Source: Rhizobium sp. GN54 (GTDB lineage Bacteria > Pseudomonadota > Alphaproteobacteria > Rhizobiales > Rhizobiaceae). From it: a DNA stretch of 64,000 bases. The notes below the pieces were generated by a model. That model was not told where the DNA came from. It ran no database searches and saw only the letters and a list, made by a program, of their open reading frames with translations. The position numbers were made by a program, and so were the translations under genes. The DNA is taken from NCBI RefSeq assembly GCF_021026345.1, contig NZ_JAJNCZ010000002.1, positions 186,001 through 250,000 of the forward strand. Direction: 5' to 3'. Below are positions 1 through 64,000 of this stretch, piece by piece (position 1 is the first letter of the stretch; every line of letters begins with the position of its first letter).

Positions 1-321
1 TCCGTGATCGGCCGGCCGTCGGTGCTGGTGCCCTATCCCTACGCGCTCGACCACGACCAAGCGGCTAACGCGGCCGCGCTCGCCGCCCAGGGCGGGGCGA
101 AGGTGATCGCCCAGTCGGAGCTTTCTCCGGAAAAGCTGTCGATGATCATCGGCGAGGCGATGAAGCAGCCGGAGCGCATGACGGAGATGGCAGCGAACGC
201 CCGAAAGACCGGAAAGCCGGATGCCGCGCGCTTGCTCGCCGGCATGGTAGAGGCTATTGCGGGCGGCCAGACGATCGCAGAATTCAAGACGATCGCAGAA
301 TTCAAGGGAGAACGGCCATGA
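1..321 (+). CDS. murG: UDP-N-acetylglucosaminyl transferase MurG, 3' end
   Basis: Only the last 106 codons are present; the gene enters from the left edge. MurG adds GlcNAc to lipid I on the inner face of the membrane, giving lipid II for peptidoglycan. The visible part is the C-terminal donor-nucleotide domain, with the family segment [19 protein letters not shown], which contributes to UDP-GlcNAc binding. The stop TGA overlaps the murC start (ATGA at 318-321), as expected in a dcw cluster. The last residues contain a perfect six-residue duplication (TIAEFK twice) encoded by an 18-bp tandem repeat, which is likely strain-specific. The identity rests on this C-terminal motif and on the downstream murC-murB order. 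Confidence 0.93.
271..306 (+). repeat. 18-bp perfect tandem duplication in the murG 3' end
   Basis: Bases 271-288 and 289-306 are identical (ACGATCGCAGAATTCAAG). The duplication is in frame and adds TIAEFK to the MurG C-terminus, outside the catalytic fold. It looks like a recent slippage event. Confidence 0.95.
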
Positions 322-1733
322 AGATGCCGAAGAGCATAGGGCTCGTTCATTTCATCGGGATCGGCGGGATCGGCATGAGCGGCATCGCCGAGGTGCTGCA
401 CAATCTCGGCCACCGGGTACAGGGTTCCGACCAGTCCGACAGCGCCAACGTGCAGCGGCTGCGCGACAAGGGTATCGAGGTGTTCGTCGGCCACAAGGCG
501 GAGAACATCGGCGACGCCGAAGTGGTGGTGGTGTCGACCGCCATCAAGAAGAACAATCCCGAACTGATCGCGGCGCGCGAGAAACTGCTGCCGGTGGTGC
601 GCCGGGCCGAGATGCTGGCCGAACTGATGCGCTTCCGCAACGCGATCGCGATCGGCGGCACGCACGGCAAGACGACCACCACCTCGATGGTCGCGTCGCT
701 GCTGGAAGCCGGCGGGCTCGACCCGACCGTCATCAATGGCGGCATCATCAACGCCTACGGCACCAATGCGCGCATGGGCGAGGGCGAGTGGATGGTGGTC
801 GAGGCCGACGAATCCGACGGCACCTTCCTGAAGCTTCCCGCCGACGTCGCCGTCGTCACCAATATCGACCCCGAACACCTCGACCACTACGGCAATTTCG
901 ACGCCGTCCGCGCCGCCTTCCGCCAGTTCGTCGAGAACGTGCCGTTCTACGGCTTCGGGGTGATGTGCCTGGATCATCCGGAAGTGCAGGCGATGGTCAG
1001 CCGCATCGAGGACCGCAAGGTCATCACCTATGGCGAGAACCCGCAGGCCGACGTGCGCTTCGGCAATATCCGCATGGACGGGGCGACCTCGGTGTTCGAC
1101 GTCGAGATCCGTCGGCGCCGCACCGGCCAGGTGATCGAACTGAAGGACCTTCGCCTGCCGATGCCCGGCCGCCACAACGTCTCCAACGCGACGGCGGCGA
1201 TCGCGGTCGCCCAGCGGCTCGGAATCAAGCCGGACGACATCGCCCGCGGGATCGCGGCCTTCGGCGGCGTCAAGCGGCGCTTCACGCTGACCGGAACCTG
1301 GAACGGCGTTTCCGTCTATGACGACTACGGCCACCATCCCGTCGAGATCAAGGCGGTGCTGCGGGCGGCGCGCGAGGCCTGCCAGGGGCGGATCGTCGCG
1401 GTCCACCAGCCGCACCGCTATTCGCGCGTGCACAGCCTGTTCGAGGAGTTCGCCGGCTGCTTCAACGATGCCGATACCGTGATGATCGCACCGATCTATG
1501 CGGCCGGCGAGGAGCCGATCGAAGGGGTGAGCGCTGAGACGCTGGTGTCGCGGATCAAGTCCGGCGGACATCGCGACGCACGCTACCTCGAAGGGCCGGA
1601 ACAACTGGCCTCCACCATTGGCGCCATTGCCAGGCCCGGCGACTTTGTGGTTCTCTTGGGGGCAGGTAGCATAACCTATTGGGCGGCGGCGCTGCCGAAG
1701 GAACTGGCAGGCATTTCGGGAATGACGGCATGA
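318..1733 (+). CDS. murC: UDP-N-acetylmuramate-L-alanine ligase MurC
   Basis: MurC joins L-alanine to UDP-MurNAc with ATP in the cytoplasm, the first step of stem-peptide synthesis. The 471-residue length is normal for the family. An N-terminal Rossmann segment [14 protein letters not shown] lies at residues 12-25, the ATP P-loop GTHGKTT at 114-120, the Mur-ligase centre [11 protein letters not shown] near 160-170, and the C-terminal domain shows [10 protein letters not shown] and HQPHRYSR. The start chosen has GGGAGA about seven bases upstream and overlaps the murG stop; a second ATG two codons later is possible. Its own stop overlaps the murB start in another ATGA, so murG, murC and murB look translationally coupled. 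Confidence 0.98.
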
Positions 1734-2704
1734 AGCAGGTGGATGGCGAGAAACTGCTGGCGTCGCTGGGCGACAGCCTGAAGGATGTGCGGGGACGGCT
1801 GACGCCCGACGCGCCGATGGATCGCGTCACCTGGTTCAGGGCCGGAGGGCTGGCGGAAGTGATGTTCCAGCCGCACGACACCGACGACCTGGTCACCTTC
1901 CTCAAGCTCTTGCCCGAAACGGTGCCGTTGATGGTGGTGGGCGTCGGCTCGAACCTTCTGGTGCGCGACGGCGGCATTCCCGGCGTCGTCATCCGGCTTT
2001 CGGCCAAGGGGTTCGGCGACCTGGAACTCGCAGGCGACAACAGGATCAAGGCGGGCGCCATCTGCCCGGACAAGAACATCGCCGCCATGGCGCTCGACAA
2101 CGGCATCGCCGGCCTGGAATTCCTCTACGGCATCCCGGGCTCGATCGGCGGGGCGCTGCGGATGAACGCCGGCGCCAATGGCGGCGAGACGAAAGACCTC
2201 GTCGTCGAGGTGCATGCGGTCGACCGCAAGGGCGAGACCCATGTCCTGTCCAACGCCGACATGGGCTACAGCTATCGCCATTCCAAGGCGCCCGAGGGCC
2301 TCATCTTCACCCATGCCGTCTTCCAGGGGCAGGCGGGCGACAAGGCCGAGATCCGCACGCGGATGGACGCGGTACGCCAGCATCGCGAGACCGTGCAGCC
2401 GATCCGGGAGAAGACCGGCGGCTCCACCTTCAAGAACCCGGAGGGCCACTCGGCCTGGAAGCTGATCGACGAGGCCGGCTGCCGCGGGCTGATGATCGGC
2501 GGCGCGCAGATGTCGCCCATGCACTGCAACTTCATGATCAATACCGGCCAGGCGACCGGCTACGAACTGGAATATCTGGGCGAGACGGTGCGCTCGCGCG
2601 TCCTGGAGCACTCCGGCGTGATGCTGCAATGGGAGATCAAGCGGGTCGGCAAGTTCATGCCGGGCTACGAGGTGCGGGAGTTCTTGGGCCGGGCCACGGC
2701 CTGA
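1730..2704 (+). CDS. murB: UDP-N-acetylenolpyruvoylglucosamine reductase MurB
   Basis: MurB is an FAD enzyme that reduces UDP-GlcNAc-enolpyruvate to UDP-MurNAc with NADPH. The protein has 324 residues. FAD-binding segments [12 protein letters not shown] and [21 protein letters not shown] are visible, and the segment [17 protein letters not shown] carries the serine that acts as proton donor in this family. The reading frame stays open upstream, but the ATG at 1730 is chosen because it overlaps the murC stop (ATGA). After murB the usual rhizobial order would go on to ddl; here about 3.9 kb of other genes intervene. Confidence 0.97.
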
Positions 2705-2820
2705 ACGCGGAAGCGGTTCATTGGTAGAGAACGCCGTGGCCATTTCCGCTACGGCTGACCGCTGACAAGATGCGTTGTTCCGGGTCGTTATTTCTTCGAA
2801 CGGGTCACCAAAACGAACTG

Positions 2821-2931
2821 TCATGCCGGCCTCCGAGCCGGCATCCAGCGCGCGCAAGTCCTTGCGCGCAATAGATTCTTTCGCACCGCAGACGCGGTGC
2901 TGCTGGACCCCGGATCGGGTCCGGGGAGACG
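2821..2931. repeat. Mosaic intergenic palindromic repeat (four hairpins)
   Basis: Four hairpins follow each other in about 110 bases of the murB-transporter gap. They are ATGCCGGC/GCCGGCAT (823-830/837-844 within the 2 kb block), GCGCGCAAG/CTTGCGCGC (2850-2858/2861-2869), GCACCGC/GCGGTGC (2883-2889/2894-2900), and an arm pair around CCCCGGATCGGGTCCGGGG. Such mosaic palindromes are common dispersed intergenic elements in rhizobial genomes. Assignment to a named family needs a genome comparison. The rest of the gap 2705-3032 holds no gene that I can support. Confidence 0.7.
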
Positions 2932-2965
2932 CGGATAGGGAGCGCCCGACAAGAACGCGTTCACC

Positions 2966-3001
2966 GGCAAACAAAAACGCCGCGGTGGTTGCCGCGGCGT
3001 T
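2966..3001 (-). terminator. Rho-independent terminator of the MHS transporter
   Basis: The perfect 10-bp stem AACGCCGCGG/CCGCGGCGTT (2976-2985/2992-3001) has a 6-base loop. Read on the minus strand it is followed by TTTTTGTTTG, a good U-tract, 32 bases after the transporter stop. It could also slow transcripts arriving from murB. Confidence 0.8.
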
Positions 3002-3032
3002 TGTCGTTTCCGGGTGTCGGTTCAGCCGAAGC

Positions 3033-4337
3033 TCAGACCTCTTCCTTGCCCGAGAGCAGGATGCAGGCGAGCGTGATCACCGCGGAGATGCCGAGGTAGT
3101 AGCCGACATAGGTCATGCCGTAGTTGGCCTGCAGGTAGGTCGCGATGTAGGGCGCCAGCGAGGCGCCGAAGATGCCGGCGAAGTTGAAGGTGATCGACGA
3201 GCCGGTATAGCGGACCTTGGTCGGGAAGGGGGCGGCGAGCGCCGTGCCGATCAGGCCATAGGTCATGCCCATCAGCGCCATGCCGACGATCACGAAGACG
3301 ATGATGCCGCCTTCGCCGCCGGTCATCAGGCCCGGCAGGAAGAAGGAGAAGACGCCGATCAGCACCGTGGTGGCGATCAGCACCTCGCGGCGCCCGTACT
3401 TCTCGGCGAGCTTGCCGGCAAGCGGGATGAACAGGCCGAACAGCACCGAGCCCACGATCTGGATCTCGAGGGCCTCGACGAAGGGGATGCCGACGACCTT
3501 GACGTTGTAGGAGAGCAGGTAGGCCGAGCCGATGTAGAACAGCACGAAGGTGGCAAGCGCCACGAAGGTGCCGAGGACGAGGCTGCGCTTGTGGTTGCGG
3601 AACAGTTCCGCAACGGGCACTTCCACCCGCTCCTTCTTGTCGATCGCCTTCTGGAAGGCCGGCGTTTCGGTGATCGACAGGCGGACCCAAAGGCCAACGG
3701 CGATCAGCACGATCGAGGCGATGAACGGAACGCGCCACCCCCAGCCGAGCAGCGATTCCTGCGACATGAAGTGCAACAGCACCCAGAACACGCCCGATGA
3801 CAGGAACAGGCCGACCGGAGCGCCGAGCTGCGGGAACATGCCGTACCAGCTGCGCTTGCCGGGGGGCGCGTTTTCGGTTGCGAGCAGGACGGCGCCGCCC
3901 CATTCGCCGCCGAGGCCGAAGCCCTGGCCGAAGCGGCACAGCGCCAGGAGCAGCGGCGCCAGCACGCCGATGGTCTCGTAGGTCGGCAGCAGTCCGATGA
4001 TGACGGTGGAAATCCCCATCGTCAGAAGGGCCGCCACCAGCGTCGTCTTCCGTCCGATGCGGTCGCCGTAGTGGCCGAACACGATCGCGCCGAGCGGACG
4101 GGCGAAGAATGCGATCGAAAAGGTGGCGAAGGAGGCGAGCAGCGCGGTGGTCGGATCGCTGTTGGGGAAGAACAGCGCGGGGAACACGAGCACCGCTGCT
4201 GTTGCGTAGACGTAGAAATCGAAAAACTCGATGGTCGTACCGACCAGGCTTGCAAAAAGGACACGCGCCGGGGAGTTCACGGCGGAGGTAGTCGAATGCG
4301 TCGCGGTCGGTGACACCGTTATGGGAGTGTCACTCAT
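3033..4337 (-). CDS. MFS transporter, metabolite:H+ symporter (MHS) family
   Basis: A 434-residue inner-membrane transporter with about 12 predicted helices. The MHS hallmarks are GTTIEFFDFYVY in helix 1, FGHYGDRIGRKTTL in the loop between helices 2 and 3, and GFGLGGEWGGAVLLATENAP around helices 4-5. Relatives (ShiA, ProP, KgtP, PcaT) carry shikimate, proline/betaine, 2-oxoglutarate or aromatic acids by proton symport; the substrate here cannot be deduced. The start is the ATG at 4337, preceded on the minus strand by GAGAAG at correct spacing; an upstream extension lacks family similarity. It sits against the dcw direction between murB and ddl and looks like a later insertion into the cluster. 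Confidence 0.9.
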   Translation of the reverse strand: MSDTPITVSPTATHSTTSAVNSPARVLFASLVGTTIEFFDFYVYATAAVLVFPALFFPNSDPTTALLASFATFSIAFFARPLGAIVFGHYGDRIGRKTTLVAALLTMGISTVIIGLLPTYETIGVLAPLLLALCRFGQGFGLGGEWGGAVLLATENAPPGKRSWYGMFPQLGAPVGLFLSSGVFWVLLHFMSQESLLGWGWRVPFIASIVLIAVGLWVRLSITETPAFQKAIDKKERVEVPVAELFRNHKRSLVLGTFVALATFVLFYIGSAYLLSYNVKVVGIPFVEALEIQIVGSVLFGLFIPLAGKLAEKYGRREVLIATTVLIGVFSFFLPGLMTGGEGGIIVFVIVGMALMGMTYGLIGTALAAPFPTKVRYTGSSITFNFAGIFGASLAPYIATYLQANYGMTYVGYYLGISAVITLACILLSGKEEV

Positions 4338-4610
4338 TGATCTTCTCTCAACTGTTTCTTGAATGTCAGTGCCGTCTTGGGAGGCAGCGCGCCCCTCATA
4401 CGGCACGCACGGCAATTGTGAAACAACAAATATGCCGCAGGACGGTCGCTGCGATAATTTTCGTACCGTTCAGGCGTGTCGTGGCGACATTTTCGGTCGC
4501 ATGTTCTTGCGGAACGGCGCGAGCGCAGGATGACGTGCAACTTATGGTGAGCGATTTCCCAACAAATTGTTAACTTCGGCGGTCCTAGATAGGGCCAGTG
4601 GGGGCCGCAC

Positions 4611-5468
4611 ATGATCGAGCGCGTCAAAGCCTGGGTGACCGACCAGCTTGCCTTGGGGGAGTTTTCCTCGCGCGAGCAGGTGTTGCGGCGTTCGCTCGTC
4701 ATGGCCCTGCGCATCGCCGCGCTCGCCTACTGCATCAACGTCGCCGCCCATCTCGTCCTCCATGGCGTGGGGCTGCTTCCCTACGATCTGGCGAAGGCGC
4801 TGGTGATCGCCACCGTCCTGACGCCGCTGGTGTCCCTGCCGGTCGCCGTTGCCGCCTATTATGTGGTCGGGCACGCCGTCTACGAGCTGGCCTTGTCGCG
4901 CGCCGAATTCGAGCGCCTGAGCCGGACGGATTCGCTGTCGGGGCTCCTGAACCGGCGCGCCTTCCTCGAGGCCATCGAGACCGCCGTGTCGCCGGCCGCC
5001 CTTGCGATCTTCGACGTCGACCGGTTCAAGTCGATCAACGACACGCTCGGCCATGTGGCGGGCGACGAGGTCATCGTTTCGATCGCCGGCAGGCTCGAAG
5101 CGCTCGCCGGTGGACGCCACATCGTCTCGCGCATCGGCGGCGAGGAATATGCGGTTCTGGTGTGCGGGCTGTCGCCGGACGAGACTCTGGGGCTGGTCGA
5201 GGATGCCCGCAGCCTCATCGAAGCCCGGCCGATCGCCTGCGGAACGGGCTCCATCGCCGTCACCGTTTCGGTGGGTGTCGCGGATTTCGTGCCGGGACGG
5301 GACTTCGACGACCTCTTCTCCCATGCAGACCGGGCGCTCTACCTCGCCAAGGTTTCCGGCCGCAACCGCGTCGTGCACGAGCGCGAGGTCGGGGGCGTCG
5401 CTCCGCCTGCCCGATACGAGACGCCGTTCGACGGGATCATCCGCGACCGGGTGGGGTTGGCGTCGTGA
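4611..5468 (+). CDS. Membrane-anchored diguanylate cyclase (GGDEF)
   Basis: A 285-residue protein with two predicted membrane helices (about residues 30-50 and 62-85) and a C-terminal GGDEF domain from about residue 100. The domain start shows DSLSGLLNRRAF, the metal/substrate segment is FDVDRFKSINDTLGHVAGDE, and the active-site motif is GGEEY, a functional-looking variant of GGEEF. It should make cyclic di-GMP from two GTP at the membrane. The RxxD inhibitory site expected before the active-site motif is absent (an H stands at the Asp position), so product feedback through that site is unlikely. No known sensor domain is visible between the helices. Confidence 0.9.
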   Translation: MIERVKAWVTDQLALGEFSSREQVLRRSLVMALRIAALAYCINVAAHLVLHGVGLLPYDLAKALVIATVLTPLVSLPVAVAAYYVVGHAVYELALSRAEFERLSRTDSLSGLLNRRAFLEAIETAVSPAALAIFDVDRFKSINDTLGHVAGDEVIVSIAGRLEALAGGRHIVSRIGGEEYAVLVCGLSPDETLGLVEDARSLIEARPIACGTGSIAVTVSVGVADFVPGRDFDDLFSHADRALYLAKVSGRNRVVHEREVGGVAPPARYETPFDGIIRDRVGLAS

Positions 5469-5591
5469 CAATGGTTGCCGCACGGCATCAACCGAAAGCC
5501 TGAGTTTATTTCACCGGCGCCCTGTGCGCAGAGTCCTGTTTCAATCAACGCCGCGTGCCTCGATCGGGCAGGGCAGTTCGGGGAGGTGCGC

Positions 5592-6278
5592 ATGATCAGG
5601 AAGCTTGCTGCGGAATTTCTGGGTACGTTCTGGTTGGTGTTCGGCGGCTGCGGCAGCGCGGTGCTGGCAGCCGCCTTTCCGGAGGTCGGCATCGGCCTGC
5701 TCGGCGTGTCGCTGGCGTTCGGCCTGACGGTGCTGACCATGGCCTATGCGGTTGGCGGCATTTCGGGCGGCCACTTCAATCCGGCCGTGTCCGTCGGCCT
5801 GACGGTTGCCGGAAAGTTCCCGGCGTCGGCGCTGGTGCCCTATGTGGTGACGCAGGTCGCAGGCGCGATCGTCGCAGCCCTCGTCCTCTATTTCATCGCC
5901 ACCGGCAAGCCCGGCTTCGAGCTCGGCGGCTTCGCCTCCAACGGTTACGGCGAACACTCGCCGGGCGGATACTCTGTCACCTCCGCCTTCCTGATCGAGG
6001 TAGTGATGACCTTCATGTTCGTCTTCATCATCCTCGGCTCCACCCATGGCCGCGTGCCCGTCGGCTTCGCGCCGATCGCGATCGGGCTGACGCTGACGCT
6101 GATCCATCTGGTCTCGATCCCCGTCACCAACACTTCGGTCAATCCGGCCCGCTCGACCGGCGTCGCCCTGATCGTCGGCGACTGGGCGATCGCCCAGCTC
6201 TGGCTCTTCTGGCTCGCCCCGATCATCGGCGGCGCCCTCGGCGCTCTGGCCTGGAAAGCGGTCGGCGAGGACGACTGA
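5592..6278 (+). CDS. aqpZ: Aquaporin Z
   Basis: A 228-residue MIP-family channel of the size of bacterial AqpZ. Both pore motifs are intact: [10 protein letters not shown] in the first half and [12 protein letters not shown] in the second, with the conserved selectivity-filter Arg following the second NPA. Six helices are evident. It conducts water across the inner membrane. The ATG at 5592 is preceded by GGGAGGTG at 5580-5587; the frame is open further upstream but without family similarity. It lies alone between the GGDEF gene and ddl. Confidence 0.95.
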
Positions 6279-6593
6279 GATCCGCATTTTCCCGGCGTGA
6301 AACGTCGCCCGCTCCGGTGTCCGGGGCGGGCGCATTCATTTCTCTTCCTCGTGTGTCGGAGCTTGCATTGCCGGCAACTCTCTGATTCCAAGGAGAGAAT
6401 CCCTGCCGCGGCTTGATTCGGGAATGATGCGTTTACGATTTCATCGCGGGCCGGTTAACGAAAGTAAACGCTTCATTAACCATAATGCCGTTGTAGTGAC
6501 GGGGAGGCGGAAATTCGAGTCGCCGGCGCCGATCGAGGTCAGGCCCGGGCAAGGAAATCCGGTCAATGTGAGAGATCGAGTCCAGGGGTGAAG
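6279..6593. other. aqpZ-ddl intergenic region
   Basis: About 315 bases with no supported gene. Its distal part (6430-6490) is AT-richer and contains several TTAAC/GTTAA half sites, one pair of which fits a CtrA box. This is the likely promoter region for the ddl-ftsQAZ part of the dcw cluster; no clear -35/-10 pair could be chosen by eye. Confidence 0.5.
6464..6479 (-). promoter_or_regulatory. Candidate CtrA box upstream of ddl-ftsQA
   Basis: Read on the minus strand the site is TTAA-TGAAGCG-TTTAC. The CtrA consensus of alphaproteobacteria is TTAA-N7-TTAAC, so eight of nine defined bases match. A cell-cycle regulator site upstream of division genes would make sense. It is one short motif in a region rich in similar half sites, so confidence is low. 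Confidence 0.35.
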
Positions 6594-7517
6594 ATGAGCA
6601 AGCATGTCGCGGTGCTGATGGGTGGAATTTCCTCCGAACGGCCCGTAAGCCTTTCGTCCGGCAACGCCTGTGCGGATGCCCTCGAGGCGCATGGCTACCG
6701 CGTCACCCGGGTCGATGTCGGCTATGACGTCGCCACGGTCCTTGCCGAACTTGCGCCGGACGTCGCCTTCAATGCCCTGCATGGCCCCTTCGGCGAGGAC
6801 GGCAAGATTCAGGGCATCCTGGAATACCTGCAGATCCCCTATACGCATTCCGGCGTCCTTTCGTCGGCGCTGGCGATGGACAAGGCGCAGGCGAAGATCG
6901 TCGCCAAAGCCGCGGGCATCCCCGTCGCCGAGGCGAAGCTGATGAACCGGTTCGACATCACCTCGGCGCATCCGATGAAGCCCCCCTATGTGGTCAAGCC
7001 GGTGCGCGAGGGGTCGAGCTTTGGCGTCGTCATCGTCAAGGAGGACCAACCGCATCCGCCGCAGGTCGTCACCTCGGCCGACTGGCGCTACGGCGACGAC
7101 GTCATGGTCGAGCGCTACGTCTATGGTCGCGAGTTGACCTGCGGGGTGATGGGCAATGTCGCGCTCGGCGTCACCGAGGTGGTGCCGCAGGGACACGGCT
7201 TCTACGATTACGATGCAAAATACGAGAAAGGCGGCTCGAGACACGTCCTTCCGGCACAAATTTCACCAAATATTTACCAAAAAATACAAACACTCGCACT
7301 CAAGGCGCATCAAGCGATCGGGTGCCGCGGCGTCAGCAGATCGGACTTCCGGTACGACGACCGCTTCTCCGAAAATGGCGAGATCGTGTGGCTGGAAATC
7401 AATACGCAGCCCGGCATGACCCCGACATCCCTGGTGCCCGAAATGGCCGTCCATGCCGGCCATTCCTTTGGTGAATTCTTGAGTTGGATGGTGGAGGACG
7501 CGTCTTGTTTGCGTTGA
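6594..7517 (+). CDS. ddl: D-alanine-D-alanine ligase
   Basis: Ddl makes the D-Ala-D-Ala dipeptide for the peptidoglycan stem with ATP. The 307-residue protein shows [17 protein letters not shown] at its start, [17 protein letters not shown], the ATP-grasp segments [15 protein letters not shown] and [10 protein letters not shown], and the metal-binding [20 protein letters not shown] 6594 has AGGGG five bases upstream; GTG 6588 two codons earlier is an alternative. The gene contains a striking G-free, AT-rich run of 41 bases (7255-7295) with codons not used by its neighbours. Its end overlaps the ftsQ start by 13 bases. Confidence 0.96.
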
Positions 7518-8437
7518 CCGGCAGAAAGAGAGGCAGAGCGCGCCGGATGGACACCGCAGGGCTTGCGGAGGCCGAGGGCGGCCGCGTGCTGCCGCGTCCG
7601 CTGCGTCGCGTCGTGCGCCTTGCCGTCGGTCTCGCGGTCGGCCGGGTGACGATCCCGCGCCATGCCGGCACGGTGGCCGCGGTGTCCTTCTTCGCTGCCA
7701 CCGGCTTCTACGGCATGTCGCTTGGCGGCCATAGCCAGGACTTCGCGCAGACGACCACGACCGCGGTCGGGTTCGCCATCGACGACGTCAAGGTTTCCGG
7801 CGCCCGCGAAACCTCGGAGATCGAGATCCTCGAACTGCTCGGCCTGGACGGCACGACCTCGCTCGTGGCGCTCGACGTCGAGGAGGCTCGCCGGAAGCTG
7901 TCGGAACTGCCCTGGGTCGAGCATGTCTCCGTGCGCAAGGTCTATCCCGGAACGATCGAGGTGGCGCTGAAAGAGCGCAGCGCCTTCGGCATCTGGCAGC
8001 ACGGCAACGACCTGTCCCTGATCGAGAAGAATGGCAGCGTAATCGCGCCGCTGCGCGACAGCAAGTTTTCCGCGCTGCCGCTGTTCGTCGGCCGTGACGC
8101 CGAAGCCGCCGCCGCCGAGTTCGAGAAGCAGTTCGAGGCCTGGCCGGACGTCAAGGCGCGCGTGAAGGCCTATGTCCGCGTCGCCGGCCGCCGCTGGGAC
8201 CTGCGCCTGGACAACGGCGTCGTCGTCATGCTGCCGGAGACCAACGTGCCGCGCGCCATGGCGGTCCTCGCAAGGTTCGAGGCGGAGCAGGGGATCCTGG
8301 AGCGCGACATCGCCGCCGTGGACCTGAGGCTGGAAGACCGCACCACCGTTCGACTGACAGAGGGTGCCGCTGAGCGCCGCAAGAAGGTGCTGGAGCAGCG
8401 GACGAAGGAATTGAAGAAGGTGACCGACCGCTCATGA
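7505..8437 (+). CDS. ftsQ: Cell division protein FtsQ
   Basis: FtsQ is the bitopic scaffold of the FtsQBL divisome complex. A basic cytoplasmic tail of about 50 residues is followed by one membrane helix (around [14 protein letters not shown]), then a POTRA domain starting near [18 protein letters not shown] and containing [20 protein letters not shown] chose the TTG at 7505 because GGAGG stands at 7493-7497 with seven bases of spacing; a TTG at 7484 is in frame but without a site. With this start the protein has 310 residues. The stop overlaps the ftsA start (ATGA at 8434-8437). Confidence 0.93.
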
Positions 8438-9765
8438 GTATCTTCGGTTCCTCCCATTTTGGCCTGCCGCGCCTGAAGCCGCTCAATTCGAAGCGGTCGC
8501 ACATTGTCTCGGTGCTCGACATCGGTTCGACCAAGGTCGTCTGCATGATCGGTCGGCTGACGCCGCGCCCGGAGAGCGAGATCCTGCCGGGGCGCACCCA
8601 TTCGATCGAGGTCATCGGCATCGGCCACCAGCGCTCGCGCGGCGTCAAGAACGGCGTGATCGCCGATCTCGATGCGGCCGAGAGCGTCGTCCGGCTGGCG
8701 GTCGACGCCGCCGAGCGGATGGCCGGGCTGACGATCGACAGCCTGATCGTCAACGTCTCGGCCGGGCGCCTGCAGAGCGACATCTATACCGGCACGATCG
8801 ATCTCGGCGGACAGGAAGTCGAGGCGGCCGACCTGCGCAAGGTGCTGACGGCGGCGGGCCAGCGTTCGCTGCGCCAGGACCGGGCGATCCTGCATTCGCT
8901 GCCGACCGGCTATTCGCTGGACGGCGAGCGCGGCATCCGCGATCCGCTGTCGATGTATGGCGACGTCCTCGGCGTCGACATGCACGTGCTGACGGCCGAG
9001 CGCACGGCGCTGAAGAACCTCGAGCTCTGCGTCAACCGCGCCCATCTTTCGGTCGAGGGCATGGTGGCGACCCCCTATGCCAGTGGTCTTTCGGCGCTGG
9101 TCGACGACGAAGTCGAGCTCGGCTGCGCCTGCATCGACATGGGCGGCGGCACGACGGCGATCTCGGTCTTTGCCGAGGGCAAGCTGGTGCATGCCGACGC
9201 CGTGGCGCTCGGCGGCCATCACGTCACCACCGACATCGCCCGCGGCCTCTCCACCCGGATCGAGGATGCGGAGCGGCTGAAGGTCGTGCACGGCTCGGCG
9301 CTGCCGAATGCGTCCGACGAAAGCGATATCGTCGCCGTCCCGCCGATCGGCGAGGACGACCGCGACCAGCCGACCCATGTGCCGCGGGCACTGCTGTCGC
9401 GCATCGTCCGCGCCCGCATCGAGGAGACGCTTGAGCTGATCCGCGACCGGATCCAGCGCTCCGGCTTCTCGCCGATCGTGGGCAAGCGAATCGTGCTGAC
9501 GGGCGGTGCCAGCCAGCTCACGGGACTGCCGGAAGCCGCGCGCCGGATTCTGGCGCGCAACGTTCGCGTCGGGCGTCCGCTCGGCGTGTCGGGCCTGCCA
9601 GCCGCGGCCAAGGGTGCGGCGTTTTCCACGGCGGTGGGCCTGATGATCTATCCGCAGGTGGCGGAGTTGGAAGCGCATTCGACGCAGGGCGGCATGCTTG
9701 CGTCGCTTGCAGGAGGAAACGGCCGCATTGCCCGCATGGGGCAATGGCTGAAGGAGAGTTTCTGA
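8434..9765 (+). CDS. ftsA: Cell division protein FtsA
   Basis: FtsA is the actin-like ATPase that tethers FtsZ to the membrane. The protein has 443 residues. The phosphate-1 loop LDIGSTKVVCMIG lies at residues 28-40, the phosphate-2 loop CIDMGGGTTAISVFAEG near 230, and the adenosine motif VLTGGASQLTGL near 355. The C-terminus ends in an amphipathic GQWLKESF-type membrane-targeting segment. It overlaps ftsQ by four bases and is followed 97 bases later by ftsZ. Confidence 0.97.
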   Translation: MSIFGSSHFGLPRLKPLNSKRSHIVSVLDIGSTKVVCMIGRLTPRPESEILPGRTHSIEVIGIGHQRSRGVKNGVIADLDAAESVVRLAVDAAERMAGLTIDSLIVNVSAGRLQSDIYTGTIDLGGQEVEAADLRKVLTAAGQRSLRQDRAILHSLPTGYSLDGERGIRDPLSMYGDVLGVDMHVLTAERTALKNLELCVNRAHLSVEGMVATPYASGLSALVDDEVELGCACIDMGGGTTAISVFAEGKLVHADAVALGGHHVTTDIARGLSTRIEDAERLKVVHGSALPNASDESDIVAVPPIGEDDRDQPTHVPRALLSRIVRARIEETLELIRDRIQRSGFSPIVGKRIVLTGGASQLTGLPEAARRILARNVRVGRPLGVSGLPAAAKGAAFSTAVGLMIYPQVAELEAHSTQGGMLASLAGGNGRIARMGQWLKESF

Positions 9766-9862
9766 CGGGTTGCCGCCGGGTAGTTGCGTAGGCGGGTTAC
9801 GGAATTAGGGAACATGGCCGGTGTGGCGACGCGGGCCGGAACAGACAAAAGGAACATCGACA

Positions 9863-11587
9863 ATGACCATCAAGCTGCAGAAGCCGGACATCACTGAGCT
9901 GAAGCCCCGCATCACCGTCTTCGGTGTCGGCGGCGGCGGCGGCAACGCTGTCAACAACATGATCACCGCGGGGCTGCAGGGCGTCGATTTCGTCGTCGCC
10001 AACACGGATGCCCAGGCACTGACCATGACCAAGGCCGAGCGCATCATCCAGATGGGCGCGCAGGTCACCGAGGGCCTCGGCGCCGGTTCGCAGCCCGAGG
10101 TCGGCCGTGCGGCCGCCGAGGAGTGCATTGACGAGATCATCGACCACCTGAACGGCACGCACATGTGCTTTGTCACCGCCGGCATGGGCGGCGGCACCGG
10201 CACGGGGGCTGCCCCGATCGTCGCGCAGGCGGCCCGCAACAAGGGCATCCTGACCGTTGGCGTCGTCACCAAGCCGTTCCACTTCGAAGGCGGCCGCCGC
10301 ATGCGTCTCGCCGAACAGGGTATCCAGGAGCTGCAGAAGTCGGTCGACACGCTGATCGTGATCCCGAACCAGAACCTGTTCCGGATCGCCAACGACAAGA
10401 CCACCTTCGCCGACGCGTTTGCGATGGCCGACCAGGTGCTCTATTCGGGCGTCGCCTGCATCACCGACCTGATGGTCAAGGAAGGCCTGATCAACCTCGA
10501 CTTCGCCGACGTCCGCTCGGTGATGCGCGAGATGGGTCGCGCCATGATGGGCACCGGCGAGGCATCGGGCGAGGGCCGCGCGATGGCCGCAGCCGAGGCC
10601 GCGATCGCCAACCCGCTCCTCGACGAGACCTCGATGAAGGGCGCGCAGGGCCTCCTGATCTCCATCACCGGCGGCCGTGACCTGACGCTGTTCGAAGTCG
10701 ACGAGGCTGCGACCCGCATCCGCGAGGAAGTCGATCCGGACGCCAACATCATCCTCGGCGCCACCTTCGACGAGGAACTCGAAGGCCTGATCCGCGTCTC
10801 CGTGGTCGCCACCGGCATCGACCGGGCGACGTCGCAGGACGCCGGCCGCACCGCCGACTTTCGCCCGGTGAACAAGCCGCTGGTGCGCCCGTCGGCCGCC
10901 GTTCCGCCGCATCCGCAGGTCGCCCCGGCGCCGCAGCCGGTCGCAGCCGCACCGGTCATGACGCAGCCCGTGGCGCCGCAGCCGGCACGCGTGGCCGACC
11001 CGGTCGCCGAGACGATCCGCCAGGCCGAGATCGGCCTCGAGCGCGAACTGGCCCTGCCGGACGCCAAGCCGGCGCCCGCCCCGCAGGAAGAGTTCCGCCC
11101 GCAGAGCCGGATCTTCGCCTCCGCTCCGGCCGAAGCCCCGGTCATGGCTCCGGTTGCCGCACGCCCGGCGCCGGCTCCGCAGCCGCAGTACCAGCCGGCC
11201 CCGGTCCAGCAGCGCGCCGAGCCTGCGGCCCCGGTCATCCGCCAGGAGCCGGTCGCCAGCCGCATGCCGAAGATCGAGGACTTCCCGCCGGTGGTGCAGG
11301 CCGAGATGGAGCACCGCGTCCAGCCGGCGCAGGCCCAGCCGGAGGAACGCGGCCCGATGGGACTCCTGAAGCGCATCACGTCCTCTCTCGCGCGCCGCGA
11401 CGAGGAGGAGCAGCCGGCAGCAGAAGCCGCCGCCCCGCAGCGCCGGGCGATGTCGCCGGAAGCGAGCATCTACGCACCGCGCCGGGGACAGCTCGACGAC
11501 CATGGTCGTGCCACGCCGCAGCCGCGGGCGCTCAGCGAGGACGACCAGCTGGAGATTCCCGCCTTCCTGCGCCGCCAGTCGAACTAG
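9863..11587 (+). CDS. ftsZ: Cell division protein FtsZ (long rhizobial type)
   Basis: FtsZ is the tubulin-like GTPase that forms the Z ring. The N-terminal domain shows [14 protein letters not shown] (residues 21-34) and the tubulin signature [12 protein letters not shown] near residues 108-119. At 574 residues it is far longer than the E. coli protein: a Pro/Ala/Gln-rich linker of about 200 residues separates the GTPase core from the terminal peptide [13 protein letters not shown], which binds FtsA and other partners. The long linker is typical of Rhizobiales FtsZ1. ATG 9863 has AAAGGAAC upstream; the longer open frame lacks family similarity. Confidence 0.98.
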
Positions 11588-11912
11588 GGCTGTCACCATT
11601 GTTGCAAACGAAGGCCCGGACCGTCTGTCCGGGCCTTCTTTTTTATCAAATCTTTCAGTAGTTTGAGTGGTCTCTGTGGGGCGTAACAAAACGAAAGAAA
11701 CAGTGATTTGTAACAATTCAGGCGCGCAACTACATTCCGGCCAGAAACGCCGCCAGCGCATTGATTCACGGGCGATTTTTACAGGCCTGGCGCAGTCTCT
11801 GCTGCAACGCTCCGATTTCCCGCTTCGACGGTCGAGGAGCACGCGAAGCAAAACGACAACAAAATAGTGACGATCGGCCCGGTGCCGGTGATAAGATAAG
11901 GCGAATTAGAAG
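11588..11912. other. ftsZ-lpxC intergenic region
   Basis: About 325 bases. The first 60 hold the ftsZ terminator. The rest is AT-richer than its surroundings and presumably carries the lpxC promoter; no gene or clear -35/-10 pair is supported by eye. Confidence 0.5.
11611..11645 (+). terminator. Rho-independent terminator of ftsZ
   Basis: A perfect 11-bp stem AAGGCCCGGAC/GTCCGGGCCTT (11611-11621/11627-11637) with a 5-base loop is followed by CTTTTTTT. It lies 23 bases after the ftsZ stop and ends the ddl-ftsQAZ transcript. Confidence 0.92.
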
Positions 11913-12869
11913 ATGTCCATCAGCTTGCTGGGTTTTCAGACGACGATCTCGAGCCCGGTTACGATCTCGGGAACAGGCGTCCATTCCGGCGCGGTCGTTT
12001 CCATTACCTTTCATCCGGCCGAGGCCGACAGCGGCATCGTCTTCCAGCGCCTTCACGACAACGGGTCCGTGAGCGAATACCGCGCCGTTTCCTCGCAGGT
12101 GGGCAACACCGACCTCTGCACCGTTCTCGGCTTCTCGCCGGACAAGTCCATCGCCACCATCGAGCACGTCATGGCAGCGCTCTATGCGCTCTCGCTCGAC
12201 AACGTGCTGATCGAGGTCCAGGGCGCCGAGATGCCGATCATGGACGGCAGCTCCGCTCCCTTCATCGATGCAATCGACCAGGTCGGCCTGCGGCCGCTCG
12301 CGGTCAAGCGCCGCTACATCCGCGTGGTCAAGCCGGTCCGCGTCGAGGCCGGTTCGTCCTGGGCGGAGTTTTCGCCGCATGACGGCACCCGCTTCGAGGT
12401 CGAGATCGATTTCGATTGCCCGCTGATCGGCCGCCAGGCCTGGAAGGGCGAGTTGACGCCTGCGACCTTCCGCAGCGAGCTGTCGCGCGCCCGGACCTTC
12501 GGCTTCATGCGTGACGTCGAACGCCTCTGGGCGGCCGGCTATGCGCTCGGCTCCTCGCTTGAGAACTCGGTCGTCATCTCCGACGACAACGCCGTGATCA
12601 ACATCGAGGGCCTGCGCTACGACGGCGACGAGTTCGCCCGTCACAAGACGCTGGACGCCGTCGGCGACCTGGCGCTTGCCGGCGCGCAGTTCATCGGCTG
12701 CTACCGCTCCTACCGCGGCGGCCACAAGATGAACGCGATGGCGCTGAAGGCGCTGCTCAACGATCGCACGGCCTACGAGGTCGTCGAGGCTTCGGTCCCG
12801 CGCGCTCGCGCCGGCAAACGCGAGCTCATCACCGTGAACGCACCGGAGTTCGCTCCCTGGTCCGCCTGA
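11913..12869 (+). CDS. lpxC: UDP-3-O-acyl-N-acetylglucosamine deacetylase LpxC
   Basis: LpxC is the zinc deacetylase that commits the pathway to lipid A synthesis. The 318-residue protein has the zinc-ligand segment TIEHVMAALYAL (His near residue 85), the second site RHKTLDAVGDLALAG (His and Asp ligands near 244-248), and the catalytic-His loop GGHKMNAMALKALL. Expressed alone behind the ftsZ terminator, it is the last cell-envelope enzyme of the dcw block, as in other alphaproteobacteria. Confidence 0.97.
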   Translation: MSISLLGFQTTISSPVTISGTGVHSGAVVSITFHPAEADSGIVFQRLHDNGSVSEYRAVSSQVGNTDLCTVLGFSPDKSIATIEHVMAALYALSLDNVLIEVQGAEMPIMDGSSAPFIDAIDQVGLRPLAVKRRYIRVVKPVRVEAGSSWAEFSPHDGTRFEVEIDFDCPLIGRQAWKGELTPATFRSELSRARTFGFMRDVERLWAAGYALGSSLENSVVISDDNAVINIEGLRYDGDEFARHKTLDAVGDLALAGAQFIGCYRSYRGGHKMNAMALKALLNDRTAYEVVEASVPRARAGKRELITVNAPEFAPWSA

Positions 12870-13030
12870 GGGCCGGGAGCATTCCCGATCGCACGGTGCT
12901 TCACACTTTCTTTGCCATAAAAATGCGTTAATGCAGCGGCATGGCGTTGCGGTATGCGCGGGATTGGGGATAGAACGCGTTCAATGAACGGCGCTCGAAC
13001 AGGGCGCCGCGATGATTTTGGGATTGTCAG

Positions 13031-13894
13031 ATGAAATTTGCAGGGATTGTTGGTGCCAAGCATTGGACGCGGATTGCCTGCGTCGCCCTCCTGTCCACGG
13101 TGCCGCTGGCGCTGACGGCATGCCAAAGCGATCCCGACATCGACATCACCAAGCTTTCGGCCGAGACCGATCCGCCTGAGGTTCTCTACAACCAGGGGCT
13201 GGCGAACCTCAATGCCGGCAACGTCACCGAGGCCTCGCGCAAGTTCGCCGCGATCGACCGGCAGCACCCGTTCTCCGAATATGCCCGCAAGGCGCTGGTG
13301 ATGAGCGCCTTTGTGAACTATCGCCAGGGCGCCAACCAGGAGGCGATCACCGCCGGCCAGCGCTACCTCAAGCTCTATCCGGAGTCCGAGGATGCGGCGT
13401 ATGCGCAGTACATCGTCGGGCTGGCCTATGCCAAGCAGATCCCGAGCGTGACACAGGACCAGCGTCCGGCCACGCAGACGATCGAGGCGATGCAGGCGGT
13501 CGTCACTAAGTACCCCGATTCGGAGTATGTCGAGGACGCGCAGGCCAAGATCCGCTTTGCGCGCGACCAGCTCGCCGGCAAGGAGATGCAGGTCGGCCGC
13601 TACTATCTCGAGCGCAAGGAATACCTGGCGGCGATCACCCGCTTCCGCACCGTCGTCGAGCAGTACGGCACGACGAACCAGGTGGAGGAAGCGCTCGCGC
13701 GCCTCGTCGAATCCTATTATGCAATGGGTATTACCAGCGAAGCGCAGACCGCTGCCGCCGTTCTCGGCCACAACTATCCGGACAGCCAGTGGTATGCGGA
13801 TTCCTACAAGCTGCTGCAGTCGAAGGGGCTGGAGCCGCGCGAGAATGCTGGTTCCTGGATTTCGCGCGCCGGCAAGGCCCTCATCGGCGCCTGA
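13031..13894 (+). CDS. bamD: Outer-membrane assembly lipoprotein BamD
   Basis: BamD is the essential lipoprotein of the BAM complex that folds beta-barrel proteins into the outer membrane. The 287-residue precursor has a signal peptide ending in the lipobox LTAC, so Cys31 would be lipidated. TPR-like repeats follow, including [33 protein letters not shown] and [18 protein letters not shown], all matching the YfiO family. It is placed 20 bases before recN, a common alphaproteobacterial arrangement. Confidence 0.95.
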
Positions 13895-13914
13895 GCAAAG
13901 AGATATGACCTCGG

Positions 13915-15585
13915 ATGCTGGCACAGCTTTCGATCCGCGATATCGTCCTGATCGAACGGCTTGACCTCGCTTTCGATGGCGGGCTCTCGGTGCTGACCGG
14001 CGAAACCGGCGCCGGAAAATCCATCCTGCTCGATTCACTCTCGCTCGCGCTCGGCGGGCGCGGCGACGGCTCGCTGGTCCGCCACGGGCTGGACAAGGGC
14101 CAGGTGACGGCCGTGTTCGACGTGCCGACGGGGCACGCGGCCCGCACGCTCCTGCGCGACAACGCCATCGACGACGACGGCGACCTGATCTTCCGCCGCG
14201 TGCAGTCGGCCGACGGCCGCACCAAGGCCTATGTCAACGACCAACCGGTCTCCGTCCAGCTGATGCGGCAGGCGGGGCAGTTGCTCGTCGAGATCCACGG
14301 CCAGCACGATGATCGCGCGCTGATCGACACAGATGCGCACCGCGTTCTGCTCGACGCCTTCGGCGGCCTTGGCGAGACGGTGGCGGACGTCTCCCGCCTC
14401 TACCAGAACTGGAAGGATGCCGAGCGCGCGCTGCGTCGCCACCGCGAAAAGGTGGAGGCGGCCGCGCGCGAGGCCGACTATATCCGCTCCTCCGTAGACG
14501 AACTGGAGAAGCTCTCGCCGCAGGACGGCGAAGAGGAGGTGCTTGCGGAAGAACGCGCGCGGATGATGAAGGCCGAGCGGATCGCCGGCGACATCAACGA
14601 GGCGAGCGATTTCCTGAACGGCAACGCCTCGCCGGTTCCCGTCATCGCCTCGATGGTGCGGCGGCTGGAGCGCAAGAGCCAGGAGGCGCCGGGTCTTTTG
14701 GAGGAGACGGTCGAGCTGCTCGGCCGCGCCGTCGACCAACTCTCGGACGCGCAGATGGCGGTGGAGGTGGCGCTGCGCAAGACCGAGTTCGATCCGAAGC
14801 TTCTGGAGCGCACCGAGGAGCGGCTGTTTGCGCTCCGCGCCGCCTCGCGGAAATATTCCGTACCCGTCTCCGGCCTGCCGGCGCTGGCCGTGCGGATGAT
14901 CGCGGATCTCGCCGATCTCGATGCGGGCGAGGAGAAGCTGAACCGGCTGGAACAGGCCCTGGGCGAGATGCGGGCTGCCTTCGACGCCGCCGCGCGCGCG
15001 CTGTCGGAGCGCCGTCACCATACGGCCGAGGCGCTCGCCGGCGCGGTGATGGCGGAGCTTCCGGCGCTCAAGCTGGAGCGCGCCCGCTTCATGGTCAACA
15101 TCACCACCGATCCCGACGGCGGGGCGGAGGAGGGGATCGACACCGTCGAATTCCATGTCCAGACCAATCCGGGCACGCGCCCCGGCCCGATCATGAAGGT
15201 CGCCTCCGGCGGCGAGCTCTCGCGTTTCCTGCTGGCGCTGAAGGTGGCGCTTGCCGACCGCGGCTCGGCGCCGACGCTCGTCTTCGACGAGATCGACACC
15301 GGCGTCGGCGGGGCGGTGGCGGATGCGATCGGCCAGCGGCTGAAGCGGTTGTCGTCGACAGTGCAGGTGCTTTCCGTCACCCATGCGCCGCAGGTGGCGG
15401 CGCGTGCTGCCACGCATCTTCTGATCTCCAAGGGGCCGGTCGACGGCGGCGAGGCGATCGCCACCCGCGTGGCCCGGATGGATGACGGCGCCCGTACCGA
15501 GGAAATCGCCCGCATGCTCGCCGGCGCGTCGGTCACCGAGGAGGCGAGGGCGGCGGCGGCGCGGCTCCTGTCCGGCGGCGGCTGA
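13915..15585 (+). CDS. recN: DNA repair protein RecN
   Basis: RecN is an SMC-like ATPase acting early in double-strand-break repair. The protein has 556 residues. The Walker A motif GETGAGKS lies at residues 29-36, long coiled-coil arms fill the middle (around 150-370), the ABC signature is ASGGELSRFLLALKVAL, and Walker B is LVFDEIDTGVGG. The ATG at 13915 lies 21 bases after bamD, with a weak AAAGAG site. No SOS box could be recognised upstream because the gene appears co-transcribed with bamD. Confidence 0.96.
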   Translation: MLAQLSIRDIVLIERLDLAFDGGLSVLTGETGAGKSILLDSLSLALGGRGDGSLVRHGLDKGQVTAVFDVPTGHAARTLLRDNAIDDDGDLIFRRVQSADGRTKAYVNDQPVSVQLMRQAGQLLVEIHGQHDDRALIDTDAHRVLLDAFGGLGETVADVSRLYQNWKDAERALRRHREKVEAAAREADYIRSSVDELEKLSPQDGEEEVLAEERARMMKAERIAGDINEASDFLNGNASPVPVIASMVRRLERKSQEAPGLLEETVELLGRAVDQLSDAQMAVEVALRKTEFDPKLLERTEERLFALRAASRKYSVPVSGLPALAVRMIADLADLDAGEEKLNRLEQALGEMRAAFDAAARALSERRHHTAEALAGAVMAELPALKLERARFMVNITTDPDGGAEEGIDTVEFHVQTNPGTRPGPIMKVASGGELSRFLLALKVALADRGSAPTLVFDEIDTGVGGAVADAIGQRLKRLSSTVQVLSVTHAPQVAARAATHLLISKGPVDGGEAIATRVARMDDGARTEEIARMLAGASVTEEARAAAARLLSGGG

Positions 15586-15686
15586 CCGAGGCTGCCGAGC
15601 CTCAAGATGCCTCTGCAGCGGCGGGTGCCCAAATCTTCGTGAGGACTGCGCCCGAGGCTGCTTTTCTTTTTACTGCCATGCTCTAA

Positions 15687-17873
<2,187 letters not shown>

Positions 17874-17910
17874 GCGGATGGGGGGCCAGCGGCGTGGGCT
17901 ACGCCAGGTC

Positions 17911-18651
17911 TCAGTGGTCCCGGCGGCGGCGGTCGGGGCCTTCGTGGATGACCACCAGCGCGCCGATCATCGTGGCGCCTTCCGAATAACAGGGCGTCAG
18001 CCGCCGGCGGATCACGACGAGGTTGCCGTCCCGCTCGCGGGCATTGGTGTATTCGACGGTCTCGCCCGCAAAACAGCGGTCGAGATTGCCCTTGATAACG
18101 TTGTTGAAGTGATCGGCGCCGACGATGTCGCGCACGTGCCGCCCGACCAGTTCGTGCGGCTTGCGCTTCAGCCGTGCCGCATCGGTGGCATTGGCGTAGA
18201 GATAGCGATAGTCGGTGGTCACGACCGAGACGCGCTCGGCCAGCGTATCGAGCTGGCCGATGTCCAGTACCCCGTTGCGGACCGGCGCGGACAGGGCGGG
18301 CAGGCCGTTCTGATCGGCCGGCCGGGTGCGGACGGTGATGTATCGCCGGAGGAGCAGTTCGATCAGGTCGGCATTGTTGCGGACGCTCGAGGCGTCTTCT
18401 GCCTCCTCGCGCAAAAGCCGCAGCAGGGCGGTGAACTGCGCCTGCTGCTCGGCCGCGTCCTGCGTCTGGTGGTCGACCAGCGCCGTCAGCGCGTTCGTCA
18501 GTTCCCGGTCCATACGGTGGACGAGCGGCATGTCTTCTGCGTCGATGGCGTCGTGCAGGCGACGGTAGCGTTCCCAGAACTCCTCGGTCAGCCTGTCCAT
18601 GGAGAGGGACAGGAGACTGTTCCGGCCCATATTTGGTTTCGTTTCTGCCAT
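17911..18651 (-). CDS. Cytoplasmic PAS-domain protein without output domain
   Basis: A 246-residue soluble protein. The N-terminal half is helical (MDRLTEEFWERYRRLHDAID onward) and resembles no named domain that I recognise. The C-terminal half, about residues 130-235, has PAS features: DTLAERVSVVTTDYRYLYAN, HELVGRHVRDIVG, YTNARERDGNLVVIRRRLTP and GALVVIHE. No kinase, GGDEF, EAL or DNA-binding domain is attached, so it probably signals by protein contact. It converges with ligA and is followed on the same strand, upstream, by the RNA helicase gene. Confidence 0.75.
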   Translation of the reverse strand: MAETKPNMGRNSLLSLSMDRLTEEFWERYRRLHDAIDAEDMPLVHRMDRELTNALTALVDHQTQDAAEQQAQFTALLRLLREEAEDASSVRNNADLIELLLRRYITVRTRPADQNGLPALSAPVRNGVLDIGQLDTLAERVSVVTTDYRYLYANATDAARLKRKPHELVGRHVRDIVGADHFNNVIKGNLDRCFAGETVEYTNARERDGNLVVIRRRLTPCYSEGATMIGALVVIHEGPDRRRRDH

Positions 18652-18884
18652 TCAGCCCGCCACGTCGCGCCGCCCCCGTCCTGATTCGAAAATCCTGTGG
18701 CGCTGCAGCGACAATATGATTCTTCCGGCAGGTGGTGAAGGGGGAAAACGGCAAAATACGCCCATTCGTTGCGCGAATCGGCGAAGCGACAGCCCAATCC
18801 TCGATTGCGAGACGTGGTCGGGACGCCATCAGGGACGCGATGAGAGAGGCGGGAAGGCGGCAGGCACATGCCGCCTTCCGGGCG

Positions 18885-20891
18885 TCAGCCGTTGGACTTG
18901 CGCGCCTTCCGCTTGGGCGATGCAGCCTTGGCCGGATGGTCCTGGCGGGGTGGCTTGTCGGCGAAGGCGCCGTCCTTGAAGGACTTGGCCTTGCCCTTGA
19001 AGTCCGCCGTCTTGCCCTTGAAGCCGGCGGGCTTGCCGGGACGCTCGTCCCGGTCCTGGGGGGACCGGCTGCGGCCTTCGGCCTGGGCGGCCTTCTCCCA
19101 GCCCTTGCGGGCGGGTTTGCCGGCGAAATCGGCGCGGGCAGGCCTGTCGGAGGCCCGCTCGCGCGGGCCGTTCTCGCGCTCGCCTGCGAAATCCCGATCC
19201 TTCCGCGGGCCGCGGCCGGGGCGGTCGCCTGCCGGCTTGCCGCGTGTCATGTCCGGTGCACCGTCGAGCTTCGTCAGGCGAATGCCCTTCTCGATGATCT
19301 GCTTCGGGCCGATCCTTTCGAGGAAGGCCTCTGCGGAGGCTTCGGCGAGCTCGACATAGGTTTCGTCCTGCTGCATGCGGATTGCGCCGATCTCGTTGCG
19401 GGTGATGCCGCCGGCCCGGCAGAGCATCGGGATCAGCCAGCGCGGCTCGGCGTTCTGCTTGCGGCCAACGGAGATCGAGATCCAGCGGCCGGGGCCGAAG
19501 GCGTCGCGCGGCGGGCGGGGCGCCGGTTCTCCGGCTTCGCCCGACCGGCGTTCGCGGGCGGGGCGGCGTTGCGTAAGATCGACTTCCCGCAGATCCTCCG
19601 GCGCAGACCGGCCCTTGCGGTAGAGACGCACGAAGGCTGCGGCGATCTGGCGGGCGTCGAGGGTCGAAAGAAGGGTGTCGGTGAATTCCGCCTCGTCGTC
19701 GGCCACCGGCTCGGCCAGCACCGGATCGGCCAGAAGCCGCTCGTCGTCGCGGCGAAGGATCTCGTCAGCGGACGGCGGGTTCGCCCATTCGGCCGTGATC
19801 TTGGCTGTCGCCAGCAGGCGCTCGGCGCGGCGGATCGCCGGCACCGGAACGATCAGCGCGCTCACGCCCTTCCGTCCCGCCCGCCCGGTGCGGCCGCTCC
19901 TGTGCAGCAGCGTCTCCGGATTGGTCGGAAGGTCGGCATGGACGACGAGTTCGAGATTGGGCAGGTCGATGCCGCGGGCGGCGACGTCGGTTGCGATGCA
20001 CACCCGGGCGCGGCCGTCGCGCATCGCCTGCAGGGCGTGGGTCCGCTCGTTCTGCGACAGCTCGCCGGAGAGTGCTACGACGGAGAAGCCACGATTGTTC
20101 AGGCGCGCGGTCAGGTGGTTGACGGCGGCACGGGTCGAGCAGAAGACGATCGCCGTCGGGGCCTCGTAGAAGCGCAGCACGTTGATGATGGCATTCTCGC
20201 GGTCATGTGGGGTGACCGCCAGCGCGCGATAGGCGATGTCGCCGTGCTGGCCCTTCTCGGCCGCCGTCGTCACGCGCACGGCGTCGCGCTGGTAGTTGCG
20301 CGCGAGTTCCTCGATGGCGCGGGGAACGGTCGCCGAGAACATCAGCGTGCGGCGTTCGTCCGGCGCGGCCTCGAGAATGAATTCCAGGTCTTCGCGGAAG
20401 CCGAGGTCGAGCATCTCGTCGGCCTCGTCGAGCACCACCGCCTTCAGCCGGGAAAGATCCAGCGCGCCGCGGTCGATATGGTCGCGCAGGCGGCCGGGGG
20501 TTCCAACGACGATCTGGGCGCCGCGTTCGAGCGCACGGCGTTCGGTGCGGATGTCCATGCCGCCGACGCAGGAGGCGATCACGGCGCCCGTCTCGCCATA
20601 GAGCCATTCGAGCTCGCGCTTCACCTGCAGGGCGAGCTCGCGCGTCGGCGCGATCGCCAGCGCCAGCGGCACGGACGCCCGGCCGAAGCGCTCCTCGCCG
20701 TCGAGCAGGGTCGGCGCAAAGGCGAGCCCGAAGGCCACCGTCTTGCCCGAGCCGGTCTGGGCGGAAACGAGCAGGTCCGCGCCTTCGAGGTCGGGATCGG
20801 CCACTGCCTTCTGCACAGGGGTCAGCGTCGTGTAGCCGCGTTTCGCCAACGCGCTTGCCATCGCCGGAACGAGGCGTTCGTAATCGGTCAT
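18885..20891 (-). CDS. DEAD-box ATP-dependent RNA helicase with DbpA-like RNA-binding domain
   Basis: A 668-residue helicase. The Q motif precedes Walker A AQTGSGKT (residues 44-51). Further motifs are [35 protein letters not shown], the domain 2 segment [15 protein letters not shown] and [10 protein letters not shown]. After the core comes a DbpA-type RNA-binding domain ([36 protein letters not shown]) and a long basic tail rich in Lys, Arg, Gly and Pro. Such proteins remodel structured RNA in ribosome assembly, cold adaptation or decay (DeaD/CsdA-like). Start ATG 20891 begins the conserved core; an open extension upstream shows no similarity. Confidence 0.93.
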
Positions 20892-21391
20892 GTCTGGTCT
20901 TTCGATATTGTGAGGCGCGCTGCCTGGTAACGGCTCACGTGCCTTCCGTGTCTCTTCCTGTGCATGGAGCGGTCCCGAAACCGCTGCACGTCTTCGGGGG
21001 CGCATGCGTCAGGTCCGGCCCGGACGTGCGGGCGCATTGCTCCGGCTCTCCGGCCGTCTGCGATTGGCGCGTTCGTAGCGGGAAGCGGCGCAAAAGTACA
21101 GATAGAATATCGGCTGCCGCATTGGCTGCCGCGAGGCCGTGTGCGGACAGGAGGCCAGTCGGAGTTCGGCGCGGCGGGAGATTGTGTTTTTGCGCTGCAC
21201 AAGCTAGAAAGCGCCGCTGCCGCGAAAGAGCCGAGAGGCTACCGGCGGCGGCACCTTTGGGAGGAGGTGTGGCGCAGACGGGTCGGGCCGGCAGCGATGT
21301 GCGGCGGGGCCGGTGCGCGGCAGTGAAATTCGTGCTGGCCCTGGCGGATCGCTCATCTTCCGTGGTCAGCCAGGCTGGAGGATCCGCCTCG
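20892..21391. other. Divergent helicase-panC intergenic region (500 bp)
   Basis: A 500-base GC-rich gap between the divergent helicase and panC starts. Open frames run through it on both strands but have no RBS, family similarity or coding-like composition. I see no clear promoter, terminator or riboswitch. Confidence 0.5.
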
Positions 21392-22267
21392 ATGCAGACC
21401 GTCACCACGATCGAAGGCTTGCGTGCGGCGCTGGCGCCGTTTCGCGCCAGCGGCAAGTCCGTCGGCCTCGTGCCGACGATGGGTTACCTTCACGTCGGCC
21501 ACATGGAGCTCGTGCGGCGCGCACGCGCCGAGAACGACGTCGTCGTCGCCTCGATCTTCGTCAATCCGCTGCAATTCGGCGCCGGCGAGGACCTGACACG
21601 CTATCCGCGCGACCTGCCGCGCGACGAAAAGATGCTCGAAGAGGGGGGCGTCGACTTCGTGTTCGCGCCCGGTGTTTCGGATATGTATCCTCGCCCGATG
21701 GCGACGGTCGTCGATGTGCCCACGCTCGGCGCCGAACTCGAGGGCTCCGTGCGGCCCGGCCATTTCTCCGGGGTCTGTACGGTCGTTACCAAGCTCTTCA
21801 ACATCGTCGGCCCGGACCGCGCCTATTTCGGCGAGAAGGACTTCCAGCAGCTGACGATCATCCGCCGCATGGTCGAGGACCTGGCGCAGCCGGTCGAGGT
21901 GGTCGGGGTGGCGACTGTCCGCGAGGCGGACGGGCTCGCATGCTCGTCGCGCAACGTCTACCTGAATGCCGAGCAGAGGGCGGCGGCGGTGATCGTGCCG
22001 AAGGCGCTGGCGGAGGCCGAGCGGCTCATCGGCGCCGGCGAGACCAGCCCGCGCGCCGTCGAGGACGGCGTTCGCGCCTTCATCGCCGCCGAACCGCTGG
22101 CGAATGCGGAAATCGTGGCGCTGCGGCACCCCGAAATGCTCACCGAGGTCGCAGAAATCGGTCCCGGACCGGTTCTTTTGTTGCTTTTCGTCCGGATCGG
22201 GAGCACGAAGCTGCTCGACAACCGGATTATCGGCCAGAACGTGCAGAATTCAGCGAAGGTAGCCTGA
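21392..22267 (+). CDS. panC: Pantothenate synthetase PanC
   Basis: PanC condenses pantoate and beta-alanine with ATP to give pantothenate, the precursor of CoA. The 291-residue protein carries the nucleotidyl-transferase HIGH-like motif [13 protein letters not shown] near the start, [27 protein letters not shown], and the SSRNVYL loop equivalent to KMSKS. The ATG at 21392 has GGAGGAT nine bases upstream; the much longer open frame is not supported. panB follows after two bases, forming a panCB operon. Confidence 0.97.
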
Positions 22268-22269
22268 CA

Positions 22270-23097
22270 ATGAGCGTGCATGCAGCGAAACGGCGCCTTG
22301 CGCCCGCGGAAATCCGGGCCCTGAAGGGCCAGCGGCCGATCGTCAGCCTGACGGCCTATACGACGCCGATCGCCAAGCTGCTCGATCCGCATGTGGACTT
22401 CATGCTGGTCGGGGATTCGCTCGGCATGGTGGTCTACGGGCTCGATTCCACCGTCGGCGTGACGCTGGAGATGATGATCGCGCACGGCCAGGCGGTGATG
22501 CGCGGATCGGACAAGGCCTGCGTCGTGGTCGACCTGCCGTTCGGCTCCTATCAGGAATCGAAGGAGCAGGCGTTCCACAGCGCCGCGCGCGTGCTGAAGG
22601 AGACCGGCTGCAGCGCGGTCAAGCTCGAGGGCGGCGCGGAGATGGCCGAGACCGTCGATTTCCTCACCCGGCGGGGCATTCCGGTGCTCGGCCATGTCGG
22701 GCTGATGCCACAACTGATCAACACCACCGGCGGCTACCGCTCGCTCGGGCGCAGCGACAAGGAAGCCGACAAGATCCGCCGCGACGCCAAGGCGATCGAC
22801 GATGCGGGCGCGTTCGCGATCGTCATCGAGGGCACGGTCGAACCGCTCGCCCGCGAGATCACGGAGTCGGTCAAGGCGCCGACGATCGGCATCGGCGCGT
22901 CGCCGGCCTGCGACGGCCAGGTGCTGGTCGTGGACGATGCGCTCGGCATCTTCACCGACTTCAAGCCGCGCTTCGTCAAGCGCTTCGCCGACCTCGCGCC
23001 GCAGATCAGCGAAGCCTTTGCGGCCTATGCCGAGGAGGTGAGGGCGCGGACCTTCCCCGCCCAGGAACACACGTTCCAGGTGAAGGCCAAGTCCTGA
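22270..23097 (+). CDS. panB: 3-methyl-2-oxobutanoate hydroxymethyltransferase PanB
   Basis: PanB transfers a hydroxymethyl group from methylenetetrahydrofolate to ketoisovalerate, the first committed step to pantothenate. The 275-residue protein shows [15 protein letters not shown], the metal-binding [35 protein letters not shown] and [17 protein letters not shown]. The ATG lies two bases after the panC stop, so the two are probably coupled. Confidence 0.97.
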
Positions 23098-23230
23098 TCC
23101 CGGAAGGACGACCCGGCTGCGGCCGGATCAACGGTTCAACGAAATCGATCGATACTTCAGCCATATTCAATTGCGCTGAGGGGTGCGGGGGACTACAGCG
23201 GTTCCACGTGAGGGCAGAGGTGCGCGCCAG

Positions 23231-23944
23231 GTGAACAAGGCTGATTTTTTCGAGGGCGTGCGCAACGGCACGCCGGTGTTCCTGTCGGCGGCGCCGTTCG
23301 GCGCACTGTTCGGCGCGATCGCGGTTGCCAACGGCCAGACGATCGCGGAGGCCGTGCTGATGAGCATGACGATCTTCGCCGGCGCCAGCCAGCTGGTCGG
23401 CATCGAGCTGTTCGGTCAGAACATCGCGCCCTGGGTCATCGTGCTGTCGATCTTCGCGGTGAACTTCCGCCACATCCTCTATTCGGCGGCGATGACGCCG
23501 TTCGTCAGGCATTTCTCGCCGGCGGAAAAGTTCTTCGCCTTCTTTGTCCTTACCGATCCGCAATTCGCCGAAACGCTGCGGCGCGGTGAATCGGGCCGCA
23601 AGGTCAGCTTCGCCTGGTATATCGGCTTTGCGCTGGTCATCTATATTCCCTGGCAGGTGATGACCGCGCTCGGCGGCGTCTTCGGCCAGCTCATCGGCGA
23701 TCCGAAGGTGATCGGCATCGACGTGCTGCTGCCGATCTATTTCATGGCGCTGGTGCTCGGCTTCCGCAAGCGGCCGAACTTCCTCTCCGTGGTCGCGGTG
23801 AGCGGCGCGGTCTCGGTGATCGCCTATCACACCGTCGGCTCTCCCTGGCATGTCAGCATCGGCGCGCTTGCCGGCATGGCGCTCGCCGCCGTGCTGCCGG
23901 TCAAGCGCGGCCCGGCGTCGCGCGACGCGGCGAGGGAGGGCTGA
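23231..23944 (+). CDS. azlC: AzlC-family branched-chain amino-acid exporter, large subunit
   Basis: A 237-residue membrane protein with the AzlC pattern: GTPVFLSAAPFGALFGAIAV, MTIFAGASQLVGIELF, VNFRHILYSAAM and LTDPQFA. With AzlD it forms an exporter for leucine-type amino acids and analogues. GTG 23231 gives the usual family length and has AGAGG upstream; an in-frame GTG at 23183 is an alternative. azlD follows after one base. The adjacency to panCB may reflect ketoisovalerate/valine metabolism, but that is inference. Confidence 0.88.
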   Translation: MNKADFFEGVRNGTPVFLSAAPFGALFGAIAVANGQTIAEAVLMSMTIFAGASQLVGIELFGQNIAPWVIVLSIFAVNFRHILYSAAMTPFVRHFSPAEKFFAFFVLTDPQFAETLRRGESGRKVSFAWYIGFALVIYIPWQVMTALGGVFGQLIGDPKVIGIDVLLPIYFMALVLGFRKRPNFLSVVAVSGAVSVIAYHTVGSPWHVSIGALAGMALAAVLPVKRGPASRDAAREG

Positions 23945-23945
23945 A

Positions 23946-24260
23946 ATGGGCGCGTTCTTTCATGCCGACATGATCGCGATCATCCTTGCGGGTGCCGTCG
24001 CGACCTTCCTGACGCGCATCGGCGGATACTGGCTGGTGATGCGGATGAAGACGATCCCGCCGCGGCTGGAGGCGGCGCTGAACGCCGTGCCGGCGGCGGT
24101 GCTGACGACGCTCGTGGCGCCCGCCTTCTTCACCGGCGGCCCCGACGTGCAGGTGGCGATGGCAGCGGCCCTGATCGCAAGCCTCAGGTTCTCCGTGCTG
24201 CCGATGCTGGCGATCGGCTGGTGCGCGGTGATGCTGATGCGCTACGCCCTCGGCGTCTGA
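23946..24260 (+). CDS. azlD: AzlD-family branched-chain amino-acid exporter, small subunit
   Basis: A 104-residue protein with four predicted helices. AzlD hallmarks are FLTRIGGYWLVMR, the central segment NAVPAAVLTTLVAPAFFTGG, and a terminal WCAVMLMRYALG. It starts one base after the azlC stop (TGA-A-ATG), so it is coupled to azlC. The pair is expected to work as a two-subunit inner-membrane exporter. Confidence 0.88.
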   Translation: MGAFFHADMIAIILAGAVATFLTRIGGYWLVMRMKTIPPRLEAALNAVPAAVLTTLVAPAFFTGGPDVQVAMAAALIASLRFSVLPMLAIGWCAVMLMRYALGV

Positions 24261-24498
24261 AGAAGACCTTCCGGAAGAGAGCGAATTTCCGCCCGTGCCG
24301 GTATCCGGCGGGCGGATGCTGCGCTCTTGACATGAGAACCACCGATCACGGAACAGCCCGTTTGCAGAACGAAGGCATCGCACCGGCGCCCCGGGCTGGA
24401 ATATATTATTAAATTAAATCCATAAAATCTATCGATATTGATGCCATCGTTTTCCTGGCATAGCCTCTCTCCCACAAACCGACAGGAGAGGGCATATC

Positions 24499-25488
24499 AT
24501 GCTGGACAGACGAGCATTTCTCGCAACCACCGCCGCCGTGGGGCTTTCGGCGGCGTTCGGACGCGGCGCGGCGGCGCAAGACGGTCCCGCCGCAACGACG
24601 AAGCTGGTCGTTGCCGACCAGAGCGAACTCGTGCGCAATCTGCTCGAGGCGAGCGGAGAGGGAAGCAAGCTGGAGTTCCAGTTCGAGCTGCCGAACTTTG
24701 CCGGCGGGCCGGCGATCTACGAGGCGATCCGGGCGGAGGCGCTCGACATCGCCTATGTCGGCGACACGCCGCCGATCCAGGCACGCGCCGCCGGCACGCT
24801 CCTGCCGATCGTCGCCACCTTCACCCGCGAAGTGGCGCAGTACCGGCTGACCAGCCGGCCGGGCCTGGTGATCAACAAGCTCTCGGAACTGAAGGGCAAG
24901 AGCGTCAGCTACATCGAGGGCTCGGGACGACAGGTGTTCCTGATCGAGGCGCTCAACCGCGCCGGGCTGAAACTCGACGACGTGCAACTGGTCAAGCTGC
25001 GGATCGCAGACCTGCCGGATGCGATCCGTTCGGGCGCCATCGACGTGGCAGTGCTGCAGGAGCCGCACGTGACGCGGCTGGTCAACCAGGTCGGCGCCAG
25101 CCCGGTGCTCGACCCGGAGGAGCGAAAACTGCTGCCGAGCACGAGCTACTTCTACGCCCGCCCGGCGGTGCTCGCCGATCCGGACAAGGCGGCAGCGGTC
25201 CGCCAGTTCATCGGCGCCTTCGTCCGCGCCGGTCGCTGGAGCAATGACAACGAGGATGCCTGGGCGAAGCACTACTACACGGATTTCCAGCGCATCGCCC
25301 CGGACGACACGGCGGCGATCCTCGCCGGCCAGTCGCCGCTGGTGTTCCAGACGTCGGTGGAGGCGATCCCGCATCACCAGAAGCTGATCGACATCCTCTA
25401 CCAGTCCGGTTCGCTGAAGGAGCGCTTCGATGCCGCAGGCTCCTTCGTCGACACCTTCGACGACGTGATTGCCGGCGCCCGCGCCTGA
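24499..25488 (+). CDS. ABC transporter substrate-binding protein, sulfonate type (SsuA-like)
   Basis: A 329-residue periplasmic protein with a twin-Arg-type leader (LDRRAFLATTAAVGLSAAFG). The body matches the SsuA/TauA/NrtA fold: LEFQFELPNFAGGPAIYEAI, IAYVGDTPPIQARAAG, LKGKSVSYIEGSGRQVF and LQEPHVTRLV. These proteins bind aliphatic sulfonates, sulfate esters or related organosulfur compounds for sulfur supply. The upstream 24400-24450 is AT-rich with palindromic ATCGAT sequence, a plausible site for a CysB/Cbl-type regulator. The permease, ATPase and a flavin monooxygenase follow in one direction. Confidence 0.88.
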   Translation: MLDRRAFLATTAAVGLSAAFGRGAAAQDGPAATTKLVVADQSELVRNLLEASGEGSKLEFQFELPNFAGGPAIYEAIRAEALDIAYVGDTPPIQARAAGTLLPIVATFTREVAQYRLTSRPGLVINKLSELKGKSVSYIEGSGRQVFLIEALNRAGLKLDDVQLVKLRIADLPDAIRSGAIDVAVLQEPHVTRLVNQVGASPVLDPEERKLLPSTSYFYARPAVLADPDKAAAVRQFIGAFVRAGRWSNDNEDAWAKHYYTDFQRIAPDDTAAILAGQSPLVFQTSVEAIPHHQKLIDILYQSGSLKERFDAAGSFVDTFDDVIAGARA

Positions 25489-25517
25489 GCGCGCTGCTGC
25501 AAACGACAGGAGACGAC

Positions 25518-26381
25518 ATGACCGACGTGACTTCGGGGGGCAACTTCTACGTGGCGGGACGGGCAGGCGAGCGATCGCCTGCCGCGCCTCGCGGTGGGGC
25601 TCGCGCGGTCCGGCTGCCGCCGGAGCGTCTGCCGCCGGGGCTTCGCCTGCTGGGGCCGGCGCTGGTCGTTCTGGCATGGGAGGCCGCCTCGCGGCTCGGG
25701 CTGCTGTCGCCGGCGACGCTGACGGCGCCATCGACCGCACTCGTCACCGGCTACCAGATGTTTTCCGACGGCAGCCTGCTGCCGCATCTTCTGGCCTCGG
25801 CCGGCCGTGCCTATTCCGGGCTCTTCCTCGGCGTGCTCGCCGGTGTGGTGCTGGCGCTGCTCTCGGGGCTGACGCGGACCGGCGAGGCGCTGATCGACGG
25901 GCTGGTGCAGATCAAGCGGGCGGTGCCGACCCTGGCGCTGATCCCGCTCGTGATCATCTGGCTCGGCATCGGCGAGGCGATGAAGGTGTTCCTGATCTTC
26001 ACCGCCGTGCTCGTGCCGGTCTACATCAATACCCATGCGGCGCTGCGCGGCATCGACATCGGCCATATCGAGCTGGCGCGGACGCTGGGGCTCACGCGCG
26101 GCGAGTTCATCCGCCACGTGGCGCTGCCCGGCGCGCTTCCCGGCTTCTTCGTGTCGCTGCGGCTTGCCGTGGCGCTCTGCTGGACGGCGCTGGTGGTGCT
26201 CGAACTGATCAACACCCAGACGGGCATCGGATACCTGATGAACCGGGCGCGCGACTGGGGCCAGACCGACATCATCGTCGTCGGCATCATCATCTATGCG
26301 GTGCTCGGGCTCGTGTCTGACGCGGTCGTTCGCGCCGTCGAAGCAAGGGTGCTGTCCTACCGGAGGTCGCTCGGCTCATGA
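25518..26381 (+). CDS. ABC transporter permease, sulfonate type (SsuC-like)
   Basis: A 287-residue permease with about six helices after a polar, Arg-rich N-terminus of some 35 residues. The binding-protein-dependent permease loop is seen as HIELARTLGLTRGEFIRHVALPGALPG, which contacts the ATPase. Other SsuC/TauC-like segments are IKRAVPTLALIPLVIIWLGIGEAMK and RARDWGQTDIIVVGIIIYAVLG. Its stop overlaps the ATPase start (ATGA). Confidence 0.92.
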   Translation: MTDVTSGGNFYVAGRAGERSPAAPRGGARAVRLPPERLPPGLRLLGPALVVLAWEAASRLGLLSPATLTAPSTALVTGYQMFSDGSLLPHLLASAGRAYSGLFLGVLAGVVLALLSGLTRTGEALIDGLVQIKRAVPTLALIPLVIIWLGIGEAMKVFLIFTAVLVPVYINTHAALRGIDIGHIELARTLGLTRGEFIRHVALPGALPGFFVSLRLAVALCWTALVVLELINTQTGIGYLMNRARDWGQTDIIVVGIIIYAVLGLVSDAVVRAVEARVLSYRRSLGS

Positions 26382-27106
26382 CCTTCCACCGTCCCATCAC
26401 CCCCTCGGTCGTCCTGCGCGACCTGTCGCGCAGCTTCAGGGGCAAGACTGTGCTCGACCGGGTGTCGCTGGAGATCCCGCGCGGCCAGTTCGTGGCGTTG
26501 CTCGGCGAGAGCGGCTCCGGCAAGACGACGCTGCTTCGCGCGCTCGCCGGTCTCGACGACGATGCCGAGACGGCCGGCCATTTCCAGGTCGCCGGCAGTT
26601 CCTCGGTGCTGTTCCAGGATTCGCGCCTGCTGCCGTGGATGAGCGTGATCGGCAACGTCACGCTCGGCCTGCGACGCCCGGACGGGCGGGCGGCGGCGCT
26701 GGAAATGCTGGAGGCCGTGGGCCTTGGCGACAAGGCGGACGTCTGGCCGTCGACGCTCTCGGGCGGCCAGAAGCAGCGGGCCTCGCTCGCACGCTCGCTG
26801 CTGCGCGAACCGGACGTGCTGCTTGCCGACGAACCCTTCGGCGCGCTCGACGCGCTGACGCGGCTGCGCATGCAGGCGCTGCTCCTGCGCCTCGTCGAAC
26901 GGCAGCGGCCGACCGTCATCCTCGTCACCCACGACGTGGAGGAAGCACTCCTTCTGTCCGATCGCATCCTCGTCCTGAAGGACGGGCGGATCGCCGAGGA
27001 CCATCCCGTCCGCATGCCGCAGCCGCGGCGCGTCGACCATCCCGATTTCGCCGGGCTCCGACAGACGCTGCTGTCGAGCCTCGGCGTTGAAGCCGAAACC
27101 GTCTGA
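26378..27106 (+). CDS. ABC transporter ATP-binding protein, sulfonate type (SsuB-like)
   Basis: A 242-residue ATPase with Walker A GESGSGKT (residues 43-50), the Q-loop FQDSRLLPWMSV, the signature LSGGQKQRASLARSLL, Walker B VLLADEPFGALD and the H-loop VTHDVEEALLLSDRI. It drives import through the preceding permease. It overlaps that gene by four bases and is followed 11 bases later by the monooxygenase. Confidence 0.94.
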   Translation: MTFHRPITPSVVLRDLSRSFRGKTVLDRVSLEIPRGQFVALLGESGSGKTTLLRALAGLDDDAETAGHFQVAGSSSVLFQDSRLLPWMSVIGNVTLGLRRPDGRAAALEMLEAVGLGDKADVWPSTLSGGQKQRASLARSLLREPDVLLADEPFGALDALTRLRMQALLLRLVERQRPTVILVTHDVEEALLLSDRILVLKDGRIAEDHPVRMPQPRRVDHPDFAGLRQTLLSSLGVEAETV

Positions 27107-27117
27107 AAGGCAGGACC

Positions 27118-28455
27118 ATGACCCGCAAGCTGCACCTGAACCTGTTCCTCATGCCGCGCGGCCATCACGAGGCGGCGTGGCGGCATCCGGCCTCGGCCCG
27201 AAAGGCCCTGACCGATGTCGATCTCTATGCGAAGGCCGCGCAGATCGCCGAGGCGGCGAAATTCGATGCGGTATTCCTCGCCGATGCGCTGGTCGCGCCC
27301 AACAATGGCGGGCTGGTGGCGACGGGGGCACTGGAGCCGTTGACGCTGCTCTCGGCGCTCGCGATGCGTACCGAGAAGATTGGGCTGATCGGCACCGCCT
27401 CCACCACCTACAGCCAGCCCTATACGCTGGCGCGGCAGTTTGCCTCGCTCGACAATATCTCGGGCGGTCGGGTCGGCTGGAACATCGTCACCTCCTGGGC
27501 GCCGCAGGCCGGCCTGAACTACGGTCTTGCGGCGGATGTCGAGCATGGCGAGCGCTACCGGATCGCCGAGGAGTTCGTGGAGGCGGTGGACGCGCTCTGG
27601 CGCAGCTATCCGGCGCATGCGGTGCTCGACGATCGCGACGGCGGGCGCTACCTCGATCCGTCGCTGGTCCAACCCGTCGACTACGAGGGGCGGCACTACC
27701 GCACCCGCGGCCCGCTCAACGTGCCGGCCGGACCACAGGGGCGGCCGGTCTACGTGCAGGCGGGGCAGTCCGACACGGGCCGCGCCTTCGCAGCGCGCTG
27801 GGCCGAGGCGATCTTCACCGCGCACCTGACCAAAGATTCGGCGCGGACCTTCTATGCCGACGTGAAAGGCAGGGCGGCGGCCTTCGGGCGTCGGCCGGAG
27901 GATATCGTCATCCTGCCCGGCCTCAGCGCTGCGATCGGTTCGACGACGCGCGAGGCGGAGCAGGTGTGGGAGGAGCTCGATGCGCTGACCAGCACCGAGA
28001 TCGGACTGTCGCGGCTGTCGGCCCGCTTCGGCGGCCACGATTTCAGCGGCGTGCCGCTCGACCGCCCGCTGCAGCGCGGCGACTTCCCGGATCCGGAGCG
28101 GGTGGAGGCGTCGAAGAGCCGCGCCATCGGCTATGTCGAGACTTCGCTCAACGAGGGACTGACGCTTCGCCAGTTGCTGCGGCGGCTGGCCGGCGCACGC
28201 GGGCACTTTACCGCGACGGGGACGCCGGAAGCGGTGGCCGACATCATCGAGGACTGGCTGGTCTCTGGGGCTGCCGACGGCTTCAACGTGATGCCGCCGA
28301 TCCTCTACAGCCAGTTCGAGCTGTTTGCCGCCGAGGTTGTGCCGATCCTGCGCAAGCGCGGCCTGTTTCGCGAGGACTACGAAGGTACGACGCTGCGGGA
28401 GCATTTCGGCCTGGGACCCGTCCGCGAGGACGTGCCGCTGGCGCATTCGGCCTGA
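27118..28455 (+). CDS. LLM-class flavin-dependent monooxygenase (NtaA/SnaA/DszA family)
   Basis: A 445-residue bacterial-luciferase-like enzyme. Family segments are LHLNLFLMPRGHHEAAWRHP, KFDAVFLADAL, GLIGTASTTYSQPYTLARQF, LDNISGGRVGWNIVTS and RPVYVQAGQSDTGRAFAARWAEAIF. These enzymes use FMNH2 from a separate reductase to oxidise sulfur or nitrogen compounds such as dibenzothiophene sulfone, nitrilotriacetate or thioethers. Placed 11 bases after an SsuB-like ATPase, it probably releases sulfite from, or oxidises, the imported organosulfur compound. No reductase gene is next to it, so it presumably uses one encoded elsewhere. Confidence 0.9.
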   Translation: MTRKLHLNLFLMPRGHHEAAWRHPASARKALTDVDLYAKAAQIAEAAKFDAVFLADALVAPNNGGLVATGALEPLTLLSALAMRTEKIGLIGTASTTYSQPYTLARQFASLDNISGGRVGWNIVTSWAPQAGLNYGLAADVEHGERYRIAEEFVEAVDALWRSYPAHAVLDDRDGGRYLDPSLVQPVDYEGRHYRTRGPLNVPAGPQGRPVYVQAGQSDTGRAFAARWAEAIFTAHLTKDSARTFYADVKGRAAAFGRRPEDIVILPGLSAAIGSTTREAEQVWEELDALTSTEIGLSRLSARFGGHDFSGVPLDRPLQRGDFPDPERVEASKSRAIGYVETSLNEGLTLRQLLRRLAGARGHFTATGTPEAVADIIEDWLVSGAADGFNVMPPILYSQFELFAAEVVPILRKRGLFREDYEGTTLREHFGLGPVREDVPLAHSA

Positions 28456-28524
28456 GCGGGCAGGGGCGGGGGATGGCCGTTCGCCGTCTCGCGCACCGGC
28501 CGAAGGAATGCCCCTCACCCTGAC

Positions 28525-28666
28525 CCTCTCTCCCCGCAAGCGGGGAGAGAGGACGGAGACGTCGTGCCTCCATTCCCCCAGTCTCTTCCCTTCCCGTCAC
28601 TCCGCTCGCCATGAAGGGGCGGAGACGTCGCGGTCTGCGTCCTTCTCCCCGCTTGCGGGGAGAAGG
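28525..28666. repeat. Pair of rhizobial-type intergenic hairpin repeats
   Basis: Two strong palindromes fill the gap between the monooxygenase and pepP-like genes: CCTCTCTCCCCG/CGGGGAGAGAGG (28525-28536/28541-28552) and CCTTCTCCCCGC/GCGGGGAGAAGG (28641-28652/28655-28666). They are flanked by CCCCTCACCCTGACC and GGCAGGCGGATGAGGGGC, text typical of dispersed repeats in rhizobia. They could end transcription from both converging genes. The gap 28456-28755 holds no supported gene. Confidence 0.75.
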
Positions 28667-28755
28667 TGCCGGCAGGCGGATGAGGGGCAGCCGCACACTT
28701 CGGACGGGCGGCGGATCGGCGCCTTTATACAAACCCTGCAGACGCCCGCTGCCCG

Positions 28756-30597
28756 TCAGCCCTCGCCGCCGAGCGGAGCCGTCGCGGCCTCCAGCCATCC
28801 CCGCACGTCGGCATCCTCGATCAGCGGCATCAGCTTTTCGCGCGTCTGCTCGTGATAGGCGTCGATCCAGTCCGCTTCCTCGCGCGTCAGCAGGTCGGTG
28901 ACGATCAGGCGCCTGTCGAGCGGGCAGAAGGTCAGCGTCTCGAAGGCGAGCATGTCGATGTCGCCGCCCTCGATCGGGGCTGCGGCCAGGACATGGATCA
29001 GGTTCTCGATGCGGATGCCGAAGCTGCCGGCGCGGTAGTAGCCGGGCTCGTTGGAGAGGATCATGCCGGGGAGCAGTTCCTGCGTGGCGAGCCGCGAGAT
29101 CCGCTGCGGTCCCTCATGCACGGAGAGATAGGAGCCGACGCCGTGGCCGGTGCCGTGGGCATAGTCGGCGCCGGCCTTCCACAGCGCCGTGCGGGCGAGC
29201 GGGTCGAGGTCGCAGCCGCGGCTTCCCTTCGGGAAGCGGGCCGTGCTGATCGCGATCATGCCCTTCAGCACCAGCGTGAAGAAGCGCTTCTGCTCGTGGG
29301 GCACGTCGCCGATCGCAACCGTGCGGGTAATGTCCGTCGTGCCGTTGATGTACTGCGCGCCGGAATCGATCAGAAAGAGCGTGCCGTCCTCGAGCGTCGC
29401 GTCGGTCTGCGTGGTCACGCGATAGTGGATGACGGCGCCGTGGGCGCCGGCGCCGCTGATCGTGTCGAAGGAGACGTCCTTCAGCGGGTTCTGCATGCGC
29501 TGGCCGACGGCGGCGCGGCAGGCCTCGAGTTTCTTCGTCACCGCGATTTCCGTGAGCGTCCCCGGTTCGGACGCGTCCAGCCAGGCGAGGAACTCGACCA
29601 TGGCGGCGCCGTCCTGCAGGTGCGCCTTGGCGGAGCCCGCCAGTTCGACCGCGTTCTTGCAGGCGCGGGGCAGGCGGGCCGGGTCGGCCCCTTCGACGAC
29701 CGTGCCACCGGCTGCGCGGATCGCTTCGGCGAGCGCGAAGGGCGCCTGGTCGGGGTCGAGCATGATGCGCTTGCCCTCGCGCGACAGGGCGGCGATGCGG
29801 GCCGGAAACGCGGACGGCGGGGAGAAGTCGGCAAGCTGGGTCAGGTAGGCCTCTTCCTCGATGCCGGTCTTGCGCTTGTCGACGAAGATCTCGGCCTTGC
29901 CTCCCGCATGCAGGATCGCGCGCACAAGCGGGTGAGGGGTGTGGGGGACATCGCTGCCGCGAATGTTGAACAACCAGGCGGTGGTCGAGGGATCGGTGAC
30001 GGCGAGCGCATCGGCGCCGGCCTCGGCGACCTTCGCGGCCATCTCGGCGATCTTGTCCTTGGCGAGCATGCCGGCGAACTCGATCGGCTGGATCTTCACC
30101 CGGCCGAGCGGTTCGGCCGGACGGTCGGCCCAGAGACGGTCGAGCGGATTGTGGTCGAGCAGGACGAGGCTGCCGCCGGCCGTTTCCAGCGCCTTTCCGA
30201 GCTTGCGCACCTCGCCGCCGGTGTGCAGCCAGGGGTCGATGCCGAGGCGGAACCCCTTCGAGGCATGCTTTGGGATCCACAGGTGCGGCGGCTCGCCGAC
30301 GAGGTCGCCGCCCTTGAAGACGCTGCCGTCCACCTGTTCGGCAAGCTGCGTCACATAGCGGCCGTCGACGAAGACGACGGCCTCGCCGCGGGCGACGAGC
30401 GCGATGCCGGCCGAGCCGGTGAAACCGGTGAGCCAGGCCAGCCGCTCGGCGTTCTTCGGCACGTATTCGCCCTGGAATTCGTCGGCGCGCGGCGCGAGGA
30501 AGCCGTCGATGCCGAGGCCATCGAAGGCGGCGCGCAGCGCTTCCACGCGTTCGCGGCCGAATTGCGGGGTGGAGGTGACGTCGAAACTCTGGAACAT
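28756..30597 (-). CDS. Xaa-Pro aminopeptidase (aminopeptidase P, M24 family)
   Basis: A 613-residue cytoplasmic metallopeptidase that releases the residue before proline. The long form has two creatinase-like N-terminal domains (LTGFTGSAGIALV ... DGRYVTQLAEQV) and a C-terminal pita-bread domain. Metal ligands are visible in FLIDSGAQYINGTTDITRT (two Asp), HGTGHGVGSYLSVHEGP (His), ILSNEPGYY (Glu) and GIRIENLIHV (Glu). The length matches eukaryote-like aminopeptidase P proteins widespread in alphaproteobacteria. The ATG at 30597 begins with the family N-terminus FQSFDVTSTPQFGRERVEAL. Confidence 0.95.
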   Translation of the reverse strand: MFQSFDVTSTPQFGRERVEALRAAFDGLGIDGFLAPRADEFQGEYVPKNAERLAWLTGFTGSAGIALVARGEAVVFVDGRYVTQLAEQVDGSVFKGGDLVGEPPHLWIPKHASKGFRLGIDPWLHTGGEVRKLGKALETAGGSLVLLDHNPLDRLWADRPAEPLGRVKIQPIEFAGMLAKDKIAEMAAKVAEAGADALAVTDPSTTAWLFNIRGSDVPHTPHPLVRAILHAGGKAEIFVDKRKTGIEEEAYLTQLADFSPPSAFPARIAALSREGKRIMLDPDQAPFALAEAIRAAGGTVVEGADPARLPRACKNAVELAGSAKAHLQDGAAMVEFLAWLDASEPGTLTEIAVTKKLEACRAAVGQRMQNPLKDVSFDTISGAGAHGAVIHYRVTTQTDATLEDGTLFLIDSGAQYINGTTDITRTVAIGDVPHEQKRFFTLVLKGMIAISTARFPKGSRGCDLDPLARTALWKAGADYAHGTGHGVGSYLSVHEGPQRISRLATQELLPGMILSNEPGYYRAGSFGIRIENLIHVLAAAPIEGGDIDMLAFETLTFCPLDRRLIVTDLLTREEADWIDAYHEQTREKLMPLIEDADVRGWLEAATAPLGGEG

Positions 30598-30641
30598 GGC
30601 TGTGCTACCGAACGGATTTGAATACGAAGAAGGACACTAAA

Positions 30642-30685
30642 GCATGTCTTTCGAAAGTGGTAACCGGTTTGCGGACGATTACATG
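30642..30685 (-). repeat. Dispersed GCATGT...ACATGC-type palindromic repeat, copy 1
   Basis: Read on the minus strand the element runs CATGTAATCGTCCGCAAACC, then continues through CCACTTTCGAAAGACATGC and TTTAG. It is the same family as the copy at 35628-35672, in the opposite orientation. This sequence type is a frequent intergenic repeat in rhizobia. It lies just upstream of the aminopeptidase P start. Confidence 0.6.
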
Positions 30686-30795
30686 GGAAAAAGCGGGGCA
30701 TGCCGGCCAGACGACCGCCGAAGATGTGGTACACCGCCTGACGGGCGTGCCGTCCATCGATGACGGCAGTGGAAAGGCGGAAGCAAAGGTCCTCA

Positions 30796-31203
30796 ATGTT
30801 GATACGTGGCAGGATACTCGCCTCATTTTTCATGCTGCCGATGCTCGCTGCCCCGGCGCCGGCGCAAGAGAGTCCCTATCCCGGCCGGCCGGGACTGGCC
30901 TTCCCGGAAGGAACACCCCTGGAGACCGCGCGTTGCAACGATCTCCACAAGACCATTGAGAATTTCCAGCCTCCAAGCGGCCAGCGCATCGATCTGTGGG
31001 CTTCCGGCCCGCTGACGATCGTGGAGACGGACGAGGTGCTCTGGTACCTCGGCATCTGCCCGGTGCCGGGCATCCGCGTCTTGTGCGTGACCTACTCGGA
31101 CAACGGCATGCAGGTCGGCGATGTCGTGACCGTGCGCGGCGCCATGAGAATTCAGGACGACAGCCATGTTCTGCTCGACCCCTGCCTCGCTTCGCGCGAC
31201 TGA
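30796..31203 (+). CDS. Small secreted protein, possible OB-fold
   Basis: A 135-residue protein I cannot name. It starts with a signal peptide (MLIRGRILASFFMLPMLAAP, likely cleaved after APAPAQ). The mature part has four cysteines and a C-terminal beta-rich stretch (MQVGDVVTVRGAMRIQDDSH) that resembles the closing strands of small periplasmic OB-fold proteins. The ATG at 30796 gives a proper signal peptide; an in-frame ATG at 30760 would spoil it. It stands alone between the aminopeptidase and an sRNA gene. Confidence 0.7.
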   Translation: MLIRGRILASFFMLPMLAAPAPAQESPYPGRPGLAFPEGTPLETARCNDLHKTIENFQPPSGQRIDLWASGPLTIVETDEVLWYLGICPVPGIRVLCVTYSDNGMQVGDVVTVRGAMRIQDDSHVLLDPCLASRD

Positions 31204-31396
31204 TCCGATCGCGTCGGGAGTGTTGCGAGGGTGTGCGGTGTCGGTATTAATCCATGCGATGCACGCATGGCTCCCATGCCAAGATTTCGCTGTCGTTATT
31301 TTTTGTTTCGGTTATAAAGCGCGCATCGAAGCGAACGCGATATGCGGTCGAAGCGAAAGAGAAACGAAAGATTTCGCCGCAAGGCGATCCTGCTAG

Positions 31397-31555
31397 GTGC
31401 TCCGGTCCAATACCTGTCCGGTCACTCCTCCTCCCTCCTCCGGGCGGGTGTTCGGAGCACGTAGAGTCCGCTTGAGCTCTCCTCCTCCCAAGCTCGCGGA
31501 CAGGTCGGGAAACCGACCCATAGGCGGTGCCTCCGGCACCGCCTTTCTCTTTTTT
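31397..31555 (+). ncRNA. Structured sRNA with two anti-Shine-Dalgarno loops (cuckoo/alpha-r14-like)
   Basis: The segment folds by eye into successive hairpins. Stem GTGCTCCG/CGGAGCAC (31397-31404/31453-31460) encloses a second stem ACCTGTCCGG/CCGGGCGGGT (31412-31421/31440-31449, two G-U pairs), whose loop reads CACTCCTCCTCCCTCCT. A second hairpin, 31466-31478/31491-31501, exposes CTCCTCCTCCC in its loop. A GAAA tetraloop hairpin (31503-31518) and a terminator (31523-31555) follow. CCUCCUCCC loops are the mark of the rhizobial cuckoo/alpha-r14 sRNA families, thought to pair with ribosome-binding sites of target mRNAs. The 5' end is inferred from the outer stem; no promoter could be fixed. Confidence 0.78.
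31523..31555 (+). terminator. Rho-independent terminator of the anti-SD sRNA
   Basis: A perfect 9-bp stem GGCGGTGCC/GGCACCGCC (31523-31531/31535-31543) with a TCC loop is followed by TTTCTCTTTTTT. Confidence 0.9.
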
Positions 31556-31574
31556 GAAGGCCTTTTCGGTCATG

Positions 31575-31614
31575 CCTCCCGGTCGCATCCCTGCGCGGCC
31601 GGGAGGTTTTTTTT
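31575..31614 (+). terminator. Second plus-strand terminator after the sRNA
   Basis: An 8-bp stem CCTCCCGG/CCGGGAGG (31575-31582/31599-31606) is followed by eight T. The T-run is on the plus strand, so it backs up the sRNA terminator rather than ending prmA, which arrives from the other side. Confidence 0.75.
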
Positions 31615-31637
31615 GACGCATGCGCGTCAGGGCCACG

Positions 31638-32516
31638 TCAGGGCCTGTCGAGATGGATCGTCACCCAGCCATTGCGCCAGATGGTGCGGACGTGGCGCAG
31701 GCCGGCGCCGGAATAGGCGGCGATCACCTTCCAGCGCTGGTTGGCGAGAATGCCGGAGAGGACCACGTGTCCGCCGGGTGCCAGATGTGCGGCAAGCTGC
31801 GGCGCCATCCGCATCAGCGGGCGGGCGAGGATGTTGGCGATGATCAGGTCGAAGGGGCCGTGCCGGCGGAAGGCGGTGTGGTGGAAGCCGGTCGCCGTCT
31901 CGAGCGTCATGCCGGCGGCGATCCCGTTCTTGCGCACGTTCTCGCGCGCCACCTTCGTGGCGACCGGGTCGATGTCGGTGGCCAGTACCGGGATCGGCGC
32001 CAGCTTGCGGGCGGCGATCGCCAGCACGCCGCTGCCGGTGCCGAGGTCGAGGGCGGAGCGGATCCGGCCCCTGCGCATGACGTGCTCGATCACCTCGAGG
32101 CAGCCGGCGGTGGTGCCGTGGTGGCCGGTGCCGAAGGCCTGCCCGGCGTCGATCTCGATTGCGATCTCGCCGGAGCGGGCGGTGCCCCGGTCATGCGATC
32201 CGTGCACGACGAAGCGGCCGGCGCGGACCGGCTGCAGGCCTTCCAGCGACCTGGCGATCCAGTCGACGTCGGGAATGTCCTCGCGCTCGATCCTCGCTTC
32301 GGGAAAGGCGGGCGCCAGCAATGCGGCGAAGCGCTCGCGCATCTCCTCTTCCTCGTCGGCCATCAGGTACAGCGATGCTTCCCAGATGTCGCGCTTTTCG
32401 TCGATCTCCATGGTGGCGATGGCGTAGCCTTCGTCCTCGAAGGCGTCGGACATCAGCGCCAGGATCGCCTCGGCGTTCTTCTCGGTCGTGGTGGTGAAAA
32501 GACGAATCTCGCTCAC
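31638..32516 (-). CDS. prmA: Ribosomal protein L11 methyltransferase PrmA
   Basis: PrmA trimethylates ribosomal protein L11. The 292-residue protein has a substrate-recognition N-terminal domain and a SAM-binding domain with LDLGTGSGVLAIAARKL (motif I), ATDIDPVATKVARENVRKN, and the catalytic-loop motif LIIANILARPL; GQAFGTGHHGTTAGCLEVIE is a further PrmA mark. The start is the GTG at 32516, where family similarity begins (VSEIRLFTTTTEKNAE); the open frame continues upstream with no similarity. It runs against the sRNA and its terminators. Confidence 0.93.
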   Translation of the reverse strand: MSEIRLFTTTTEKNAEAILALMSDAFEDEGYAIATMEIDEKRDIWEASLYLMADEEEEMRERFAALLAPAFPEARIEREDIPDVDWIARSLEGLQPVRAGRFVVHGSHDRGTARSGEIAIEIDAGQAFGTGHHGTTAGCLEVIEHVMRRGRIRSALDLGTGSGVLAIAARKLAPIPVLATDIDPVATKVARENVRKNGIAAGMTLETATGFHHTAFRRHGPFDLIIANILARPLMRMAPQLAAHLAPGGHVVLSGILANQRWKVIAAYSGAGLRHVRTIWRNGWVTIHLDRP

Positions 32517-32643
32517 GGTCTCGGTGTTCCTGCTTGCCGGCCGGACGGCATGCCCTGGCCATTTACGCGGTCGGCTGCGACACGGGCCGCTGCCGATCCG
32601 ACCCGCGGCGCAGTAGCATGTCCGCGGGCTGGCGCAAAGCGCA

Positions 32644-33774
32644 TCAATACGCGACGGGCAGCCAGGGCGGCTCCGGCGTGTCCATGCCGGCAATGCTGCG
32701 CACCAGCGCCCGCTCGGCGAAGCGGAGATGCGCCATCAGCGGCAGGATGCGGTCGCGCAGGGCGAGCGATGCCGGCCGGTCCATCGTCGCCATCGCCGTC
32801 AGCATGCGGGTCTGGCGCAGCACGCCGCGGACCGCCGGCAGGCGCAGGTCCGAATAGTCGGCCTCGCGTCCCTCCGAGACGAGCCAGGCGAGCCAGCAGG
32901 CGTCCTCGATGCCGAGGTTCATGCCGCGGGCGCCGATCGGCGAATGGATATGGGCGGCGTCGCCCGCCAGAAAGACGCGCCCGGCCGACATCGTCTCGAC
33001 ATGGCGGAAACTGACGGTGAACTGCGAGCGCCAGGCGCATTCGCCATTCGGACGCGGATGGACGATCCGGTCCTCGAAATCGGCCATGGTGGAGATGTAG
33101 CGCAGCACGTTGGCGCGGACCGGGATGCAGGCGAGGACGCCGGGATTGAAGAACTCCACCCGCCCGTGGCGGACGTCGACCGGCGCGTCATAGGCGTAGT
33201 CGGCAAGGAAGAAGTCGTTGTCCAGCGCGTCGCCCGGAAAGGTGAAGCCGCAGGCCTTGCGGACGGTGGAATGGGCGCCGTCGGCGCCGACGAGCATGGT
33301 CGGCCTGACCGTTTCGCCGCTGTCGTCGTTGCGCACGAGCGTGACCTCGGGCGCATCCGGGGTGCCGTCGATCCTGTTGACCCGCGTGTGCCATTCGGGC
33401 TCGACCTCAAGCGCCCGCAGCCGCTCCAGCAGCAGGCGCTCGGTGGCGCCCTGAGGCAGGATGCTGAGCGCCGGGCCGGGTCCGCGAAACCGCGCCGTGC
33501 TGACCGTGAGAAGCGGGGCACCGAGTGAGGAAAGCTTGAGGCCCTCGATCGGCAGCGCCTGTGCGGCGATGTCGGCGGCGACACCCGAGGGGCCGAGCAG
33601 CATCAGGGTGCGGGCGTTGACGCCGAGCGCGCGGCTCTCGTTTTCGGCGACGGGGCCATCGGTCTCGGCGACGATGCGCGGCTTGATGCCGCGGCGTGCC
33701 AGTTCGAGGGCCAGCGTCAGCCCCACCGGTCCCGCGCCGGCGATGAGGATCGAGCAGTCGGCGCGTGAAACCAT
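32644..33774 (-). CDS. FAD-dependent monooxygenase (PHBH-like aromatic hydroxylase family)
   Basis: A 376-residue flavoprotein. The FAD dinucleotide-binding motif ILIAGAGPVGLTLALELARRG starts near residue 9, the DG motif is VGADGAHSTVRKACGF, and the GD motif is FLAGDAAHIHSPIGARGMNLG. This family (UbiH, PHBH, PheA, MhpA relatives) inserts oxygen into aromatic or polyketide-like substrates with NAD(P)H. The short C-terminus lacks the thioredoxin-like domain of phenol hydroxylases. The substrate is unknown. The SCO1-like gene is 12 bases upstream on the same strand, but no functional link is evident. Confidence 0.88.
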   Translation of the reverse strand: MVSRADCSILIAGAGPVGLTLALELARRGIKPRIVAETDGPVAENESRALGVNARTLMLLGPSGVAADIAAQALPIEGLKLSSLGAPLLTVSTARFRGPGPALSILPQGATERLLLERLRALEVEPEWHTRVNRIDGTPDAPEVTLVRNDDSGETVRPTMLVGADGAHSTVRKACGFTFPGDALDNDFFLADYAYDAPVDVRHGRVEFFNPGVLACIPVRANVLRYISTMADFEDRIVHPRPNGECAWRSQFTVSFRHVETMSAGRVFLAGDAAHIHSPIGARGMNLGIEDACWLAWLVSEGREADYSDLRLPAVRGVLRQTRMLTAMATMDRPASLALRDRILPLMAHLRFAERALVRSIAGMDTPEPPWLPVAY

Positions 33775-33786
33775 GGGCGGAGGTCC

Positions 33787-34386
33787 CTATCCCTTGATGA
33801 GGTTCTCCAGCTTTTGTACGGCAACATCGGGGTTCTCGCCATAGGCTATGGTGCCCCGGAAGCGACCGTCCTTGTCGAGCAGGAAGACGGAAGCGGTGTG
33901 GTCCATCGTGTATTCGCCGTCCGGCTGGCTCTCGTCGACCGGTACCTTGCGGGCATAGACGCGGAAGCCCTTGACCATGTCCATGACCTTGTCGGCCGGG
34001 CCGGAAATGCCGGTCACGCGCTTGGAAACATTGGAAACATAGGTCCCGAGGATCTCCGGCGTGTCGCGCTCGGGATCGACGGTGACGAAATAGGCCTGCA
34101 TCTTCGAGCCGTCCGGATCGGTCTTGGCGAGCCAGCCGTCGAGCTCGAACAGCGTCGTCGGGCAGACCTCGGGGCAATGGGTGAAGCCGAAGAAGAGCGC
34201 GGTCGGCTTGCCGGTGAACGCCTTCTCAGTGACGGGGCTGCCGTCCTGCGAAACAAGCGTGAAGGGCACGCCGAAGGGGCCCTCGGCCAACTGGTCTCCG
34301 GTGCGCGTCATCTCCAGCGTCAGCCAGCCGAGCAGGCCGGCAAGGAGGGCAATGGCGATCCAGAGGATGGTGCGTACGGTCTTCAT
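33787..34386 (-). CDS. SCO1/SenC-family copper chaperone
   Basis: A 199-residue protein with one N-terminal membrane anchor (about residues 5-25) and a thioredoxin-like periplasmic domain. The copper-binding CxxxC is FTHCPEVCPTTLF, and the distal His ligand lies in YTMDHTASVFLLD. SCO proteins help build the CuA centre of cytochrome c oxidase or act in thiol redox control. The ATG at 34386 is chosen for the usual basic-then-hydrophobic start; an ATG five codons earlier is possible, and neither has a good RBS. Its stop is 12 bases before the FAD monooxygenase. Confidence 0.93.
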   Translation of the reverse strand: MKTVRTILWIAIALLAGLLGWLTLEMTRTGDQLAEGPFGVPFTLVSQDGSPVTEKAFTGKPTALFFGFTHCPEVCPTTLFELDGWLAKTDPDGSKMQAYFVTVDPERDTPEILGTYVSNVSKRVTGISGPADKVMDMVKGFRVYARKVPVDESQPDGEYTMDHTASVFLLDKDGRFRGTIAYGENPDVAVQKLENLIKG

Positions 34387-34523
34387 GAGGCAATCCGTCA
34401 TCGGCAGGTCGGCCGCGGCGCGGCCGGTTCAGACCGTGTCATAGTCGGTCCCGCCGCAGGGGGCAAATGCACGTTTTGCCGCAAGCGGGCGCGCCGGGCG
34501 GCGATCCTGCCGGTCCGACTGCG

Positions 34524-34682
34524 TCAGAAGCACCAGGACAGGCCGGTTTCCGCCATGGAAAGCAGGATCGACGAGCCATGTTCCAGCCAGCCGGCGAAGG
34601 CGAGCGCGGAGAGCGCGCCGAGCAGGGCTGCCCCGGAAGCGATCAGGACGGCGGCGCGGACGGTGTGGCGGGCGGTGGTCAT
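34524..34682 (-). CDS. Small one-helix membrane protein (52 aa)
   Basis: A short ORF of 52 codons on the minus strand, upstream of the SCO1-like gene. It starts MTTARHTVRAAVLIASGAAL and ends AETGLSWCF. A single hydrophobic helix spans about residues 10-31, preceded by basic residues and followed by a short polar tail, a layout of real small membrane proteins. The codon use matches the surrounding genes. There is no clear RBS before the ATG. I do not recognise a family; 137 bases separate it from the next gene. Confidence 0.55.
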   Translation of the reverse strand: MTTARHTVRAAVLIASGAALLGALSALAFAGWLEHGSSILLSMAETGLSWCF

Positions 34683-34963
34683 GAGCGCATGTTAGCGCAG
34701 ATGGGCGCCGACCGGAATGGGGCAGGGCGCCGGTGCCGGCCGCCGGCCGCCGGCGCGGAGCCGCGTGCTCCCGGGCGGCCTCAAGGCCGTGCAACGCCCC
34801 GAAACCGGACGTTTGCCGGAGATTCTTAGCGTTTGCTTAATCTATCTCTGCAAGGCTTGCCGCAGCGTATGGGCCGTCCTGGCCTCTCGGGCATGAGGTC
34901 CGCCGGCCGTTCAGGCCTTGCGCGCAGATGCGATCCCTCGGCCGAATCTGGGAAGTCCGATCC

Positions 34964-35428
34964 ATGTCCAACGCCATCAAGCAATCCGGCGCCTATCTCG
35001 AAATCGTCTCCTTCCACCTCGGAGACCAGGAATTCTGCATCGACATCATGGCGATCCGCGAAATCCGCGGCTGGGCGCCGGTGACGCCGATGCCGCATAC
35101 GCCGCCCTACGTCCTCGGCCTGATCAACCTGCGCGGTGCGGTGATCCCGGTCATCGACATGGCCTGCCGTCTCGGCATGAAGATGACCGAGCCGTCCGAG
35201 CGTTCGGCGATCATCGTCACCGACATCGCCGGCAAGCTCGTCGGCCTGCTGGTGGAGCAGGTCTCCGACATGATGACCATCAAGAGCGAAGACCTGCAGG
35301 CGGCGCCGGAAATCATCCCGGAAGCCCAGCGCGCCTTCTGCCGCGGCATCGTCGCCCTGGAAAAGACGATGGTCTGCTTCCTCAACCTCGACACCGTGAT
35401 CGCCGACGAACTGGCGCAGGCCGCCTGA
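34964..35428 (+). CDS. cheW: Chemotaxis coupling protein CheW
   Basis: A 154-residue CheW-domain protein. Marks are EIVSFHLGDQEFCIDIMAIRE, VTPMPHTPPYVLGLINLRGAVIPVIDM and IVTDIAGKLVGLLVEQVSDM. CheW links chemoreceptors to the CheA kinase in the cytoplasm. No other chemotaxis gene is nearby, so it is an orphan copy that may serve receptors encoded elsewhere. The ATG at 34964 has GGGAAG upstream; an in-frame ATG at 34928 is less likely. Confidence 0.92.
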   Translation: MSNAIKQSGAYLEIVSFHLGDQEFCIDIMAIREIRGWAPVTPMPHTPPYVLGLINLRGAVIPVIDMACRLGMKMTEPSERSAIIVTDIAGKLVGLLVEQVSDMMTIKSEDLQAAPEIIPEAQRAFCRGIVALEKTMVCFLNLDTVIADELAQAA

Positions 35429-35570
35429 TCGACGGAGACCGGCCGGTCGCATGACGAAACCCCGGGACGCGCGTCGCCGGGGTTTTCGCGCGCGCGCCGC
35501 ACACCGGCCTTTTCGTTCGCCCCCTTGATTCTTCGCAACGCGATGCAACATGCTTGTCCGTAGTCTGGAT

Positions 35571-35672
35571 CTAAAGCACGCCGCGATCTTTCAGATTCGC
35601 TCCGGTGCTTTAGTCCATTGATTTTACGCATGTTGTCGTCGCAAACCCGCTGCACACTTTTGCGCGACATGC
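35571..35672. repeat. Dispersed palindromic repeat, copy 2 with a CTAAAGCAC hairpin
   Basis: Two palindromes: CTAAAGCAC/GTGCTTTAG (35571-35579/35605-35613), and GCATGT/ACATGC ends at 35628-35672 enclosing TCGCAAACCCGCTGCACAC and TTTTGCGCG. The second part is a diverged copy of the element at 30642-30685 in the opposite orientation. Such elements are abundant between genes in rhizobia. Confidence 0.65.
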
Positions 35673-35712
35673 GTTAGCCCCGGAAATGCGCCATGAAATC
35701 GGAGTGCCCATC

Positions 35713-36342
35713 ATGAAGTGCCTGCTGCTCATCGACCTCCAGTCCGGGTTCTGCCCGGGCGGCAACCTGGCCGTCCCCGAGGGCGACGACGTGATCCCAG
35801 TCGCCAACCGGCTGATGGCGAAGGGCGGCTACGACCTGATCGTCGCCTCGCAGGACTGGCATCCCGCCGACCACGGCAGTTTCGCCTCCAGCCATCCCGG
35901 GCGGAACCCGTTCGAGATGGGAGAACTGAAGGGCAAGCCGCAGATGCTCTGGCCGGACCATTGCGTCGAGCACACCGAGGATGCAGCGCTCCATCCCGCC
36001 CTCGACGTGACGCGGATCGACTACATCCAGAAGAAGGGCATGGATCGCGAGGTCGACAGCTATTCCGCCTTTCGCGACAACGACAGGACGGCCCATACCG
36101 GGCTTGCCGACTACCTGCGCCAGCGCGGGGTGACGCAGATCGACATCGGCGGGCTTGCGACGGATTACTGCGTTCAGGCTTCGGCGATTGACGCGGTCGA
36201 GATGTTGCCCGGCGTGCGCGTCCGCTTCGTCGAGGACCTGAGCCGCGGCATTGCGCCGGAGACGGTCGCTGCGGCGGAAAAGGCGATGGCTGCGGCAGGG
36301 GTTGCGACAGTGACGGAGGCCGAGATCCTGCGCGAGGCGTGA
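35713..36342 (+). CDS. pncA: Nicotinamidase (pyrazinamidase) PncA
   Basis: PncA hydrolyses nicotinamide to nicotinate in NAD salvage. The 209-residue protein has the complete catalytic set: Asp8 in LLLIDLQSGFCPGG, Lys in IDYIQKKGMD and Cys in GLATDYCVQASA. Metal-binding residues lie in ASQDWHPADHGSFASSHPG (Asp and His residues). The ATG at 35713 begins the family N-terminus. Confidence 0.96.
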   Translation: MKCLLLIDLQSGFCPGGNLAVPEGDDVIPVANRLMAKGGYDLIVASQDWHPADHGSFASSHPGRNPFEMGELKGKPQMLWPDHCVEHTEDAALHPALDVTRIDYIQKKGMDREVDSYSAFRDNDRTAHTGLADYLRQRGVTQIDIGGLATDYCVQASAIDAVEMLPGVRVRFVEDLSRGIAPETVAAAEKAMAAAGVATVTEAEILREA

Positions 36343-36430
36343 CCGGCGGCTGAACCGCAGGTTGGAACAAAGCGGGGCGAACCGCATTTCCCCTTCCGAA
36401 GGCGCAGAAAAGCGCTGCAGGGAGATCACC

Positions 36431-36928
36431 ATGAAACCGCTTGCAACTCTTTCGTTCATCCTGCTTACCGGCGCGATCGCCGCTCCCGCATTTGCGGCTA
36501 CGACCATCGACGGCATGAACGTTCCGGTCCCGACCCCGCGTCCCGCCCTCGAGATGGCGCAGGCGTCCGCCGAGCCGATGACCCGGCCTGACGCTTCCGG
36601 CCAGGATGGCCAGGCTCAGGATGGTCAGGCCATGGACATGATGAGCACCGGTGCGATCGCGCCGAGCGTCTCCGGTGTCGAGGACTTCAAGGCGATCGAT
36701 GTCGCCAGGATCGCGGTGATGCGCGTTGACGAGGTCGCCGACGAGGATACCCGCGAGCAGTATCGCCTGCTGTCAGACAGCCATTCCGCCGACATGCGCA
36801 AGCTCCAGTCCGACATCAGGACCAATGCAGACCTGGTCGCAGCGCTTGAGGCGCAGCAGGTCGATGTCGATCAGGTCATTTCCGTCCAGCAGAACGGCGA
36901 CGGCAGCGTGACGTTCATCGTCCTGTAG
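36431..36928 (+). CDS. Secreted hypothetical protein
   Basis: A 165-residue protein I do not recognise. It has a typical signal peptide (MKPLATLSFILLTGAIAAPA, cleaved near AFA-AT), a Pro-rich linker (VPVPTPRP), a Gln/Asp/Met-rich low-complexity stretch around residues 50-75, and a helical C-terminal half (EDTREQYRLLSDSHSADMRK onward). GGAGATCACC before the ATG at 36431 gives a good RBS. It is probably periplasmic. Confidence 0.75.
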   Translation: MKPLATLSFILLTGAIAAPAFAATTIDGMNVPVPTPRPALEMAQASAEPMTRPDASGQDGQAQDGQAMDMMSTGAIAPSVSGVEDFKAIDVARIAVMRVDEVADEDTREQYRLLSDSHSADMRKLQSDIRTNADLVAALEAQQVDVDQVISVQQNGDGSVTFIVL

Positions 36929-36996
36929 GCCGGCCGGGCGCCCGCCGACAAACAGCTACGGAGGAGGAGGCCGCAATGGGTCCGGGGCAATCCGGC

Positions 36997-37488
36997 CTAT
37001 TGCGGCTTTCCGTTCGTCCAGGTGACGTTCTCGCCGAAGAGCGGCACCGTGGAGATCGACATCTTGGCGGAGCCTTCCGTCAGTTCCCGCGAGTGGGCCA
37101 GGTAGATGAGCGTGTCGTTCTTGCGGTCGTAGATGCGGGTGACCACCAGCTTCTTCCAGATCAGCGACAGGCCGGCCTTGAACACTTCCTCGCCGTCCTT
37201 CGACAGATCGATCTCGCCGATCGTGATCGGGCCGGTCTGCTGGCAGGCGATGGCGTTGTTGGAGGGATCTTCGAACCAGTTGCCCTTCTGCAGCCGGTCC
37301 AGGACGCCCCGGTCGAAATAGGTGATGTGGCAGGTCACGCCGGAAACTTCGGGGTCGCCGACCGCATCGATCTTGATATCGTTGCCCATCCAGTCCACCC
37401 CGACTTCGCCGACCGTGTCGGCGAGCGAACCGGTGGCAAGGAGGGCAAGGCCTGCAGCCAGGGCGATGCGAAGGCGGGAAGCAGTCAT
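36997..37488 (-). CDS. CreA-family periplasmic protein
   Basis: A 163-residue protein with a signal peptide (TASRLRIALAAGLALLATGS) and the CreA pattern: EVGVDWMGNDIKIDAVGDPE, GVTCHITYFDRG, WFEDPSNNAIACQQTGPI and LVVTRIYDRKNDTLIYLAHS. CreA proteins are widespread and of unknown role. The ATG at 37488 has GGAGA upstream on the minus strand; a longer in-frame start is not needed. cutC is further upstream on the same strand. Confidence 0.9.
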   Translation of the reverse strand: MTASRLRIALAAGLALLATGSLADTVGEVGVDWMGNDIKIDAVGDPEVSGVTCHITYFDRGVLDRLQKGNWFEDPSNNAIACQQTGPITIGEIDLSKDGEEVFKAGLSLIWKKLVVTRIYDRKNDTLIYLAHSRELTEGSAKMSISTVPLFGENVTWTNGKPQ

Positions 37489-37641
37489 CGGGCGGTCTCC
37501 ATGGGGGCTGGAAGCGTCGGGCATCGAAACGGAATCGATTCAGGAATCGATTCAAGGCGATATGCGGAATGTCTCATGTCCTGCTGCGGCATTCTCCATC
37601 TCACTTAGGTGCCGCGCGGCACTTTGCAATGTCGGCCGGCC

Positions 37642-38391
37642 TCAGGGCGCTTTCGCAGCGGCGATCGTCGCGCGCACGCTTTCGGGGTCGGTCAGGGTCA
37701 GTTCGTATTCCCGGTCCTTCTCCGTGCCGCCCATGCCGACGTGGGGATTGCGGAAGCGCATGCCGCTCGGCACCGTCTTCAGCGCGGCGAAGTGCATCTC
37801 CTTCAGCCCCGCGCCGTCGCGCACCGCCTTGATGTTGCCGGCATCGAGCGCACCGCAGCCCATGATGACGATGCGCTCGCCGGCCTGCGCCACCGCCCGC
37901 CTCAGGATGTCGATCCCCTCGACCGCCGTGTCGCGCTGGCCGGAGGTCAGCACCCGGTCGACGCCGCAGCGGACCAGAGCCTCGAGCGCCTCGCCGGCGT
38001 CCTCGGTCATGTCGAAGGCGCGGTGGCAGGTGACCGACATTGGCCGGGCAGTGGCCACCAGTTCCTTCGTCCGCGCCTCGTCGATGCGGCCGTCCGGAGT
38101 GAGGCAGCCGATGACGACGCCGGCCACGCCCTCGGCGCGCAGGGCCGAAATGTCCTCGCGCATGGTCTCGAACTCGGCCTGCGAATAGAGAAAATCGCCG
38201 CCGCGGGGGCGGATGATGACATGGACCGGAATACGGGCCGCCTTCACGGCTGCGCGGATCGTCGCAAGGCTCGGCGTCAGGCCGCCCTCCATCAGGCTGG
38301 CGCAGAGCTCCACCCGGTCGGCGCCGGCCTCCTGCGCCGCCAAGAAACCGTCGATGCCTTCGACGCAGAGTTCGATGAGCGGTGCCGCCAT
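37642..38391 (-). CDS. cutC: CutC-family protein
   Basis: A 249-residue TIM-barrel protein. CutC marks are LIELCVEGIDGFLAAQEAGADRVELCASL in part, EGGLTPS, VIIRPRGGDFLYSQAE, SVTCHRAFDMTEDA, VDRVLTSGQRDTAVEGID and GCGALDAGNI. CutC was first linked to copper tolerance in E. coli, but its biochemical role is unsettled. It reads away from the MITE-like element upstream. Confidence 0.94.
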   Translation of the reverse strand: MAAPLIELCVEGIDGFLAAQEAGADRVELCASLMEGGLTPSLATIRAAVKAARIPVHVIIRPRGGDFLYSQAEFETMREDISALRAEGVAGVVIGCLTPDGRIDEARTKELVATARPMSVTCHRAFDMTEDAGEALEALVRCGVDRVLTSGQRDTAVEGIDILRRAVAQAGERIVIMGCGALDAGNIKAVRDGAGLKEMHFAALKTVPSGMRFRNPHVGMGGTEKDREYELTLTDPESVRATIAAAKAP

Positions 38392-38490
38392 GGTCTTCTT
38401 TCCTTCCCGTGATTCCGGGTGACGTTAGGGCGGCGGCAGGCCGGGAGCAATGGGGCAGGCCGGCTTTGCGTTCACCGGCGGGTGCGCTAA

Positions 38491-38757
38491 TACCAACCTG
38501 CAGTGATATTGGCCGATTGCGTGGGACCGCCTGCGGTCATCCGGAAAGGAGCATACCGCAGAGCGATGCCTGGGCATCGGTCGAGGATTGCGACGCCGCC
38601 GGTGGCCGACAGGCGGCCCACCCGGAGGGCCGGGCGCCTTTGGACTGCGGACGGCGTCGAAAATCCTCGCCGGACCGACAGGTCCGACTGCGGTTTTCTC
38701 TTGGCCGCAGGCCAAAATCGCTCCGGCGCAATCGGTCAATATCACTGCAGGTTGGTA
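38491..38757. mobile_element. MITE-like element with 31-bp terminal inverted repeats
   Basis: The ends 38491-38521 and 38727-38757 are inverted copies matching at 30 of 31 positions and begin TACCAACCTGCAGTGATATT. The 267-bp element is flanked on both sides by TAA (38488-38490 and 38758-38760), a likely target-site duplication. A second, inner inverted repeat (CGAGGATT at 38582-38589 with AATCCTCG at 38662-38669; CGACGCCG with CGGCGTCG just inside) means the whole element can fold into one long hairpin. It has no coding capacity. It is a non-autonomous element mobilised by an unknown transposase; none lies in this window. Confidence 0.82.
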
Positions 38758-38793
38758 TAAGGATTTGCGCGCACGAGAGGAAGGGATGCCGAA

Positions 38794-40215
38794 GTGGACG
38801 GATTGACCGCGTTGTCAGCAACCGAGCTTTCGGTGGCGATCCATGGCCGCAAGATCTCCTGCCGTTCGGTGATGGAGGCGTATCTGGCGCGGATCGGAGC
38901 GATCAACCCGCTCCTCAACGCGATCGTCAGCCTCAGGGACGAGGGCGAACTGATCGCCGAGGCCGAGGCGGCCGACCGGGCGCTCGCAGAGGGGCGGTCG
39001 CGCGGATGGCTGCACGGCATGCCCTTCGCCGTCAAGGATCTCTCCGAAGCCCGTGGGATCCGCTGCACCTACGGCTCGCGGATCTATCGCGATTTCGTGC
39101 CGGATCATGACGACATCCATGTCGAGCGCATCCGCGCGGCCGGCGCCATCGTCATCGGCAAGACCAATGCGCCGGAGATGGGGCTCGGCTCGCATACCTA
39201 CAACGACGTCTTCGGCGCGACGCGCAATCCCTACGACGTGATGAAGAGCGCCGGCGGCTCGTCCGGCGGTGCGGCGGCGGCGCTGGCGGCCCGGCTCGTG
39301 CCCGTCGCCGACGGCAGCGACATGATGGGATCGCTGCGCAATCCGGCAGCCTTCAACAACGTCATCGGTTTCCGCCCGAGCTTCGGCCGCGTGCCCTCGC
39401 TCGGCAACGAACTTTATCTCGGCCAGCATGCGGTGAACGGGCCGATGGGGCGCTCGGTCGCAGACGTCGCCGCGCTGCTTGCGATCCAGGCGGGCCATGA
39501 CGCCCGCGATCCGCTGTCGCTGCCGACGGAAGATCTTGCGCCGGGCAGGGCCCGCGACGTCTCCGCGGCGAGGATCGGCTGGCTCGGCGACCATGGCGGC
39601 CACCTGCCTTTCGAGCCCGGCGTGCTGGAGCTCTGCCGTTCGGCGCTCGAGGTCCTGGCCGCGCTCGGCGCCGCCGTTGCCGAGGTGCCGGCGGGCTTCG
39701 ACATGGACCGCCTCTGGTGGGGGTGGAAAACCTACCGCCACTTCCTCGTCGCATCCGCGCAGGCGGCCGATCATGCCGATCCCGATCGGCGGGCGATGAT
39801 GAAGCCGGAAATGATCTGGGAGATCGAGAACGGGCTCGCGCTGTCGGCCGGCGAGATCGCCGCGGCGTCTGCGGTCCGCAGCGACTGGTACCGGCATGTG
39901 CTGGCGCTGTTCGAGCGCTACGACTTTCTGGTGCTGCCGTCGGCGCAGGTCTTTCCGTTCGACGTGGAGACGCACTGGCCACGGTCGATCGCGGGCAGGG
40001 CGATGGACACCTACCATCGCTGGATGGAGGTGGTGATCGGGCCGACCATGGCCGGGCTGCCCGTCGCCGCCATGCCGGCCGGCTTCGGCCCGGAAGGCTT
40101 GCCCGCCGGCATCCAGATCATCGGGCCGCCGCGTGCCGACAGGGCGGTGCTGCAGGTCGCTGCCGCCTACGAGGCGCTGGCCGACTGGACCGGACGGGCA
40201 CCCGACATCGGCTGA
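38794..40215 (+). CDS. Amidase (amidase-signature family)
   Basis: A 473-residue amidase. The Ser-cisSer-Lys triad is present: Lys in GMPFAVKDLSEARG, the cis-Ser in KSAGGSSGGAAAALAA and the nucleophile Ser in GSDMMGSLRNPAAFNN. The usual GG before the nucleophile is MG here, a small departure from the consensus. The substrate is unknown; relatives hydrolyse carbon-nitrogen amide bonds of small molecules. The start is GTG 38794 with GAGAGGAAGG upstream; no ATG is in frame nearby. The gene begins only 36 bases after the MITE-like element, so the element may affect its expression. Confidence 0.9.
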   Translation: MDGLTALSATELSVAIHGRKISCRSVMEAYLARIGAINPLLNAIVSLRDEGELIAEAEAADRALAEGRSRGWLHGMPFAVKDLSEARGIRCTYGSRIYRDFVPDHDDIHVERIRAAGAIVIGKTNAPEMGLGSHTYNDVFGATRNPYDVMKSAGGSSGGAAAALAARLVPVADGSDMMGSLRNPAAFNNVIGFRPSFGRVPSLGNELYLGQHAVNGPMGRSVADVAALLAIQAGHDARDPLSLPTEDLAPGRARDVSAARIGWLGDHGGHLPFEPGVLELCRSALEVLAALGAAVAEVPAGFDMDRLWWGWKTYRHFLVASAQAADHADPDRRAMMKPEMIWEIENGLALSAGEIAAASAVRSDWYRHVLALFERYDFLVLPSAQVFPFDVETHWPRSIAGRAMDTYHRWMEVVIGPTMAGLPVAAMPAGFGPEGLPAGIQIIGPPRADRAVLQVAAAYEALADWTGRAPDIG

Positions 40216-40322
40216 TCCTTGCGGGCGTGGCACCGGGCTTTGTGATTTGTCCGTCGTGCCGCGCGGACGTATCCTTGCCGTTTCGCGGTCGCGCGCCGGC
40301 CGCCGGGCACCGGGAGGGACCC

Positions 40323-40526
40323 ATGGGACGCAGATATATCGACTGCCGGGAATTTCCGAGCGACATGAAGTGCACGATCGCCATCTCCGCCGACAGCGAG
40401 GAGGAGCTGATCGACGCCGCCGTGCTGCATGCGGTGTACAATCATGGAGAGCACGATACGCCGGCCTTCCGCGCCGAGATCCGCAAGGCGATCCATGACG
40501 GCATGCCGCCGATGAAGGTGGCCTGA
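40323..40526 (+). CDS. DUF1059-like small protein
   Basis: A 67-residue protein with the DUF1059 layout: a Cys near the N-terminus (YIDCREFP), a beta strand KCTIAISADSEEELIDAAVL, then HAVYNHGEHDT and a terminal RKAIHDGM helix. Function unknown. A strong GGGAGGG lies five bases before the ATG at 40323. The open frame extends far upstream in the shadow of the amidase, but that part is not coding. Confidence 0.8.
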   Translation: MGRRYIDCREFPSDMKCTIAISADSEEELIDAAVLHAVYNHGEHDTPAFRAEIRKAIHDGMPPMKVA

Positions 40527-41008
40527 GGCACTGTTGTGGGCCGAACTCGGCTCGTCCGCCTGTCGAGTGGCGACAAGGCGAACGGCCTCCCCGCGTGCGC
40601 GGATGATCGCCGTCTCGTCCGCCGTGTGTCTGCCAGCCAGGCCGGCTTCCGCACTAACCTGCCCACTCCCTTTCGTTAGCAGATAAAGCAATTCGCCATT
40701 GCGAAGCTGCCCGGATTTCGCGCGCCCGCAGAATATTTTCTGCAGCGTTCTTCCTTGCGGAGGCTGTTGAAAATACTGGACGATTCCGGCCTCTGCACAG
40801 GCATCCAAGCCGTGCTGCCGGCGTTTTCTGAAACGCCGTAAAGGATTTGCTTACCATAGTTTGACAGCATTTCGGTCATTGTTTCGACCAGCGTGCATGG
40901 CACGGGGCGCCGAGAAAGACGGCGCTGCGACGCCATCGGGCCGGTCCCGGCGACAATCCGTTCGATTGGCGCCGGATCGAGTAACCAGTAGTTTGGGTAA
41001 CGGGTATC
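40527..41008. other. Intergenic region before the DUF2778 gene (482 bp)
   Basis: No supported gene on either strand. The stretch around 40850-40870 is AT-richer and contains TTTGACA, possibly part of a promoter for the next gene, but no matching -10 could be picked. I see no repeat or structured RNA. Confidence 0.5.
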
Positions 41009-42205
41009 ATGGCGTCATCTGTCGTTGCGTGCGGTGAAATTCCTTCCCGTTCCCGGGGCGGCTCCTTCTTCAAGACCACGCGCGGCATGCTCTTCGGCGC
41101 ATTCGCCGCCTGCCTTTCGGTCGCTGCCGGTGCCTGGGTCTCCGGCGCGCTCGCCACGGTCCAGGCGACGGCTTCTCCGGCGGCGGCTGCCAAGCAGGGG
41201 CGGCTGCAGGCCTCCCTCGACATGCCGAAGCTGGCGCAGAAGGCGCCGGTCGAGCGCAATATCCGCATCAAGAAGTTCTCCCGGTTGTCGAAGACCCCGG
41301 CTGATCAGCTCTGGCCCGCCGGCCTCACTGTTGCGGTCATCAAGGACCACTATGACCGGCGCGCCGTCCTTGCTGCGGCGAAGATCGAGCGCGAGACGGC
41401 AAGGAAGGCGCAGGCCTACGCGCTGGCCGCGTCCTCGCGGGCCGAGGCCAGCACGACGACCGGGACCGTGGCTGCGGCAAACGTCGCCGTGCAGCCGACG
41501 CTGGTCTCGGCGCTGGTCGATCCGGGCGCGGCGCGTCCATCGCTCGACAAGCCCTTCAACCTGGTGCTGCCCGAGGAGGCGGCCGAACTCGGCCTGCCCG
41601 ATACGATCCCGCTGCCGGAGGCCCGGCCGAAGCGGCTGGCGAAGGTCGATGACGCGGAAACCGATCGCAAGGCCGCAAAGCCCGCCGCCGCCCGGGAGCT
41701 TGCCTATGCCAGTCCCTCCCAGCTGAAGGACGACGACGAGGTGCGCGAGAAGCGGCCCGGCCTGTTCGGCAGCTTCGGCCGGAAGGCGAGGGGGCGCACC
41801 GCCTACTACGACATCTCCGCCGGGATCGTGCATCTGCCGAACGGCGAAAGGCTGGAGGCCCATTCGGGCATCGGCAAGATGCGCGACAACCCGCGATACG
41901 CCCATATGAAGATGCGCGGCCCGACGCCGCCCGGCACCTTCAAGCTGACCATGCGGGAGAAGCGGTTCCATGGCGTCGAGGCCCTGCGCATGACGTCCGT
42001 CGACGGCCGGCACCCGCTCGGCCGGACAGGGCTTCTGACGCATTCCTACCTGCTCGGCCCGAACGGCAATTCGCATGGCTGCGTGGCGTTCAGGAACTAT
42101 CCGCGCTTCCTCGCCGCCTTCAAGCGGGGCGAGATCGACACGCTGGTGGTCGTGCCCAGCATCGGCAGTTCGAAGCTGGCTTCGCTGTTCGGCAGACGAA
42201 TCTGA
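41009..42205 (+). CDS. L,D-transpeptidase-like envelope protein (DUF2778)
   Basis: A 398-residue protein with one membrane anchor or signal helix (about residues 25-52: GMLFGAFAACLSVAAGAWVS) and a long Ala/Lys-rich linker. The C-terminal DUF2778 domain carries the L,D-transpeptidase-like catalytic motif in HSYLLGPNGNSHGCVAFRNY (His, Ser, His, Gly, Cys), preceded by GIGKMRDNPRYAHMKMRGPTPPG. It would act on peptidoglycan in the periplasm. Rhizobiales grow at the pole with 3-3 crosslinks, for which many such enzymes are present. The exact reaction is inferred. Confidence 0.85.
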   Translation: MASSVVACGEIPSRSRGGSFFKTTRGMLFGAFAACLSVAAGAWVSGALATVQATASPAAAAKQGRLQASLDMPKLAQKAPVERNIRIKKFSRLSKTPADQLWPAGLTVAVIKDHYDRRAVLAAAKIERETARKAQAYALAASSRAEASTTTGTVAAANVAVQPTLVSALVDPGAARPSLDKPFNLVLPEEAAELGLPDTIPLPEARPKRLAKVDDAETDRKAAKPAAARELAYASPSQLKDDDEVREKRPGLFGSFGRKARGRTAYYDISAGIVHLPNGERLEAHSGIGKMRDNPRYAHMKMRGPTPPGTFKLTMREKRFHGVEALRMTSVDGRHPLGRTGLLTHSYLLGPNGNSHGCVAFRNYPRFLAAFKRGEIDTLVVVPSIGSSKLASLFGRRI

Positions 42206-42472
42206 GGTTGCCCGAGCCGTTCGCAGATCGGTGAAACCCGCTGCGGCGCCCGCAATGCGGCTCCAGCTCTTTGCGCCGACAAGCATCGCCGCCGGCCGGG
42301 ACATGGCCGGGGCCGGCGGAACTTTCTGGCTCGTTGCGTTCTTCCGGCGACGCTCACGCGTTGAAAGCGCCTGCATGTGCAGCGTCGCGCACGGACCTGC
42401 CCGCACAGGTGCCGTGCCCGCATGCGATCCCGTATCCGGACGGGCTTCGCCCGCGCCCGGACGATGAGGGCG

Positions 42473-42907
42473 CTATGCCATGAACAGCCGGCGCAGCACG
42501 GCAAAGAAGCCCAGGGGCTTCGGTGCCAGCACGGCCCGGATCTGTGCCGCTGCCGTTCCGGCACTCACGGCCGATCCGTAGTGGCAATAGCAGATGACCT
42601 CGTGCAGTTCGTCGTCGGACAGCTCGAAGAACCGCCGTGCCTCGCCATAGGTGTCGTCGGCCAGGCCAGCCGTGCGCAGCACCGGATCGGCGAAGGCCAC
42701 CGAGATCGGCGAGCCGTCGCCGCGCATGGCGTTGCGGACGCTCGGCGACTGGTGCTCCGTCTGGCGCAGCGTCGACAAGTGCCAATGCGGGTTCTTCTCA
42801 AGGAGTTCCGCCCAACGCTCGAGGCGCTCGGTGCGCGTCAAGGTCTGAGCCGGAAAGGTCTCGACTTCTGCAACAAGCCGCAGTTGTTCTACTGTTTGAT
42901 GCTTCAT
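42473..42907 (-). CDS. Hypothetical protein (144 aa)
   Basis: A soluble protein I do not recognise. It starts MKHQTVEQLRLVAEVETFPA, is rich in charged residues, contains TRTERLERWAELLEKNPHWH and a Cys-containing helix ELHEVICYCHYGSAVSAGTAA, and ends in a basic hydrophobic tail FFAVLRRLFMA. GGGAG upstream of the ATG at 42907 supports the start. It is divergent from the unknown gene at 43161, and both stand apart from conserved blocks. Confidence 0.7.
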   Translation of the reverse strand: MKHQTVEQLRLVAEVETFPAQTLTRTERLERWAELLEKNPHWHLSTLRQTEHQSPSVRNAMRGDGSPISVAFADPVLRTAGLADDTYGEARRFFELSDDELHEVICYCHYGSAVSAGTAAAQIRAVLAPKPLGFFAVLRRLFMA

Positions 42908-43160
42908 CTTGGACTCCCATTTGAGGATGGATGTTCCTTCCCCCAATGCTCATGCAGCCCCTCCGAGGAAGGGTGAACCCACCGGGCGCGGATGTCCAAT
43001 CACGATCGAAGATTTTCGTCGCCGGTCACTGCTTGACCCCGTCGAGCCGCAGATACGAATCCATTGGCAACCATGGGTGGATGTATATCTCTTCTTTACT
43101 ACTGGTTGCGTTCCGATCACAATCCGGTTCTGTCAACGGCGGTGGGTGCTGGAGGGAACC

Positions 43161-43997
43161 ATGCTGGATATGCTGAAAGCTGCTGTCGCAGCCTATGTCG
43201 ATTTCATCGGGCGGGTGTCGGGGGCGATGGGGCTGGGTGCATCGGAGAGCGCCGTATCCGACAAGCTCACGGACGCGATCATTGCCGGCATTTCCACCGC
43301 GGTCCTGGCCGGCATTGCCTACCTTGGTCGTGAAGCGTTTAACGCATTGCGTGCCGGGATTGAAGGAAGACGAATATTCCGATCGGCGCAGGTCCGCTAT
43401 GTTTTCGATGCGCGAATTTGGATGCGCGACTTCGAGAAGAAGTTCTGTCCGACAGAGGCCGATAAGCTGTTGGACTTGCTTGTGAACGGTGCAGACGACT
43501 TCCGGTTCAATATGGCCTCATCCAAGGACGGCGACTCCAATGAACTGATGCAATTCATTCACTGGCTGGAATCTGCAGAGATATACGCCATCCGCCAGTT
43601 CCTGACCTATGGCGAGCTGTTCGACAGCATGTGCGGTGCGATTTCGAGCGAAGGGTTTGCAAAGATTGAAGTTGGTCGCAAGCTGAGCGGGCTCATCAAG
43701 ACGATCGAAACCGGCGTTGATGCATACGGATATGCCGAGATATCGCTGTCTACGCTTGGAGAAAAACGAAATTCAGTCTCCTGGAGATATCTCCAGAAAC
43801 TCAGCGCCCTTGTTCTGAAGCTTGCTGTCTATGAGGACCGAAAGCATCTGGTGCCGCCTGCCGAGGACTTTTTCGCGGCAGCAAAATCCGCCAACCCGGT
43901 CACACAGCCCAAACACGGCTGGAGCCCGCAGGAAATTCAGCGCTTCGAGAAGAAGGCGAGGAAGAAGCTCGCGGCAGCTTTAGAAAAGCGGGGGTAG
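43161..43997 (+). CDS. Hypothetical membrane-anchored protein (278 aa)
   Basis: I do not recognise this gene. The N-terminus has an amphipathic start (MLDMLKAAVAAYVDFIGRVS) and one hydrophobic helix (residues about 42-58, IIAGISTAVLAGIAYLG). The rest is soluble and mostly helical, with a basic end (KKARKKLAAALEKRG). Its codon use is less GC-biased than that of neighbouring genes, which suggests transfer. GGAGGG at 43151-43156 supports the ATG at 43161; the frame is open upstream but without a site. It might be a lone accessory or defence-type gene, but nothing in the sequence proves it. Confidence 0.7.
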   Translation: MLDMLKAAVAAYVDFIGRVSGAMGLGASESAVSDKLTDAIIAGISTAVLAGIAYLGREAFNALRAGIEGRRIFRSAQVRYVFDARIWMRDFEKKFCPTEADKLLDLLVNGADDFRFNMASSKDGDSNELMQFIHWLESAEIYAIRQFLTYGELFDSMCGAISSEGFAKIEVGRKLSGLIKTIETGVDAYGYAEISLSTLGEKRNSVSWRYLQKLSALVLKLAVYEDRKHLVPPAEDFFAAAKSANPVTQPKHGWSPQEIQRFEKKARKKLAAALEKRG

Positions 43998-44118
43998 AGG
44001 CTTGGACATTGTTGGCTCCGGCACAAACGAACTCTCTATGAAGATAGTGGAAGGTGCGGCGAGCATCAAGTCGGGCCACGCCGCGTGCTGACCCGGATAC
44101 GTCTCCAACGGCGTATCC

Positions 44119-46812
44119 TCACACCCTTTCCACGAACCCGTCGAGCACCTTCTTCTGGCCGGCGCGGTCGAAGTCGATGGTGAGCTTGTTGCCCTCGATC
44201 GAGGCGATGTTGCCGTTGCCGAACTTCAGGTGGAAGACGCGGTCGCCGACCGTGAAGCGCGAGGGCTCGGTCGTTGTCGACTTCGCGACCAGTTCGCCCT
44301 CGATGGTGCGTGCCCGCGGGCCGCTTTCGCCGTAGCCGATGCGCTCGACCGCGTGGCCGGAGCGGCTGCCCCAGTTGTCGCGGGTGGCATCGGTCTTGTT
44401 CTGTTGGGCGCGGCGCCAGCCGGGGGTGGAATAGGCGTTCTGGAACGGCTCCTGCTTGTCGAAGCGCGACTGGCCGTAGCCGCCGCGCCCGCCGTAGCCG
44501 CCATAGGATTGCTCGCTCTCGGCGACCTCGACATGGGCCTCGGGCAGTTCGTCGAGAAAGCGCGAGGGGATGGTCGACTGCCAGAGGCCGTGGATGCGGC
44601 GGTTGGAGACGAACCAGATGTGGCAGTTGCGCTTGGCGCGGGTGAGGCCGACATAGGCGAGGCGGCGCTCCTCCTCCAGCCCCGAGCGGCCGCCCTCGTC
44701 GAGCGCGCGCTGGTGCGGGAACAGGCCTTCCTCCCAGCCGGGCAGGAACACCGTCTCGAATTCCAGCCCCTTGGCCGAATGCAGCGTCATGATCGAGACG
44801 GCGTCGAGGTCCTCGTTCTGCTCGGCGTCCATGACGAGCGAGACGTGCTCGAGGAAGCCGCGCATGCTTTCGAACTGCTCCATCGAGCGGATCAGTTCCT
44901 TCAGGTTCTCCAGTCGTCCGGGGGCTTCCGCCGACTTGTCGTTCTGCCACATCGCCGTGTAGCCGCTCTCGTCGAGGATCTGCTCGGCAAGCTCGGTGTG
45001 CGGGGTGTTCTCCAGCAGTTCGGACCAGCGCTTGAAGTCGGCGACGACGTCGAACAGCGCCTTGCGCGCCTTCGGCTTCAGCTCGTCGGTCTCGACGATG
45101 TCGCTCGCTGCCGCCAGCATCGGGATGTCGCGGGCGCGGGCATAGTCGTGCAGGTTGCGGATCGTGGTGTCGCCGAGACCGCGTTTGGGCGTGTTGACGA
45201 TGCGCTCGAAGGCAAGGTCGTCGGCCGGCTGGCAGACGAGGCGGAAATAGGCCATGGCGTCGCGGATCTCGAGCCGCTCGTAGAAGCGCGGGCCGCCGAT
45301 GACGCGGTAGTTGAGGCCGAGGGTGACGAAACGGTCTTCGAATTCGCGCATCTGAAAGGAGGCGCGCACCAGGATTGCCATGTCGTTGAGGTTGTGGCGC
45401 CGGCCGTTCCTATCCGGCCGCTGCAGGCTCTCGATCGTCTCGCCGACGGCGCGGGCTTCCTCCTCCGAATCCCAGGCGGCGTGGACGACGACCTTGCCGT
45501 CTTCCGGATCGTGGCGGTCGGTGAACAGTGTCTTGCCGAGTCGGCCCTCGTTGTGGGCGATCAGGTGGCCGGCGGCACCCAGGATATGGGCGGTGGAGCG
45601 GTAGTTGCGCTCCAGCTTGATGACCTTGGCGCCGGGGAAATCCTTCTCGAAGCGCAGGATGTTGTCCACCTCGGCGCCGCGCCAGCCATAGATCGACTGG
45701 TCGTCGTCGCCGACGCAGCAGATATTTATCTGCTGCTTTTCGTTTGCGCTCACGCTGTCGCCGCTGCGCGGCTCGCTCCGCGGGGGCGCGCCATCAGGCG
45801 CGACGGCCGCTTGGCCTTGCCGTCCTTCGGACGGATAGGCGCCTACTTCATCCCATGGCCCGGAATTCGGCGCGGCCTGTCCCTCCCCCTCGTGGGGAGG
45901 GGTTGGGGAGGGGTTTTTCCTCGCGGATGACCGTTGCGCCAGCAACCGCAGCCACATGTACTGGGCGGTGTTGGTGTCCTGGTACTCGTCGACGAGGATG
46001 TAGCGGAACTTGTTGTGGTAGTCCTTCAGGATGTCCGGATTGGTGCGCAGGATGCGGATCGGGTGCAGCAGCAGGTCGCCGAAGTCGCAGGCGTTCAGCG
46101 TCTTCAGGCGGTTCTGGTAGGCGGCGTAGAGTTCGCGGCCCTTGCTGTTGGCGAAGGCGCGGGCGTCGCCTTCGGGGATCTGGGCCGGATCGAGCCCCTT
46201 GTTCTTCCAGGTGTCGATCATGCCGGCGAACTGCTTGGCCGTCCAGCGCTTGTCGTCCAGCCCTTCGGCCTGGATGATCTGCTTGATCAGGCGGACGACG
46301 TCGTCGGTGTCGAGGATGGTGAAGTCGGAGCGCAGCCCGGCCAGTTCGGCATGACGGCGCAAGAGCTTGACGCCGATCGAGTGGAAGGTTCCGAGCCAGG
46401 GCATGCCTTCGACGGCGCCGCCGACGAGCAGGCCGATGCGCTCCTTCATCTCGCGGGCGGCCTTGTTGGTGAAGGTGACGGCGAGGATCTGCGAGGGATA
46501 GGCGCGGCCGGTCGCCAGAATATGGGCGATGCGGGTCGTCAGCACGCGGGTCTTGCCGGTGCCGGCGCCGGCGAGGACGAGCACCGGGCCGTCCAGCGTC
46601 TCGACCGCCTCGCGCTGCTCCGGGTTCAGGCCGGAGAGATAGTCGGGCACGCGGTGCTGGTCGCGGGCGGCCATGGCGCGCGCGGCGATGCCGCCGCCTG
46701 CGGGACTGCCGCCCGGGGTCCTGTTGCCGGAACCGGGTGTCGGGGCAGGGGTCTTCTTCAGCGCCGGATCGTCGTCGTCGAAGAAGGGAATGTCGTCGTA
46801 ACCGCTCATCAT
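44119..46812 (-). CDS. uvrD: DNA helicase II (UvrD/PcrA) with in-frame repeat insertion
   Basis: A superfamily 1 helicase acting in excision and mismatch repair. Walker A GAGTGKT lies near residue 83, DEYQDTN (Walker B) near 275, then GDDDQSIYGWRGAEVDNILRF, LERNYRS, TLHSAKGLEFETVFLPG, and LAYVGLTRAK. An N-terminal low-complexity tail and a C-terminal Tudor-like domain (FTVGDRVFHLKFGNGNIASI) match rhizobial homologues. At 897 residues it is longer than usual because about 65 residues are inserted between Walker B and motif III. The insert has low-complexity, repeat-derived text and is open in frame. The start ATG at 46812 follows an in-frame TTG. Confidence 0.95.
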   Translation of the reverse strand: MMSGYDDIPFFDDDDPALKKTPAPTPGSGNRTPGGSPAGGGIAARAMAARDQHRVPDYLSGLNPEQREAVETLDGPVLVLAGAGTGKTRVLTTRIAHILATGRAYPSQILAVTFTNKAAREMKERIGLLVGGAVEGMPWLGTFHSIGVKLLRRHAELAGLRSDFTILDTDDVVRLIKQIIQAEGLDDKRWTAKQFAGMIDTWKNKGLDPAQIPEGDARAFANSKGRELYAAYQNRLKTLNACDFGDLLLHPIRILRTNPDILKDYHNKFRYILVDEYQDTNTAQYMWLRLLAQRSSARKNPSPTPPHEGEGQAAPNSGPWDEVGAYPSEGRQGQAAVAPDGAPPRSEPRSGDSVSANEKQQINICCVGDDDQSIYGWRGAEVDNILRFEKDFPGAKVIKLERNYRSTAHILGAAGHLIAHNEGRLGKTLFTDRHDPEDGKVVVHAAWDSEEEARAVGETIESLQRPDRNGRRHNLNDMAILVRASFQMREFEDRFVTLGLNYRVIGGPRFYERLEIRDAMAYFRLVCQPADDLAFERIVNTPKRGLGDTTIRNLHDYARARDIPMLAAASDIVETDELKPKARKALFDVVADFKRWSELLENTPHTELAEQILDESGYTAMWQNDKSAEAPGRLENLKELIRSMEQFESMRGFLEHVSLVMDAEQNEDLDAVSIMTLHSAKGLEFETVFLPGWEEGLFPHQRALDEGGRSGLEEERRLAYVGLTRAKRNCHIWFVSNRRIHGLWQSTIPSRFLDELPEAHVEVAESEQSYGGYGGRGGYGQSRFDKQEPFQNAYSTPGWRRAQQNKTDATRDNWGSRSGHAVERIGYGESGPRARTIEGELVAKSTTTEPSRFTVGDRVFHLKFGNGNIASIEGNKLTIDFDRAGQKKVLDGFVERV
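45736..45930 (-). repeat. Repeat-like in-frame insertion inside uvrD
   Basis: About 195 bases translate to a Pro/Gly/Ser-rich segment (KNPSPTPPHEGEGQAAP onward) absent from the helicase fold. The DNA has dispersed-repeat character: CCCCTCCCCAACCCCTCCCC-type text near 45893-45914, and small palindromes GCGC...GCGC and CCGTCC/GGACGG near 45788-45835. It is a multiple of three with no stop. Boundaries are estimated from where helicase similarity stops and resumes. Confidence 0.7.
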
Positions 46813-46917
46813 GCGGCCCAATGTAGTGATTCGGGACCGAAAGGCCAGTTGCGCGTTCCTCTTTTATTCCGGTCGCCGCGGCTTGCGGGGCGACCGGATC
46901 GGAGGAAAACGGGCCGC

Positions 46918-47604
46918 CTACTGGTAGACGACGATCGGTGCGTGGTACTTCACACGGCCATAGAGGTCGATGACGTCCTGATTCATCAGGCGAACGCAGC
47001 CTGAGGAGACCGCCTTGCCGATCGAGCGCCATTCCCGGGTGCCGTGCAGGCGGTAGAGCGTGTCCTGGCCGTTCTGGAAAATGTAGAGCGCACGCGCACC
47101 GAGCGGGTTCTTCAGGCCCGGCTCCATGCCGCCGTTCTCGATGGAATATCTGGCCAGTTCCGGCTGCCGGGCGATCATCTCGTTCGGCGGCTTCCAGCGC
47201 GGCCAGGGCTGGCGCCAGTGGATGATGCCCTGGCCCTGCCAGGCGAAGCCTTCGCGGCCGATGCCGACGCCGTAGCGCATCGCCGTGCCGCCGGGTTCGA
47301 CGACGTAGAGGAAGCGGTTGGGCGTGTCGACGACGACGGTGCCTGCCGGCTCGCCGGTCGGGTCGATTACACGTTGGCGGTAGAATTTCGGGTCGATCTC
47401 CTGAAAGGGAACCGCGGGGATCAGGAAGCCGCCGTCCTCGACCGGGCCGTACATGACCTGCAATTCCGCGTCGCTCGGCGGGATGATGGGGCGGCGGGGG
47501 GCGACCGGGACGGGCGCGTTGCGGGCGGGCAGGGAGGTGGAGCAGCCTGCCAGCGCCATCGAGGCTGCTGTCAGCAGGAACGATCTCCGGGAGGTGAACG
47601 TCAT
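46918..47604 (-). CDS. YkuD-type L,D-transpeptidase lipoprotein (ErfK/YbiS family)
   Basis: A 228-residue lipoprotein; the lipobox LAGC puts the lipidated Cys at residue 21. The YkuD domain follows: VVDTPNRFLYVVEPGGTAMRY, GVGIGREGFAWQGQG, and the catalytic motif HGTREWRSIGKAVSSGCVRL with the nucleophile Cys. Such enzymes make 3-3 peptidoglycan crosslinks or attach proteins to peptidoglycan. It lies 105 bases from the uvrD start, on the same strand and downstream of it. Confidence 0.93.
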   Translation of the reverse strand: MTFTSRRSFLLTAASMALAGCSTSLPARNAPVPVAPRRPIIPPSDAELQVMYGPVEDGGFLIPAVPFQEIDPKFYRQRVIDPTGEPAGTVVVDTPNRFLYVVEPGGTAMRYGVGIGREGFAWQGQGIIHWRQPWPRWKPPNEMIARQPELARYSIENGGMEPGLKNPLGARALYIFQNGQDTLYRLHGTREWRSIGKAVSSGCVRLMNQDVIDLYGRVKYHAPIVVYQ

Positions 47605-47817
47605 TTTAGTGCAGGTCTTTCAAGGGATGGTTGGCGTGAGGTCGGAAATCCGTAACGGGATTGTCTGCGCGAACGCAAGACGGGACTGCGATCACATCTT
47701 TGTCACGGCGAACGCCGCTGCATCAAGGGAAGCAGTCCGCCAAAACCGGCTGGAGGCGCATGTCCGCGCGCCGGTGGTGCGCTTCGGCAACGCTGCTTCC
47801 AGGATCCGGCCTCGTGG

Positions 47818-48225
47818 CTAGTTGCGGTCTGCGTCGAAGGCGCGGTCGACGGGGACCTGCAGGGCGGTGGCGAGCTGGTTGGTCCTTGCTGCCAGCGAGA
47901 TGATCGAGAGAAGCTCGGCGTGCTGGATCTCGTCCATGCCCTTGGCCTTCGCCGCCGCCGTGTGGGAATGGACGCAGTAGCTGCATCCGTTCGTGGCCGA
48001 GACGGCGATGTAGAGCATCTCCTTGACCAGCGGATCGAGCACTGAAGGCGTTGCCATGACGGCCTTGACGTCGCGCCATGTGCTTTCGAGCAGTGCCGGG
48101 TCGAAGGCGAGATAGCGCCACATGTTGTTGATGAAGTCGGATTTGCGCGTGGCGCGGATGTCGTCGAAGACGGCCTTGACGCGCGGATCGGCTTCAAGGT
48201 CGGCTGCGGGCTTGACGGTGCTCAT
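47818..48225 (-). CDS. Carboxymuconolactone decarboxylase / AhpD-like protein
   Basis: A 135-residue protein with the AhpD-like CxxC-x3-H motif NGCSYCVHSHTAAAKAKGM and an all-helical body (FINNMWRYLAFDPALLESTW, VLDPLVKEMLYIAVSATN). Proteins of this family act as peroxidase-linked disulfide reductases or decarboxylases. The peroxidase partner is not adjacent. The cyclase-family gene lies 75 bases upstream on the same strand, so they may share a transcript. Confidence 0.87.
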   Translation of the reverse strand: MSTVKPAADLEADPRVKAVFDDIRATRKSDFINNMWRYLAFDPALLESTWRDVKAVMATPSVLDPLVKEMLYIAVSATNGCSYCVHSHTAAAKAKGMDEIQHAELLSIISLAARTNQLATALQVPVDRAFDADRN

Positions 48226-48300
48226 GGCGTCGCTTCCTTTCGATGCGGGCTTTTCATGCGGATCGGACCGGCGGCGGTGGCCGCCGATCCGGACCAGACC

Positions 48301-49119
48301 TCAGACAAGGGCGATCACGCGGGACGGGCCGCCCGTGCCGCCGCGCACCTTGGGGGCGCCGACGACGAGCGTGGCGCCCGTTGCCGGCAGGCTGTCGAGA
48401 TTGGCGATGGCCTCGAGGCCCCAGCGGCCGGCCGGAAGCCAGATGTTGTGGGCGGCGAAATCCGGCGAGGGACCGTAGTCGAGCGAGAGCGTGTCGACGG
48501 CGATGCCGGCCGCCTTCGTCTGCAGCAGGGCCTCGACCGCCTCGGCGTGGAGGCCGGGAAAGTGCATCTTGCCGTCGGCGTCCGCGTTGCGGAACTTGTC
48601 GGTGCCGAGATGCTGCGCCCAGCCGGAGTTCAGGGCGACGCAGGCATTGTCCGGGATGTCGCCGTTGGCCGCCGTCCAGGCCTTGATGTCGTCGGGCGTC
48701 AGCTGCGCGTCCGGGTCGGCCGCGGCCCTTTCGCGAATATCGATGACGACGAGCGGCACGACGAGGTTCTCGACCGGGATCTCTGCGACCGAGAGGCCGT
48801 CGGCGGAAAAATGCAGCGGCGCGTCCAGATGCGTGCCCGTGTGCTCGCCGTAGCGCAGTTCGAAGAGATTGAACGAATGTTCCTTGAAGTTGAACTTCTG
48901 CTCGCGGAAGAACTGCTGCGGGCCGAAATAGGTCGGAAATTCCTCATAGAGTTCGTGGGTCAGGTCCGTCACCTTGGTCGGCGCGGCGGCAAGCGCCGGG
49001 CTGAGGGCACCGGTGGCCGCCACGGCAGCCGTGGCCGCTCCGGCAGCGGCGGCGCGAAACAGGTTGCGCCTGGAAAGCATGTTCTTCCTGACCGTCTCGA
49101 TCACACAAGCGTTGCACAT
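48301..49119 (-). CDS. Cyclase-family (kynurenine formamidase-like) protein with Tat-type signal
   Basis: A 272-residue metal-dependent hydrolase-like protein. The N-terminal MCNACVIETVRKN is followed by SRRNLFRAAAAGAATAAVAA, a twin-arginine-type signal, so export is likely. The metal-binding motif is EHTGTHLDAPLHFSADG, with ALNSGWAQHLG and DTLSLDYGPSPDFAAH downstream, all from the cyclase/KynB family (PF04199). Exported members of this family are known but their substrates are not. The ATG at 49119 has AGGGGA upstream; the open frame runs a little further. Confidence 0.87.
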   Translation of the reverse strand: MCNACVIETVRKNMLSRRNLFRAAAAGAATAAVAATGALSPALAAAPTKVTDLTHELYEEFPTYFGPQQFFREQKFNFKEHSFNLFELRYGEHTGTHLDAPLHFSADGLSVAEIPVENLVVPLVVIDIRERAAADPDAQLTPDDIKAWTAANGDIPDNACVALNSGWAQHLGTDKFRNADADGKMHFPGLHAEAVEALLQTKAAGIAVDTLSLDYGPSPDFAAHNIWLPAGRWGLEAIANLDSLPATGATLVVGAPKVRGGTGGPSRVIALV

Positions 49120-49384
49120 CGCAGTCCCCTTTTCGAAAAAGATACACCGTCTCCAAAACAAGGCGAACCCGGTTCGCCGATGCGAAGGCTACCAAGCGGG
49201 CGGGGCGCCGTCAGCACAGCGGAATCCTGCAACCGGTACCGGTAGCGAACGAATTTTCGCGCGATCCTTACAATTGCGTAATGATCGCATTCTTTCATTG
49301 CCGGTTCATGGGACAGGCATGATACTTGGCCCGTTCGGCGAACCGCCCTGAAGGCGGATGGCCGTGTCATGTCCGGAGTTCTGG

Positions 49385-50572
49385 ATGCGCGTTTGGAAGC
49401 AAGTGCTTGTGAGCCTCGCCGTCGTTGGCGTCGGCATCGTCGTCTGGGGACGGCTCGCGCCCGGCGCAGCCGATACCCTGAAGGCTGCAGGCATTCCTGA
49501 CGGGGTCGTTTCCTGGGTGACTCCGGCCGCCGATGCGGGCGAGGGCGGGCAGGGGCAGGGCGGTGGCGGCCGTCGCCAGGCCGGCGGCTTCGGCGGGCCG
49601 GCGCTCGTCGTGACGAGGCCCGTCGAACTCGCGGTCGTCAACGACCGGCTGAACGCGATCGGCGACGGCGAGGCGGTCCGCTCCGTGATCGTGACGCCCT
49701 ATTCCACCGGCAACCTCATCGAGGTCCTCGTGAAGTCCGGCGACCGGGTGGCGCAGGGACAGGTGATGGCGCGCCTCGACAACGACGAGCAGCGGATCGC
49801 CGCCGACCAGGCGCGCCTGACCCGCGACCGGGCGGAAGACAAGCTGAAGCGCTACGAAAACCTCAAGGCGGCCGCGGCCGTCACCGATGTTGCGATCCAG
49901 GACGCGCGCGACGAGCTGAAGGCGGCGGAACTGGCGCTGCAGAAGGCCGAACTCGACCTGCACCGCCGTGACATCAACGCGCCCTTCGACGGCGTGGTCG
50001 GCATCATCCTCGTCAATGTCGGCGACTACGTCACGACCTCGAGCGAGATCGCCCGGGTCGACGACCGTTCCGACATTCTCGTCGATTTCTGGGTGCCGGA
50101 GCGATTTGCCACAAAAGTGCGTGTCGGCGGGCCGATTTCCGCCACCGCGGTCGCGCGGCCGGGCGAAGTGTTCACCGGCTCGGTCCAGGCGATCGACAAC
50201 CGCATCGACCAGGCGAGCCGCACGCTGAGGATCCGTGCGCGGATCGACAACCCCGAGGACGTTCTGCGTGCCGGCATGTCATTCTCCGTCAGCATGCATT
50301 TCGAGGGCGACCGCTATCCGAGCGTCGACCCGCTGGCGCTGCAGTGGAGCGCCGACGGCTCCTACGTCTGGCGGATCGCCGGCGACAAGGCGCAGAAGGT
50401 GCCGGTGAAGATCATCCAGCGCAATCCCGACCGGGTGCTCGTCGATGCCGAACTCGCCGAGAACGAGGTCGTGGCGACCGAGGGCCTGCAGCGGCTGCGC
50501 GACGACGCCGATGTCAAGGTGATGGGGGCGGAAAACAGGGCGCGCGAGCCCGCCGCCGCGGAGGGCACGTGA
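49385..50572 (+). CDS. RND efflux pump periplasmic adaptor (membrane fusion protein)
   Basis: A 395-residue adaptor. An N-terminal anchor helix (VLVSLAVVGVGIVVWGRL) is followed by a Gly-rich linker, a lipoyl half (GNLIEVLVKSGDRVAQGQVM), a coiled-coil hairpin (about residues 125-185), the second lipoyl half (DLHRRDINAPFDGVVG) and beta-barrel strands (VDFWVPERFATKVRVGG). The ATG at 49385 has GGAG seven bases upstream; ATG 49358 is in frame but less good. The RND pump gene overlaps its stop (ATGA-type). Confidence 0.93.
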   Translation: MRVWKQVLVSLAVVGVGIVVWGRLAPGAADTLKAAGIPDGVVSWVTPAADAGEGGQGQGGGGRRQAGGFGGPALVVTRPVELAVVNDRLNAIGDGEAVRSVIVTPYSTGNLIEVLVKSGDRVAQGQVMARLDNDEQRIAADQARLTRDRAEDKLKRYENLKAAAAVTDVAIQDARDELKAAELALQKAELDLHRRDINAPFDGVVGIILVNVGDYVTTSSEIARVDDRSDILVDFWVPERFATKVRVGGPISATAVARPGEVFTGSVQAIDNRIDQASRTLRIRARIDNPEDVLRAGMSFSVSMHFEGDRYPSVDPLALQWSADGSYVWRIAGDKAQKVPVKIIQRNPDRVLVDAELAENEVVATEGLQRLRDDADVKVMGAENRAREPAAAEGT

Positions 50573-53500
50573 TGGCGGCAAAGGACGATGCAGCGACCGA
50601 CATCCGTGGCGGGCAGGGCGGTTTCACCGCGCTGTTCGTGCGCCGGCCGATCTTCGGGCTCGTCGTCAACACCCTGATCGTCGTGGCCGGGCTTGCCGCC
50701 TTCAACGGCGTGGAAATTCGCGAACTGCCGTCCGTCGACCAGCCGGTCATCAGCATCTCCACCGAATTCGAGGGCGCCTCGCCGGAGACGGTCGATCGCG
50801 AGCTGACGGATGTCATCGAGGGCGCGGTGTCGCGGGTGCAGGGGATCAAGGACATCTCCTCCTCGTCGTCCTTCGCGCGCAGCCGCGTCACCCTGCAGTT
50901 TTCCGACACGACCGATGTCAGCCAGGCCGCCAACGACGTGCGCGACGCGCTGGGGCGGGTGGCGAACCAGATCCCCGACGGCGCCGAGGAACCGCGCGTC
51001 GTCAAGGCCGATGCCGACAGCCAGCCGATCATGCGGCTGGCGCTCACCTCCGACCGCCTGTCGATGGAGGACCTGACGCTTCTTGCCGAGAATGAGGTCA
51101 CCGACCGGCTCGCAGCCGTCGAGGGCGTCGCCGACGTGGACGTTTCGGGCGAGCAGGAGAAGGTCTTCCGCGTCGATATCGACCAGGCAAAGCTCGCCAG
51201 CCGCGGGCTGACCATCGCCGACCTGCGCGATGCGCTGGCGACGGCCTCCTTCGACGTGCCGGCCGGTTCGCTCACCAGCATGAACCAGGACATCACCGTG
51301 CGGGCGACGGCGGACCTTGCCAAGCCGGAGGACTTCGAGAACCTGCTGCTGCAGAACCGCGTCCGGCTCGGCGATCTCGCGACGATCACGCTGGGACCCG
51401 ATGACGGCACCACGGCGCTGCGCTCGAACGGAAAGCCGGGCATCGGGCTCGGCATCATCCGCCAGGCGCAGTCGAACACGCTCGACATTTCCGCGGGCAT
51501 CCGCGCCACCGTCGAGCAGTTGAAGGCGATCCTGCCCGAGGGCACGGAACTCAGGGTGACGAGCGACGACGCAGTCTTCATCGAGGGTGCGCTGCACGAG
51601 GTGGAGATCGCGCTCGCGGTCGCGGTGATCATCGTGACGCTGGTGATCTATCTCTTCCTGCTCGACTGGCGGGCGACGCTCATTCCGACGATCTCGATGC
51701 CGATTGCCCTGATCGGCACCATCGCGGCGATCTACCTCGCCGGCTTCTCGATCAACATCCTGACGCTGCTGGCGATCGTATTGGCCACCGGCCTCGTCGT
51801 GGACGACGCGATCGTGGTGCTGGAGAACATCGTGCGCCGCCGCACCGAAGGGCTCGGCCCGCGGGCGGCCGCCGTGCTCGGGACGCTGGAGGTGTTCTTC
51901 GCCGTCATCGCCACCACGGCGACGCTGTGCGCGGTGTTCGTGCCGCTGTCCTTCCTGCCGGGCCAGACCGGCCGGCTCTTCCGCGAATTCGGCTTCGTGC
52001 TCGCCTTCGCGCTGCTCCTGTCGGGCTTCGTCGCGCTGACGCTGTGCCCGATGCTCGCCTCGCGCATGCTGACGAAGGAGAATGTCGAACATGGCCATGG
52101 CGGCATCCTCGGGCGGTTCGGCGATCTCTGCGCCGGCTTCTATCGCAGCTCGCTGAACGCCTGCCTCAACGCGCCCATGGTCGTCTTCGCCGTGGCGCTT
52201 CTGTTCACTGCCTTCGGCGCCGGATCGTTCCTGTCGCTGAAATCCGAACTGACCCCCAGCGAGGACCGCTCGCTGGTGATGATGCGCATCCAGGCGCCGC
52301 AGGGCGTCTCGCTCGAATACGCGCAGGACCAGATGCGCCTGATCGAGGACAGGCTGCGCCCGCTCTACGACAAGGGCGAGATCGTCAACATCTATTCCGT
52401 CTCGGGGCAGGGCAGTTCCACCAACAACGGCTTCATGGTGCTCACGCTCGCCCCCTGGGGCGAACGCGAACGCACCCAGCAGCAGATCGTCGCCGACATC
52501 AATGCGGCGGCGGCCGGGGTGCCTTCGGTGCGCGCCTTTGCCATCCAGCCCAACAGCCTCGGCATCCGTGGCGCCGGCAACGGCCTGCAGGTGGCGCTCG
52601 TCGGCAACAATTACGAAAAGCTCGGACGGGCGGCGGCCGAGCTTGTCCGGCAGATCGAGGACAGCGGCCGGTTCGAGAATGTGCGGCTGAACTACGAGGC
52701 GAACCAAGCGCAGCTTTCCGTCACCATCGACCGCGAGCGGGCCTCCGACCTCGGCGTCGATATCAACGGGCTCTCGGCGGCGCTCAAGGCCATTCTCGAG
52801 GGTACGAGCATCGTCGACGTCTATGTGGAGGGGCAGGCCTATCCGGTCGTCATCTCGTCCACCACGAACCCGGTGAACGATCCGACCGACCTGGAAAACA
52901 TCTTCCTCAAGACCGGCGACGGCAAGATCGTGCCGATGTCGTCGATCGCGTCGCTGGAGGAAAAGGCGGTGGCGCCGCAGCTCTCCCGCGAACAGCAGTT
53001 GCGGGCCGTCTCGCTTTCGGCGGGGCTGAAGAGCGGGCTGGCGCTCGGCGATGCGCTGGCGATGGTGGAGCAGATGGCCGAGCCGCTGCTGCCGCCGGGC
53101 TCCCGCCTCATCCCGATGGCCGAGGCCGCGACGCTCGACGAGAACACCAACGGCCTGGTCATCACCTTCGGCTTCGCGCTCGTCATCATCTTCCTCGTCC
53201 TAGCCGCCCAGTTCGAAAGCGTCGTCAGCGCGCTGATCATCATGACGACGGTGCCGCTGGGGCTGGCCTGCGCCATCTTCGCCATGATCCTGACGGGGAC
53301 CTCGCTGAACATCTACAGCCAGATCGGCCTGGTCCTGCTCGTCGGCATCATGGCCAAGAACGGCATCCTAATCGTCGAATTCGCCAACCAGTTGCGCGAT
53401 CGCGGGCAGGACGTGCGCAGCGCGATCGAGAACGCGTCCAACATCCGCCTGCGGCCGGTGATGATGACCATGATCGCGACCGTCGTCGGCGCCCTGCCGC

Positions 53501-53760
53501 TGGTCCTTGCGAGCGGTGCGGGTGCCGAAGCCCGCATCGCGCTTGGCTGGGTGCTCGTGGGCGGCCTCGGCCTTGCCGCCGTCGTCACGCTCTACCTGAC
53601 GCCGGTCGCCTATCTCGCCATGGCGCGCTTCGCCAAGCCGCATGCGGACGAGGAACGGCGGCTGCGGACCGAGATGGAGGCCGCTGCCGGCCTCAAGCCC
53701 AAGGCGATCGAGGCGGAGGGGCGCGAGTTGCTGCCGCCGCCGGCGCAGGCCGCGGAGTGA
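50572..53760 (+). CDS. RND-family efflux pump, inner-membrane subunit (HAE1/AcrB-like)
   Basis: A 1062-residue pump with the 12-helix, two-loop layout. Marks are RRPIFGLVVNTLIVVAGLAA, PSVDQPVISISTEFEGASPE, the helix 4 segment ATGLVVDDAIVVLENIVRR with the proton-relay Asp pair, and the helix 10-11 segment IGLVLLVGIMAKNGILIVEF. It moves drugs, detergents or lipophilic compounds out with the preceding adaptor. No outer-membrane channel or regulator gene is adjacent; a shared TolC must serve. Confidence 0.95.
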   Translation: MAAKDDAATDIRGGQGGFTALFVRRPIFGLVVNTLIVVAGLAAFNGVEIRELPSVDQPVISISTEFEGASPETVDRELTDVIEGAVSRVQGIKDISSSSSFARSRVTLQFSDTTDVSQAANDVRDALGRVANQIPDGAEEPRVVKADADSQPIMRLALTSDRLSMEDLTLLAENEVTDRLAAVEGVADVDVSGEQEKVFRVDIDQAKLASRGLTIADLRDALATASFDVPAGSLTSMNQDITVRATADLAKPEDFENLLLQNRVRLGDLATITLGPDDGTTALRSNGKPGIGLGIIRQAQSNTLDISAGIRATVEQLKAILPEGTELRVTSDDAVFIEGALHEVEIALAVAVIIVTLVIYLFLLDWRATLIPTISMPIALIGTIAAIYLAGFSINILTLLAIVLATGLVVDDAIVVLENIVRRRTEGLGPRAAAVLGTLEVFFAVIATTATLCAVFVPLSFLPGQTGRLFREFGFVLAFALLLSGFVALTLCPMLASRMLTKENVEHGHGGILGRFGDLCAGFYRSSLNACLNAPMVVFAVALLFTAFGAGSFLSLKSELTPSEDRSLVMMRIQAPQGVSLEYAQDQMRLIEDRLRPLYDKGEIVNIYSVSGQGSSTNNGFMVLTLAPWGERERTQQQIVADINAAAAGVPSVRAFAIQPNSLGIRGAGNGLQVALVGNNYEKLGRAAAELVRQIEDSGRFENVRLNYEANQAQLSVTIDRERASDLGVDINGLSAALKAILEGTSIVDVYVEGQAYPVVISSTTNPVNDPTDLENIFLKTGDGKIVPMSSIASLEEKAVAPQLSREQQLRAVSLSAGLKSGLALGDALAMVEQMAEPLLPPGSRLIPMAEAATLDENTNGLVITFGFALVIIFLVLAAQFESVVSALIIMTTVPLGLACAIFAMILTGTSLNIYSQIGLVLLVGIMAKNGILIVEFANQLRDRGQDVRSAIENASNIRLRPVMMTMIATVVGALPLVLASGAGAEARIALGWVLVGGLGLAAVVTLYLTPVAYLAMARFAKPHADEERRLRTEMEAAAGLKPKAIEAEGRELLPPPAQAAE

Positions 53761-53988
53761 GGCAGGCGCCGGCGGACGGCGTTGCGCGGCCGCCGAAAGA
53801 ATCTCCGCTGGGTCGGCCGCCTGCCGGGCCATGCCCTTCACATCTTGGCAACCTTTTTTGCATTTGCCGGTTGCACGCCGTATTCCGTTAGCATTCGCGT
53901 CGTATTCATCCCCAGGAACGCTCCGCCGTGATCTCGCCTGATGGCGGGCCGGTCGGGCGCGCAGGACAAGACGGGATCGGGCAGTGTA

Positions 53989-55638
53989 ATGGTGAAATTC
54001 AGGACGTCCACGGGGACCGTCACGGTCGACAACTGGGGCTATGCCCTGCAGGGGCTGAACGGCAAGGCGGCCAAGGCCGACCTGCTCGCCCGGGCGACCC
54101 ACGACCTGCTGGTGATCGACGCTTCGCGCGACGGCACGACTGCCGGCCGGTTCTCGCATGACGAGATCGCCCGCATGAAGGACGGCATGGGCGGCCGGTC
54201 GGTCGTCGTCTCCTACGTCTCGATCGGCGAGGCTTCGGATTTCCGCGGCTACTGGCGCGATGAGTGGACCACGGGCGGCGATGCCCCCGACAAATTGACC
54301 GGCAAGGCGCCCGACTGGCTCGGGCCGCTCAATCCGGACTGGCCGGAATCACGCAAGGTCCGGTACTGGGATCCGGACTGGCAGAAGATCATCTTCAACG
54401 ACAGGAAGACCGGCGAGCTCGACGCCATCGTCAAGGCCGGCTTCGACGCGGCCTATCTCGACATCGTCGACGGCTACTACTTCTGGGGCGCCGAAGTCGC
54501 CGACAGGGACCGGGAGGCGGGCGATCCGAAGAACGTCAAGCAGGCGGCGCAGCGCATGGTCGATTTCATCGTCGCGCTGACGGAGCACGCGCGCGAGACC
54601 AATCCGGACTTCTTCGTCATCCCGCAGAACGGCGCCTGGATCATCAACGATCTCGGCTCCGACACCGCGCGCAAGACGGCCTATCTGGATGCGATCGGGG
54701 GCATCGGCGTCGAGGACCTCTACTATGGCGGCGACGCAGACGAGAACAACCGGCTCGATCCGGACGAGGAGACGATCGCGATCCTCAAGCGGGATTTCCT
54801 CAAGAACGACAAGCCGGTCTTCGCGGTCGACTATGTCAATGGCAGCAAGCGGGTCGCGCAGTTCAACAAGCTGGCGCTCGAGGACGGCTTTGTTCCCTTC
54901 GCGGCACCTGAGCGCGATCTCGACCGCCTGGTCGGCACCCATGACGGCGATCCCGCCTATATCAGGCCGACCGCCGGGTCCGACACGCTGCGCGGCTCGA
55001 AGCTCGCCGACAGGATCGAGGCGCTTTCCGGCAACGACCGGGTGGACGGGCGCGCCGGCAGCGACACGCTCTACGGCAATGCCGGCAGGGATCACCTGCT
55101 CGGCGGCGCCGGCAACGACCGCCTCTATGGCGGCAGCGGCGACGACCGCCTCAACGGTGGATCCGGCAAGGATACGCTCAGTGGCGGCTCCGGAGACGAC
55201 AGGCTTTCCGGCGGCACGGGCAACGACACGCTTTCGGGCGGGAGCGGCGCCGACACGCTTCTCGGCGGCGGCGGCGACGACCGGCTCAAGGGCGGTTCAG
55301 GAAAGGACAGCCTTGCCGGCGGATCGGGGAGGGACCAGTTCGTCTTCGACACGAAGCCGGGCAAGGGCAATGTGGACAGGATCGCCGATTTCGACGTCTC
55401 GCAGGACCGCATCCTGCTCGACGACGACGTGTTTGCGGCGCTGAAGACCGGCCAACTCGCAAGATCGGCTTTCGCCGTCGGGGCGGAGGCGCAGGATGCG
55501 GGCGACCGGGTCTTCTACCACAGCCGGAGCGGCGATCTCTTCTATGACGCCGACGGTTCGGGCAGGGGAGACGCCGTCCGGTTCGCGCGACTGGAGGCGG
55601 GCCTCGACCTCACGGCGGCGGATTTCCTGATCTTCTGA
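53989..55638 (+). CDS. GH114-like endo-alpha-1,4-polygalactosaminidase fused to RTX calcium-binding repeats
   Basis: A 549-residue secreted enzyme. The N-terminal 310 residues resemble the GH114/TM1410 fold: [57 protein letters not shown] (catalytic Asp region), [12 protein letters not shown] and [10 protein letters not shown]. Residues about 325-450 contain roughly ten nonapeptide RTX repeats of GGxGxDxL type ([20 protein letters not shown]). The C-terminus ends ADFLIF, as in type I secretion signals. There is no Sec leader. The enzyme would cut partially deacetylated galactosaminoglycan such as Pel. The start is uncertain: ATG 53989 chosen, ATG 53941 possible. Confidence 0.85.
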
Positions 55639-55719
55639 CCGTATCGAGCGTCAACGGGGCAGCCCCCGCGGCAATGCGTGGGGCACCCCGCCGTGGTAAG
55701 ATGGCGGATCGCGACGATG

Positions 55720-55953
55720 TCAGTTGCCCGTTGCCGGCTGCTGCGTACCCTCGACCGGTTTCGGTTCCGCCGCCATGTCGGTCGCGGGCGCTGTGGTGCC
55801 CGTGGTCGTCGATCCCGTCTGTTCGCTCGACGGGGGCGGGGGCATGGCCGTGGTCTCGGTCGTCCCTCTTTCGCCGGTGATCCGGTAGCCGACCGTCAGG
55901 ATCGCCAGAAGGATGACGATGGCGATGATTGTCCAGACGCTGCGCTGGCTCAT
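55720..55953 (-). CDS. Small single-helix membrane protein with Pro/Thr-rich tail
   Basis: A 77-residue protein: one helix (residues about 6-24, WTIIAIVILLAILTVGY) and a Thr/Pro/Ser-rich periplasmic tail (TTETTAMPPPPSSEQTGSTT). A family is not recognisable. GAGGAG upstream of the ATG at 55953 supports the start. The tail is low-complexity and probably not folded. Confidence 0.72.
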   Translation of the reverse strand: MSQRSVWTIIAIVILLAILTVGYRITGERGTTETTAMPPPPSSEQTGSTTTGTTAPATDMAAEPKPVEGTQQPATGN

Positions 55954-56120
55954 GGCTTGCGCTCCTCTTTCCATCAACGGCTGCAATTATCCGCCATCGC
56001 GTTGTATATTACAAACTAATTACATAAGCATGCGGCAGCGTGGAGGGCTTGCGAAACGGCTCTGGACAGAAGCACTGCGGGTCGCCCATATGGCGGGCGG
56101 ACATGCAGCGGAGGACGATC

Positions 56121-57533
56121 ATGGCGCTTTCGGATATCAGGACGGGGTTGCGGAACGAGGAGGCGATCGCAACGGCGGTCTCGGCCTTCCGGCAGGTCTT
56201 CGGGGACCGGTTCCAGACCGGGGAGGCGATCCGCGCGCAGCATGCCCACACGACCACCTATATTCCGGCGCAGCCGGCCGACGGCGTGCTGTTCGCGCAG
56301 AGCAAGGAAGACGTGGCGACCGCAGTGCGGCTTTGCGCCGAGCACAGGGTTCCGGTCATCCCCTTCGGCACCGGGTCTTCGCTGGAGGGGCAGGTCAACG
56401 CGCCGCATGGCGGCATCTCCATCGATTTCAGTCGGATGAATCGCGTTCTTGAAGTGAACGCCGAGGATCTCGATTGCACGGTGGAGCCCGGCATCACGCG
56501 CGAGGAACTGAACGCCTATCTGCGCGACACCGGCCTGTTCTTTCCGATCGACCCGGGCGCGAACGCCTCGATCGGCGGCATGGCCTCGACGCGCGCTTCC
56601 GGCACCAATGCGGTCCGCTACGGCACGATGAAGGATAACGTGCTGGCGGTGAGTGTCGTGACGGCCAGGGGCGAGGAGATCCGGACGGCCAGGCGGGCAC
56701 GAAAGTCGTCGGCCGGCTACGACCTGACGCGGCTCTATGTCGGCTCGGAAGGCACGCTCGGCGTGCTCACCTCCGTCACCCTGCGCTTGCAGGGCATCCC
56801 GGAGATGATCGCCGGCGGCATCTGTGGGTTCCCGACGCTGAAGGATGCCTGCAACGCGGTGATCATGACGATCCAGCTCGGCATTCCGGTGGCCCGCATC
56901 GAGCTCGTCAATACGCTGCAGATCAAGGCCTGCAACGCCTATTCCGGCCTCAGCCTGCCCGAGCAGCCGACCCTGTTCGTCGAGTTCCACGGGAGCGAGG
57001 AGAGCGTCGCTCTGCAATCGCGGCAGTTCGGCGAGGTCGCGTCGGAATGCGGCGGCGGCGACTTCCAGTGGACGGCGGATGCCGACGAGCGGGCGCGGCT
57101 CTGGAAGGCACGCCACAACGTCTACTGGGCCGCCAAGGCCTTGCGCGCCGGTGCGGCGGTGCTTGCCACCGACGTCTGCGTGCCGATCTCGCGGCTTGCC
57201 GACTGCGTGGCGGAGACGGAGGCCGACATCGAGCAGCACGGCCTGCTGGCGCCGATCGTCGGGCACGCCGGCGACGGCAATTTCCACGTCAGCGTCGTCT
57301 TCGACGACCAAGACCCAGGCGAGATCCAGAAGGTCGAGGCCTTCGTCGGCCGGCTGAACGCGCGGGCGCTGTCGATGGACGGCACCTGCACCGGCGAGCA
57401 CGGCATCGGCCAGGGCAAGCAGGCCTTCCTGCCGCGGGAGCTGGGCGAGGCGGTGGACGTCATGCGGCAGATCAAGCGGGCGCTCGATCCCGACAACATC
57501 CTCAACCCCGGAAAGATTTTTCGCTTGGGGTGA
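56121..57533 (+). CDS. FAD-linked oxidase (GlcD / D-lactate dehydrogenase-like)
   Basis: A 470-residue flavoprotein. The FAD-binding PCMH domain shows VPVIPFGTGSSLEGQVNAPH, LDCTVEPGITREELNAYL, FFPIDPGANASIGGMASTRA, VRYGTMKDNVLAVSVV and LYVGSEGTLGVLTSVTLRL. The C-terminal cap has PIVGHAGDGNFHVSVV and GEHGIGQGKQAFL. It oxidises a D-2-hydroxyacid such as D-lactate or glycolate and passes electrons to the respiratory chain. GGAGG precedes the ATG at 56121; ATG 56103 is possible. glcE/glcF are not adjacent. Confidence 0.92.
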   Translation: MALSDIRTGLRNEEAIATAVSAFRQVFGDRFQTGEAIRAQHAHTTTYIPAQPADGVLFAQSKEDVATAVRLCAEHRVPVIPFGTGSSLEGQVNAPHGGISIDFSRMNRVLEVNAEDLDCTVEPGITREELNAYLRDTGLFFPIDPGANASIGGMASTRASGTNAVRYGTMKDNVLAVSVVTARGEEIRTARRARKSSAGYDLTRLYVGSEGTLGVLTSVTLRLQGIPEMIAGGICGFPTLKDACNAVIMTIQLGIPVARIELVNTLQIKACNAYSGLSLPEQPTLFVEFHGSEESVALQSRQFGEVASECGGGDFQWTADADERARLWKARHNVYWAAKALRAGAAVLATDVCVPISRLADCVAETEADIEQHGLLAPIVGHAGDGNFHVSVVFDDQDPGEIQKVEAFVGRLNARALSMDGTCTGEHGIGQGKQAFLPRELGEAVDVMRQIKRALDPDNILNPGKIFRLG

Positions 57534-57664
57534 GACATGGGCCCAGCATCTGCCTATAGTCGTAGAGGATACGAGGGCGGAAGATACGCCGGGTATGGAA
57601 ATGGACATGAACGTAGGCCCGCTCCCGGCGGCAAGCGTGTGTCGGTAGTGTCGGGATTGGCAGC

Positions 57665-60600
57665 GTGCTCGCACGTGTGATGTTGGCGATTGGCGGTCTG
57701 GTCGTGCTGGCGCTGTTCGGCGCACTGCTGGCCCCGTATTTCATCGACTGGACGGGATTCCGGCAGGATTTCGAGCGCGAGGCGAGCCGCATCGTCGGCC
57801 GCACCGTCGTCGTCCACGGCAAGGTGGATGCAAGGCTCATCCCCTTTCCCTCCGTCACCCTGCACGACGTCCGCGTCGGCGAGGACGCCGAGGGCGATGC
57901 GGCCGTCACCATTCGCCGGTTCTCGATGGATGCGGAGCTGGCGCCGTTCCTGAGCGGCGAGGCGCTGATCTTCGACATGCGCATCGACGAGCCGAAGGTC
58001 CGCCTGAAGCTGATGGCCGACGGCACGCTCGACTGGGCGCGCGGGCGCAAGTCCGACATTCCGGCCAAGACCGTCGTGCTCGAGAACGTGGCCGTGACCG
58101 GCGGCGAGATCGAGTTCATCGACGAACAGGCCGGCCGCACGCGCCGCATCAGCACCCTCGACGCCAGGATGTCCGCCCGCTCGCTGAACGGGCCCTGGCG
58201 GATCGACGGCCGCGGCGTGCTCGACGGTAACGCCGGCGCCTTCCAGATCTCGACCGGGCAGACCGACGAGCGCGGCATCCTGAAGATGAAGGCCCGCATC
58301 GTCCCCGACCAGATCGGCTTTGCCGTCGATCTCGACGGCGACCTGGAGGTCGTCGATTTCCGGCCGCAGTATCGGGGCACCTTCGCGCTGGGGCAGAAGC
58401 CGGCGGCCGACGGCAAGCCGGTGGCGAACCCGATCCGCGTTGCCGGAGACTTCGAGCTTTCCAACGACCGCCTGCGCGTTCCCCGTTACAATCTCCAGGC
58501 CGGCGATCCGGCGGATCCCTATCTCGTCACCGGGGAGGCGACGCTCGATACCGGCAGGCAGCCGGAGTTCCTGCTGATCGCCGACGGCCAGCAGATCGAC
58601 GTCAGCCGGATCGGCCGCAACGGCGAGCAGGGCAAGACGGGACGGAACGCGCAGACCCCGGCGCGCCAGCGCCTGGAGGGGCTGCTTTCGATCCTGGCGG
58701 ACATACCGGTGCCGCAGGTGCCGGGGCGGGCGAGCCTGAAGCTGCCGGCGATCGTCGTCGGCGACACCACCATTCGCGACGTCATGCTCGACGTGGAGCC
58801 GGACGGCGACGGCTGGACGGTGGCGCGCGGCACCGCGCAGTTTCCCGGCCGCACCACCGTGGACGCGAAGGGGCGGCTGACGCTCAAGGGCACGCGCGCC
58901 TTCGTCGGCGACCTGCTGGTGGCCTCGAATCAGCCGTCCGGCTTTGCCGCCTGGGTCGCCGGTTCGGTGGATCCCGAGATCCGCAGGCTGCGCAGTGCGG
59001 GCTTTGCCGCGGAAGTCCAGCTGACCGACCTGGTCCAGCGTTTCGACAACCTTGAAATCGCCGCCGGCGGCGCGACGCTGAAGGGCCGGATCGAGCGCCT
59101 GTCACCGGCTGACGAGGCGCCCAGCCTTTCGATCCAGCTCGGCGGCGACGCGGTCGAGCTCGAGACGCTCCGGGCCCTGGCAGGGCTCGTGGCTGGCGAG
59201 GCCTCCGCCGACGTGCTGCTTGGCCATTCGATCGCGCTCGACCTGAAGGCCGAGCGGTTCACCGCCTTCGGCGAGGAGGCGCGCACCGTCGATGCGCTGC
59301 TGACGCTGAAGGACGGCGCCCTGAGCGTCAGCCGGCTGGATATCGGCTCGGTTGCCGGTGCGTCCGTATCGGTCAAGGGGCAACTCGGCGGCACGCTGGC
59401 CCTGCCCTCGGCGGGGCTGGACCTGTCGATGCGGGCAGAGCAGATGCGGCCGGTCATGGAGATGCTCGAACGGCACCTGCCTGCGCATCCGGCTCTCGCG
59501 CGCCTCGTCGCGAGCGCCGGCTACTATGACGACGCCGACCTGAAGATGACGCTGGCCCTGCCGGGCAACCGCAACGGGCCGATCGGCCTGATCCTGTCCG
59601 GAACGGCCAATGGCGGGCGCGTCGAGGCGCGGGCCTCCGTCGGCGAATTCGGCGACTTCCTCTCGGGCGGCAATTTCGAGGCCGAGGCGACCCTCACAAA
59701 TCCGCGGACGGTGGTGCTGGCCGGCCAACTCGGCCTCCAGCCGCTGCCGTTCGACGGCGAGGCGGACGGCACCGTCGCGATCAAGGTCGCGCAGCCCGCA
59801 GCCGGTGCGGCCGCCGATCTCGATTTTGCCTTTACGACGGCCGGCACCTCCATCACGGCGGAGGGAACGGCGAACCTTTCGGCGGAGCATTTCCTCCAGG
59901 GCGAGCTGGGCCTGTCGGCCGAAGCCGGCGACATCGAGCCCTATCTGATGATGAACGACATCGTGCTGCCGCAGACCGGCACCGGCCTTCCGGTGGCGTT
60001 GAAGGCGAGGGCGATCGTCGACGCCGGCACGGTCCGCCTTGCCGACATCGCGGGCACGGTCTACCGTAACGGCGTCTCGGGCGAGCTTGTGTTCGATCGG
60101 TCGGCCGAGATCCCCAAGGGGACGGGCAGCCTGACCTTCGACACCGTCGATCTCGGATGGCTTGCGGAAGCGGTCCTCGGTCCCGTCGATGACCTGGAGG
60201 GGCTCGGGTTCAGCCGTGCCGCGATCGGCAGCCCGGCACGCGAGAACGCCGACTTCCGGCTGCGGCTTGCCGCCGGCCGGTTCTGGACGGGGCTCTATGG
60301 CCCGGTCGAGAATTTCGCGGCGAGGCTCGCCTGGACCGGCGGCGACCTGGCGCTGGAGGAAATCGGCGGCGACTGGCTCGGCGGCAGGGTCGGCGGCCGG
60401 CTGAAACTGGCGAATGCCGGAGCCAACGGTCTTCTGGAGGCGCGGGTGACGCTCGCGGGTGCGGCGCTTTCGCAGCTCGTCTGGAGCGGCGAGGGCGGAC
60501 CGGTGGCAGAGGGCAAGGCCTTCGTGAACCTGGCGCTGGACGCTTCCGGCGCGAGCATCGCCGACATGGTATCGGCGGCGAGCGGCTCGGGCGAGGCGCA

Positions 60601-61396
60601 ACTCGAGGACTTGCGGCTGCGGGGGATCAAGAGCGGCGGTTTCGCTGCGATCCTTTCTGCGGCGGACGCGATCGACGGCGAGATCGGCGTCGGCAGCGTC
60701 GAGGCGATCGCGCGCGAGCAGGCGCTCGGCGGCGACGTCTCGCTCGGCACCGTCAACATCCCGTTCACGATCGCTTCGGGCCGGGTGCGGGCCGATACGA
60801 TCACAGGCGCCGACGGGGCGGCGAACTTCAACGGTGCCGCCGAGATCGGCCTGGCCGAGCGGACCTTGCAGGGCCAACTCCTGATGCGCCTGCGGGCCGG
60901 CGAGGAGGCGATGACCGGCGGCGAGCCCGAAGTGGCGCTCGTCTTCGAGGGGCCGCTTGCCGCGCCGCGGGTGCGCCTGGATGCGCAGCCGCTGACCAAC
61001 TACCTCTCGCTCCGTCGCTTCGAGCGCGAGCGGCGGCGGGTGGAGATATTGCAGTCGAGCATGCTGGAAAAGCAGCGGCTGCGCCGCGAGGCGGCGCTCT
61101 ATCGCTCGCGCGCCGAGCAGAGGGCGGCGCTGGCCGAAGCCATGCGCCTGCAGATGCTGGAGGAGGAGCGCCGGCGCGAGGCGGCGCGGCTGGAGATCGA
61201 ACGCCAGCGGGCTGCGGAGCGCGCGAGGCTGGAGGCGGAGCGCCGGGCCGCGGAGAAGCAGGCCGCGGAGAGGCGGCAGCAGGCCGAGCCCGAGGGCGGA
61301 TTCCGTGTCGCTCCCGAGGAGGGCGTCGTGCGCGAGCCGTTGCCGCCGGTCAGCGGCCAACGCCTCAATTTCGATTCGCTTCCCGGGGTGAATTGA
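57665..61396 (+). CDS. Very large AsmA-family protein
   Basis: A 1243-residue inner-membrane-anchored protein. One N-terminal helix (LAIGGLVVLALFGALLAPYF) is followed by an AsmA domain (DWTGFRQDFEREASRIVGRT, LHDVRVGEDAEG) and a long periplasmic body of beta-rich repeats. The C-terminus is an Arg/Glu/Ala-rich coiled coil (about 1110-1200) with a Pro-rich end. AsmA-like proteins are bridge-like lipid-transfer proteins between inner and outer membrane in Gram-negatives. The start is GTG 57665; ATG 57680 is an alternative. Confidence 0.9.
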   Translation: MLARVMLAIGGLVVLALFGALLAPYFIDWTGFRQDFEREASRIVGRTVVVHGKVDARLIPFPSVTLHDVRVGEDAEGDAAVTIRRFSMDAELAPFLSGEALIFDMRIDEPKVRLKLMADGTLDWARGRKSDIPAKTVVLENVAVTGGEIEFIDEQAGRTRRISTLDARMSARSLNGPWRIDGRGVLDGNAGAFQISTGQTDERGILKMKARIVPDQIGFAVDLDGDLEVVDFRPQYRGTFALGQKPAADGKPVANPIRVAGDFELSNDRLRVPRYNLQAGDPADPYLVTGEATLDTGRQPEFLLIADGQQIDVSRIGRNGEQGKTGRNAQTPARQRLEGLLSILADIPVPQVPGRASLKLPAIVVGDTTIRDVMLDVEPDGDGWTVARGTAQFPGRTTVDAKGRLTLKGTRAFVGDLLVASNQPSGFAAWVAGSVDPEIRRLRSAGFAAEVQLTDLVQRFDNLEIAAGGATLKGRIERLSPADEAPSLSIQLGGDAVELETLRALAGLVAGEASADVLLGHSIALDLKAERFTAFGEEARTVDALLTLKDGALSVSRLDIGSVAGASVSVKGQLGGTLALPSAGLDLSMRAEQMRPVMEMLERHLPAHPALARLVASAGYYDDADLKMTLALPGNRNGPIGLILSGTANGGRVEARASVGEFGDFLSGGNFEAEATLTNPRTVVLAGQLGLQPLPFDGEADGTVAIKVAQPAAGAAADLDFAFTTAGTSITAEGTANLSAEHFLQGELGLSAEAGDIEPYLMMNDIVLPQTGTGLPVALKARAIVDAGTVRLADIAGTVYRNGVSGELVFDRSAEIPKGTGSLTFDTVDLGWLAEAVLGPVDDLEGLGFSRAAIGSPARENADFRLRLAAGRFWTGLYGPVENFAARLAWTGGDLALEEIGGDWLGGRVGGRLKLANAGANGLLEARVTLAGAALSQLVWSGEGGPVAEGKAFVNLALDASGASIADMVSAASGSGEAQLEDLRLRGIKSGGFAAILSAADAIDGEIGVGSVEAIAREQALGGDVSLGTVNIPFTIASGRVRADTITGADGAANFNGAAEIGLAERTLQGQLLMRLRAGEEAMTGGEPEVALVFEGPLAAPRVRLDAQPLTNYLSLRRFERERRRVEILQSSMLEKQRLRREAALYRSRAEQRAALAEAMRLQMLEEERRREAARLEIERQRAAERARLEAERRAAEKQAAERRQQAEPEGGFRVAPEEGVVREPLPPVSGQRLNFDSLPGVN

Positions 61397-61434
61397 GGGC
61401 CCGCCGTGCCTGCGCGGGCCGTGCCGAACTCGCC

Positions 61435-61659
61435 TCAGCCGTGGGGATCGCCCTTCCGCTTCAGCGTGTCGAGCACATAGACGCGCAATGCAGAGGACAG
61501 GTTGCTGCCCGGCGGGCGGGCGTCGTCGATTTCGCAGAGCAGTTCGGCAAGCGCCATCTCCCGGGTGGCGGCGATGGCCTTGAGTTCCAGCCAGAATGGC
61601 TCCTCCAGGCTGAAGCTGGTGCGGTGGCCGTGCAGGGTGGCGGAATGCTTGCGGATCAC
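61435..61659 (-). CDS. Ribbon-helix-helix DNA-binding protein
   Basis: A 74-residue protein of the RHH_4 type: a beta strand (TSFSLEEPFWLELKAIAATR), helices LAELLCEIDDARP and NLSSALRVYVLDTLKRK. It is probably a dimeric repressor. The start is a GTG whose first bases overlap the stop of the preceding 42-codon ORF (GTGA), so it is translationally coupled to that reading frame. It is the last gene of the sspB operon. Confidence 0.85.
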   Translation of the reverse strand: MIRKHSATLHGHRTSFSLEEPFWLELKAIAATREMALAELLCEIDDARPPGSNLSSALRVYVLDTLKRKGDPHG

Positions 61660-61784
61660 CGCGTCTCGCTTTCGATCTGGCCGGCTTCGATCTGGCCGCT
61701 TTCGATCTGATCAGGGAGTTCGCGGATCGAACCAGGCAAAGGCCGCAAGTCCCTGATGCGCGGCGCTTTTACGGCTCCGGTCAT
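61656..61784 (-). CDS. Short coupled ORF of 42 codons with GQIE repeats
   Basis: An ORF of 42 codons fits exactly between the DUF4169 and RHH genes. Its ATG overlaps the DUF4169 stop (ATGA, 61781-61784) and its TGA overlaps the RHH GTG. It reads MTGAVKAPRIRDLRPLPGSI, then RELPD and three copies of a QIE(S/A)G-type pentapeptide. Two perfect start-stop overlaps suggest that ribosomes run through it. It may be a real small protein or a coupling device. No homology was available to me. Confidence 0.5.
   Translation of the reverse strand: MTGAVKAPRIRDLRPLPGSIRELPDQIESGQIEAGQIESETR
61671..61709. repeat. 15-bp tandem repeat (2 full copies plus a partial one)
   Basis: TTCGATCTGGCCGGC, TTCGATCTGGCCGCT and TTCGATCTGATC follow each other. 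They encode the QIE repeats of the 42-codon ORF on the minus strand. Confidence 0.85.
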
Positions 61785-61966
61785 TCCGGCTTTTCGATCC
61801 GTCCCTGATCCAGCGACTTCTCGGCCTTGTCGTTCAGGGCGCGGGTAAGGTTCTTTTCCGCCTTGGTGCGGCCGTGGGCGATACGGTTCTGTTCGGCCTG
61901 TCGCTCCTTGTCGGAGCGGGCCTTCTGCTTGCGGAACTGGCGGAGATTGACGACGTCGCCGCTCAT
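61781..61966 (-). CDS. DUF4169-family small protein
   Basis: A 61-residue, highly charged protein (VVNLRQFRKQKARSDKERQA onward) with the DUF4169 pattern NLRxxRKxKxRxxKxxxAxxNRxxxGRTKAEK. It is probably one long helix of unknown role. It starts ten bases after the SspB stop, so the two belong to one operon, and its stop overlaps the next start. Confidence 0.85.
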   Translation of the reverse strand: MSGDVVNLRQFRKQKARSDKERQAEQNRIAHGRTKAEKNLTRALNDKAEKSLDQGRIEKPE

Positions 61967-61976
61967 GCCGCCTCCA

Positions 61977-62501
61977 TCAGTTCTTCTTGCGGAAGGAATC
62001 GAGCGAAACGACGGAACCGCCGGGCTTCTTGTCGCCGTCGTCGCCGGTGGCTGCGGTCTCGCCGTTGCCTTCCGGGGCCTTCTCGAGCGGATAGGCGGTG
62101 ATCTCGGCGGTATCGGCTTCGTCCTCTTCCTCGTCCTCGCCGGCTGCGACGTCGAATTCGAGCTCGAAGCTGACCGAGGGGTCGTAGAAGCCGCGAATGG
62201 CGTTGAAGGGGATCACGAGCTTTTCAGGCGTGTCGGAGAAGGAAAGGCCGATCTCGAACAGGCTCTCGGTGACCTTCAGCTCCCAGAACTGGTGCTGGAT
62301 GACGATGGTCATCTGCTCGGGATACTTGGACTTCAGGTGCTGCGAGATGCGCACGCCCGGCGCGCCGGTGAGGAAGGTGATGAAGAAATGATGATCGCCG
62401 GGGAGGTGGCCCGTTGCCGCCACTTCGCTCAAGACTTTGCGGATGACGCTGCGAAGCGCGTCCTGGGCGAGTATGTCGTAGCGGATGTGGTCTTGCGCCA
62501 T
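61977..62501 (-). CDS. sspB: SspB, adaptor that delivers ssrA-tagged proteins to ClpXP
   Basis: A 174-residue protein of the alphaproteobacterial SspB type. The conserved core has IRYDILAQDALRSVIRKVLSE, HHFFITFLTGAPGVRIS, QHQFWELKVTESLFEIGLSF and LVIPFNAIRGFYDPSVSFEL. An acidic linker (EDEEEDEADTAE) leads to the C-terminal ClpX-binding tail (GGSVVSLDSFRKKN). The start ATG at 62501 begins the core; the open frame is longer. The ssrA gene lies just upstream on the same strand, so tag and adaptor are neighbours. Confidence 0.95.
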   Translation of the reverse strand: MAQDHIRYDILAQDALRSVIRKVLSEVAATGHLPGDHHFFITFLTGAPGVRISQHLKSKYPEQMTIVIQHQFWELKVTESLFEIGLSFSDTPEKLVIPFNAIRGFYDPSVSFELEFDVAAGEDEEEDEADTAEITAYPLEKAPEGNGETAATGDDGDKKPGGSVVSLDSFRKKN

Positions 62502-62699
62502 CAGAGCCCGTCTTTCCTGCTGTTTCACATGTCTGTTCGCATTTTTTTGCCTTTTGCCGAAAACCGGCGCCGGCGTCAAACGCGATCGGCCGTTTCCGGC
62601 CGGTTATTCCTCCAGCATTCCTCCGGCACGCGCCTGCGCGTTCGCCTGCTGCGAGTCATCCCGAATGACAGCTATAAACCATTTCGAAAGAGGGGAGAA

Positions 62700-63050
62700 G
62701 GTGAAGGCTTCTGTTGCCAGGTGCCTTCGGACCCCGCCTTACGGTGCTACCCGCAAGGGCTTGATTTGAAGTGTCGCACCGCCGTTAGGCAGCGAGACGT
62801 GCTTCAGCATAGTTGTCGTTTGCAACTACAATTTTAGCCCGATAACGGTGGTACAATGCCGAGCAAAAAGTCGATCTTTACGCCCTTGTCGATCCTATTT
62901 CGCCCCCATCAAAAGCCGATCCGCGAAAGATCGGTTTTTGGTGGAGGCGCCGGGTACCGCCCCCGGGTCCAATGGGTTTATTACACCGCCCGTTTATTGC
63001 CATAGCTGCACGAGGCAGCAGCAGAGATATAGGCGCTTCCGGGGCCCAAG
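62700..63050 (-). ncRNA. ssrA: Two-piece (circularly permuted) tmRNA
   Basis: The acceptor piece comes first on the minus strand (from about 63050 to 62939). It ends with a T-arm near GGACCCGGGGGCGG and an encoded CCA (62941-62939). A 31-base spacer (62938-62908) with a hairpin follows. The coding piece then starts GGGGGCG at 62907. GGGGGCG pairs with CGCCTCC (62949-62943) in a 7-bp acceptor stem with G-U at the third pair, the alanyl-tRNA synthetase mark. The tag frame at 62823-62785 encodes ANDNYAEARLAA followed by TAA. This is the alphaproteobacterial arrangement. The outer ends (5' of the acceptor piece, 3' of the coding piece) are approximate. Confidence 0.95.
62785..62823 (-). CDS. ssrA tag peptide frame (ANDNYAEARLAA)
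   Basis: Thirteen codons from the resume codon GCA (62823-62821) to TAA (62787-62785). The tag ends in LAA, the ClpX-recognised degron; the ANDNYAE part is the SspB-binding region in alphaproteobacteria. Confidence 0.95.
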   Translation of the reverse strand, partial: ANDNYAEARLAA

Positions 63051-63239
63051 AAAAGGTCTTTGTGACATTTTTTGAGGCAGCCGGACGGTTGAAAACCGGC
63101 TTGCGCGCGGGATTGCGCTTGACTTGCCATCTTTGCGTGAAACACTGCCGCCGTTGACCCTAGAGCAATGAATCCATTCACACATCGGATTGCTCTCATA
63201 TCGACCCGGCCTGCCGGGCCAACTGACAGAGGAGACAGC

Positions 63240-63551
63240 ATGACCGACTATCTGGCAGATGTTCGCAAGTATGACAGTGGCGCCGACGAGGCCGTCGTGA
63301 AGAAGATCGTCAGTCACCTGGGGATCGCGTTGCGCAACCGCGATTCCTCGCTCGTCTCCTGCTCGGACCCTGAGGAACTGGATCGGGTGAAGGAAAAATG
63401 GTGCGGCAAGAAGCTCGGCGTGACCGGCGACGCCGCCGACAAGGCCGTGGAGAAGGTCTGTGCCGCCATGGCCGACGACCGCACGAAGTCGCGCGTCACC
63501 TTCTACTATCTCACCGCCAAGGAACTGGACAAGCTCGGCGCGCTCGCCTGA
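63240..63551 (+). CDS. DUF2853-family protein
   Basis: A 103-residue helical protein with the DUF2853 pattern: DYLADVRKYDSGADEAVVKK, HLGIALRNRDSSLVSC, DPEELDRVKEKWCGKKLGV and YYLTAKELDKLGAL. Function unknown. The ATG at 63240 has AGAGGAG six bases upstream. A CTTGAC hexamer at 63118-63123 could be part of its promoter. It diverges from ssrA. Confidence 0.9.
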   Translation: MTDYLADVRKYDSGADEAVVKKIVSHLGIALRNRDSSLVSCSDPEELDRVKEKWCGKKLGVTGDAADKAVEKVCAAMADDRTKSRVTFYYLTAKELDKLGALA

Positions 63552-63685
63552 GCCGGGCCTTTCAGGTCGCCTGCCGGCCGGTCCTGGCCGGCAGGCCCAA
63601 AAGAACTGGAAACTTCCCTTTTGCCGTTGGTCGCAGGCCGCGCTCGCCCTAGATTAGGAGCGACACCAGAATCGGCGACCGACCC

Positions 63686-64000
63686 ATGAAGCAGTATCTC
63701 GACCTTCTCAGCCACGTGATGACGAACGGCACGAACCGTTCCGACAGGACCGGCACGGGCACGCGCTCGGTCTTCGGCCACCAGATGCGCTTCGACCTGT
63801 CGGAGGGCTTCCCGGTGCTTACGACGAAGAAGCTGCATCTGCGCTCGATCATCCACGAACTGCTGTGGTTCCTGCAGGGAGACACCAATGTCGCCTATCT
63901 GCGCGACAACGGCGTCACCATCTGGGACGAATGGGCCGACGAGAACGGCGACCTGGGGCCGGTCTACGGCTACCAGTGGCGCTCCTGGCCGGCGCCGGAC
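63686..64000 (+). CDS. thyA: Thymidylate synthase ThyA, 5' part
   Basis: The first 105 codons; the gene runs off the right edge. ThyA makes dTMP from dUMP with methylenetetrahydrofolate. The N-terminus shows [80 protein letters not shown] and [11 protein letters not shown], all highly conserved. The catalytic Cys lies beyond the window. Confidence 0.97.

Follow-up and report, generated by a model that had tools for sequence, protein, structure and literature searches.

The uvrD gene and its extra loop

The stretch of DNA analysed (the window, 64,000 nucleotides) was found to carry an intact uvrD/pcrA gene, the only match at E <= 1e-100 within the window genome. The features discussed below are listed by their positions in the window.

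44119-46821, minus strand: uvrD/pcrA gene, 900 amino acids, intact
45727-45930, minus strand: extra loop, residues 298-365, after DEYQDTN (278-284) and before GDDDQSIYGW (371-380)
~45868-45928, minus strand: half copy of dispersed palindrome A, peptide KNPSPTPPHEGEG
45742-45840, minus strand: multi-hairpin element E, peptide AYPSEGRQGQAAVAPDGAPPRSEPRSGDSVSAN
45715-45736, minus strand: boundary hairpin GCAGCAGAT-AAAT-ATCTGCTGC, in which the loop codons QQI mirror the host codons ICC
28510-28690, no strand assigned: C-family element with two inverted arms, intergenic, between two convergent open frames

About 65 extra codons separate DEYQDTN (helicase motif II) from GDDDQSIYGW. The reading frame stays open across the whole of this segment, and the Pfam domains UvrD-helicase and UvrD_C flank the loop, one on each side. 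The open frame and the flanking domains bear out an earlier note on this DNA, which had placed an in-frame insert of about 65 codons inside the gene at 45736-45930; the insert is real, its true span (45727-45930) being nine bases longer. Related helicases are short here, as the note had also stated, PcrA (1pjr) having two residues (243-244) at the place of UvrD residues 298-365. On RNA folding the 195-base segment gave a z of -2.82, with 1 of 200 shuffles equally stable. The AlphaFold model of UvrD is poor (28 sequences, mean pLDDT 50.6); a helix precedes the loop and a strand follows it, and within the loop blocks (pLDDT 24-33) it shows no secondary structure. A disordered loop would agree with this but is not proved by it.

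Composition of the loop and dispersal of the repeats

Six palindromic families were labelled (A, B, C, D, F and E) on the basis of peptide patterns. A, B, C, D and F have CTCCCC/GGGGAG arms in common and may represent one superfamily. Copies of A and B occur as inverted arm pairs. Family B is dispersed, with 89 match rows in G001, a genome of the same genus, and 50 in the window genome; most arms match both strands, and the distinct places, counted from the match listing, number about 47 and 25, respectively. The C-family element at 28510-28690 was called intergenic from the open frames only, intergenic repeat copies in general being judged by open frames and a lack of Pfam matches. B-like peptides also turned up in ten records of a plasmid collection, in two cases under a named gene.

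The first part of the uvrD loop is half of palindrome A (CCCCTCCCCAACCCCTCCCCACAAGGGGGAGGG). Ten further places in the window genome match it with 84-97% identity and E-values between 1.3e-11 and 1.2e-5, and several of these have a second, inverted arm nearby. Element E consists of several hairpins in succession (NNNNNgaaNNNNN, GGCCnnnnGGCC, GCGCCnnnnGGCGC, CGCGGagcgagCCGCG) with GTGAGCG at its end; no second copy at E < 1e-3 was found in the window genome, the best other matches having E-values of 0.011 and 0.005. The E part scores 116 bits against a model of the dispersed element, of which the window sequence is itself one of the 12 rows. This model, which was built from 12 uvrD copies and favours uvrD among its best matches, finds matches with E <= 1e-4 in 53 of the 121 family genomes searched. 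At one locus (L314, G020 C31 136544-136836) E appears as three tandem matches about 95 bases apart. A search of ten loci against Rfam returned a tRNA and no other RNA match, on which basis a known structured RNA was rejected.

The loop of the window uvrD is a mosaic of two elements, an A half followed by E. The repeat-like character of the DNA, claimed in the earlier note, is upheld by the ten A matches and the E score; its picture of one repeat segment gives way to the mosaic. Nor is the segment a private insertion, since other elements occupy the same place in sister species and E is present there in related genera at 87-98% DNA identity. Of the two outcomes that the note had named as refuting, recurrence of the segment in many genera applies to the E part and not to the A part, and so does the lack of a further copy in the genome. 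The notion of a dispersed intergenic repeat is borne out by families A, B and C, of which the genome has further copies, several apparently between genes.

Repeats in other genes

In-frame repeats were also found in other Pfam-matched genes of the window genome. UvrB has A, F, C and B fragments in its C-terminal tail, and complete B elements stand at two different sites of CobN (L269, L273; C12 ~397800-400000). C-like arms adjoin one of the two CobN elements. Copies at L002, L004 and L263 precede the first Pfam domain and probably lie upstream of the genes, and no Pfam match was found for ten further frames that span repeats. Among 30 UvrB genes, strict patterns identified repeats in six tails and two N-terminal extensions, and 11 tails were recognised by eye. 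UvrB of the family often has a long C-terminal tail (L007:1381-2035, window genome C28; L382-L411), in which the motifs SLFRKNSLDEMTVGRTEKP and GSYEDP..KTGRPGR are short and conserved and the spacers variable and partly repeat-derived.

Of the matches listed for the E model, 90 loci (30 + 60) were examined. Recognised genes hold 25 of them: uvrD 12 (the window included), the N-terminal extension of uvrB four, the uvrB tail six, ileS two and glyS one. The other 65 were judged by eye and not by Pfam, and some of these may be genic; of the 13 genic loci outside uvrD, nine were checked with Pfam and four by eye (L301, L323, L361, L372). In ileS of two genera (L307, L372) E lies in frame directly before the same conserved stretch, DTLRSRAL, and in the glycyl-tRNA synthetase beta subunit (L303) it lies in frame between KCFVTRP and NRLSNHFVL. 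All 25 genic copies have the same orientation and, by eye, the same frame, with a peptide end like SGDSVSEN. The other frames of E would encode Arg-rich or hydrophobic peptides, or a stop, and selection against such harmful frames may therefore suffice to explain the one-frame pattern.

Recurrence at one site in the Rhizobiaceae

The uvrD loop was compared over 192 loci of the Rhizobiaceae (sensu lato), made up of sets of 112 and 80 (named), with some genomes in both. It was long in 141 loci and short in 51 (41-50 residues counted from DEYQ to YGW; e.g. RPKGEPQNVCCV), long loops being over-represented because the loci are best tblastn matches. Labels, of which a locus may have several, were E in 80 loci, B in 24, C in 13, D in 12, F in 10 and A in eight, and 21 loops were long without a recognised family. 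Within the named set the loop was short in 47 of the 80 close relatives and long at every Mesorhizobium, Brucella and Oricola locus.

Seven genomes of the genus were compared, one sequence among them being recorded as Mycoplana azooxidifex. Four of the loops contain E-like sequence alone, that of G001 is a complete B, that of G005 is a B half with E, labelled E only by the peptide pattern and both B and E by the DNA pattern, and that of the window is an A half with E. A single ancient conserved insertion was rejected, as families swap at the loop among sister species. Comparison with G005 and G001 suggests that the window genome may have passed from an older state of B half plus E to its present one.

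Changes were counted by the Fitch method on a tree of 180 unique UvrD proteins with the loop left out; the tree is of a single gene and the counts include losses. Family B required 20 changes in 23 tips (21.8 with shuffled labels), C 13 in 13 (12.7), D eight in 10 (9.9), F eight in nine (8.9) and A four in six (6.0), against 37 in 75 tips for E (57.9) and 12 in 51 for the short state (44.6). B, C, D and F are therefore scattered nearly at random, and inheritance accounts in part for the pattern of E and of the short state.

Lone insertions were found for B in Rhizobium mongolense amid nine short-loop tips (support 0.97), for E in R. terrae amid five (0.88) and, with weaker support (0.60), for C in Ciceribacter selenitireducens amid five. 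B is also present in L043, whose two nearest tips are short-loop Ensifer. In the comparison of filled and empty sites at these lone insertions, the differences go beyond the insert itself.

A search across the class Alphaproteobacteria found UvrD at the cut-off in 108 of 115 genomes. The extra loop is absent from all 46 non-family genomes for which both flanking pieces were listed (61 others and the window genome fall outside this count), with 0-9 bases between the pieces or an overlap of 3-6, as read by hand from the table. This shows the hotspot to be bounded, the loop being absent outside the Rhizobiaceae (sensu lato) wherever it could be assessed. Recurrent repeat insertion at one codon position of one gene appears to be new; no description of a uvrD-loop hotspot was found in the titles, abstract openings and passages of open-licence papers.

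Host hairpins at the insertion site

In 46 short-loop genes, a perfect stem of at least 5 bp (GCAGA-ayg-TCTGC) is present at the right edge of the site in 76%, which ranks first of 1173 scanned bases (per-position mean 0.6%); its presence is partly a consequence of the codons for conserved residues. A stem CGCCC-nnn-GGGCG, 17 bases upstream, is present in 26% and ranks seventh. The second-ranked stem (61%) falls within a conserved motif 15 bases downstream and has no insertions, which weakens the idea that a hairpin is the target.

The boundary hairpin was followed in 32 unique long loops that have QQ[IV]N[IVL]CCV as their end. Its loop codons mirror the host ICC codons, with stems of 8-12 bp in 26 of the 32, and third codon positions switch together, the inner pair being G-C in 12, A-T in 14 and other in six. 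For three pairs the Fisher p values were 2e-4, 8e-6 and 2e-5, from sequences that are not independent and with one, none and three of the 32 rows (neither pattern) omitted. The hairpin is consistent with host sequence having been copied by fold-back, but selection for a hairpin would give a similar picture.

Possible explanations

The reading we favour, and hold to be probable with moderate confidence, is that palindromic repeats have repeatedly landed in the uvrD loop, which acts as a sink for them. In helicase domain 1A the loop falls between one helix and the strand that follows it, a place where extra chain, judging from the alignment, would be tolerated; that the site tolerates it is argued from UvrD of other families, which has just 0-3 codons between the aligned blocks. 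The natural hairpin at the right edge may attract or seed palindromic elements. Repeats that cannot be read in frame would destroy the gene and be lost, and the survivors would be those open in the gene's frame and encoding hydrophilic Pro/Gly/Ser/Glu-rich peptides. Once a first element is in place the loop is nearly free of protein constraint, as its pN/pS shows, and later elements could therefore replace, halve or join earlier ones; replaced, halved and joined elements are seen when sister species are compared. No helpful function of the peptide would be required. Against the sink stand the clustering of E and of the short state on the UvrD tree, which makes much of the pattern one of inheritance, and the fact that neither a transposase (PF01797 being the family searched) nor a target duplication was identified. 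A pN/pS of the loop that is still below 1 also counts against it. Moreover, one frame in all 25 genic E copies and uniformly long loops in Mesorhizobium, Brucella and Oricola (named set) are not predicted by chance tolerance alone.

Another reading, which we put forward tentatively, is that several palindromic families of the Rhizobiaceae enter genes preferentially at natural host hairpins and are kept in one frame only, so that the nucleotide-excision-repair genes uvrD and uvrB would have become nurseries of new protein sequence throughout the lineage. The boundary hairpin, with its mirrored codons and matching synonymous changes, would then be the trace of fold-back at insertion.

Selection was assessed in 40 close pairs, which were picked for alignable loops of near-equal length, a choice that biases the sample towards conserved loops and may depress pS; a few genomes are counted twice. 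The core had a pS of 0.391 and a pN of 0.019, and the loop a pS of 0.262 and a pN of 0.118. With a loop pN/pS of 0.45, about nine times that of the core (near 0.05), protein constraint on the loop is shown to be relaxed about ninefold, yet not gone (pN/pS < 1). The lower synonymous change in the loop may reflect conversion between copies or a role of the nucleic acid.

That the loop is a selected disordered linker, a long hydrophilic arm that UvrD of this family needs, for instance in partner binding, and for which repeats are mere raw material, is in our judgement unlikely. A pN/pS below 1, the one frame of the 25 genic E copies and the long loops found throughout Mesorhizobium and Brucella in the named set speak for such a linker. 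Against it, sister species differ in the sequence of the loop, a short loop is present in 47 of the 80 close relatives with names and just two residues in PcrA, and no common motif was seen among the loops.

It is less probable still that the hairpins act as nucleic acid, uvrD and uvrB mRNA structures altering pausing, decay or protein level. Stem I of E covaries, with 96.7% of cells paired, six of 20 pairs changed on both sides and a covariation score of 0.242, which none of 500 shuffles reached and slid controls (at most 0.062) did not approach, although the rows are related and the shuffle result hence gives no probability. The boundary hairpin also covaries, at third codon positions, and synonymous change is lower in the loop than in the core (0.26 vs 0.39). 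However, one family's structures are exchanged for another's at this site, and the 40 pairs behind the synonymous figures were picked for alignable loops. Palindromes may also perfect themselves through template switching, which could yield the same covariation pattern.

The speculation of Di Nocera 2013 on intragenic REPs, that insertions into repair genes are adaptive mutators, seems very improbable here: uvrD and uvrB host 22 of the 25 genic E copies, found with a search model that came from uvrD copies, but cobN, ileS and glyS are also hosts and the pN/pS of the uvrD core stays near 0.05. Ordinary linker divergence with repeat likeness by chance, for which the 21 of 192 long loops without a recognised family might be cited, is scarcely credible and was rejected in view of complete two-armed elements, dispersed copies and lone insertions, which already contradict it for the labelled loops.

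Comparison with known repeat systems

Rickettsia palindromic elements (RPEs) were reportedly described by Ogata in 2000 and 2002. Passages on these elements describe copies in frame within genes (PMC10969869, PMC2229807), and the likeness to the present case lies in palindromic repeats of ~100-150 bp, both intergenic and in frame in conserved genes, with a conserved peptide. The RPE traits found here are dispersed palindromes with inverted arms (A and B), genic in-frame as well as intergenic copies, and a single frame of E with a conserved peptide. In contrast to what those passages describe, there are six labelled families (perhaps fewer superfamilies), the hosts are Rhizobiaceae, and one codon position of one gene has been hit repeatedly in many genera. 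The Rickettsia precedent drawn in the earlier note is a likeness of kind and not one of demonstrated homology.

REPINs have paired inverted arms with a variable spacer, as do the elements described here. Mobilisation of REPs by RAYT is described in the relevant passages of Di Nocera 2013 (PMC3733652). The Y1 transposase family PF01797 was absent from seven of eight genomes searched (the window genome, G001, G002, G003, G005, G013 and G039) and present in G090; its absence led to the rejection of a RAYT-driven REPIN in the window genome. The same paper, in the passages concerned, reports intragenic REPs, many of them in replication and repair genes (UvrABCD, RecBCD, PolA) and some in tRNA synthetases, notes that in two Xanthomonas the recB gene was hit at nearly the same position, and considers the bias to repair genes hard to call fortuitous (PMC3733652). 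These GTAG/CGTC REPs are likewise short palindromes within coding genes, but the passages concerned of PMC3733652 name no uvrD of Rhizobiaceae, and the same-site recurrence in Rhizobiaceae spans tens of changes. By eye, no GTAG/CGTC tag, which in such REPs marks one end of a stem of 20-40 bp, was seen at the A, B and C arms, and CGTC stands at the foot of stem II of E in many copies.

Br-REP1/2, a repeat with three palindromes in related bacteria, differs, according to passages of PMC5082802, in its 3' untranslated and intergenic location, and its printed consensus differs by eye. With regard to rhizobia themselves, Rhizobium-specific intergenic mosaic elements (RIME) were reportedly described by Osteras in 1995; compared by title only, they are similar as mosaic repeats of rhizobia and differ in being intergenic.

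In-frame palindromes were known before from Rickettsia and Wolbachia and had been noted in repair genes of scattered bacteria; as far as passages of those reports go, these earlier cases offered few events per site and no settled explanation. The uvrD loop presents one codon position with tens of inferred changes, several families, and short-loop relatives as empty sites. The choice of target, tolerance versus benefit, and the question of why repair genes are hit therefore become testable by statistics, and the loop offers a natural experiment on the conversion of mobile repeats into protein.
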